This document shows, one piece after another, positions 1 through 36,432 of a stretch of DNA of 36,432 nt. This DNA is from Devosia sp. GTDB taxonomy: Bacteria > Pseudomonadota > Alphaproteobacteria > Rhizobiales > Devosiaceae. The translations under genes and the position numbers were made by a program. The stretch lies in the NCBI RefSeq assembly GCF_030689745.1, contig NZ_JAUYGL010000019.1, positions 1 to 36,432 of the forward strand, written 5' to 3'. The notes under the pieces are model-generated. The model saw only the letters and a list, made by a program, of their open reading frames with translations, was not told the origin of the DNA and did no database searches. Each line of letters begins with the position of its first letter. The stretch's first letter is position 1.

Positions 1-1437
1 CTGACCGTGCGCTTCTATGACGACCCGGCGGGCTTCGACCCCGCCAACATCTTCCGGATCGAGAACGAGAACATCGCGTTCAACATCTTCAGCGGGCTGA
101 CCACTTACGATGGCGAGACGGGCGAGATCGTCCCGGACATCGCCCTGTCGTGGGAGACGTCCGACAACAAGACCTGGACCTTCAAGCTGCGCGAGGGCGT
201 CACCTTCCACAAGGACTATGGCGAGGTCACCGCCGCCGACGTTATCTACAGCTTCAACCGCGTCAAGGACCCGGCAACCGCTTCGCCCTATGCCGCCGAA
301 CTGGCCGGCATCGTCAGCATGGAAGCGCCCGATCCCTATACCTTGATCATCGAGCTTGACGCGCCCAACGGCAATTTCCTGCACACCGTGGCCAATTACC
401 ACCAGGGCCAGATCGTCAGCCAAAAGGCGATCGAGGAGGCGGATGACCAGGTGCGCTGGCAGCCGATCGGTACGGGGCCCTATTACCTCGACACCATCGA
501 CGTGAGTTCGCAAATCGTGCTCAAGCGACACGAAGGCTACTACAAGGGCCCGGCGCCCATCGAGACCCTGGTCTTCAACATCATCAAGGATGAGGCCACC
601 GCCACTATCGCCCTGCGCAATGGCGAGGTCGACCTGGTGATGCGGTCGAGCCAGGAGGAAAACCTGGCGACGTTGGAGGCTGAAGGCTTCACCATGAATT
701 CGGTGATGGACTATGCCGTCGTCATCGGCGTGCTCAACCCTGAATTCGAGCCCTTCGCCAACCCATTGGTGCGCAAGGCCATGGCCCATGCGGTGGATTA
801 TGCCTCCATTACCCAGGCGATATCCCCCAGCCTGACCCAGCCGCACCACTCCATGCTGCTTCCCTGGATGGACGTCTACACCGACGAAATCCCCGTCTAC
901 GAATACGACCCCGATAAGGCCAAGGCTCTGCTGGCCGAAGCGGGCTATGCCGATGGTTTTACCTTCAAGAACCTGGGCACCTCCGCACAGGGCGTCACCG
1001 AAATCCAGCAGTTCCAGATCGATTTCCTCAGCCAGATCGGCATCAACATGGAAATGGAACTGGTGGACACACCCACCTTCAACCAGCGTCGCAATGCCGG
1101 CGAGTTCGACATGGCTTCGCGCCTGCTGCCGGCTGTCAATCCCGACATGATCCTGTTCAGTTTTCTGCACCCCGACAACATGGTGCCCAATGGCCTCAAC
1201 GGTGGTCGCTACGACAATCCTGAAGTTACGGCGCTGCTTGAAGCCGCCCGGGCCGAACCCGACAAGCACGCGGCCTTCGAGATGTACAAACAGGTCCAGC
1301 AGATCGTGGCTGAGGAGGCCGCTTATCTCCCGCTTTACTCCAACAACGTCTTCTGGCCCGGCAAGCCGGAAGTGACCGGGGTGCACATCAACTACCTCGC
1401 CCAGGTCAATTTCTACGACGTCGATATCGCCCAATAG
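1..1437 (+). CDS. ABC transporter substrate-binding protein, family 5 (peptide/opine type), 5' end missing
   Basis: Extracytoplasmic solute-binding protein of the SBP_bac_5 (DppA/OppA-like) family, which captures a peptide-like or other small solute in the periplasm and hands it to the membrane permeases. The frame is open from the first base of the window, so the signal peptide and true start lie outside. About 478 residues are visible. Family features seen are the early DPAGFDPAN segment, the GLTTYDGETGEIVPDIALSW core (family pattern L..YD..G...P.LA.SW), WTFKLREGVTFHKD, and GTGPYYL in the middle. It is followed after 11 nt by the DppB-like permease, with an SD-like aggag overlapping its stop, so it heads an operon. 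The substrate cannot be read from sequence; the linked isochorismatase-type hydrolase hints at an amide or N-carbamoyl compound, which is only inference. Confidence 0.93.
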   Translation: MTVRFYDDPAGFDPANIFRIENENIAFNIFSGLTTYDGETGEIVPDIALSWETSDNKTWTFKLREGVTFHKDYGEVTAADVIYSFNRVKDPATASPYAAELAGIVSMEAPDPYTLIIELDAPNGNFLHTVANYHQGQIVSQKAIEEADDQVRWQPIGTGPYYLDTIDVSSQIVLKRHEGYYKGPAPIETLVFNIIKDEATATIALRNGEVDLVMRSSQEENLATLEAEGFTMNSVMDYAVVIGVLNPEFEPFANPLVRKAMAHAVDYASITQAISPSLTQPHHSMLLPWMDVYTDEIPVYEYDPDKAKALLAEAGYADGFTFKNLGTSAQGVTEIQQFQIDFLSQIGINMEMELVDTPTFNQRRNAGEFDMASRLLPAVNPDMILFSFLHPDNMVPNGLNGGRYDNPEVTALLEAARAEPDKHAAFEMYKQVQQIVAEEAAYLPLYSNNVFWPGKPEVTGVHINYLAQVNFYDVDIAQ

Positions 1438-1448
1438 GAGCGCCTGCC

Positions 1449-2396
1449 ATGGCCGAATATGCCGCAAAGAAACTGGCTCAGATGCTCATCACCGTCCTGG
1501 GTGTCATCACGCTGGTGTTCTTCACCCTGCGCCTTATTCCGGGCGATGCGGCTTCGGCCATGGCAGGGGATACCCTGTCAGGCGAGGCACTGCAGGTCCT
1601 GCGCGACCAGATGGGCCTCGATGAGCCCCTGATCAGCCAGTATCTGGGCTTCCTGCGCGATCTGGCGATGATCGACCTCGGTGAAACCATCACCACGCGC
1701 ATCCCTATCGCCGACCTTCTGTTGCGCGCCTTGCCGATCACCCTCAGCATCGCCATGGCGACCATTGTGCTCTCGATCGTCATCTCCATTCCCCTGGGCA
1801 CGCTCGCCGCCTTCATGGCGCACAAGGGCCGCAACTGGCTCGACAACGGCCTGACCGGCGCCGCCATGATCATCGACCTGATGCCGTCCTTCTGGACGGC
1901 GCTGGTCCTGCTCCTGATCTTCTCGCTCGGCCTTGGCTGGTTTCCCGCCTCCGGCCAGCTCAACTGGAACAATCCCGGCAGCGTCGCGCTGCGGCTGGCT
2001 TTGCCGGTTATCGTCCTCTCGCTCTCGCAGGTCGCCACGCTGGCCCGCATTACCCGCACCGCGGTGCTCGAAGTGCTCAACGAGGACTATGTCCGCACCG
2101 CCCGCTCCATGGGCTGGTCCGAGATGCGTGTGCTCTTCCGCCACGCCCTCAAGAATGCTGCCCTGCCCATCGCCACCGTGGTTGGCCTCAGCTTCGGCAA
2201 CCTGCTCGGCGGCACAGTGATCGTCGAGTTCATCTTCACCATTCCAGGGGTGGGCAACCTGCTCATCGCCGGCATCAACAGCCGCGACTACCAGCTCGTT
2301 CAGACCCTGATCGTGCTCTACGCGCTGCTGTTCGTGGTCATCAATTTTACGACTGACCTCATCTACAAGACGCTCGATCCTCGCGTGCAGTTTTAG
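1449..2396 (+). CDS. ABC transporter permease, DppB-like
   Basis: Inner-membrane permease of the BPD_transp_1 (DppB/OppB) family, 315 residues, usual length. The N terminus has the typical layout: one membrane segment (about residues 9-30) followed by a periplasmic loop containing GDAA and a DQMGLDEPL segment. The remaining membrane segments are in the C-terminal two thirds. The cytoplasmic EAA loop that contacts the ATPase is visible around YVRTARSMGWSEMRVLFRHA. The start ATG is preceded by a good ribosome site (taggagcgcctgcc). It lies 11 nt after the binding protein and 15 nt before the second permease, so the three are almost certainly co-transcribed. Confidence 0.95.
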   Translation: MAEYAAKKLAQMLITVLGVITLVFFTLRLIPGDAASAMAGDTLSGEALQVLRDQMGLDEPLISQYLGFLRDLAMIDLGETITTRIPIADLLLRALPITLSIAMATIVLSIVISIPLGTLAAFMAHKGRNWLDNGLTGAAMIIDLMPSFWTALVLLLIFSLGLGWFPASGQLNWNNPGSVALRLALPVIVLSLSQVATLARITRTAVLEVLNEDYVRTARSMGWSEMRVLFRHALKNAALPIATVVGLSFGNLLGGTVIVEFIFTIPGVGNLLIAGINSRDYQLVQTLIVLYALLFVVINFTTDLIYKTLDPRVQF

Positions 2397-2411
2397 GCAA
2401 GGACATCCACC

Positions 2412-3299
2412 ATGGCAGATCTCTCGCTTCCCGCCACACCGACCCGCAAGCCAAGCCTGCTGGCCGTCGGCTCGGCTATTGCCCGGCACCGGTTCCTGTC
2501 CCACCCAAAGGTGCGCCTGGCCCTGGTGTTGCTGGTGCCCATCCTGCTGCTCACCATCTTCGCGCCGGTCCTGCCCATGCAGAAACCGCTCGAAACCAAT
2601 TTGCGCGCCATGATGCAGTTTCCCTCCATCGAACATGTCTTCGGCACCGACAAGATGGGCCGCGATATCTTCAGCCGCACCCTGGCCGGCGTGCAGATCT
2701 CGCTGCTGGTCGGCTTCAGCGTCGCCGCCATCGCCTTGGTGTTCGGCATGGTGCTGGGCACGCTGGCCGGCTTTTACGGCGGCATGATCGATCGAGCCAT
2801 CATGACGGTCGTCGACATCTTCCTCGCCTTTCCCTCGCTGCTGCTGGCGATTGGGCTGGTCTCGGTGATGGGGACAGGGATCGTGCCCGTCATCCTCGCC
2901 ATCTCTCTGGCGGACGTGCCGCGCTTCATCCGCCTGCAGCGCTCCCAGGTGCTCAGCCTGCGCTCCCGCGCCTTCATCGATGCGGCGCGCACTGTGGACG
3001 CCTCGCAATACTGGCTGATGACCCGCCACATCGTGCCCAACACACTTGCCGCTATGCTGGTGGCCGCCAGCATCGCTGCGGCCAACGCCATTCTCGTCGA
3101 AGCGAGCCTGAGCTTTCTGGGGCTTGGCATCATGCCGCCGCAGCCGTCGCTGGGCAACATCGTGCGCGATGGTCAGACCTATCTCGAGCAGGCCTGGTGG
3201 ATTTCGACCCTGCCCGGCGTGGTCATCCTGCTGATCGCCGTCGGCCTGCACTTTCTTTCGGACGGTGTCCGCGAGCTGCTCGACCCGCGTTCGCGCTAA
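2412..3299 (+). CDS. ABC transporter permease, DppC-like
   Basis: Second inner-membrane permease of the peptide-type importer (DppC/OppC family), 295 residues. The DppC-type N-terminal segment is present, with the first membrane helix near residues 36-55, followed by the conserved HVFGTDKMGRDIFSRTLAG stretch typical of the family. The EAA loop is seen at FIDAARTVDASQYWLMTRHI. It ends in the usual LLDPRSR tail. It would form a heterodimer with the upstream permease. The gap to the ATPase gene is 15 nt and contains a ggagg ribosome site. Confidence 0.95.
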   Translation: MADLSLPATPTRKPSLLAVGSAIARHRFLSHPKVRLALVLLVPILLLTIFAPVLPMQKPLETNLRAMMQFPSIEHVFGTDKMGRDIFSRTLAGVQISLLVGFSVAAIALVFGMVLGTLAGFYGGMIDRAIMTVVDIFLAFPSLLLAIGLVSVMGTGIVPVILAISLADVPRFIRLQRSQVLSLRSRAFIDAARTVDASQYWLMTRHIVPNTLAAMLVAASIAAANAILVEASLSFLGLGIMPPQPSLGNIVRDGQTYLEQAWWISTLPGVVILLIAVGLHFLSDGVRELLDPRSR

Positions 3300-3314
3300 C
3301 CGGAGGAAACACAG

Positions 3315-5273
3315 ATGAACTATCAGGCTCCGGTCAAGACGACCCTGCTCGAACTGCGCAACCTGCACACCGACTTCCAGACCAGCACCGGAACGGTCAA
3401 GGCGGTCGATGGCGTCTCCTTCGCCATTGAACGCGGCGAGCGCGTGGCGGTGGTGGGCGAGAGCGGCTCGGGCAAGAGCGCCATGGCCATGTCCATCCTG
3501 CGGCTGCTGACGCATCCCGGCAAGGTCGCCGGCGGCGAAGTGCTGCTCGATGGCCGCGATATCTCACGGCTGAGCGAAGGCCAGCTCAACGCCATCCGCG
3601 GCCGGCTGGTCGGCACTGTGTTTCAGGATCCCATGTCCTCGCTTGACCCGGTCATGCGTATCTCCAAGCAGATGATCGAGCCCATCATGCGCAACCTACG
3701 GCTCAACCGCGAGCAGGCGCGCGAGGAGGCCATCAAGTGGCTGGGAAAGGTCGGCATTCCCGAACCCGAGCGCCGCATCGAAGCCTATCCATTCGAGATG
3801 AGTGGCGGCATGCGCCAGCGCGTCATGATCGCCATGGCCCTGTCCAGCCGACCGCAGCTGGTCATCGCCGACGAGCCCACCACGGCCCTCGACGTCACCA
3901 TCCAGGCCCAGATCGTCGAGGTACTCAAGACGCTGACCGAGGAATCCGGCGCTGCCATGCTGTTCATCACCCACGACCTTGGCCTCGTGGCGCGCTTCGC
4001 CCACAAGGTGGCGGTGATGTATGCTGGCCGCATCGTCGAGTTCGGGCGGGTGGAGGATATCTTCGCCAGCCCCGCACACCCCTATACCCAGAGCCTGCTC
4101 GGCACCATTCCGAGCACCGCCATGCTCAAGTCAGAGCGCTTGCCGCAGATCCCCGGCCTGCCGCCCGACATGCGCTTTCCCATCACCGGCTGCGCCTTCA
4201 AGGAGCGCTGCGCTGCTGCCCATGATCGCTGCTGCGTCGAGGCGCCCCGTCTCAGCCAGTGCGGCATCGACCATACGGCGGCGTGTTGGGCCCCGCATGG
4301 GCTGGGCGAGGGAGCAACCCTGAAGGCCGAGCGGCCCGACCGCCCCAACAGGCCCTTCGAGCCCGATGGCAGCGTGGTGGTCGAACTGAACGCTTTGTGG
4401 AAGCAGTTCGACACCTCACGCAAGATGGTCGTCCGCGCCGTCAACGGCGTGAACCTCCGCGTCCACAAGGGTGAAACCCTCGGCATCGTCGGGGAGAGCG
4501 GCTGTGGCAAGAGCACCATCGCCCGCCTGCTGCTCGGTCTCGAAAAGCCGACCTCGGGCGACATCTTCATCGCTGGCCTGGCCCAGATGGTGTTCCAGGA
4601 CCCCGCTTCCTCCTTCAACCCCAAGATGACCATTGGCGGCATCGTCGCCGAACCACTGGTGGTCAGGGCGCACGGCAGCAAGCCCGAACGCAAGGAGGCC
4701 GTACGGCGCCTGATCAGCCAGGTCGGCCTCGACCCAGCCTTCGCCGAGCGTTATCCGCACCAGCTAAGCGGCGGCCAGCGCCAACGCGTCGCGGTGGCCC
4801 GCGCCCTGGCGCTCAATCCATCTGTCGTGGTCGCCGACGAGCCGACCTCGGCGCTCGATGTCTCGGTGCGCGCCCAGATCATCAACCTGCTGGTCGATCT
4901 CAAGCAGGAGCTGGGCATCAGCTTTGTCTTCATCTCCCATGACCTGCTGACCGTGCGCTACATCGCCGACCGCATCGCCGTCATGTATTTGGGTGAGGTG
5001 GTCGAATACGGCGCCGCCGAGGAGGTCTTCGCCGATCCGCGCCATCCCTATACCAAGGCGCTCATTGACGCCGTGCCGGTGCCCGATCCGGCCATAGAAA
5101 GCCGCCGCACCAGCACGCCTTTGCAGGGCGAACTGCCCAGCCCCCTCAACCTGCCGACCGGCTGCGCCTTTGCCTCGCGCTGCCCCATGGCGACCGATCG
5201 CTGCCGCGCGGAAAAACCGGCGCTGCCCACCCATGACCTCGCAAGACAGGTAGCCTGCCATTATGCCAGCTGA
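3315..5273 (+). CDS. Fused double ATP-binding protein of the peptide-type ABC importer (DppD-DppF-like)
   Basis: Single polypeptide of 652 residues with two nucleotide-binding domains, doing the job that DppD and DppF do separately. Domain 1 has Walker A GESGSGKS (48-55), signature MSGGMRQR, Walker B LVIADEPT and an HD switch (FITHDL). It ends in the oligopeptide-transporter C-terminal zone with Cys residues (GCAFKERC). Domain 2 has Walker A GESGCGKS (393-400), [20 protein letters not shown] and FISHDL, with a second GCAFASRC tail. In domain 2 the stretch between the post-Walker-A strand (SGDIFIAG) and the Q loop (QMVFQDP) is only about two residues, where DppF-type proteins usually have some 15-20 more. 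This is in frame, so it looks like a real deletion or lineage variant. The gene overlaps the next MFS start by 11 nt. Confidence 0.95.
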
Positions 5274-6528
5274 CGTTGTGTCTGGTGACCCCGCGGCGCG
5301 CTTCGCCCGCTTCGGTGTCATTGGCGGCGGTGTGTTCTTCACCATCCAGGGTCTCGCCAACCCCTTCTTTGCCCTCTATGCCACCGAACTGGGCGCCTCC
5401 ACCTTCGCCGTCGGCCTGATGGTGACGCTCAAGGCGCTGTTGCCCATCGTCATCGCCATGCCTGCCGGTCAGCTCATCGACTCCATCGGGCCGATGAAGA
5501 TGCTGAAATACGGCTCCTGGTTCCTGCTGGCCTCGCTGGTCTGCACGGTCTTTGCCACCGGCATTCCGCTGCTGGCCCTGTCCCAGGTGCTGATCGGCGC
5601 TTCGGTCATCATGATGGCCTCCTCGTTCCAGGTGCTGGTCGCCCATGGCGACCGCGAACGCCGCAACACCGCCATCAAGCAATATTCCATGTGGATGTCG
5701 GGCGGTGGCATGCTCGGCCCCATCATCGGCGGCCTGATCGCTTCGGCCTTTGCCGTACCCAATCACGGCTATCGCGCCGCCTTCGTTGCGTCCCTCGTCG
5801 CCTGCGTCCTTTTCATGCTCGCCCTTTTCTGGCTGAGTGGGCGATACCCCCATCCAGATGCCAGCCATGTCCGGGTCCGCGAGGTCTTCAGCCCGTCCGG
5901 AATACTCACGAGCTACAAGCGTGGCATTGGTCTTGCCGGCTCGCGTCCAGTGCAATTCGGGCTCACCGGCACTTTCCTCGTCATGTACATCCAGGCGCTC
6001 TACATGAGCTTCTTGCCGCTCTACCTGGCGCAGAACGGCTTTGCCACATTCCTCATCGCCCTCACCATTTCGCTTAAGGGCCTGGCGGGCATGCTGTCCC
6101 GCTTCGCCCTCAGCGGGCTCATGAAGCGTTATTCGCTTGAAGTCATCCTGCTCTGCGCCAGCGCCATTGCCGCCGTCGGCGTGGTGCTAACGCCGCTGGC
6201 CGTGGGTGATCCAGTCACCATGCTGGCCTTGGCCGCCATCATCGGCGGCGCGGCCGGCCTCAATCTGCCGGTCAGCATCATGATCATGGTCGATGCGGTG
6301 GGCGAGAATGAGCGCGGTAAGCTCATGGGCCTGCGCCTGCTTGCCAATCGGTTCTCGCAGGTTCTCAGCCCCGCCATGTTCGGCATTCTGGGTCAGCTCT
6401 TCGGCCTCACCGCGGCCTTCTATAGCGGCGGCGCCGTGCTGGTCGCCACGGTAGTCGGCTTTTCCGCCTACACCATGCACCAGGGCCCGCTCAAAGCGCC
6501 GGGCAAGCCCGTCGAACCGGCGGAGTAA
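5263..6528 (+). CDS. MFS transporter
   Basis: Major facilitator superfamily permease, 421 residues, about 12 predicted membrane segments spread over the whole length. The loop 2-3 signature region reads GQLIDSIGPMKM, a variant of the MFS motif A. The ATG overlaps the end of the ATPase gene by 11 nt (stop TGA at 5271-5273), indicating translational coupling to the ABC operon. A second, different MFS gene follows after 3 nt. The substrate and direction are unknown; position suggests it moves the same compound as the ABC importer or a product made from it. Confidence 0.92.
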   Translation: MPADVVSGDPAARFARFGVIGGGVFFTIQGLANPFFALYATELGASTFAVGLMVTLKALLPIVIAMPAGQLIDSIGPMKMLKYGSWFLLASLVCTVFATGIPLLALSQVLIGASVIMMASSFQVLVAHGDRERRNTAIKQYSMWMSGGGMLGPIIGGLIASAFAVPNHGYRAAFVASLVACVLFMLALFWLSGRYPHPDASHVRVREVFSPSGILTSYKRGIGLAGSRPVQFGLTGTFLVMYIQALYMSFLPLYLAQNGFATFLIALTISLKGLAGMLSRFALSGLMKRYSLEVILLCASAIAAVGVVLTPLAVGDPVTMLALAAIIGGAAGLNLPVSIMIMVDAVGENERGKLMGLRLLANRFSQVLSPAMFGILGQLFGLTAAFYSGGAVLVATVVGFSAYTMHQGPLKAPGKPVEPAE

Positions 6529-6531
6529 GGG

Positions 6532-8580
6532 ATGAACGCGCTCTTCGGCGACATCCCGGTCAATCCGGCCACGTGGCGTGAGACCCTCAAGGCCATGCCA
6601 TACCTGCCCATTACCCTGGTGGCGGTGGTCGGCCACATGATGCTCTTCGGCATGTTGACGCCGGTCATGGCCATCTATGCCCAGAGCTTTGCCGTCCCCG
6701 ACTGGCAGATCGGACTGATGATAACCGTCTTCGCCGCTGGCCGCCTCGCCGCCGACCTGCCAGCCGGCCATTTCGCCTCGCGCGTCGGCATCCGCCCATT
6801 GCTCGGCTTCGGCTTGCTGCTCTGCTCGCTCGGTGCCGTCCTCGGCGCCCTCGCGCCCAGCTACGCCATGCTGCTAACCGGCCGCGTCATGCAAGGCATC
6901 GGCTCGGGTCTGTTCATGACCGCCGCCATGATCTACCTGGCCCAGAACAGCGATCGCCGCAGTCGCGGCAAGGTCATGTCGATGTTCCAGGGCGCCACCC
7001 TCGTTGGCGGCGCCTTCGGTCCCAGCGTCGGCGGCCTCGCCGCCAATCTCTTTGGCCTGTCGGGTCCCTTCTGGGCCGCCGCTGTCATCGGTCTCGTTAC
7101 CGGCCTGCTGCCGTTGATCCTCTTCAAGGAGACCGCGAGCCAGCGCGACAACCCCCAGCAATCCGGATCGCGCGGCATGCTTGGTCTGCTGCTGATCCTG
7201 CCTTTCCTCTGCGTCCTGCTCGCCAATTTCGGGTTCTTTCTCACCCGCACCGCCGGACAGTGGCAGATGATCCCGCTGCTGGCAGACCAGCGCTATGCCA
7301 TCGGACCCGACCAGCTCGGCCTCGCCATGTCGCTTTCCGCCGTGGCTAATCTCGTCGCCTTGCCAGTCGCGGCCTATATCGTCGACCGCCTGCCGCGGGC
7401 TTCCATCATCGCCTTCTCGCTGCTCGCCACGGCCGCCGCCCTGGCCGGCATCGCCATGGCCGACAGCGCCGCAATGCTGTTCGCCGGCATGATCGCCATC
7501 GGCCTTGCGACCGGCATCGGCGGTCCCGCCATCGGCGCCTATGCAGTCGACGTCGTTCCGGCCCGCCAGCAGGGCTCGGCCATGGGCATGCTGCGCTTTG
7601 CCGGCGATCTGGGTTACCTCGTCGGGCCCCTTGCCATCGGCACCCTCGTCGATGTCGGCCAGCTTGGCTACGACGGCGGCCTCTTCATCAATGCCCTGCT
7701 TCTTGTTGCCTTCGGCGCCGTCTTCGTGCTCGGCGGACGGCGCCTGCTGATCACCCGACCCCACGAGCACACCCACCCCCTCGAACCTAGGAGACCTCTC
7801 ACCATGACGGACCGTATCTGGGACAAGTATCTGAGTGAAGAAGACAAGGCGGTTTTCGCCTCCTCGGGCTTTGGCTCGCTGGCCGAATGGGGCAAGCGCC
7901 CTGCCCTGCTGGTCATCGACGTCAACTACGCCTTCTGCGACGAGAAGCCGACGCCGATCCTGGAAAGCATCAAGAAGTGGCGCACCTCCTGCGGCGAATA
8001 TGCGTGGGAAGCCATGCCGGTGCTCGAAAAGCTCATCGACACCTGCCACGGCAAGGGCATCCCGGTGATCTATACCACCGGCACCCAGCGCGCTGACAAG
8101 TGGGACGCCGGCTCTTGGGCCTGGAAGAGTTCGCGCCGCAAGGACGAGGCCCATGCGACAGCACCCCTGCTCACCAGCGACGGGCTGGACGGCAATGAGA
8201 TCGTTGCCGAAATCGCACCCGGTCCGCGCGACATCGTCATCCACAAGCAGAAGCCCTCGGGCTTTGCCGGCACGCCCCTGGTCTCCTACCTGCAGCTGCT
8301 GGGCTGCGATAGCGTGATCGTCACTGGCACCACCACCTCTGGCTGCGTCCGCGCCACCGTGCTTGACGCCTTCTCGCTCAACTACCGCGTCACTGTGGTC
8401 GAAGACGGTTGCTTTGACCGTGCCCAGGCTAACCACGCCATCAACCTGTGCGACATGCATGCCAAATACGCCAACGTCATGCCGTCCGATGAAGTGATCA
8501 ACCACCTCAACGGCCTGAGCCAAGGCATGTACGACCTGCCTTCGGGTGCCGGTATGGAGCGTGTCGCCGCAGCCGAATAA
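6532..8580 (+). CDS. MFS transporter running in frame into an isochorismatase-family hydrolase (fusion or lost stop)
   Basis: One open frame of 682 residues. Residues 1 to about 405 are an MFS transporter (motif-A-like GHFASRVGIRPLL, MQGIGSG in segment 4, about 12 membrane segments). Residues 425-682 are a complete isochorismatase-like amidohydrolase. The joint (about 406-424, rich in His, Pro and Arg) shows no linker conservation I recognise. The sequence just before codon 425 is aggagacctctcacc then ATG, a textbook ribosome site, and a TAG sits one frame away at 7792-7794. Loss or gain of one base in the nearby C-rich run (acccaccccctcg) would separate the two genes. So this may be two coupled genes with an indel or sequencing error, or a real transporter-enzyme fusion with an internal start. 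It starts 3 nt after the previous MFS gene. Confidence 0.75.
   Translation: MNALFGDIPVNPATWRETLKAMPYLPITLVAVVGHMMLFGMLTPVMAIYAQSFAVPDWQIGLMITVFAAGRLAADLPAGHFASRVGIRPLLGFGLLLCSLGAVLGALAPSYAMLLTGRVMQGIGSGLFMTAAMIYLAQNSDRRSRGKVMSMFQGATLVGGAFGPSVGGLAANLFGLSGPFWAAAVIGLVTGLLPLILFKETASQRDNPQQSGSRGMLGLLLILPFLCVLLANFGFFLTRTAGQWQMIPLLADQRYAIGPDQLGLAMSLSAVANLVALPVAAYIVDRLPRASIIAFSLLATAAALAGIAMADSAAMLFAGMIAIGLATGIGGPAIGAYAVDVVPARQQGSAMGMLRFAGDLGYLVGPLAIGTLVDVGQLGYDGGLFINALLLVAFGAVFVLGGRRLLITRPHEHTHPLEPRRPLTMTDRIWDKYLSEEDKAVFASSGFGSLAEWGKRPALLVIDVNYAFCDEKPTPILESIKKWRTSCGEYAWEAMPVLEKLIDTCHGKGIPVIYTTGTQRADKWDAGSWAWKSSRRKDEAHATAPLLTSDGLDGNEIVAEIAPGPRDIVIHKQKPSGFAGTPLVSYLQLLGCDSVIVTGTTTSGCVRATVLDAFSLNYRVTVVEDGCFDRAQANHAINLCDMHAKYANVMPSDEVINHLNGLSQGMYDLPSGAGMERVAAAE
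7804..8580 (+). CDS. Isochorismatase-family amidohydrolase (own start inside the longer MFS frame)
   Basis: Cysteine hydrolase of 258 residues, of the family that includes nicotinamidase, N-carbamoylsarcosine amidase and ureidoacrylate hydrolase; it cleaves amide or carbamoyl bonds in the cytoplasm. The catalytic triad is visible: Asp39 in LLVIDVNYAF, Lys148 in HKQKPSGF, and the nucleophile Cys181 in TGTTTSGCVRAT. The N-terminal extension of about 30 residues and the TSGCVRAT box resemble the carbamoylsarcosine/maleamate amidase branch more than plain nicotinamidases, but the substrate is unknown. This ATG is favoured as an independent start because aggag lies 10 nt upstream. It is the last gene of the plus-strand operon and is followed by a strong hairpin at 8591. 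Confidence 0.85.
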   Translation: MTDRIWDKYLSEEDKAVFASSGFGSLAEWGKRPALLVIDVNYAFCDEKPTPILESIKKWRTSCGEYAWEAMPVLEKLIDTCHGKGIPVIYTTGTQRADKWDAGSWAWKSSRRKDEAHATAPLLTSDGLDGNEIVAEIAPGPRDIVIHKQKPSGFAGTPLVSYLQLLGCDSVIVTGTTTSGCVRATVLDAFSLNYRVTVVEDGCFDRAQANHAINLCDMHAKYANVMPSDEVINHLNGLSQGMYDLPSGAGMERVAAAE

Positions 8581-8590
8581 CCTGTTGTCG

Positions 8591-8619
8591 CTCCGTGCCA
8601 TCGTCACGATGGCACGGAG
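8591..8619 (+). terminator. Perfect 13-bp hairpin between convergent operons
   Basis: The arms ctccgtgccatcg and cgatggcacggag pair perfectly around a tca loop, 10 nt after the hydrolase stop. The tail is gcgagttt, a weak U tract, so it may stop plus-strand transcription inefficiently or act in both directions. The rest of the gap to 8743 shows nothing recognisable. Confidence 0.7.
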
Positions 8620-8742
8620 GCGAGTTTCACAGCACCAGCGCGCAGGCTGTCGGCAGATGGATTTGATCGTGGGATATTGGGTGCCTCACAGCGCCTGACG
8701 GCGGTCCACCCCAAACGACCGGGCGAGGAGCTTTGCTGAAGC

Positions 8743-10071
8743 CTAATGAGACCACACGAAGCCTGGGATTGCCGGCAAGCGCAGGCGTTGGCGAAGAGTG
8801 GGCTGGTGGTCCACTGCAAACAGCGTTCTTTCAGCGAGTTCGGGAATTACAAAGTCGATAAACCGTGCCAGATCGCCTGGCATGACCGGGGCCATGACGT
8901 TGAAACCGTCAGCAGCGCCGTTGTCGAACCAGTCCTGCATTGTATCTGCGATGTCCGCTCCGGTGCCCACTGCAAGCAAATGGCCCCTTCCGCTGGCCAA
9001 ACGCATCAGCAGTTGCCGCAAGCTCAGTCTGTCGCGCCGTGCGATGCCGACCAGAACCGCGACGCGGCTTTGGCTCGACTGGCTCTTTGCCGCATTGGCA
9101 CCGATGGTTTCGGGCAACGTGTCATCGAGGTCGGCTTGCGAAAGATCGTCGCCCAAAAACTCTGAGAGTTTGGCCAGGACGTGTTCTACGACCATGAAGC
9201 CATTCATCTGCGCCAGCCGATCTTCGGCCTGATGTCTCGTGGGCGCTGCGATGGGTACGATGCCGGGATAGATCATGAGGCTTTCTGGCGCTCGACCATG
9301 GCGGGCGGCGCGCCCTTTCATGTCCCGGTAAAATGACTGGGCCTCGATGAGGTCAGACTGCACAGTGAAAACCATATCGGCATAACGGGCGGCGAAATCG
9401 CGTCCGGCTTCGGAGGCGCCGGCTTGCGCGAGGATCGGGCGACCCTGCGGCGAGCGTGGGACGTTGAGCGGTCCGCGGCTGCGCACGAAAGGACCGTCGT
9501 GATCTACGCATCGTACTTTTAGAGGATCGAGATAGATGCCCGTCTGCTTGTCGGCGATGCGGGCATCTATCTGCCAGGAGTCCCAAAGGGCCAGCACGGC
9601 TTCCGTGACGTCGGCAGCGCGGTCATAGCGATCGCCATGATCGGGCATGGCATCGAGGCCGAAATTATAGGCTTCGAGCGGATTGGATGAGGTGACGATA
9701 TTCCATCCTGCCCGTCCTTTGGTGATGTGATCGAGCGATGCGAAGCGCCGGGCCAGATGAAACGGATGATCAAAGCTCGTCGAGGCCGTGCCGATCAGCC
9801 CGATGCGGGTGGTCACCGCCGCAAGGGCAGACAGAATGACCAGCGGATCCATGGCATCGGACAGGTGCCGGTCGGCACTTTGCTGGAGGGCCAGTACGTC
9901 GCCGAGGAACAGGGCGTCAAAGCCCCCATCCTCGGCGCGACGTGCAATATCGATCCAATAGTCGAGGTCGGTCGAGGCAACGGCATTGCTCTCGGGCATG
10001 CGCCAGCCGGCCTCATGGCTGCCGAGGCCGAAGATGACAGCGTTGAGCCCCATGCGCCGGCTTTTCGTCAT
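8743..10071 (-). CDS. LLM-class flavin-dependent monooxygenase (NtaA/SnaA/DszA group)
   Basis: Predicted FMNH2-dependent monooxygenase of the bacterial luciferase fold, 442 residues, the normal length of the nitrilotriacetate/dibenzothiophene-sulfone monooxygenase group. Seen are the N-terminal barrel strand (MGLNAVIFGLG), AEDGGFDALFLGD, SFDHPFHLARRFASLDH and the group-typical GRAGWNIVTS segment near residue 118. It would need a flavin reductase partner, and none is encoded beside it. The ATG overlaps the TGA of the binding-protein gene (ATGA), so it is the last member of the TPP-riboswitch operon. This suggests it oxidises an imported thiamine-related compound to a usable pyrimidine, which is inference. 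The substrate is unknown. Confidence 0.93.
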   Translation of the reverse strand: MTKSRRMGLNAVIFGLGSHEAGWRMPESNAVASTDLDYWIDIARRAEDGGFDALFLGDVLALQQSADRHLSDAMDPLVILSALAAVTTRIGLIGTASTSFDHPFHLARRFASLDHITKGRAGWNIVTSSNPLEAYNFGLDAMPDHGDRYDRAADVTEAVLALWDSWQIDARIADKQTGIYLDPLKVRCVDHDGPFVRSRGPLNVPRSPQGRPILAQAGASEAGRDFAARYADMVFTVQSDLIEAQSFYRDMKGRAARHGRAPESLMIYPGIVPIAAPTRHQAEDRLAQMNGFMVVEHVLAKLSEFLGDDLSQADLDDTLPETIGANAAKSQSSQSRVAVLVGIARRDRLSLRQLLMRLASGRGHLLAVGTGADIADTMQDWFDNGAADGFNVMAPVMPGDLARFIDFVIPELAERTLFAVDHQPTLRQRLRLPAIPGFVWSH

Positions 10072-11075
10072 GGTGCAGAGTCGAGGTAAGCGTTGGAGTA
10101 GTAGGTGGTGAAGTCGGGCTTCACCGCTACAGCCGCACCATTGCCGTCCTTGAGAATGTGGGTCTCGAACAGGAAGGTGCCGACCGCATCCATCTTGGCG
10201 GGATCGATGGTGCCGATGGCGCCATTTTCTGCCTTCAGATAGTGGCCGTCGATCAGGGCCTGCAGCGATGCCCGCACGAAGTCCCGATCAAGTGCTGCAT
10301 CGGCATTGCCTGTCACCAGAATACCGGCGGCCTCGTCTGGGTTGGCGACGGCGTATTCATAGCCGCGCTGGCTGGCGGCGATGAACACTTTGGCCGTTTC
10401 GGCATTGTCGGCGAGATAGGCGCTACTGGTGCCGATGAAATTGGTGTGCTGGTCGGGTACGCCGAAATCGGCATAGCGGAAAGCGCGTTGCGCCGGGCCG
10501 TCGCGCTCTGCTTTGACGCCTTCCCAAGTATAGACTTCGAGGGTGAAATCGACCGCGCCATTGGCCAGGGCTTCGTAGGCGGAGGTGCCGAGGGTGACGG
10601 TTTCGAAATCGCCCGTCCCGCCGTCATGGCGGATAATCGTTCCGATCAACGCATTTTCCCATGCGCTGCCGAAGCCGCCATAGACTTTGCCATCAAGGTC
10701 CCTTGGAGACTGGATATCCTGCCGATCGGCGTTGAAGACCAGGCGGCCGGTTTCGGTCTGGACCAGGGCATAGGTCGCAACGAGGTCGGCACCCGCCGCG
10801 CGCTGGGTAAAAAGGCCAATCGAGCCCAGTATCCCGAAATCTGCCACATGATTGGCAACCAGTGTACCGGCGGAAGTATCCGAATAAGGCAGGATTTCAA
10901 CGTCCAGACCGGCCTCGTCATAGAAGCCTTTGGCCTGAGCCACGAAAAGCCCGATATGGTTCGTGTTGGGCGTCCAATCCAAGGCGACAGTAACGGGAAT
11001 GGGTTGGGCAAGGGCCGGCGTTGCGGCTAGGCCGATTGCGAGGCCGAGCGCCATTATGGTGCGGGAAAGCGGCAT
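10068..11075 (-). CDS. ThiY-like periplasmic binding protein for a thiamine pyrimidine precursor
   Basis: Solute-binding protein of the NMT1/THI5-like family, 335 residues, with a signal peptide (hydrophobic 6-22, cleavage after ALA at about 23). The family core DWTPNTNHIGLFVAQAKG lies just after the mature N terminus and matches ThiY-type proteins, which bind N-formyl-aminopyrimidine or HMP-like precursors. A YEALANGAVDF segment lies in the second lobe. It is placed 2 nt after the ATPase stop and overlaps the monooxygenase start by 4 nt. Together with the riboswitch and the YkoF-like gene, a role in HMP or pyrimidine precursor uptake is well supported, although the exact ligand is not. Confidence 0.9.
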   Translation of the reverse strand: MPLSRTIMALGLAIGLAATPALAQPIPVTVALDWTPNTNHIGLFVAQAKGFYDEAGLDVEILPYSDTSAGTLVANHVADFGILGSIGLFTQRAAGADLVATYALVQTETGRLVFNADRQDIQSPRDLDGKVYGGFGSAWENALIGTIIRHDGGTGDFETVTLGTSAYEALANGAVDFTLEVYTWEGVKAERDGPAQRAFRYADFGVPDQHTNFIGTSSAYLADNAETAKVFIAASQRGYEYAVANPDEAAGILVTGNADAALDRDFVRASLQALIDGHYLKAENGAIGTIDPAKMDAVGTFLFETHILKDGNGAAVAVKPDFTTYYSNAYLDSAP

Positions 11076-11077
11076 GA

Positions 11078-11827
11078 TTAGTTCTCCGGATGTAATAGGG
11101 TCTGCAAGATTTCAGCTTCGATCGCCGCAAGAGCGGGCGATCCGACGCCTTGGCGGGGATGATCGCGCGGGACACGAAACTGATGGACGACATGGGCCGG
11201 CCGGGATGACAGCACATGGATGCGGTCGGACAGCAGCACCGCTTCGCGAACATCATGGGTGATGAGCAACACGGTCCAGTGGTGCCGGCTCCACATCTTG
11301 GCAAGCCAGCGCTGCATCTGCGTGCGGGTCAGCGCGTCGAGAGCGCCGAAGGGCTCATCGAGCAGCAGCATGGGGCGCTGTTGCACCACCGTGCGCAGCA
11401 AGGCGGCGCGCTGGCGCATGCCGCCCGATAGCTGGGCAGGATAATGCTGTTCAAAACCCGCCAGTCCAAACTCGGCGAAAAGCGGCGCAACTTCCGCACG
11501 TGCAGCCTCGCGGCTCAGGCCGGCAACTTCGAGGCCGAGCGTGGTATTGTCGATGATCCGGCGCCACGGCATCAGCGCATCGCGTTGCGGCATGAAGGCG
11601 AAGCGATCGCGCTTCGGCACGAGCGGCGCACCATTAAGCAGCATGGTACCCATGTCAGGGTCCGTCGCGCCAATGAGCATTTGGAGGATTGTCGATTTGC
11701 CAGCCCCCGAGGGGCCGAGGATCGAGACGAACTCACCGGGCAGCACCGTCAGGCTGATATCGGTGAGAACGTCGACAGCGCCGAAGCTTTTTCGCAAGCG
11801 GTGGAGTTCAAGGCGTGGCCGGCTCAT
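11078..11827 (-). CDS. ABC transporter ATP-binding protein (ThiZ-like)
   Basis: ATPase of the nitrate/taurine/pyrimidine-type importer, 249 residues from the ATG at 11827. That start is chosen over upstream codons because it overlaps the permease stop as ATGA and begins just before the domain (MSRPRLELHRLRKSFG). Motifs seen are Walker A GPSGAGKS, Q loop MPQRDALMPWR, signature LSGGMRQR, Walker B LLLDEPFGALD and switch LLITHDV. It would power the permease encoded upstream for the ThiY-like binding protein. Confidence 0.93.
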   Translation of the reverse strand: MSRPRLELHRLRKSFGAVDVLTDISLTVLPGEFVSILGPSGAGKSTILQMLIGATDPDMGTMLLNGAPLVPKRDRFAFMPQRDALMPWRRIIDNTTLGLEVAGLSREAARAEVAPLFAEFGLAGFEQHYPAQLSGGMRQRAALLRTVVQQRPMLLLDEPFGALDALTRTQMQRWLAKMWSRHHWTVLLITHDVREAVLLSDRIHVLSSRPAHVVHQFRVPRDHPRQGVGSPALAAIEAEILQTLLHPEN

Positions 11828-12621
11828 CGGGTAGGCTCCGAAAGACGCAGCCAGGGCATCGAGGCGCGCTGAATCAAAACGGTCGCCCCGAATAGCAGCA
11901 GCGTCAGCGTTGAGCTGACGAACACTGCTGCAAGCACCAGGTCGGGTCGGAAATTGTTCTTGGCATTGAGGATATAAATGCCGAGGCCCCTTGCGGCGCC
12001 CGCATATTCGGCGAATATCGCACCAACCACCGCGTAGGTGATCGAGATGCACAGGCCAGCGAAGAAGTAGGGCCGGGCCGATGGCAGGCGCGCCATGATA
12101 AAAATGCGCCAACGAGAGGCGCCCATAGAGGCCAACAGTTCCGACAAGTCCCGGTCCGTCGATTCATAACCCTGCGCCAGCGCGACCAGCATAGGAAAGA
12201 ACGTTACCAGCGCAACCAGCACGATCTTTGGAGTCAGGCCGAAGCCGAACCACAGGACGATCAGCGGCGCGATGGCCACCAGAGGCAGGGTCTGGGTAAT
12301 GATGAAGACGGGAAATAGCGCCCTTCGGAGCGGCCTGAAAAAATCGATCAATGTCGAGAACATGAACGCCGCGCTGAGCGACGAGGCGAACCCAAATAGT
12401 GTCGCCTGAAGCGTCGCCAGCGTGTGTCCGGCCAGTGCCTCACGGTTCTCGAAGCCTTGGGCGAGAACGCGCGATGGCGCGGGCAGTGCTGTTGGGGAAA
12501 TGCCCGAGAGCTGCACATAGGCTTCCCAGCCCAAGACGAGCGCCGACACCGACGCCACAGCTGGGCCGGCATGGTTGAAAATGCGCGCGAACAGGCGCGA
12601 CAAGGCGGAGGCGTTCAACAT
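11824..12621 (-). CDS. ABC transporter permease (ThiX-like)
   Basis: Inner-membrane permease of the BPD_transp_1 family, 265 residues, about six membrane segments. The EAA-type loop is visible at YESTDRDLSELLASMGASRW, followed by the RLPSARPYFFAGL stretch typical of SsuC/ThiX permeases. It lies 15 nt downstream of the YkoF-like gene and is coupled by a 4-nt overlap to the ATPase. No unusual features. Confidence 0.92.
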   Translation of the reverse strand: MLNASALSRLFARIFNHAGPAVASVSALVLGWEAYVQLSGISPTALPAPSRVLAQGFENREALAGHTLATLQATLFGFASSLSAAFMFSTLIDFFRPLRRALFPVFIITQTLPLVAIAPLIVLWFGFGLTPKIVLVALVTFFPMLVALAQGYESTDRDLSELLASMGASRWRIFIMARLPSARPYFFAGLCISITYAVVGAIFAEYAGAARGLGIYILNAKNNFRPDLVLAAVFVSSTLTLLLFGATVLIQRASMPWLRLSEPTR

Positions 12622-12635
12622 GGATCGACCTTCCG

Positions 12636-13244
12636 TCAGCGGGCGCTGGGACTATTGGCCGAAACCGTCAGATCGATCGTGACATGGCCCTCGGGCGGTC
12701 CGAAGTGGCAGAAGGCCTGCTCCAGGGTGGCGAACAGAGCCCCTGTATCGCCCTTGAGCTTGGTCGCGAAATGCTTGGATTTATCGAACGTGCCCGACTG
12801 CTTGAGGAAGTCGATACAGCCATAGATTTCGTCCATATGGTTGCCCTGCCCCAGCACGTAAAGCGAGAGCTGGCCCACGGCAAACACGTCCATATCCGGG
12901 GCCTTACGCACGGCGGAAAGGGCGCTTTCCTGCCGTTCGGCAAGGGGGGCGAGCGGGCCATCAAAGTGCGATGAGGTGCAAATAGCGTCGTCCGACTCGC
13001 CCGGGCAGCCGCGCGAAATGGTGGCCGAGAACACGCAATGCGTGCCGGTACGGGCCGCAGCGCTGAAGAGATCGCGCATGGCCCGGAACAGCACTTCAGG
13101 CGGACCCACCAGCAGCGTCGAGACGTCGTCGGTCTCGATGCGCAGCTGGTCGCGATAGGGATCGAGCGCACCCAATGCGCTCATGATAACGTCGACGAAA
13201 TCGTCGGCCATGGGATAAAGGGAAATCTGTGCGCCAGAAAACAT
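12636..13244 (-). CDS. YkoF-like thiamine/HMP-binding protein
   Basis: Protein of 202 residues resembling Bacillus YkoF, a cytoplasmic two-repeat protein that binds thiamine or HMP. The N-terminal repeat begins GAQISLYPMADDFVDVI and the second begins near VFAVGQLSLYVLGQGNHMDEI (about residues 119-139), matching the tandem-repeat arrangement. It has no signal peptide. It is the first gene of the operon and its start codon lies only about 7 nt after the riboswitch; the ribosome site gagg (13251-13254) falls in the 3' strand of the riboswitch. That placement fits control of translation by TPP. Confidence 0.88.
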   Translation of the reverse strand: MFSGAQISLYPMADDFVDVIMSALGALDPYRDQLRIETDDVSTLLVGPPEVLFRAMRDLFSAAARTGTHCVFSATISRGCPGESDDAICTSSHFDGPLAPLAERQESALSAVRKAPDMDVFAVGQLSLYVLGQGNHMDEIYGCIDFLKQSGTFDKSKHFATKLKGDTGALFATLEQAFCHFGPPEGHVTIDLTVSANSPSAR

Positions 13245-13247
13245 CGA

Positions 13248-13340
13248 CCGCCTCGCTCCGCTGGTATTACCCAGATCAGCTATAGGGTCCGAAGGCTTCC
13301 CGCCCTCATCTCAGCCCCGACCTACGGAGCACCCCTGTGG
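13248..13340 (-). promoter_or_regulatory. TPP riboswitch (THI element)
   Basis: On the minus strand the conserved blocks occur in order: ggggtgctcc, gctgagatgaggg, a gcgggaagccttcgg hairpin region, accc, ctgatctgggtaatacc and cagcgga. TGAGA and CTGATCTGG-TAATACCAGCG are diagnostic of the thiamine pyrophosphate aptamer. It lies directly upstream of the YkoF-like gene. The outer limits are approximate. Binding of TPP should hide the gagg ribosome site at its 3' end and switch the five-gene operon off when thiamine is plentiful. Confidence 0.95.
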
Positions 13341-13348
13341 ATGGGCAC

Positions 13349-13378
13349 ACCATAGGCGTTGACCGTTGTTGAATGCAA
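13349..13378 (-). promoter_or_regulatory. Candidate promoter of the TPP-controlled operon
   Basis: Minus-strand TTGCAT (13378-13373) and TATGGT (13354-13349) are 18 nt apart, a few bases upstream of the riboswitch. The predicted RNA start would be near 13342, so the transcript would begin with the aptamer. The hexamers are moderate matches. Confidence 0.5.
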
Positions 13379-13470
13379 GCCTGTCTATCACGAGGTACGG
13401 ATAGATTGTGAAACGTGGCGCATCCATGTCGACTTCTGGAAGTCAGTTCTAATCTGCGCAACGACAGAAA

Positions 13471-13496
13471 TGGCGCGCGTTGCAATCCGCGCGCCA
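13471..13496 (-). terminator. Intrinsic terminator after the Asp-rich protein gene
   Basis: On the minus strand the arms tggcgcgcg and cgcgcgcca pair perfectly over an 8-nt loop and are followed by TTTCT. It lies 10 nt past the stop of the small secreted-protein gene and would end the DUF2271 to ApbE operon before the TPP-operon promoter. Confidence 0.75.
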
Positions 13497-13506
13497 ACTG
13501 GCTGAC

Positions 13507-13821
13507 TCAGTCGTCATCGTCTCCACGCGCGTCACCGTCGTCTTGATGGCGGTCGCGATGGTCGTCGTCGTCGTCATCCCCTCGCGCTGGCGCGGGCATA
13601 TTGACGGTAGCAAGGTCGGCCGCCGTGCACAGCACCGTGCCGGTGACGCGGCCGCTCGGCAGCATGAACGTGCCTTCGGTCTGGCTGCCCACACCAGCCG
13701 CCTGGCAGTGCTGGTAGATGAGATCTGGCGTCAGTTGGTCCCTTATTTCGGCTGCACTGGCGGGCAGCACAGCGCCCAGGCTGCACAGGGCGATGGCAAG
13801 TCCAATAGTCTGCGATTTCAT
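13507..13821 (-). CDS. Small secreted protein with an Asp-rich C-terminal tail, function unknown
   Basis: 104 residues with a clear signal peptide (hydrophobic 6-21, cleavage near ASA at about 23). The mature part has two cysteines (39 and 65), which could form a disulfide in the periplasm. The tail from about residue 81 is extraordinarily acidic: 14 Asp in the last 24 residues with some His and Arg, including runs DDDDDD and DDDD. Such tails can bind divalent metal ions, but no known family is recognised. The start is supported by an aaggagg ribosome site and a 4-nt ATGA overlap with the ApbE gene. It is the last gene of the redox operon, so a role as a metal-binding or accessory factor for that module is inferred. 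Confidence 0.8.
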   Translation of the reverse strand: MKSQTIGLAIALCSLGAVLPASAAEIRDQLTPDLIYQHCQAAGVGSQTEGTFMLPSGRVTGTVLCTAADLATVNMPAPARGDDDDDDHRDRHQDDGDARGDDDD

Positions 13822-14813
13822 GGTCTATCCTCCTTGGATATGGGGTCTTTGGTCGGGTGGGATGGCAGGATGTGTGGCCGTTCGATGAACAGTGCCTCAA
13901 GACCCTGCCGGGACGCGGTCGCGCCGCCGGCAGCCGGGCCCAGGACGAGCAGTGCCGTGGCCCAGGCATCGGCGGCCATGCAGGTCTCGGCGAGGACCGT
14001 TACGGCGGCAGGCCCGTCAGCGAGCGGCGCCTGAGAGCACGGGTCCATGGTGTGGCCATAGCGTATGCCATCACTATCGACGAAGTGCCGGTAGTCGCCA
14101 GATGTAGCAACGGCGCCATCGGTGAGCTCAATGACGCCCTGCGCCGCCCGGTGCCCAACGACGGGCTTTTCGACGGCGACGCGCCAGGGCGAGCCGTCGG
14201 GCTTGCCCCCCCTCGCGCGCAATTCGCCATCGATAGAAACGAGAAAATGGTCAATGCCGTGCGCCACCAGCACGCGGGCCAGCTCGTCGACGCCAAAGCC
14301 TTTGGCAATGCCGGAAAGATCGAGCGTGATCTCGGCATGCTTGCGAACGCGGTCGAGGGCACCGTCCAACTCCAGGCACCGATGGGCAGGGACTCTCGGT
14401 TCTGCCCGCAGGGCGGCGCAGCGGGTTTGGTCACCCTGGCTCCCGGCGCTGCCAAATCCCCATGCCGAAACGAGATCACCGACGCCGATATCAAAGGCAC
14501 CGTCCGATTGGCGACCAATATCGATCGCTGCGGCCAATACCCTGCCAAGCTGGCTGGGCACGGCAAACCAGGCCTTTGTCGGCGCGCGGTTCAGTCGCAT
14601 CAGGTCGGAGTCCGGCTTCCAGGTCGACATCTGGGCATCCACTGCATCGACCGCCGCCTGCAAGCCATGGCGCAGCCCTGGCAGGTCGCTGGTGGCAGGA
14701 GCGTAGAACACGGCTGAATAGCGCGTTCCCATCGTCGGGCCGCTGACCACCTGCCGGATAAGCGGCAAGGCTATCGGGTCGGGATGCGGCCATTCGCTTC
14801 GCTTAGTACGCAT
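13818..14813 (-). CDS. apbE: FAD:protein FMN transferase (ApbE family)
   Basis: Enzyme that attaches FMN from FAD to Thr or Ser of extracytoplasmic proteins, Mg-dependent. 331 residues from the ATG at 14813, which overlaps the preceding gene by 11 nt. Family features seen are GPTMGTRYSAVF near the start, FDIGVGDLVSAWGFG, LDLSGIAKGFGVDEL, ATSGDYRHF and RYGHTMDP near the C terminus, the last being the usual site for metal and nucleotide binding. No strong signal peptide or lipobox is visible; the N terminus is charged (MRTKRSEWPHPDP), which is unusual since ApbE is normally exported. Its likely target is the DUF2271 protein encoded at the start of the operon. Confidence 0.92.
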   Translation of the reverse strand: MRTKRSEWPHPDPIALPLIRQVVSGPTMGTRYSAVFYAPATSDLPGLRHGLQAAVDAVDAQMSTWKPDSDLMRLNRAPTKAWFAVPSQLGRVLAAAIDIGRQSDGAFDIGVGDLVSAWGFGSAGSQGDQTRCAALRAEPRVPAHRCLELDGALDRVRKHAEITLDLSGIAKGFGVDELARVLVAHGIDHFLVSIDGELRARGGKPDGSPWRVAVEKPVVGHRAAQGVIELTDGAVATSGDYRHFVDSDGIRYGHTMDPCSQAPLADGPAAVTVLAETCMAADAWATALLVLGPAAGGATASRQGLEALFIERPHILPSHPTKDPISKEDRP

Positions 14814-16998
14814 CTTCAAGGTACATTCCCTTCTGCTTTAGGGCATCCACGCTGAGGCCCAGCGGCGCCAAACAAGTGTCGATCGCCGCCCGTACGCCAT
14901 CGGCCATGTCACGACCGCCACACACCATGATTTGCGCCCCCTGCCCGACGAGCCGGCGCAGCGTCTCCGCCTCGTCCGTCAGCAGGCTCTGCACATAGCC
15001 GCCGCCCAGAACACGGGAGAAAGTCGCGTTCAGCGATGCCAGGCGCCCATCGTCCAGCGCTGACTCAAGGTCGTCGCGATAGAGGAAGTCCGACGCCGGA
15101 TCGCGTCCGCCAAAGAACATATGCACAGGTCGGCGATTGCGGTTGTGGCGCACAAACCCCGCCAGGGGGGCGACCCCGGCTCCGGCGCCGATCAGGATCA
15201 GCGGCCGGCGCCCGCCGTCGGGCCGGAAGTCTGGATTGGGCCGAATGAATATGTCGATCTCGCCGCCCGGTGCCAGCGAATGGAGGAACTCCGAGCAGAG
15301 CCCGCCAGCTTGCTTGCGCACGCAGATTTCCAGCATGCCATCGCTTGATGCCGAGGCCAGGGAATAGTAGCGCGGCTGGTCGCTACCGGGGGGGACGATG
15401 CCGACCAGATCGCCGACGTTGAAGCGGGGCAGCCGGCCACCGAAGTGCCTATTGGGCTCGGGGACCTTGAACTTGAGGACCACCACGGGGGCCTGGACCT
15501 CCATGCCATAGAGGGTCCGCTCGGCCAGCACGAGTCTGCTTGTCGGTGGTAGCTTGGGGGCGTGGCTCAACACCAGCGACATGCCAAGCTGCAGGCCGAG
15601 CAGGCTGCCCCAGGCAGCGAAGTCTCCTGCCGACTGGCGATCAACGCCAGTGAACGGGACCAGACGGCGCAGGCCCTTGGCCGCGAGAGCCGCATCGACC
15701 TCGGCCGCAAAGCCGCAGAAATGCGCAAAGCTCTGGTCGCCAAACCCCAGCACGGAAAAACTGGGCGTCGAGGCAAAACGCTCGAGCTTGGCCAGGAACT
15801 GGCGCGCCGAGGCCGGTGCCGCGCCGTCGCCATAGGTGGCCGCAAGCACGATCAGCCGGGCGGCTTGGGGATAGCTGCCGCGCAGGTCGTTCATGGCGGC
15901 CACATGGACGCGCTGGCCCTGCTGCGTCAGGGCAGCATGCAGGGTTGCGGCAAAGCCCCAGCTACTGCCGGCCTCGCTGCCGACCAGGACGATGGTATCG
16001 GCGTCGCGCCAGGGCGCATTGCCGACGATGCGCGGCGTGCTGCGGCGGCGGGTCCACCAGATGATGGTGCCGGTCACGGCCAGCAGCGGCACGGCCAGCG
16101 CGCCAAGGCCTACCAGGAGCGCGATCAACGGCGCACCCTGCCCTGTGTGCAGCAGGTAGACGAATTCATAGGCCTGTTGCCACACGCCATTGGGCGTGAA
16201 TGAAAGCATCGCCCCCGTGCCCTGATCGACATAGCCCTGCCCGGCACTGGTGGTCACGGTGAAGACGTCACTCGCGTCGCCAACCGCCGGAAAGCTCAGT
16301 TCGCGCAGGTCGGAGAGCGGCAGAGCGGTGAGCGCATCGAGGGATGCAATAGGGGCAGCACCCTCACCAGCGCTTGCCGGGGGAAGCGAGAACATCTCGG
16401 CAGCGTTTTCGGGTAGCAGCTCGAAATTGACCGCCGACATATAGGCGCCCGACAGCGAGGTCAGGAGCAGCACGGCCACCCCGATGCGGGCCAGATCGGT
16501 GTGCAGCCGCTGCGAGCCGGTGCCGCGCGAACCGGCAAGGAGCTTGCGCCAGCCACCCATTTTGGCAACCAGCAGCAGCATCCCGCTGACAGCGAGCGTC
16601 AGGATGGCAAGGGCGGCAAGCCCGGCCATGCCATGCCCGAAGCTGCCGAGCAGGAAGGAGCGATGCAGATCGGTAATGAAACTGAAGAACGCCGATGGCG
16701 CATAGGCGCCCACGGCAGCGCCGCTATCGGGATCGACGACGACAGCGCTGCGAACCCCGTCCTCCAGCGTATAGGCGACAAGTTGCCCCGATGCCGAACG
16801 CACGAGCCGCTCGACCCCGGGCAGATCCTGCGCCACTCGATCGGCCACCGTCGCAACGCTGAGGCTGCCAGTCGCCGGGATCGTGGTGACGGCATCAGCG
16901 ATTGGCTGCAGCGAGAGAACGAAGCCCGTAGCCGCCATGAAGATGACGAGCAAGGCAGCAGCAAGACCTGCAAAAGAGTGGAAGCGGCGCATGGACAT
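14803..16998 (-). CDS. PepSY-domain membrane flavoprotein reductase (PepSY - flavodoxin - FNR)
   Basis: 731-residue inner-membrane electron-transfer protein. The N-terminal part is a PepSY-associated membrane domain with about four helices (near 8-30, 125-145, 185-207 and 290-317), with His-containing segments DLHRSF and RLHTDLARIG that could ligate heme, as in relatives. Residues of about 330-465 are a flavodoxin-like domain (ATYGDGAAPASA, VLGFGDQSFAHFCG). The C-terminal 250 residues form a ferredoxin-reductase module with RYYSLAS (FAD), GAGAGVAPL (NADPH), MVCGGRDMADGV and a terminal EDAY. It is similar in plan to sulfite-reductase alpha subunits joined to a membrane anchor. It probably moves electrons from cytoplasmic NADPH across the membrane to a periplasmic acceptor. 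It starts 6 nt after the DUF2271 gene. Confidence 0.9.
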   Translation of the reverse strand: MSMRRFHSFAGLAAALLVIFMAATGFVLSLQPIADAVTTIPATGSLSVATVADRVAQDLPGVERLVRSASGQLVAYTLEDGVRSAVVVDPDSGAAVGAYAPSAFFSFITDLHRSFLLGSFGHGMAGLAALAILTLAVSGMLLLVAKMGGWRKLLAGSRGTGSQRLHTDLARIGVAVLLLTSLSGAYMSAVNFELLPENAAEMFSLPPASAGEGAAPIASLDALTALPLSDLRELSFPAVGDASDVFTVTTSAGQGYVDQGTGAMLSFTPNGVWQQAYEFVYLLHTGQGAPLIALLVGLGALAVPLLAVTGTIIWWTRRRSTPRIVGNAPWRDADTIVLVGSEAGSSWGFAATLHAALTQQGQRVHVAAMNDLRGSYPQAARLIVLAATYGDGAAPASARQFLAKLERFASTPSFSVLGFGDQSFAHFCGFAAEVDAALAAKGLRRLVPFTGVDRQSAGDFAAWGSLLGLQLGMSLVLSHAPKLPPTSRLVLAERTLYGMEVQAPVVVLKFKVPEPNRHFGGRLPRFNVGDLVGIVPPGSDQPRYYSLASASSDGMLEICVRKQAGGLCSEFLHSLAPGGEIDIFIRPNPDFRPDGGRRPLILIGAGAGVAPLAGFVRHNRNRRPVHMFFGGRDPASDFLYRDDLESALDDGRLASLNATFSRVLGGGYVQSLLTDEAETLRRLVGQGAQIMVCGGRDMADGVRAAIDTCLAPLGLSVDALKQKGMYLEDAY

Positions 16999-17004
16999 AC
17001 CTCG

Positions 17005-17472
17005 CTAGAGACCGAGGGAGATGGTGTCGACGTAGCCCGTGCCGGTTGCCGTGGCGGACGTGGACGTGAGCGCAATCACCGCATCGTCGGCATACTGGCC
17101 GCCATGCTCGACCGCACTATCGACGTGGATCTGATAGCCAGCGTCGAGCAGCGTGTCGGCGAGGTTGGCATGGACGGTCAACGTCTGGCCGCCGCCAACG
17201 CTGGCGCCGGTGACGCCGTCGAGGTTGAGTGATCCGGCGGTGGACGCAGCGCGGGCCCAGCCGCGCAGGTCGCCATAGTATTTTGATTTTTGGCCAGAAA
17301 CCCAAAGGGTGGAATTGTAGCTCCCGTCCGGATTGGTCAGATACACCGCCAGATAGGCTGCAGGGCCGGAATACTGCACCAGGCTCGTTTCGATGGTGAC
17401 ATCCCGGGCCATGGCCACAGTTGGGGCAACGAGGGCTGTTGCCAGCATCAGCATGGTAGCGAGTTTCTTCAT
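17005..17472 (-). CDS. DUF2271 periplasmic protein, candidate flavinylation target
   Basis: 155 residues with a signal peptide (hydrophobic 5-20, cleavage after AMA at about 22). The mature chain resembles DUF2271 proteins, which co-occur with PepSY reductases and ApbE. Supporting segments are YLAVYLTNPDGSYNSTLWV, KYYGDLRGW and GYQIHVDSAVEHGGQYADD. Residues 85-91 read DGVTGAS, close to the ApbE acceptor pattern D-x-x-[ST]-G-A-[TS] known from NqrC and RnfG, which makes Ser91 a candidate FMN attachment site. This is inference. The ribosome site is aggag, 7 nt before the ATG. It heads the operon DUF2271, reductase, ApbE, Asp-rich protein, and is divergent from a two-component system. Confidence 0.85.
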   Translation of the reverse strand: MKKLATMLMLATALVAPTVAMARDVTIETSLVQYSGPAAYLAVYLTNPDGSYNSTLWVSGQKSKYYGDLRGWARAASTAGSLNLDGVTGASVGGGQTLTVHANLADTLLDAGYQIHVDSAVEHGGQYADDAVIALTSTSATATGTGYVDTISLGL

Positions 17473-17605
17473 GATCGGACTCCTGATCCATTTGTTCGAT
17501 GCCGCACTTGCATCATGCCAAGCTGACGGCAGCCTGAAGCAGGCAAGGTTTCTTGTTCAGCCTGGTGTAAGGTTAGGCCGCTATGCGGTGCCGGGGAGCC
17601 CAACC

Positions 17606-18262
17606 ATGCGAGTCCTGTTGATCGAAGATGACCATGTGCTGGGCGGCGCCATCCGCGATCATGTATTGTCCACCGGCCATGCGGTCGACTGGATGCAACG
17701 GCTCGACGATGCAAGGCTGGCCCTTGCCAGCGTTCCCTACGAGCTGGTGCTGCTCGACCTCAACCTGCCCGATGGCCGTGGTCTCGATTTGCTGAAGGAA
17801 CTCCGGTCGACCGGCAATGCGGTGCCGGTAATCATCACTACGGCGCAGGATCAGGTCGCCATCCGCATCGAGGGTCTCAATTCCGGCGCAGACGACTATC
17901 TGGTCAAGCCGTTCGACCTGGCCGAGATGGGGGCCCGCATCGCCGCGGTGGCCCGCCGCTATGGCGGCAACCCTGCGCCCGAGATCACCTCTGCCGGTGT
18001 GACCATCGACCTGGGGCGACGCGCCGTCAGCGTTGCCGGCGAAAAAGCCAATCTGACGGCGCGGGAATGGGCGGTGCTCGAGCGCCTGCTGGCGCGCCGC
18101 GGCGGCATCGTCACCAAGTCGGAGATCGAGGACTCACTCTATGCCTTTGGCGCGGAAGTGGAGAGCAATGCGGTGGAGGTCTATGTCAGCCGGCTGCGCA
18201 AGAAGCTGGGTCGAGACTTCGTTCAGACTATTCGCGGCCTCGGCTACCAGGTGAATGCATGA
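17606..18262 (+). CDS. OmpR-family response regulator
   Basis: 218-residue response regulator. The receiver domain has acidic residues Asp8/Asp9, phosphorylation site Asp51 (LVLLDLNLPDG), Thr79 and Lys101 (YLVKPF). The C-terminal winged helix (about 125-218) contains NLTAREWAVLERLLARRGG and ends ...FVQTIRGLGYQVNA, typical of the QseB/PmrA-like branch. The start chosen is the ATG at 17606 with ggggag upstream; an upstream GTG at 17588 is possible but less fitting. It overlaps the kinase gene by 4 nt. It is divergent from the DUF2271 operon, so that operon and the downstream VIT gene are its likely targets. Confidence 0.93.
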   Translation: MRVLLIEDDHVLGGAIRDHVLSTGHAVDWMQRLDDARLALASVPYELVLLDLNLPDGRGLDLLKELRSTGNAVPVIITTAQDQVAIRIEGLNSGADDYLVKPFDLAEMGARIAAVARRYGGNPAPEITSAGVTIDLGRRAVSVAGEKANLTAREWAVLERLLARRGGIVTKSEIEDSLYAFGAEVESNAVEVYVSRLRKKLGRDFVQTIRGLGYQVNA

Positions 18263-19650
18263 AGCGGCGCCCCTCGATTGCCCTCCGCTTGGCGCTCGGC
18301 CTCACCGCCGGCATGGCCTTGCTGTGGATCGGCGCCGCGGCCATTTCGGTCGGCGTCATGCAGCACGAACTCAACGAGGCTTATGACGACAGCTTGGAGC
18401 AGAGCGCTCAGCGCCTGCTGCCACTTGCCGTGCACGACCTGCGCGAACGGCGCGAAGGCGGGCGCCTGGTCGTCGGCACTGACATAGAGGAAGACAGCGA
18501 CGGCGACCGCGAAGAGCGGGGCGGTGACGAGGAGCGCGTCAGGCCCGTGCCGCACGATTCCAGCTTCACCTACATCGTATTCAATAGTCTGGGCGATATC
18601 GTGCTGCGCGATCAACACGCGGATGACCTCGTTGTGCCCGCTGACCTGCCGGATGGCTTCGCCGATATCGATGCTCAGCGCAGCTTCGGCCTGAGGGATC
18701 GCAGCGGCTTTTCCATCCGCGTTGTCGAAACCAGCGACCGGCGCCTCAATGGGCTGATGGACGCCATCTACGCTCTCGGATTTCCCCTGCTCGCCCTTCT
18801 GCCTCTGATGGCCGGCGGTGTCTGGCTGGCCATGCGCCTGGCGCTCCGACCGCTTGAGGCGCTGCGCCGCGATATTGCCAAGCGGGACAGCCGGAACCTG
18901 CAGCCACTCCTATCGGACGGCCATCCAGCCGAGCTCGCCCCGATTGCCGAGGCTATCGGCGCCCTGATGTCCCGCTTGAAGTCAGCTCTCGATGCTGAGC
19001 GTTCATTTGCGGCTCGAAGCGCCCACGAACTGCGAACCCCGATCGCCGGTGCCTTGGCGCAGACCCAGCAGTTGGCCGCGGAGCTTGGCAACGGTCCAAG
19101 CGCAGCGCGGCTTGCAGAAATCGAAAGGTCGCTGAAGCACCTGGCCACACTGTCGGAAAAACTGCTGCAGATGGCTCGCATCGAGGCCGGGTTTGCCCGT
19201 TCTGACCTTGAAACGAATCTGCGGCCGGTGCTGACCATGGTGGTTGACGACATCAATGCCACCACGATTTGGCACGACCGGGTACGGATCGATACCGCAA
19301 CCGCCAATCTCATAGCGCCCATGGATCCCGATGCCTTCGCCATCGCACTGCGCAATCTGATCGAAAATGCGCTCAAGCATGGAGCACCGACCCATCCGGT
19401 GCATATTCTGTACGACAACGGGACGGTGCGTGTTCGCAATGCCGGCAAGCTGGTCGAGGCTGCTGAACTGAGCCGTCTCGGGCAGCCCTTCATGCGCGGC
19501 GCCACCACGGCGGACGGCAGTGGCCTCGGCCTATCCATTGCGCGGTCGATCATCGAGCAGGCCGGCGGTGCCTTATCCCTTCATTCTCCCGCCCCCGGCG
19601 CGATTGATGGCTTTGAAGTCGTGTTGGTGCTTCCCAAAACACGACGCTAA
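18259..19650 (+). CDS. Sensor histidine kinase
   Basis: 463-residue membrane kinase, partner of the preceding regulator (ATGA overlap). Membrane helices lie at about 9-33 and 167-193 with a 130-residue periplasmic sensor between them. The sensor contains a highly acidic patch at 75-92 (IEEDSDGDREERGGDEE), attractive as a cation-sensing site by analogy with PhoQ and PmrB, though unproven. Cytoplasmic part: linker, HisKA with His256 (SAHELRTPIAG), N box NLIENALKH (Asn370), and G box ADGSGLGLSIAR. An upstream start at 18067 would only add an out-of-family leader, so 18259 is preferred. Confidence 0.92.
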   Translation: MKRRPSIALRLALGLTAGMALLWIGAAAISVGVMQHELNEAYDDSLEQSAQRLLPLAVHDLRERREGGRLVVGTDIEEDSDGDREERGGDEERVRPVPHDSSFTYIVFNSLGDIVLRDQHADDLVVPADLPDGFADIDAQRSFGLRDRSGFSIRVVETSDRRLNGLMDAIYALGFPLLALLPLMAGGVWLAMRLALRPLEALRRDIAKRDSRNLQPLLSDGHPAELAPIAEAIGALMSRLKSALDAERSFAARSAHELRTPIAGALAQTQQLAAELGNGPSAARLAEIERSLKHLATLSEKLLQMARIEAGFARSDLETNLRPVLTMVVDDINATTIWHDRVRIDTATANLIAPMDPDAFAIALRNLIENALKHGAPTHPVHILYDNGTVRVRNAGKLVEAAELSRLGQPFMRGATTADGSGLGLSIARSIIEQAGGALSLHSPAPGAIDGFEVVLVLPKTRR

Positions 19651-19705
19651 GTAGCAAACTGCCCATGGCGCATCCAAACGGGCACAGAACTCAAGGTAGA
19701 ACGAC

Positions 19706-20413
19706 ATGAGCCTTCCTTACCAATCTGCCCATGAGGAGATCCACTTCATCAACCGCGCCGGCTGGCTGCGGGCCGCCGTGCTGGGCGCCAACGATGGTAT
19801 CGTCTCGGTGTCCTCGCTAATCGTTGGCGTCGCCGCGGCAGATCCAAGCCCTGGCGCCGTGCTGATCGCCGGCGTGGCGGGGCTGGCCGCCGGTGCCATG
19901 TCCATGGCGGCAGGAGAATATGTCTCGGTCAGCTCGCAATCCGACATCGAACGCGCCGACATCTCGCGCGAAAGACAGGCTTTGATAGACACGCCGGTCG
20001 AGGAAGAGGCCGAACTCGCTTCGATCTACGAGTCGCGCGGGCTATCGCCGGCCACAGCGGCGCTGGTCGCCAGGGAAATGACCGAAAGAGACGCTCTGAG
20101 TGCCCATGTGCAAGACGAGCTTGGCCTATCGGAAGTCCATAGTGCCAATCCCCTGCAGGCGGCACTGGCCTCGGGCTTGACCTTTACCATAGCCGCCGCC
20201 TTGCCGCTGATCGCGGCCGTGCTGGCGCCTGCGGGCACGATTATTCCAGTAGTGGTGGTCACAACCCTGATCTGCCTGGCAGGGCTGGGCGCGCTGGGTG
20301 CTCAAGCGGGCGGCGCCCCAAAGCTGCGCCCCACCGCGCGCGTCCTGTTCTGGGGCGCGGCCGCTATGGCTGTCACCGCGCTCATTGGCCGTCTTTTCGG
20401 CGTGAGCGTTTAG
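19706..20413 (+). CDS. VIT1/CCC1-family Fe(II)/Mn(II) transporter
   Basis: 235-residue membrane protein of the VIT family, which moves Fe2+ or Mn2+ out of the cytoplasm. The family start INRAGWLRAAVLGANDGIVS (first helix with its conserved Asp/Gly), AGAMSMAAGEYVSVSSQSD (second helix with Met and Glu metal-site residues), an acidic cytoplasmic helical hairpin (ERADISRERQAL to VARE) and three C-terminal helices are all present. The ribosome site is aaggtag before the ATG. It lies 55 nt after the kinase gene in the same direction, so it may be part of that operon, linking the redox module to iron or manganese. Confidence 0.92.
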   Translation: MSLPYQSAHEEIHFINRAGWLRAAVLGANDGIVSVSSLIVGVAAADPSPGAVLIAGVAGLAAGAMSMAAGEYVSVSSQSDIERADISRERQALIDTPVEEEAELASIYESRGLSPATAALVAREMTERDALSAHVQDELGLSEVHSANPLQAALASGLTFTIAAALPLIAAVLAPAGTIIPVVVVTTLICLAGLGALGAQAGGAPKLRPTARVLFWGAAAMAVTALIGRLFGVSV

Positions 20414-20434
20414 CGCCGAGCTGTGCGCGAGTGA

Positions 20435-20680
20435 GGCAGTGTCATTGCCGTGTTCTTCAACAGTCACAACGATAGGCTCGACGTCCCGATGCTGGTGGTC
20501 GGCGCCGAGTTTTCGACAGCTTCCGCTTTGCCCATAATGGAACGATCATTTATCGCTCATGGTGTGACCAACATTGAAACCCTGGTCATTGAGGGCTCAG
20601 GACACTGGCTCGCGGAGGAACAGCCCGAAGCGACGGTGCAGGCCATCTCGACCTTTGCGACAAACGTGTTCCGAAAGTAG
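20435..20680 (+). pseudogene. C-terminal remnant of an alpha/beta-hydrolase
   Basis: About 81 codons are open after an in-frame TGA at 20432. The protein reads like the last quarter of an epoxide-hydrolase-type alpha/beta-hydrolase: strand VPMLVVGAE, then LVIEGSGHWLAEEQPEATV with the catalytic His in GSGHW. The nucleophile elbow and the remaining core are missing and the only early start is a GTG at 20450 without a ribosome site. It is best read as a decayed gene. The next gene begins 5 nt later. Confidence 0.75.
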
Positions 20681-20684
20681 GACG

Positions 20685-21053
20685 ATGAAGGTCAACGTGA
20701 GCTCTCAAACAACACCTGTGCGTGCCAGTTGCCACTGCGGTGGCATCGAACTCACATTGGTCCGCCCACCGACAGAGGTCGTCGAATGTCACTGCAGCTT
20801 GTGTCGACGGTACGGCGTGCTCTGGGCGTACTACGAGGTGAACGAGATCCAGGGGATGCCGGGTTCCGGTACCACGGACAGCTACGCTTGGGGCCCTAAG
20901 AATGTTGACTTCCATCGGTGCGTCACATGTGGCTGCTTGGTGCTTTGGGCACCAAGGGCAGCCGGAAGGACCATGCATGGGATCAACGCAAGGTTGCTTC
21001 CGCCAGAAGTCCTTAGAGCAGCAACAATACGTCAGAAGACGCCAAGTCCGTAG
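20685..21053 (+). CDS. GFA-family zinc protein (glutathione-dependent formaldehyde-activating enzyme-like)
   Basis: 122-residue protein with the GFA zinc-binding pattern: Cys16-x-Cys18 (CHCGG), Cys35-x-Cys37-x2-Cys40 (CHCSLC) and a late CVTCGC. Proteins of this fold are named after a formaldehyde-glutathione adduct enzyme, but most members have no proven reaction. The ATG at 20685 follows a short tagga ribosome site. It starts 5 nt after the hydrolase remnant, so it may have been part of a longer operon now eroded. A second GFA gene sits at 25212, with identical spacing of its first five cysteines. Confidence 0.85.
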   Translation: MKVNVSSQTTPVRASCHCGGIELTLVRPPTEVVECHCSLCRRYGVLWAYYEVNEIQGMPGSGTTDSYAWGPKNVDFHRCVTCGCLVLWAPRAAGRTMHGINARLLPPEVLRAATIRQKTPSP

Positions 21054-21392
21054 CAAGGCCGCCATCCGAACCGGCAGGATTGGGATCGAGCGCACAATAG
21101 CGGCGGATTCGGACGTGCAATTCACTGCTGTCGATTGTCATCAGCCTACGTCAGTGCAGGCCGTCAGCAGTGGCATGCCCATCACAACTCGCAGGGCTTT
21201 GTTCTTTATGAGATGGGGAACCCGATCGATCAGAACCAAGGGCTTCGAAAACGTAAATGCAGTTAGTGCGGCAGCAGTTCGAGTAGCCGACGAAGCGCAC
21301 AAGAATGGGCGCAATCATCTGAGCGAAGAACACAGCAAGTTCAAAAAGTTGAAACTGTAGGGGAGTGAAACGCGCAAACCCTGGGAAAAGGG
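21054..21392 (+). other. Region with no recognisable gene
   Basis: Between the GFA gene and tRNA-Asp. Base composition is less GC-rich than the surroundings. A plus-strand frame stays open to 21360 (its tail reads HLSEEHSKFKKLKL), but most of it overlaps the GFA gene in another frame and it has no ribosome site or known family. It lies on the 3' side of tRNA-Asp, a place where mobile elements often insert, but I see no integrase or repeated tRNA end. Confidence 0.4.
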
Positions 21393-21469
<77 letters not shown>

Positions 21470-21507
21470 AGCGGCGGATGAACTGGTCATCTGCGCAACG
21501 TGGGGTT

Positions 21508-21536
21508 CGTTTACCGACCCCCTCGGGTCAAGTCAA
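21508..21536 (-). promoter_or_regulatory. Candidate promoter of tRNA-Asp
   Basis: Minus-strand TTGACT (21536-21531) and TAAACG (21513-21508) are spaced 17 nt, giving a leader of about 30 nt before the tRNA. The -35 is a good match and the -10 is weak. Confidence 0.4.
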
Positions 21537-21734
21537 GCAAGCAAATCCAGATTGCTGCGACATTTTCGAGAATGCGTCGTACACTGTGGAAAAAGGACAC
21601 GCTATCAGCCCTTAACGACGGTTTTTTAATCTGAATTTTTAGAATGACACCCCCTTCGATCGCCGGCACCATACCGGGCCCATCGGTTGGCAGACTGTGC
21701 ACGGTGAATGCCATTTCTGCGAACGGGGGAAGAA

Positions 21735-21810
<76 letters not shown>

Positions 21811-21893
21811 GCTTCGGTCGCGTCGACCGTTGCAAGGTGGCCCTGATTACGGTCCCTGCCCGCTATCGTCAACCATGAAATGCGCTGGACATG

Positions 21894-21923
21894 AAAAGGC
21901 CCCGGCGCAAGGCGCTCGGGGCC
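21894..21923 (-). terminator. Intrinsic terminator of hupB
   Basis: On the minus strand a GC-rich hairpin (ggccccgagcgcc / cgccggggcc around ttg) is followed by TTTT, 30 nt past the HU stop codon. Confidence 0.85.
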
Positions 21924-21952
21924 GATCACAGCATCAGTCAAGATGACTGAAC

Positions 21953-22225
21953 TTAGTTGATCGCGTCCTTCAGGCCCTTGCCGGGCTTGAACTTGGCCTG
22001 GTTGGAAGCCGGGATCTGGATCTCGGCGCCAGTAGCAGGGTTACGGCCGGTCGAGGCCTTGCGCTGCGACACGGCAAAAGTGCCGAAGCCAACGAGACGG
22101 ACTTCGTCGCCAGCCTTGAGTGTGTCGGTGATTGCGGCAAACACTGCGTCAACCGCTTCACCGGCCTGTGCCTTAGTGATCGTCGCTTTGTCGGCGACAA
22201 CGCCAATCAGATCGTTCTTGTTCAT
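21953..22225 (-). CDS. hupB: DNA-binding protein HU
   Basis: 90-residue histone-like protein that dimerises and bends DNA. It begins MNKNDLIGVVADKATITKAQ. The beta-arm signature is present (VGFGTFAVSQRKASTGRNP, then ATGAEIQIPAS) with the Pro that inserts into DNA. It ends FKPGKGLKDAIN. The ribosome site is gaggaaacgc. In related genomes it follows lon directly and precedes tRNA-Val; here it still precedes the tRNAs but is separated from lon by about 4.5 kb of other genes. Confidence 0.97.
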   Translation of the reverse strand: MNKNDLIGVVADKATITKAQAGEAVDAVFAAITDTLKAGDEVRLVGFGTFAVSQRKASTGRNPATGAEIQIPASNQAKFKPGKGLKDAIN

Positions 22226-22264
22226 TGCGTTTCCTCAGAGTGAATTGCCCGCCCTCGCTGGCAA

Positions 22265-22292
22265 ATAGTAAAACACGGCAACCCTTGGTCGA
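22265..22292 (-). promoter_or_regulatory. Candidate hupB promoter
   Basis: Minus-strand TCGACC (22292-22287) and TACTAT (22270-22265) with 16-nt spacing, about 40 nt upstream of the start codon. The -10 is good and the -35 moderate. Apart from this the 22226-22433 gap shows nothing definite. Confidence 0.4.
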
Positions 22293-22433
22293 TTCTGAGT
22301 GAAACGCAAGGATTTCCGGGCTTTTGGCGAGGCCGGACGGTGCAGAACTGTTAATGGACCGGAAATACCCGTCCCACAAGTCCGCAATGTCAGTTTAGGC
22401 AGGTTTTCCGGGGGATTTCCGCCCAAATCAAGG

Positions 22434-23622
22434 TTATGCACTGACCTTTGGTGCCACAATCGGGCGCCGCCGGATTCCCAGCATCAGCGGCAGGGCCAGC
22501 AGATAAATCGCGGCTCCGACAATCCAGATTAGCCCCGGCCACTCGTTTCTGACGCCGAAATACACGAAGCTGAAGAACAGTGGCCCGCCCACCGCCGCCA
22601 GGCTCACCAGACTCGCGAGCACGCCTTGCAGCTGGCCCTGCTTGTCCGGCCCCACCTGTGTGGTCACCAGCGATTGCAGGGCCGGCATGCCGATACCGCC
22701 CAGGGCAAACAGTGGCGCCAGCGCGAACAATACCCAGCCCTGCGTCGCAAAACCCAGCACGATCAGCGCCGTCAGTTCGCAGCCCATGCCTATAATCAGC
22801 GCCCAGCGCTCCCCCAGCCTGGCCACGGCCGGGCCGGTGAGAAACGCCTGTGCGCCAGCATGGAATACCCCGAAAGCGCCGAGCGACAGGCCGATTGTCA
22901 GGCCAAGCTGTCCTCGCTGAACAGCGCCCACATAGTGCCGTACATGGTGCCGACGAAATTCATGATGACGAAAATCGCCATCAGGGGAATCAGCGCCGCG
23001 AAGGAGAATGCCCAGCGCAGTGGCTTGAACGGGTTGAGAGTACCGAGGTCGAACCGGGCGCCAGGCTGGCCCGGTCGCGATTCGGGAAGCACGAACAGCG
23101 CCAGCGCGAAATTGAGGCCATTGAGCAGCGCTGCCGCCACAAAGGGCGCCCGCACCCAGTAGTCGCCCAATAGCCCACCCAGCACCGGCCCGATGATGAA
23201 GCCAATGCCGAACATGGCGTGAAACAGCCCAAAGCGCCTGGCCCGCTCACCTTCGCTGGAAATATCGGTGATATAGGCCGTCGCCACGGCCATATTGGCA
23301 CTGGTCACCCCGGAAACGGCGCGCCCCAGTACCAGCATCCACAATTCGGGCGCCAGGGACATGACAAGATAGTCGATCGCCGCGCCGGCCAGCGAGATCA
23401 GCAGGACCGGACGCCGACCAAAACGGTCGCTGAGCACGCCCAGAATGGGTGAGAACAGGACTGGCAGGCCGAATACAGCGCCAGCATGATGCCCAGCAGG
23501 GTCGCCACTTCGCTGATATGGCCGACATCGCGCAGCAGGGCCGGCAAAATGGGAAAGATCAGGCCGATCCCCACCGCATCAAGCGTGACGGCGGTCAGAA
23601 TGACGACAAGGGCCCTGTTCAA
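22434..23622 (-). pseudogene. TetA-like MFS drug/proton antiporter broken by two frameshifts
   Basis: The three reading frames together give an almost full-length protein (about 396 codons) of the TCR/Tet MFS family. It starts at TTG 23622 (LNRALVVILTAVTLDAVGIG) with gaggagg upstream. Frame 1 reads to ALYSACQ. At about 23460 one base is missing, and the correct continuation (FLFSPILGVLSDRFGRRPVL) is in the next frame. That frame ends at ALFSEDS near 22910, where roughly ten bases and the frame are lost, and the last part continues GLTIGLSLGAFGVFHAGAQA to the stop at 22434. Motif A (LSDRFGRRP) and the family-typical GAQAFLTGPAVARLGERWA survive. Two independent lesions suggest a recent pseudogene; sequencing errors remain possible. 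It is divergent from the ArsR gene. Confidence 0.85.
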
Positions 23623-23660
23623 GTTTCGTTCCTCCTCAGTTCCGCCGTTCCGGGCACAAG

Positions 23661-23689
23661 GTTGTAACCACTTCACAGCGCCGTTACAA
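23661..23689 (-). promoter_or_regulatory. Promoter of the broken MFS gene, hexamers forming an inverted repeat
   Basis: Minus-strand TTGTAA (23689-23684) and TACAAC (23666-23661) are 17 nt apart, 39 nt upstream of the TTG start. The same bases form inverted arms TTGTAAC and GTTACAA separated by 14 nt, so a dimeric repressor could cover both hexamers. Confidence 0.5.
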
Positions 23690-23820
23690 GATTTGTTCCG
23701 TTTTTGTTCCCACGCATGCCGCTACCACAATGGCGACCGGTGCTGACAAATTTCGGCAGGAGCAATTGCGCCTGCACCTCTCGCGTCGTACCAGCGGAAA
23801 GGGCAGGCAGATACCTGCCC

Positions 23821-23850
23821 TTGACATGCAGTCATTTGACTGCATATTCT
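23821..23850 (+). promoter_or_regulatory. ArsR-cluster promoter with embedded operator
   Basis: TTGACA (23821-23826), an 18-nt spacer and TATTCT (23845-23850). The spacer is filled by a palindrome: ATGCAGTCA (23826-23834), tt, TGACTGCAT (23837-23845). RNA would start near 23857, 14 nt before the ArsR ATG. The layout is that of an autorepressed promoter. Confidence 0.75.
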
Positions 23851-23870
23851 GTTGCAGATTTGAGAGAACA

Positions 23871-24191
23871 ATGGACGCAGACAAGGTTTTCAAGGCTCTG
23901 GCCGATCCGACCCGCAGGAGGCTGCTCGACCTTCTGCACGAGAAAAATGGCCAGACGCTCAGCCAGCTTTGCGAAAATCTGGCGATGACTCGGCAATCGG
24001 CAACGCAGCACCTCGCCTTGCTGGAAGACGCCAATCTGGTGAGCACGGCAAAGCGCGGCAGGGAGAAGCTGCATTTCATCAACCCCGTGCCCCTGCACGA
24101 CATCTACGAGCGCTGGGTACGCAAATTCGAACTTGAGCGGCTTAAGGCGCTGCACGACCTGAAGACGGAACTCGAAGGAAACCAGGAATGA
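23871..24191 (+). CDS. ArsR-family transcriptional repressor
   Basis: 106-residue winged-helix regulator of the ArsR group that is usually paired with SRPBCC (AHSA1) proteins. It begins MDADKVFKALADPTRRRLLD; the recognition helix is around LAMTRQSATQHLALLEDANL, and the beta wing at STAKRGREKLHFIN. No metal-binding cysteine pair is visible (the single Cys is in SQLCENL), so it probably does not sense As or Cd in the classical way. The start at 23871 is preferred because it fits the family length and the promoter. It overlaps the next gene by 4 nt. Confidence 0.92.
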   Translation: MDADKVFKALADPTRRRLLDLLHEKNGQTLSQLCENLAMTRQSATQHLALLEDANLVSTAKRGREKLHFINPVPLHDIYERWVRKFELERLKALHDLKTELEGNQE

Positions 24192-24655
24192 CCGCCAAAG
24201 AAACCATCAGCTTTGTCTATGTTACCTATATCCAGTCGACCCCGGAGAAGGTGTTCGCAGCCATTACCCGACCAGACCTGGCAAGGCGCTACTGGGGCCA
24301 TGAGAATGTGTCGGACTGGAAGCCCGGGTCCCGCTGGGAACATATCCGCGCCAATGACGATCGCACCGTCGAACTGGTCGGCAAGGTGGTCGAGGTATCC
24401 CCACCCAAACGTCTTGTCATGACCTGGACGAATGCGTCGCAGGAAGCAGACCCCGACAGCTACAGCCGCGTGACATTCGACATCGAGGAATATGAGGACA
24501 TGGTACGGCTCACCGTCGCCCATGACGACTTGCTGGCCGGCGGCGGCATGGCCAAGGGCGTCACCAAGGGCTGGCCGCTAGTCCTGTCCAGTCTGAAGTC
24601 ATTCCTCGAGACGGGCCGTGCGCTCGACGTCTTCGCCAAACCCAAGGCCGCCTGA
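24188..24655 (+). CDS. SRPBCC (AHSA1-like) domain protein
   Basis: 155 residues forming a START/Bet v1-like cavity fold. It begins with a beta strand (FVYVTYIQSTPEKVFAAITR), then YWGHENVSDWKPGSRWEHI, typical of the AHSA1 family. Such proteins bind small hydrophobic ligands; for the ArsR-coupled type the ligand is unknown. The start codon overlaps the ArsR stop (ATGA), so the two are translated together. Confidence 0.9.
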   Translation: MTAKETISFVYVTYIQSTPEKVFAAITRPDLARRYWGHENVSDWKPGSRWEHIRANDDRTVELVGKVVEVSPPKRLVMTWTNASQEADPDSYSRVTFDIEEYEDMVRLTVAHDDLLAGGGMAKGVTKGWPLVLSSLKSFLETGRALDVFAKPKAA

Positions 24656-24756
24656 CGGCCGCCAGTAGCGCAATCAACTTTCTATCCGGCCGCAGTCAGT
24701 GCTCGCCCAGGGCATGGACAGGTGCGCGCCGGCCACAACGAGCCAAGGAGCAACCC

Positions 24757-25215
24757 ATGACGACCGAAAGCTACACAACCACATTCAGGGTGAACCAGAG
24801 CCCGGAGGCCGCCTTTGCCGCCATTATCAACCCCCGCGCCTGGTGGAGCGGCGCCTTCGAGGGAGATACGGCCGCACTCGGCGATGTGTTCACCTATCGC
24901 TACCAGGATCTGCATTATTCGCGGCAGGAGGTCACCGAACTTGTGCCAGGCCGACGCGTCGCCTGGGATGTCCTGGACGCCGACCTCAGCTTCCTCAGGG
25001 ATCGTTCCGAATGGACCGGCACCACGATCGCCTTCGACATCGTCGGCACCGGTAGCCGGACCGAAGTCACTTTTACCCATGTCGGCCTCAAGCCCGAGGT
25101 AGAGTGCTACGACACCTGTGCGGACGCCTGGACCGCGCTGATCCAAGGCAGCCTCAAGCAGTTGATCGAAACCGGCAAGGCGGATCTGCCAGAGCTGGCC
25201 GGGCCGGTTGTATGA
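24757..25215 (+). CDS. SRPBCC domain protein
   Basis: 152 residues, a second START-like protein in the cluster. It starts TTTFRVNQSPEAAFAAIINP and has WWSGAFEGD, the ligand-cavity entrance region of the family, with a C-terminal helix WTALIQGSLKQLIETGKAD. A strong ribosome site (aaggagcaaccc) precedes the ATG. It lies 101 nt after the previous gene and overlaps the GFA gene by 4 nt. Confidence 0.9.
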   Translation: MTTESYTTTFRVNQSPEAAFAAIINPRAWWSGAFEGDTAALGDVFTYRYQDLHYSRQEVTELVPGRRVAWDVLDADLSFLRDRSEWTGTTIAFDIVGTGSRTEVTFTHVGLKPEVECYDTCADAWTALIQGSLKQLIETGKADLPELAGPVV

Positions 25216-25646
25216 CGCAAGGCGCCCAACCTATGACAATATCCTATGCTGGCGGCTGCGCCTGTGGCGCGATCCGTTTCGAGACAGGTCAGCGGCCCAT
25301 CTTCCAAAACCACTGCCAGTGCCTGGATTGCCAGAAGCGCAGTGGTACCGACCACAGCTCCTACCTCACCTTTCCGCGCCGGAGCGACATGCGGATCACC
25401 GGCCAGGCGTCGGAATGGCGCGTCACTGCGGACAGTGGGCATGACAAGCTCCATGCCTTCTGTCCCAATTGTGGCACGCCGGTATACCTGACCTTCACCG
25501 CCATGCCGGACCTGATCGCGGTCCATGCCAGTGCCCTGGATGATCCCGGTCAGTTCAACCCACAGGCCCTGACCTACAGCATGCGTGGTCCTGCCTGGGG
25601 TGTGATCGATCCGTCGGTGCAGAGGTTCGAGCGCATGGCGGGTTAA
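25212..25646 (+). CDS. GFA-family zinc protein
   Basis: 144 residues with the GFA pattern Cys16-x-Cys18 (GCACG), Cys35-x-Cys37-x2-Cys40 (CQCLDC) and CPNCGTP. The ATG at 25212 overlaps the previous stop (ATGA); a second ATG at 25233 is possible. The order ArsR, SRPBCC, SRPBCC, GFA is common in rhizobial-type genomes and suggests a small detoxification or ligand-binding unit; the reaction is not known. Confidence 0.88.
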   Translation: MTQGAQPMTISYAGGCACGAIRFETGQRPIFQNHCQCLDCQKRSGTDHSSYLTFPRRSDMRITGQASEWRVTADSGHDKLHAFCPNCGTPVYLTFTAMPDLIAVHASALDDPGQFNPQALTYSMRGPAWGVIDPSVQRFERMAG

Positions 25647-25673
25647 CGCTCGGCGAACCTACCGCACTGACCA

Positions 25674-25703
25674 AGAAAACGGCGGCCCTTTCGGACTGCC
25701 GTT
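25674..25703 (-). terminator. Terminator of the toroid-protein gene
   Basis: On the minus strand aacggcagtcc, gaaa tetraloop and gggccgccgtt pair with one mismatch and one wobble, followed by TTTTC. It lies 10 nt past the stop at 25714. Confidence 0.7.
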
Positions 25704-25713
25704 GCTCATCCGG

Positions 25714-26688
25714 TCACACCGCCCGGGGGGTTGCCACCATCTCGGCACCAAACCGGCGTAGGACACGTAGTGCCAGGAGCGTATTCCATCTGCTGGGCAG
25801 CCCAACCTGTTCCATCTGGAAATGGACCTGGCCGGGATGTGCCGCCGGCAAGAGCCATCTTCCATCCGACCGCTGCTTTGAGGCCACGATCACCAGTGCA
25901 TCCGACATGCGGGAATCCCAGGGCTGACCGGCGGCCCGAAAATGGTCCAACGCGCGGAGAATGTTGAACCTCCAGCGCGGCGGGAACGCAAAGCGCAACA
26001 TTTGCGGACTTATGATCTCACCAGTGCGTTGCGAGCGAAACAGGCGGTGCCGGAGCATGAACGCGCGTGCCGACGCTGCCGCCTCAACCAGCTCAGGCAG
26101 CCGATAGGCATAGCCACTCGCGGTGTATTGCTGAATTCCCTCGGCCACCGACAGGCTGGAATGCAATGAGCTGTGCTGCGCGCCCGACATATTCCTGCGG
26201 CAGTTGAACCCGCCATCGTCCATCCGCTGCGCAAGGATGAAATCGACGATGGATTGCAGATCGGTCTCCGGGCTGTGGAAGTAGGATGCATAGTTGAGAA
26301 ACATGCCATTGACGCAGACATCGCTCACCGGGATCGACCGGGCCGGGCCAATTCCACCATCGGGCCTCTTCTCCTCAGAAGCGATCTTGGCAATGCTCTG
26401 CCGAATCTGTTCGTTGCGCGGGTCGATCTCCAGCGTCCTGAGGTCGAGCAGCGTATAATGCGAGCTGATCCACTTGGGCTGATAGAACCCCTGCCCCCAG
26501 CTGCCGTCAGCATGACGTGCGGCAAGAAAACGCCTACCCCACCCCTCACCTGCTATCCGGGCCTGCAACTGCTGGTCCTTATCGTCCAGCAGGTCGCGCC
26601 GGGCCTGAAAGGCTATGGCGACATCGCCAGCAAGCAGCCAGTCAATGACCGCCGGATCGGCATAATCTCCCACCGCCTGCGTCACCAC
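25714..26688 (-). CDS. Alpha/alpha-toroid protein related to prenyltransferase/squalene-cyclase repeats
   Basis: 324 residues, soluble. Repeats resembling the terpenoid-cyclase/prenyltransferase toroid are seen: DGSWGQGFYQPKWISSHYTL (about 61-80), a QRMDDGGFNCRRN segment in the middle (about 154-166) and SKQRSDGRWLLP near the C terminus. These look like QW-type turns. No DXDD motif of class II cyclases was found, so it is probably not a squalene-hopene cyclase; it may be a binding protein or an enzyme of unknown reaction. Start GTG at 26688 with ggag upstream. It is a single gene with its own terminator, lying between the GFA cluster and lon and pointing the same way as lon. Confidence 0.75.
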   Translation of the reverse strand: MVTQAVGDYADPAVIDWLLAGDVAIAFQARRDLLDDKDQQLQARIAGEGWGRRFLAARHADGSWGQGFYQPKWISSHYTLLDLRTLEIDPRNEQIRQSIAKIASEEKRPDGGIGPARSIPVSDVCVNGMFLNYASYFHSPETDLQSIVDFILAQRMDDGGFNCRRNMSGAQHSSLHSSLSVAEGIQQYTASGYAYRLPELVEAAASARAFMLRHRLFRSQRTGEIISPQMLRFAFPPRWRFNILRALDHFRAAGQPWDSRMSDALVIVASKQRSDGRWLLPAAHPGQVHFQMEQVGLPSRWNTLLALRVLRRFGAEMVATPRAV

Positions 26689-26763
26689 ATGTCTCCGACT
26701 TCCGTGTCGAACGAGCGTAAGTCGGAAGCGCGGCAGTGAATTTGATCTCTATCAAGCGCTCAA

Positions 26764-26795
26764 ACAAAAACGGCGGTCCTTGCGGACCGCCGTTT
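26764..26795 (-). terminator. Intrinsic terminator of lon
   Basis: On the minus strand aaacggcggtcc, loop gcaa and ggaccgccgttt pair perfectly over 12 bp and run into TTTTTG. It lies 22 nt downstream of the lon stop. Confidence 0.92.
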
Positions 26796-26816
26796 GCGTT
26801 CATTGCTTCGTCCGGC

Positions 26817-29252
26817 CTAATGCGGCAGGCCGGTCGTGGTGTCGTCCGTCGGCGCATCGACCTTGGCGGCCGCAGCGGCAGCCGCAGCTTCAAAGTCCCA
26901 CTCGATCGGCACAGGTTGGCTGACCAGCGCATGCTTGATCACCTGGTCCATCCGGCTGACCGGGATGATCTCCATCCCTTCCTTGACGATATCCGGGATC
27001 TCGGCGAGATCGCGGACATTTTCCTCAGGAATCAGCACTGTCTTGATGCCGCCACGGAGCGCTGCAAGCAGCTTCTCCTTGAGGCCACCAATCGGCAGCA
27101 CCCGGCCACGCAGGGTGATCTCGCCAGTCATGGCGACATCATTGCGCACGGCAATGCCGGTCATCACCGAGACAATCGCCGTCGCCATGCCGATACCCGC
27201 CGATGGACCGTCCTTGGGCGTTGCGCCTTCGGGCAGGTGCACGTGGATATCGCGCGTGTCAAACATGGGCGGCTTGATGCCGAACTCGATCGACTTGGAC
27301 CGGACATAGGCCGTGGCTGCCGTCAGCGATTCCTTCATCACTTCCTTGATGTTGCCGGTCACGGTCATCCGACCTTTACCCGGCGTCATCACGCCTTCGA
27401 TGGTCAGCAGTTCGCCACCCACCGAGGTCCAGGCCAGCCCGGTCACCAGACCGACCTGTGCCTCGGCTTCGATCTCACCATGGGTGTAGATGTCGGCACC
27501 CAGGAACTTGGTCAGCTTTTCTTCGTCGATGACCACTTTCTTGACCTTGGTCTTGACGATTTCGGTCACCGCCTTGCGCATCAGCTTGCTGATTTCGCGC
27601 TTGAGGTTACGCACACCCGCTTCACGAGTGTAGCGCTGGATCAAGGCCGTCAGCATCTCGTCACTCAGTTCGAACTCGCCATGGGCGAGGCCGTTTTCCT
27701 TGAGCGTTTCCGGGATCAGGTGCTGCTTGGCGATCGCGTGCTTCTCCTGCTCGGTGTAACCGGACAGGCGAATGATCTCCATGCGGTCCATCAAGGGGCC
27801 CGGAATGTTGAGCGTGTTCGAAGTGGTGACGAACATCACATCGCTCAGATCATAATCGACCTCGAGATAGTGATCGGCAAAGGTGTGGTTCTGTTCCGGA
27901 TCGAGCACTTCAAGTAGTGCTGAACTCGGATCGCCCCGGAAGTCCTGGCCCATCTTGTCGATCTCGTCGAGCAGGAACAGCGGGTTGGACTTGCCCACCT
28001 TCTTGAGCGACTGGATCACCTTGCCGGGCATGGAGCCGATATAGGTGCGGCGATGGCCGCGGATTTCGGCTTCATCCCGTACCCCGCCCAGCGCCATGCG
28101 CACGAAGGCACGGCCGGTCGCCTTGGCAATCGACTTGCCAAGCGAGGTCTTGCCGACGCCCGGAGGGCCGACGAGACACAGGATCGGGCCCTTTGGCGAG
28201 CCGGTACGACCTTGCACGGCCAGATACTCAAGGATGCGTTCCTTGACCTTTTCGAGGCCATAGTGATCTTCGTCGAGCACCTTCTCGGCCAGCACCAGAT
28301 CGCGCTTGACCTTGCTCTTCTTGCCCCAGGGCAGGCCGAGCAATGTATCAAGATAATTGCGCACCACGGTGGCTTCAGCCGACATCGGGCTCATCGCCTT
28401 AAGCTTTTTCAGCTCGCTTTCCGCCTTGAGCTTGGCTTCCTTGGACAGACGGGTCTTGGCAATGCGCTCCTCGATCTCGGCAATCTCGTTGGAGCCCTCT
28501 TCACCGTCACCCAGTTCCTTCTGGATCGCCTTCATCTGCTCGTTGAGATAGTACTCGCGCTGGGTCTTCTCCATCTGCCGCTTGACGCGGCCACGGATGC
28601 GCTTTTCCACCTGCAGCACGCCGATTTCGCCTTCCATCAGGCCAAGGATCTTGCCGAACCGCTCGATCACCGAGACGCAGGACAGCAGGTCTTCCTTTTC
28701 GGCGATCTTGATCACCAGATGGCTGGCAATGGTATCGGCCAGCTTGGAGTGATTTTCGATCTGCCCGACAGCCGCAACTACTTCCGCTGAAATCTTCTTG
28801 TTCAGCTTCACATAGTTTTCGAACTCGGCCAGCGCCGAACGCGACAGCGCCTCGATCTCGACCGCGTCTTCAGCCGGCTCAGGCAGGATGGAACCCTCAG
28901 CCTCGAAATAGTCTTCGGTCTGCAAATAGCGATCAATGGTGGCGCGATGCAGCCCTTCGACCAGCACCTTGACGGTGCCGTCCGGCAACTTGAGCAACTG
29001 CAATACCGTCGCAATGGTACCGGTGTCGTAGATCTGATCGGGAGCCGGATCGTCGTCCTGGGCATTTTTCTGGGTTACGACAAGGATGTGTTTGTCGTCG
29101 CGCATGACTTCCTCAAGCGCCTTGACCGATTTTTCGCGGCCGACAAACAGCGGCACGATCATGCCGGGGAACACCACGATATCGCGCAGCGGGAGTACCG
29201 GGTAAACGCGATCCCGGCTTGCTTCGCCGCCTGTGGGAATAACGTCCGTCAT
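26817..29252 (-). CDS. lon: ATP-dependent protease Lon
   Basis: 811-residue cytoplasmic AAA+ protease that degrades damaged and regulatory proteins. The N-terminal substrate domain begins [20 protein letters not shown]. The ATPase has Walker A GPPGVGKT (362-369) and Walker B FLLDEIDK. The protease domain has the catalytic Ser684 in KDGPSAG and Lys727 in GGLKEK, correctly spaced by 43 residues. The C terminus ends in an Ala-rich stretch ([14 protein letters not shown]). Length is normal. The ribosome site is aaaggatacgag. It is transcribed alone, from a heat-shock-like promoter to the hairpin at 26764. Confidence 0.98.
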
Positions 29253-29677
29253 CTCGTATCCTTTCCGGGGCGCGCGGGGAGAGGAAGAGAGGTGCGCGCC
29301 CGTAGTAGTAGACAGCTCCAGACATTGAGGCTGGGCTGATTCCAGTTAATAAATAGGTCCATCTACCGCTGCCGCAAGTCAACTGTGCCGGAAAACTGAC
29401 GGTTAACGTCAACATGCACACAAGATATGCAATTGGGCCGGAAACACCGGTGTGCCTTGACCGCAGGGTGGATGCGGGCACGACTGGATACCGTGCCCTA
29501 TGCACCGTTAGATGCGCATGCTGGCCCACAAGATCAAGCGCGCTGGCGGGTTTGTGTACCGCTATCACGCAGCACGGCGGATAACCCCGCCAACGGGCTG
29601 GCTCCCGCGCCCTCCTCTCCTGCATAGTGTGGTCGACGTCGCCGTTCCCACTACCCCGACCAGAGCAGGACCATGCC
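29253..29677. other. Divergent lon-arginase intergenic region
   Basis: 425 nt without a convincing gene. The lon leader and promoter occupy the left 125 nt. The remainder up to the arginase start has no clear promoter or repeat that I can defend; frames here overlap the lon leader and have no ribosome sites. Confidence 0.6.
29349..29378 (-). promoter_or_regulatory. Sigma-32-like heat-shock promoter of lon
   Basis: On the minus strand CTTG (29378-29375), a 17-nt spacer and CCTATTTAT (29357-29349) match the alphaproteobacterial RpoH pattern CTTG...CYTATNT. The overlapping TTGACT has no sigma-70 -10 at 16-18 nt. The start codon lies about 95 nt downstream. Confidence 0.55.
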
Positions 29678-30646
29678 ATGAGCCAGCCGGACTTTCTCGC
29701 CATCGACCTGTTCGGCATTGCCTGCGACGCTGGCGCATCGCGGCGCGGCTGCACCATGGGTCCAGACGCCATGCGCATTGCCGGGCTCGCCGATGTGCTA
29801 TCGGGCCTCGGTCACGCCATCACCGATCACGGCGACATCGCTGCCGCCGCCACACCCCACACCATCTGGCAATCGCCAGAGCGCCGCCAGGCTGCTGTGC
29901 TGGCCATGGCGGCCCAAAGCAGCCAACAGGCCGCGGCAGCGCTTGGCGCAGGGCGCCTGCCGGTATTCATCGGCGGCGACCATAGCCTCTCCATCGGCAC
30001 CCTGTCGGGCGTCGCGCAGCACTGCGACGCGACGGGCAAGCCGCTCTTCGTGCTGTGGGTTGATGCGCATGGCGATTTCAACACCCCGGCCACCTCGGAG
30101 ACCGGCAATATCCACGGCATGCCGCTGGCCCTGCTCTGCGGCGAACCCGATTTTGGACCGGAGTTCTCCGGCCCCTGGCGAGGCACGATTGATCCGCGCC
30201 ATGTCACCGTGTTCGGCGCCCGCTCGATTGACCGTCCCGAGCGCCAGTTGCTGGAAGATCGCGGCGTCGAGGTTATCGACATGCGGCGCATTGACGAAAT
30301 GGGCGTGGTCGCCCTGATGCGTGAGGTGCTGGCTCGCGTGGAGGCGGTCGGCGGTCATTTGCATGTCAGTCTCGATGTCGATGTCATCGACCCTGCCATC
30401 GCCCCGGGCGCTGGCACCCCGGTCGCAGGCGGTCTCAGCTTCCGCGAGGCGCATCTGGTGATGGAAATGATCCACGACAGCGGCACCATGGGTTCGCTCG
30501 ACGTGGTGGAGCTCAATCCCTATCTCGACAATGCCAGCATGAGCGCACGCCTGCTGGTGGATTTGACGGCCAGTCTATTCGGTCGCCAGATCATGCCACG
30601 CCAGAGCGTGCGCACAGGCGTGGACGCCACCGTCCGCGGCATTTGA
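29678..30646 (+). CDS. rocF: Arginase
   Basis: 322-residue Mn-dependent ureohydrolase, converting arginine to ornithine and urea in the cytoplasm. Metal-site motifs seen: [10 protein letters not shown] (His102), DAHGDFNTP (Asp129, His131, Asp133) and SLDVDVIDP (Asp233, Asp235), plus [12 protein letters not shown] near the end. [10 protein letters not shown] follows the second motif, as in true arginases. The start at 29678 (agcagga upstream) matches the usual N terminus; a longer upstream frame lacks family similarity. It is convergent with the HTH-citrate synthase gene, with only 16 nt between stops. No urease or ornithine genes are adjacent. Confidence 0.95.
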
Positions 30647-30662
30647 GGGCGTATAGACCGCT

Positions 30663-31796
30663 CTAATGGTCGGCAGCGGCCGCGACATAATGCGCGCGCG
30701 GTCGGATCAGCTGGCCGCCTTTGGCCTGCTCCAGCCCGTGCGCCAGCCAGCCAACGCTGCGCGCCAGCGCAAACAGGACCATGGGCGCCTCATGGGGCAG
30801 ATCATGGGCCTCGCTCAGCGCCGCCAGCGCAAAATCGATATTGGCCCGCTCGCCGGTAATCTTGTAGGCCGCCGCATGCAGCGCCGCATAATGTTCGGGG
30901 GGCGTAAAGCGCCCAAACAGCGCCGCCGCGCGAATGTCGCCATCGGGATAGAGCGGGTGGCCGAAGGCCGGCAGTTTCACGCCCTGCCCCAGCCGCGCCA
31001 GCACTGCCGCCTCGGCCCCCAGGCTCTTGGCCTGCCCCGCCAGAGCCTGCGCCGCGACGCTGGCACCGCCGTGCAGCGGCCCGCTCAACGTCGCCAGCCC
31101 CGTCAGCACCCCGGCCGACAAGGGCGCGCCCGTGGAAATGGTGATCCGCGCGGCAAAGGTTGAGGCATTGAGTTCGTGGTCGGCCAGCAAGACCAGCGCC
31201 CGGCGGATGATATCGGCGGCCCCCACTCGGTCCCAGGCTAGGGCCAGCGCCACGTGTAACGGATCAGTTGCCGATCGCCCGCCCGCCAAAGCGCTGGCGA
31301 CGCTGGCAAATACCGAAATGGCTTCCACCCGCAGGATCAGCTCGGAGCGGCCAATACTGGGTGCGTCATTGGCCGCACGTTCGGCCAGCGCCATAAAGGC
31401 GGCCTGCAGCGATGGCTCGGCGCCGCGGGTCCGCACCGGCAGTTGAAACGGCTCGGCCCCCCACAGCAGCGCGGCCATGCCTTCCAGCGTGCCATGCTCG
31501 GCCAGTTCCACCGCATCCTGACCGCGATACAGCAAGCGGCCGTCGACAATGGTCGACAGGCTTGAGGGCATCACCGGCTCGCCCCAGCGGATCGCCTCCG
31601 CTGCCACGGTTTCTTGCCGCCGCCGTCCCGCCGCGCGCTGGGCCAGCCGCCGCACATCATCGCCGCGATAGAGGCTCTTGCGGCTGTCATCGGGGTCGCG
31701 CTTCGCCTTGATTCGGCCCCGGCTGACATTGGCGTATAGCGTCTGGGGCCGGGTCCCCAACAATGTCAGGGCCTCTGGGGCAGTCAGCCAGTCCAT
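30663..31796 (-). CDS. Citrate synthase-family protein with N-terminal HTH domain
   Basis: 377 residues from the ATG at 31796. Residues 1-50 look like a MerR/excisionase-type helix-turn-helix (LTAPEALTLLGTRPQTLYAN, then VSRGRIKAKRD and SLYRGDDVRRLA). Residues from about 75 on are a citrate synthase fold that keeps catalytic-type residues: DHELNASTF, GPLHGG, GHPLYPDGD and NIDFALAAL. So it may be an active enzyme, a ligand-sensing regulator, or both. It is divergent from a second citrate synthase, and the shared 83-nt region carries palindromes it could bind. It lacks the long N-terminal beta domain of E. coli GltA, as do most short bacterial members. Confidence 0.88.
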   Translation of the reverse strand: MDWLTAPEALTLLGTRPQTLYANVSRGRIKAKRDPDDSRKSLYRGDDVRRLAQRAAGRRRQETVAAEAIRWGEPVMPSSLSTIVDGRLLYRGQDAVELAEHGTLEGMAALLWGAEPFQLPVRTRGAEPSLQAAFMALAERAANDAPSIGRSELILRVEAISVFASVASALAGGRSATDPLHVALALAWDRVGAADIIRRALVLLADHELNASTFAARITISTGAPLSAGVLTGLATLSGPLHGGASVAAQALAGQAKSLGAEAAVLARLGQGVKLPAFGHPLYPDGDIRAAALFGRFTPPEHYAALHAAAYKITGERANIDFALAALSEAHDLPHEAPMVLFALARSVGWLAHGLEQAKGGQLIRPRAHYVAAAADH

Positions 31797-31805
31797 CGCT
31801 ACACA

Positions 31806-31852
31806 TTGATCCAATTGGTCAAGATTGACGTCAATCTAGACGCTCCTAATTT
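31806..31852 (+). promoter_or_regulatory. Divergent citrate-synthase control region: two palindromes over a promoter
   Basis: Two adjoining dyads share the half-site TTGAC/GTCAA: TTGATCCAATTGGTCAA (31806-31822, one-base bulge) and the perfect 16-bp AGATTGACGTCAATCT (31822-31837). The second covers the -35 (TTGACG, 31825-31830) of a plus-strand promoter whose -10 is TAATTT (31847-31852, 16-nt spacer). A repressor bound here would block the plus-strand gene and probably the minus-strand one. Confidence 0.7.
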
Positions 31853-31879
31853 GGCGGGCAACAACCATAGGAGAACAAG

Positions 31880-32962
31880 ATGAACGCTGGCCTTGAAGAT
31901 GTCGTCGCCGCCCAGACGGTATTGTCCGATGTCGACGGCAAGAATGGCCGCCTGATCGTGCGTGGGGTCTCACTTGATGATCTGGTCGCCACCAGCACCT
32001 ACGAAGATGTGCTTGGCCTGCTGTTTGACGGCTTCTTTCCGCTGTCCGGCGCCATGCCCGGCGCCCTTGGGACGGCCCGTCTGGCAGTGTTCGAGCATCT
32101 CGCCGCCGCCGACCCCGCGCTGGTCGCCCTGCCACCGGTCGATGGCATGCGTGCTTTGCTCGCTCGCCTCGCCGACGGCGATGATCTGCAGAGCGCCCTG
32201 CGCCTGGTTGCGGCCCCTGCCGTCTTCATCCCTGCCCTGTTGCGCCTCAAGGCAGGCCAGGCCGCCCTTGCACCGGACCCATCGCTGCCCCATGCCGCCG
32301 ATACCCTGCGCATGCTGACCGGCGCCATGCCCACCCAGCAACAGGCCGCCGCGCTCGATTGTTATCTGGTCACCGTCGCCGACCATGGCCTCAACGCCTC
32401 CACCTTTGCAGCCCGCGTCGTGGCCTCAACCCGGGCCGGGCTGACCTCGTCGGTACTGGCCGCGCTCAGCGCCCTCAAGGGCCCGCTGCATGGTGGTGCC
32501 CCCGGGCCGGTGCTCGACATGCTTGACGCCGCAGCAAGTCCCGAGCAGGCGCCGGCCTGGATTGCCGCCGAACTGGCGCGCGGCCATCGGCTGATGGGCT
32601 TTGGCCACCGCGTCTATCGGGTCCGCGACCCGCGCGCCGATGCCCTCAAGGCCGCCCTGCGCCGCCTCGCCAGTGCCGGCGCCATCGACCCGGCCCGGCT
32701 GGCACTTGCCGAAGCGGTCGAAACCGCCGCCCTGGCCCAGCTCAAGGCCAAAAAACCCGACCGACCGCTCGACACCAATGTGGAATTCTACACCGCCCTG
32801 CTGCTCGAAGCCCTCGGCTTCCCGCGCGCGGCCTTCACCGGCGTCTTTGCCATGGGCCGCGTCGGCGGCTGGATCGCCCATGCCCGCGAGCAGGCCGAAA
32901 CCGGCAAGCTGATCCGGCCAAGCTCGGACTATGTGGGGCCACAGCCGCAGGCGGCGGCCTGA
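31880..32962 (+). CDS. Citrate synthase / 2-methylcitrate synthase-like enzyme
   Basis: 360 residues, short-type citrate synthase condensing acetyl-CoA or propionyl-CoA with oxaloacetate. Seen are DHGLNASTF (His169), GPLHGGAP (His204), GFGHRVYRVRDPRA (His243) and TNVEFYTALLLEALGFP. The last motif has Glu302 where E. coli GltA and most others have the catalytic Asp; some actinobacterial-type citrate synthases also use Glu here as far as I recall. Ribosome site aggagaacaag precedes the ATG. It is divergent from the HTH-bearing paralogue. As a second, probably non-housekeeping synthase its pathway is uncertain. Confidence 0.9.
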   Translation: MNAGLEDVVAAQTVLSDVDGKNGRLIVRGVSLDDLVATSTYEDVLGLLFDGFFPLSGAMPGALGTARLAVFEHLAAADPALVALPPVDGMRALLARLADGDDLQSALRLVAAPAVFIPALLRLKAGQAALAPDPSLPHAADTLRMLTGAMPTQQQAAALDCYLVTVADHGLNASTFAARVVASTRAGLTSSVLAALSALKGPLHGGAPGPVLDMLDAAASPEQAPAWIAAELARGHRLMGFGHRVYRVRDPRADALKAALRRLASAGAIDPARLALAEAVETAALAQLKAKKPDRPLDTNVEFYTALLLEALGFPRAAFTGVFAMGRVGGWIAHAREQAETGKLIRPSSDYVGPQPQAAA

Positions 32963-32976
32963 AACGGCCCAAACAG

Positions 32977-33006
32977 AAAACGCCGGACCCAAGGGCCCGG
33001 CGCTTT
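32977..33006. terminator. Bidirectional terminator between citrate synthase and clpX
   Basis: The arms cgccggaccc and gggcccggcg pair with one wobble. On the minus strand the hairpin runs into TTTTCTG (serving clpX), and on the plus strand into CTTTC (serving the citrate synthase). Confidence 0.8.
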
Positions 33007-33026
33007 CAATTCGGTCTACGAAAAAC

Positions 33027-34304
<1,278 letters not shown>

Positions 34305-34316
34305 CTGTTCACTCCC

Positions 34317-34333
34317 GGGGGCAGAGCGCCCCC
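34317..34333 (-). promoter_or_regulatory. GC hairpin just before the clpX ribosome site
   Basis: On the minus strand gggggc, loop gctct, gccccc, directly preceded by TTTT and directly followed by the ribosome site gggag, 7 nt before the clpX ATG. It may shape translation or be a relic terminator in the clpP-clpX gap. Confidence 0.45.
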
Positions 34334-34474
34334 AAAACCAAGCGTATCCTCAAGGGTAACGCCTGGGCCTAAAGAAAGTCTAAGCCGAACCGATCCTAAA
34401 GACCGATCCGGCTTGGTGCAATCGCACATGGATCACAGTCCACGGCGCATCAGCATTGTGCTTAACGCAGCCAA

Positions 34475-35104
34475 TTAGCTCGCGGTCTCGGGCACGATGC
34501 GCTTGTCGTGCACGCTATCGATCAGGCCAAAGGTCATGGCCTCCTCGGGTGACAGGAAGCGATCACGCTCGAGAGCGTTCTCGATTTCCTCATATGTGCG
34601 GCCGGTGTGCTTCTCATAAATCTGATTAAGGCGTCGCTTTAAACCCTCGACTTCCTTGGCATGAATCATGATGTCGGTGACCTGACCCTGGAACCCGCCG
34701 GAGGGCTGGTGAACCATGACGCGCGAGTTTGGCAGGCTGGTACGCATACCTTTCTCGCCGGCGGCCAACAGTAGCGAGCCCATCGAAGCGGCCTGCCCCA
34801 TCACCATGGTGGCGATGGCCGGACGGATGAACTGCATGGTGTCATAAATCGACAAGCCAGAGGTCACCACGCCACCGGGCGAATTGATATAGAGCGCGAT
34901 TTCCTTTTTCGGGTTCTCTGATTCGAGGAAAAGCAGCTGCGCCACGATCAGCGACGCCATATTGTCCTCGACCACACCAGTCACGAAAATGATGCGCTCG
35001 CGCAGCAAGCGCGAATAGATGTCGAAAGCGCGTTCGCCGCGGTTGGATTGCTCCACCACCATCGGAACGAGCGTATTCATGTAGATATCGTGCGGATCCC
35101 GCAT
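34475..35104 (-). CDS. clpP: ATP-dependent Clp protease proteolytic subunit ClpP
   Basis: 209-residue serine peptidase of the tetradecameric Clp barrel. The catalytic triad is complete: Ser107 in GQAASMGS, His132 in [10 protein letters not shown] and Asp181 in [26 protein letters not shown] is the oxyanion region. The N terminus [16 protein letters not shown] is that of alphaproteobacterial ClpP. The ribosome site is aaagggg. It is followed by clpX, which it partners. Confidence 0.98.
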
Positions 35105-35448
35105 GTACTGCCCCTTTGCTGCGCCAGTTCGAGACTGGCTAGCATTGTCGTTGGTTGGGACACGGTGGCCACCCGGACCAGAAATTGTAGCCCGGGGATC
35201 GTGTCAATTCGAATCAGCGCGACTGCGCACCTGCAGCCGCCGCATCACTGTGCGGTACGGGCACAGATAGGCGGCAATGCGGCGCGCTTCAATAGGCCGG
35301 ACGCCGCGTCGGCCATTCTCATGGCGCGGGGTTAATTGCGCGTTGCGGAAAATGCAAACCAAAACTGGCTCTTGCGGTGATTACCCGGTGAGCCGTGCGG
35401 CTCAGCGGAATCACCAGCGATGGGCCACAACGCTCAACCGAAACCGAA
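35105..35448. other. clpP upstream region
   Basis: 344 nt without a gene. On the minus strand TTGACA (35207-35202) and TACAAT (35189-35184) are both near-consensus but only 12 nt apart, too close for an ordinary sigma-70 promoter. A nested dyad lies at 35376-35415, described separately. The rest shows nothing definite. Confidence 0.5.
35376..35415. repeat. Nested double hairpin
   Basis: The outer arms GGTGATT (35376-35382) and AATCACC (35409-35415) pair perfectly, and inside them TGAGCCG/CGGCTCA pair over a TG loop. It lies 33 nt downstream of the small gene at 35449 on the minus strand. There is no adjacent T run on either strand, so it is not a classic terminator. Confidence 0.6.
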
Positions 35449-35706
35449 TTAGGCCGAGAAACTGACGGCCACGCCCTTTTTCTTGAAATAGGACTGCATG
35501 ATCTTGCGGCCCTGACGATTGGACTGCGCCAGCTTGGCGGGCTCGAAGACGGCTTCCTTCACGCCTTCACGCGCCATGGCCGCCTTGAGCGCAGCAATAT
35601 GGCTTTCCAGTTCGTCATTGTCGTTCTTGATCGACGCATAGATATTGTCGATGGCTTGGGTCAGGGTCAGCTCGCTCAAAATCGGCACTCCATGGCTCGT
35701 TGCCAC
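35449..35706 (-). CDS. Small conserved-looking protein, function unknown
   Basis: Up to 85 residues, mostly helical, charged, without signal peptide or membrane segment. It contains a long likely amphipathic helix (TLTQAIDNIYASIKNDNDE, then LESHIAALKAAMARE) and a basic C-terminal part (SNRQGRKIMQSYFKKKGVAV). The GTG at 35706 has a poor ribosome site; a TTG at 35679 with ggag 8 nt upstream is a better start, giving about 76 residues beginning at SELTLTQAI. I do not recognise the family. It is flanked by clpP and the hydrate dehydratase gene, both on the same strand. Confidence 0.6.
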   Translation of the reverse strand: MATSHGVPILSELTLTQAIDNIYASIKNDNDELESHIAALKAAMAREGVKEAVFEPAKLAQSNRQGRKIMQSYFKKKGVAVSFSA

Positions 35707-35812
35707 TCCACTAGCGGTTTTTCCAGCAAGGGCAACCCGCCCATTGCATTGCGCGGCGACCTTCCGCGCTCAGCCAACTTTTTTCAGGCAGCGGTTTCTT
35801 CCGCGACCGGTA

Positions 35813-36432
35813 TCAAAGACTGGCCAGCACACCCGGCACCAGCAGGGGTAAATCTTCGCTGATCAGCCCCGGAGAGCCAAACCGGTTTGCGGCTTCGGCG
35901 TGCAGCCAGACAGCTGCACAGGCAGCTTCCCAGCCGTCCATACCCTGCCCCAGCAAACCGGCCACCATGCCGGCCAGCACGTCGCCCGAGCCCGCTGTGC
36001 CCAGCCAGGCCGGCGCATTGGCATTGATCGCTGCCCGCCCGTCGGGGCTGGCAATCACCGTATCGCTGCCCTTGAGCACGATGATAGCACCGGAAAGGAC
36101 AGCTGCCGCCCGCGCCCGCTCCAGCTTGCCGCCCGGCACCGTGCCGAACAAGCGCTCGAACTCGCCTTCATGGGGGGTCAGCACCACAGGCCGTCCCTGC
36201 GCCTTGATGGCACCCGCCATGGCGTCAACATCGCCGCCAAAGCTGGTCAGCGCATCGGCATCAAGCACGGCGGCTGCGCCCGATTCCAGCACCATCAGGA
36301 CATTGTCGCGCGTCTTTGGCCCAACGCCCGCGGCGGGCCCGATCACCACGGCATTCATCCGCTTGTCGGCCAGCAGCGCGGCCAGCGCGGCGCGATCCTC
36401 GGCCGGCTTGAGCATCACCGCTGTAACGTGGC
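35813..36432 (-). CDS. nnr: ADP-dependent NAD(P)H-hydrate dehydratase (C-terminal part; 5' end beyond window)
   Basis: The frame stays open to the right edge, so the protein start is missing; about 206 residues are visible. They match the ribokinase-like dehydratase that repairs hydrated NAD(P)H using [56 protein letters not shown], and the active-site region [18 protein letters not shown]. In many bacteria it is the second half of a bifunctional protein whose N-terminal half is the epimerase; whether this one is bifunctional cannot be seen here. Confidence 0.92.

What the first reader, a model, noticed from the sequence alone, without database searches (positions are those of the whole stretch)
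8743..13378. LLM flavin monooxygenase as the last gene of a TPP-riboswitch operon
The riboswitch, YkoF-like protein and ThiXYZ-like importer are a known thiamine-precursor uptake set. The added gene is an NtaA/DszA-type monooxygenase, joined by a 4-nt overlap to the binding-protein gene. Characterised pyrimidine salvage steps of this pathway are hydrolytic deformylation and deamination, not oxygenation. The layout suggests an uncharacterised oxidative route turning an imported thiamine breakdown product (for example an oxidised or sulfur-bearing form) into HMP. No flavin reductase is beside it.
Basis: partly seen in the sequence, partly recalled or inferred. Interest (0 to 1): 0.75.

Follow-up and report, generated by a model that had tools for sequence, protein, structure and literature searches.

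The report
Vitamin B1 uptake operon with monooxygenase
In some Devosia bacteria a vitamin B1-sensing RNA controls a B1 importer together with a flavin-dependent oxygenase of unknown substrate; since most of these bacteria seem unable to build B1 from its parts, the enzyme probably acts on an imported, modified form of whole B1.

Summary
A TPP riboswitch (58.6 bits) precedes ykoF-thiX-thiZ-thiY and an NtaA/DmoA-type LLM monooxygenase (TIGR03860, 502 bits) that overlaps thiY by 4 nt. It is not unique to this genome: 136 Devosiaceae genomes held 19 orthologous loci in 18 genomes; 17 follow thiY and 15 show the TPP riboswitch. None of 20 LLM loci (43-48% identical) outside the family shows one upstream. 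In D. naphthalenivorans an operon copy lost most of ykoF, all of thiX and thiZ and nearly all of thiY, yet keeps the riboswitch, reading frame, 4-nt overlap and an intact LLM.

Of the 18 LLM genomes 16 show no ThiC, no ThiD and no ThiE above cut-off, and none has TenA, so free HMP should be useless to them. The binding protein is closest to a thiamin-bound structure. I therefore favour oxidative removal of a substituent from an imported whole-thiamine derivative. The substrate is unproven.

The LLM is an accessory: 31 of 47 YkoF genomes lack it, 3 of 19 copies are frame-broken, and no ortholog appeared outside Devosiaceae in the samples searched.

The parts
13235..13346 (-). TPP riboswitch aptamer (RF00059); its 3' end runs into the ykoF start codon
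   Evidence: cmscan 58.6 bits, full length; own-genome search
12636..13244 (-). ykoF, thiamin/HMP-binding protein homologue (PF07615), 202 aa
   Evidence: Pfam E 4.7e-34; B. subtilis YkoF structures 1s99/1s7h, 97 and 94 bits
11824..12621 (-). thiX, ABC permease (PF00528), 265 aa
   Evidence: same place in orthologous operons
11078..11827 (-). thiZ, ABC ATPase (PF00005), 249 aa; start inferred from orthologs
   Evidence: orthologs of 249 aa, e.g. L046
10068..11075 (-). thiY, periplasmic binding protein (PF09084 NMT1/THI5-like), 335 aa, with a signal-peptide-like N-terminus
   Evidence: best PDB match 4nmy 130.7 bits, then FAMP-binding 3ix1 90 bits; 4nmy is titled thiamin-bound
8743..10071 (-). 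LLM flavin-dependent monooxygenase, NtaA/DmoA family, 442 aa, start overlaps the thiY stop by 4 nt
   Evidence: TIGR03860 502.2 bits, cut-off 279.7; closest structures CmoJ/YtnJ, BdsA, NTA monooxygenase

Best explanation
A TPP-repressed operon imports thiamine-type compounds (YkoF, ThiX, ThiZ, ThiY). Its last gene, translated in coupling with thiY, makes an FMNH2-dependent LLM monooxygenase. Shown by sequence: riboswitch, gene order, overlap, conservation, purifying selection, and keeping of the LLM under the riboswitch when the rest of an operon copy was deleted. Inferred: the LLM acts in the cytoplasm on an imported compound that still contains the whole thiamine skeleton, because most carriers seem unable to assemble thiamine from pyrimidine and thiazole. 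By the chemistry of its family it would oxidise a carbon next to N, S or the ring, so that a substituent falls off and thiamine is released for phosphorylation. One chemically sensible example is a 2-(1-hydroxyalkyl)thiamine, whose oxidation would give a 2-acylthiamine that hydrolyses to thiamine (recalled chemistry). S-alkylated ring-opened thiamine is another. FMNH2 would come from a general flavin reductase encoded elsewhere.
For: TPP-ykoF-thiXZY-LLM at 14 loci, TPP-LLM at one more. Pairwise distances of LLM and ThiY correlate as strongly (r 0.949) as those of ThiY and ThiX (0.925) over 13 loci. LLM dN/dS 0.06-0.16 in nine comparisons with the window. In G029/D. naphthalenivorans the riboswitch, a 49-codon in-frame ykoF-thiY remnant and the 4-nt overlap remain in front of an intact LLM, whose dN/dS to its two nearest orthologs is 0.09; a second, LLM-less riboswitch-ykoF-thiXZY operon lies elsewhere in that genome. 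ThiC, ThiD and ThiE above cut-off in only 2 of 18 carriers, TenA in none. ThiY is closest to a thiamin-bound binding protein. The own genome has a thiamin pyrophosphokinase next to TPP-thiB. The fold is closest to CmoJ, BdsA, NTA monooxygenase and RcaE, enzymes of oxidative C-S or C-N cleavage (functions partly recalled).
Against: No substrate was tested. The window's own genome has ThiC, ThiE and ThiD and could use HMP. The operon works without the LLM in many relatives (31 of 47 YkoF genomes), and the LLM is frame-broken at 3 of 19 loci. At two loci it sits outside TPP control: behind a resident SDR gene in G122, and in G017 within a divergent cluster beside an SfnB-like sulfur-acquisition gene. 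Loci of relatives with ABC genes next to 44-47% LLMs and no riboswitch (L206, L062) show that LLM plus ABC importer is a common layout with other substrates. No natural thiamine derivative needing such an enzyme is known to me. A ThiE-like paralogue below cut-off is present in 17 of 18 carriers; its activity is unknown.
Confidence: 0.4

Rival explanations
1. One reading: the LLM oxidises an imported thiamine breakdown product (for example FAMP or AmMP, alpha-hydroxylated at the bridge carbon to the aldehyde, then reduced) to HMP, replacing YlmB and TenA.
For: TIGR03860 enzymes do oxidative N-dealkylation (recalled; NTA and EDTA monooxygenase are in the match list). TenA is missing in the carriers and over cut-off in 2 of 136 family genomes. 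ThiY's second-best solved relative binds FAMP. The own genome has ThiC, ThiE and ThiD, so HMP is usable there.
Against: 16 of 18 carriers show no ThiD and no ThiE above cut-off, so HMP could not become thiamine. The one gene found next to the LLM that could reduce an aldehyde (the SDR in G122) is a resident gene present in 13 of 13 genomes of that genus.
Confidence: 0.2
2. Detoxification: the importer, switched on under thiamine shortage, also lets in toxic thiamine or pyrimidine analogues, and the LLM inactivates them.
For: Patchy gain, loss and breakage. In D. naphthalenivorans the gene after the LLM, overlapping it by 4 nt, is a Bcr/CflA-type efflux-family MFS (212.8 bits, cut-off 200.9).
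Against: Long co-inheritance with the importer and strong purifying selection would need a constant toxin; no analogue-producer context was examined.
Confidence: 0.15
3. Sulfur scavenging: the LLM frees sulfur from a sulfonate, sulfide or thiazole compound brought in by an Ssu-like importer, and the TPP link only reflects that thiamine contains sulfur.
For: LLMs beside ABC genes without riboswitch in relatives (L206, L062); an SfnB-like gene (256 bits, below cut-off 430.9) and two more TIGR03860-type LLMs around the G017 copy; best match CmoJ/YtnJ, a sulfur enzyme (recalled).
Against: 15 of 19 loci are under a TPP riboswitch, which shuts the operon down on TPP, not on sulfate. ThiY is closer to thiamin- and FAMP-binding proteins than to SsuA. 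The LLM scores 52 bits on the alkanesulfonate monooxygenase model, cut-off 518.
Confidence: 0.15

Closest known systems
TPP-riboswitch ykoF-thiXYZ uptake operon
   Same: Riboswitch, YkoF (B1/HMP-binding), ThiXYZ-type importer with an NMT1/THI5-like binding protein; described as pyrimidine(/B1) transport in PMC10881298 (passages).
   Different: Carries a monooxygenase as last gene. Most carriers seem unable to use HMP, so whole thiamine is the more likely cargo.
CmoJ/YtnJ (6ask, 1yw1), TIGR03860
   Same: Closest solved relative by sequence (324 bits) and fold (E 4.8e-38, 39% identity).
   Different: Only about 39% identical; different operon; no CmoJ substrate has been tested here.
RcaE riboflavin lyase (5w4y)
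   Same: Same family and fold (229 bits); an LLM that attacks a vitamin: PMC12746152 describes oxidative removal of ribose from riboflavin to lumichrome as the first step of its pathway (abstract start in a search listing; that RcaE does this is recalled).
   Different: Acts in vitamin catabolism; here the gene is expected to be expressed at low TPP, which speaks against catabolism.
TenA/YlmB salvage of AmMP and FAMP
   Same: Known route from imported thiamine breakdown products to HMP (PMC10470507, passages).
   Different: Hydrolytic; TenA was not found in the carriers; YlmB was not searched for.

Membership tests
TPP riboswitch RF00059 | Match over the curated score, full length | tested here: met
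   58.6 bits, gathering 54.3, positions 1-105 of 105
ThiXYZ/YkoF thiamine-precursor importer | NMT1/THI5-like binding protein, permease, ATPase and YkoF in one TPP-controlled operon | tested here: met
ThiXYZ/YkoF thiamine-precursor importer | Cargo is a pyrimidine precursor rather than thiamine | tested here: inconclusive
   Best binding-protein match is thiamin-bound (4nmy), second binds FAMP (3ix1); binding not measured
NtaA/DmoA LLM family (TIGR03860) | Score over the curated cut-off | tested here: met
   502.2 against 279.7 bits
SsuD alkanesulfonate monooxygenase (TIGR03565) | Score over the curated cut-off | tested here: not met
   52 against 518.2 bits
RutA pyrimidine monooxygenase (TIGR03612) | Score over the curated cut-off | tested here: not met
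   58.8 against 498.3 bits
HMP salvage pathway | ThiD and ThiE present to turn HMP into thiamine phosphate | tested here: not met
   Above cut-off in 2 of 18 carriers only, the window's genome and G035
HMP salvage pathway (TenA branch) | TenA present | tested here: not met
   0 of 18 carriers; the single PF03070 hit is PqqC, 365 bits
CmoJ/YtnJ | Acts on the CmoJ substrate | not testable with these tools
   needs an enzyme assay

The most novel reading that the evidence does not exclude
The enzyme is a first oxidative vitamin B1 repair or unmasking enzyme: thiamine-requiring Devosia import substituted thiamine (for example a C2-hydroxyalkyl or S-alkyl form released by other organisms) and an FMN monooxygenase takes the substituent off to regenerate thiamine.
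Probability: 0.2. Interest if true: 0.75.

Novelty: new variant of a known kind. Interest (0 to 1): 0.5.

Why it matters
The thiamine salvage enzymes that act on breakdown products in the papers seen here are hydrolytic and feed HMP. A TPP-controlled oxygenase in bacteria that seem unable to use HMP would mean that environmental B1 exists in further masked forms which some microbes can unlock. The D. naphthalenivorans operon remnant makes the question testable with one small set of genes: find what this enzyme lets a thiamine-requiring strain grow on.

Tried and rejected
Rejected: (1) SDR as dedicated partner of the LLM in G122; the SDR is a resident gene in 13 of 13 genomes of that genus. (2) TenA in G029; it is PqqC. 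(3) ThiE-like proteins as proof of thiamine synthesis: they score 26-59 bits against a cut-off of 145.1. The one scanned (L172) gets 145.8 bits on the NCBI model PRK06512 (thiamine phosphate synthase), cut-off 218. Six were aligned; they lack the motifs I recall for ThiE (in which the two canonical ThiE were not picked up by my pattern, so they are not in that alignment). (4) A first control with only 1.5 kb flanks was too short to show a riboswitch at the head of a five-gene operon; it was repeated with about 6 kb.

Led nowhere: the ThiY model (mean pLDDT 45) is too poor for structural claims; its fold search was used for entry titles only. The LLM model (mean pLDDT 74.5) gives the fold but no substrate. 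The riboswitch folded alone has z 0.26, so energy says nothing. The paper search on hydroxyethylthiamine listed nothing relevant among 8 of 1,215 papers. No paper on the Devosia case was found among 8 papers listed, judged from the listing only. The tree of ThiY (39 rows) needs 9 changes of LLM state and has many weak branches, so the numbers of gains and losses are unsure.
Full report
What is there. The minus strand of the window holds a TPP riboswitch (13235-13346, 58.6 bits) followed by ykoF, thiX, thiZ, thiY and an LLM monooxygenase. The aptamer runs into the ykoF start codon. The LLM is a member of TIGR03860 (502.2 bits, cut-off 279.7) and not of the SsuD or RutA models (52 and 58.8 bits; cut-offs 518.2 and 498.3). 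The genome is a Devosia by its nearest named relatives (six of seven loci are Devosia, 79-84% identical). It has two further TPP riboswitch matches: one in front of a thiamine synthesis operon with thiC, thiE and thiD and one, slightly under the gathering score, in front of thiB. A thiamin pyrophosphokinase gene lies beside that thiB.

Is the linkage conserved? A search of 136 Devosiaceae genomes gave 19 loci of this ortholog group in 18 genomes (58% identity or more; frame-broken and contig-cut copies counted). With flanks: 14 loci have riboswitch, ykoF, thiX, thiZ, thiY and LLM; one has riboswitch and LLM without importer genes (G029); two are cut by contig ends (G070, G035); two lack the riboswitch even at E 0.1 (G122 and G017). 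Seventeen of 19 follow thiY. A 4-nt overlap with the upstream frame is seen at 18 of 19. Three copies are frame-broken: G035, G037, G073. YkoF occurs in 47 of the 136 genomes at E 1e-20; 31 of those have no LLM ortholog. Of 28 fetched YkoF loci without LLM, 24 have matches to all three of thiX, thiZ and thiY (L111 with thiY in two pieces), three show none of the three or only a weak match (L122, L124, L129) and one is cut (L128). Of these loci, 14 were scanned for the riboswitch and 14 had it. So the riboswitch-importer core is older or more widespread than the LLM, and the LLM is an accessory.

Controls and spread. The 15 ortholog sequences used form one group apart from 26 other LLMs (SH-aLRT 100). 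No further ortholog appeared in samples of 397 genomes of the order (E 1e-115; best non-Devosiaceae 49% identity), 385 of the class (best 473 bits against 877 for the window's own) and 398 of the phylum (best 476 bits). These are even samples with few candidates scored per genome, so rare orthologs elsewhere are not excluded. The pattern scan of genome contigs found six Devosia loci and one 42% match. Of 20 LLM loci outside the family with about 6 kb upstream (one with 1.5 kb), none has a TPP riboswitch. Some do stand beside ABC importer genes, e.g. L206, so ABC plus LLM is a common layout by itself.

Evidence that the LLM matters to the operon. Distances between the 13 importer-linked copies correlate at r 0.949 for LLM and ThiY, against 0.925 for ThiY and ThiX; 0 of 5000 permutations reach this. 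dN/dS of the LLM against the window is 0.06-0.16 in nine comparisons, similar to ThiY (0.08-0.11) and YkoF (0.10-0.14). In G029, whose contig has the same length as that of D. naphthalenivorans CM5-1, the riboswitch (55.6 bits) is followed by a 49-codon frame: the start of ykoF joined in frame to the last codons of thiY, ending in the usual 4-nt overlap with the LLM. The LLM there is intact, with dN/dS 0.09 against its two nearest orthologs. An LLM-less riboswitch-ykoF-thiXZY operon is elsewhere in that genome. The simplest account is a deletion in a second operon copy that spared riboswitch, frame, coupling and LLM. The next gene, overlapping the LLM by 4 nt, is a Bcr/CflA-type MFS.

What it cannot easily be. 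In 22 genomes (18 LLM carriers and 4 with the LLM-less operon) ThiC, ThiE over cut-off and ThiD over cut-off were found only in the window's genome and G035. ThiE-like proteins under cut-off occur in 21 of 22, and sub-cut-off kinase hits (20-60 bits; cut-off 205) in many. G070 is 62% complete, so its absences mean little; the other carriers are listed as 93-100% complete. TenA was found in none of the 18 carriers: the one PF03070 hit is PqqC. Across the family TIGR04306 was over cut-off in 2 of 136. If ThiD is truly missing, free HMP cannot be turned into thiamine, and an enzyme conserved in these organisms should not have HMP as its useful product. The binding protein's closest solved relative is titled thiamin-bound (4nmy, 130.7 bits), the next binds FAMP (3ix1, 90 bits).

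Mechanism. Best reading: an importer for thiamine and thiamine derivatives, with a flavin monooxygenase that frees thiamine from a derivative by oxidising the carbon that holds a substituent. Shown: regulation layout, coupling, conservation, family. Inferred: cytoplasmic reaction, whole-thiamine substrate, dealkylation or deacylation chemistry. The family's solved members include CmoJ, BdsA, NTA and EDTA monooxygenases, DmoA and RcaE; their reactions are recalled except that riboflavin degradation is described as starting by oxidative removal of ribose (PMC12746152, abstract start in listing). Against it: no substrate tested; the window's own genome can make thiamine; two loci without TPP control, one of them beside an SfnB-like gene and two further LLMs. 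Rivals are HMP production, detoxification and sulfur scavenging, as listed.

Literature. Full-text searches for a TPP riboswitch together with flavin-dependent or luciferase-like or nitrilotriacetate monooxygenase terms gave 0 papers; broader searches returned 129 and 732 papers, of which only the 20 listed each were seen, all with 0 occurrences of the LLM term. The regulon survey PMC3766115 (passages) has 0 occurrences of 'monooxygenase' and of 'luciferase' in its main text. The library is open-access only, so this does not prove that the linkage is unpublished. Known salvage (TenA, YlmB) is taken from passages of PMC10470507, ThiXYZ and YkoF roles from passages of PMC10881298.

Verdict. Observation confirmed, co-regulation well supported, HMP product unlikely in most carriers, substrate open.

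Noticed in passing
window 6532-8580 (+): One 682-aa frame reads an MFS transporter joined to an isochorismatase-type hydrolase, right after another MFS gene and convergent with the thiamine operon.
   Followed up: no
L057 2936-10561 (G017): Divergent YkoF-thiXZY-LLM cluster without a TPP riboswitch, with two further TIGR03860-type LLM frames and an SfnB-like gene around it: possibly the same importer and enzyme reused under other control.
   Followed up: partly
L001 1501-1862 (G000 C61): A cobalamin riboswitch and a TPP riboswitch lie back to back between a nitroreductase-like (BluB-like, by eye) gene and the thiC operon.
   Followed up: no
L009, L058, L059: Three frame-broken copies of the LLM, broken at different or differently written places, beside intact importer genes where these are visible.
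   Followed up: partly
L130, L131 (G109, G124): The two Devosiaceae genomes with TenA over cut-off share another operon with a binding protein only 31-33% identical to this ThiY.
   Followed up: no
L162, L164, L172, L181: A ThiE-like gene downstream of a fructose-bisphosphate-aldolase-like gene (by eye) in the four loci looked at, well below the ThiE cut-off.
   Followed up: partly
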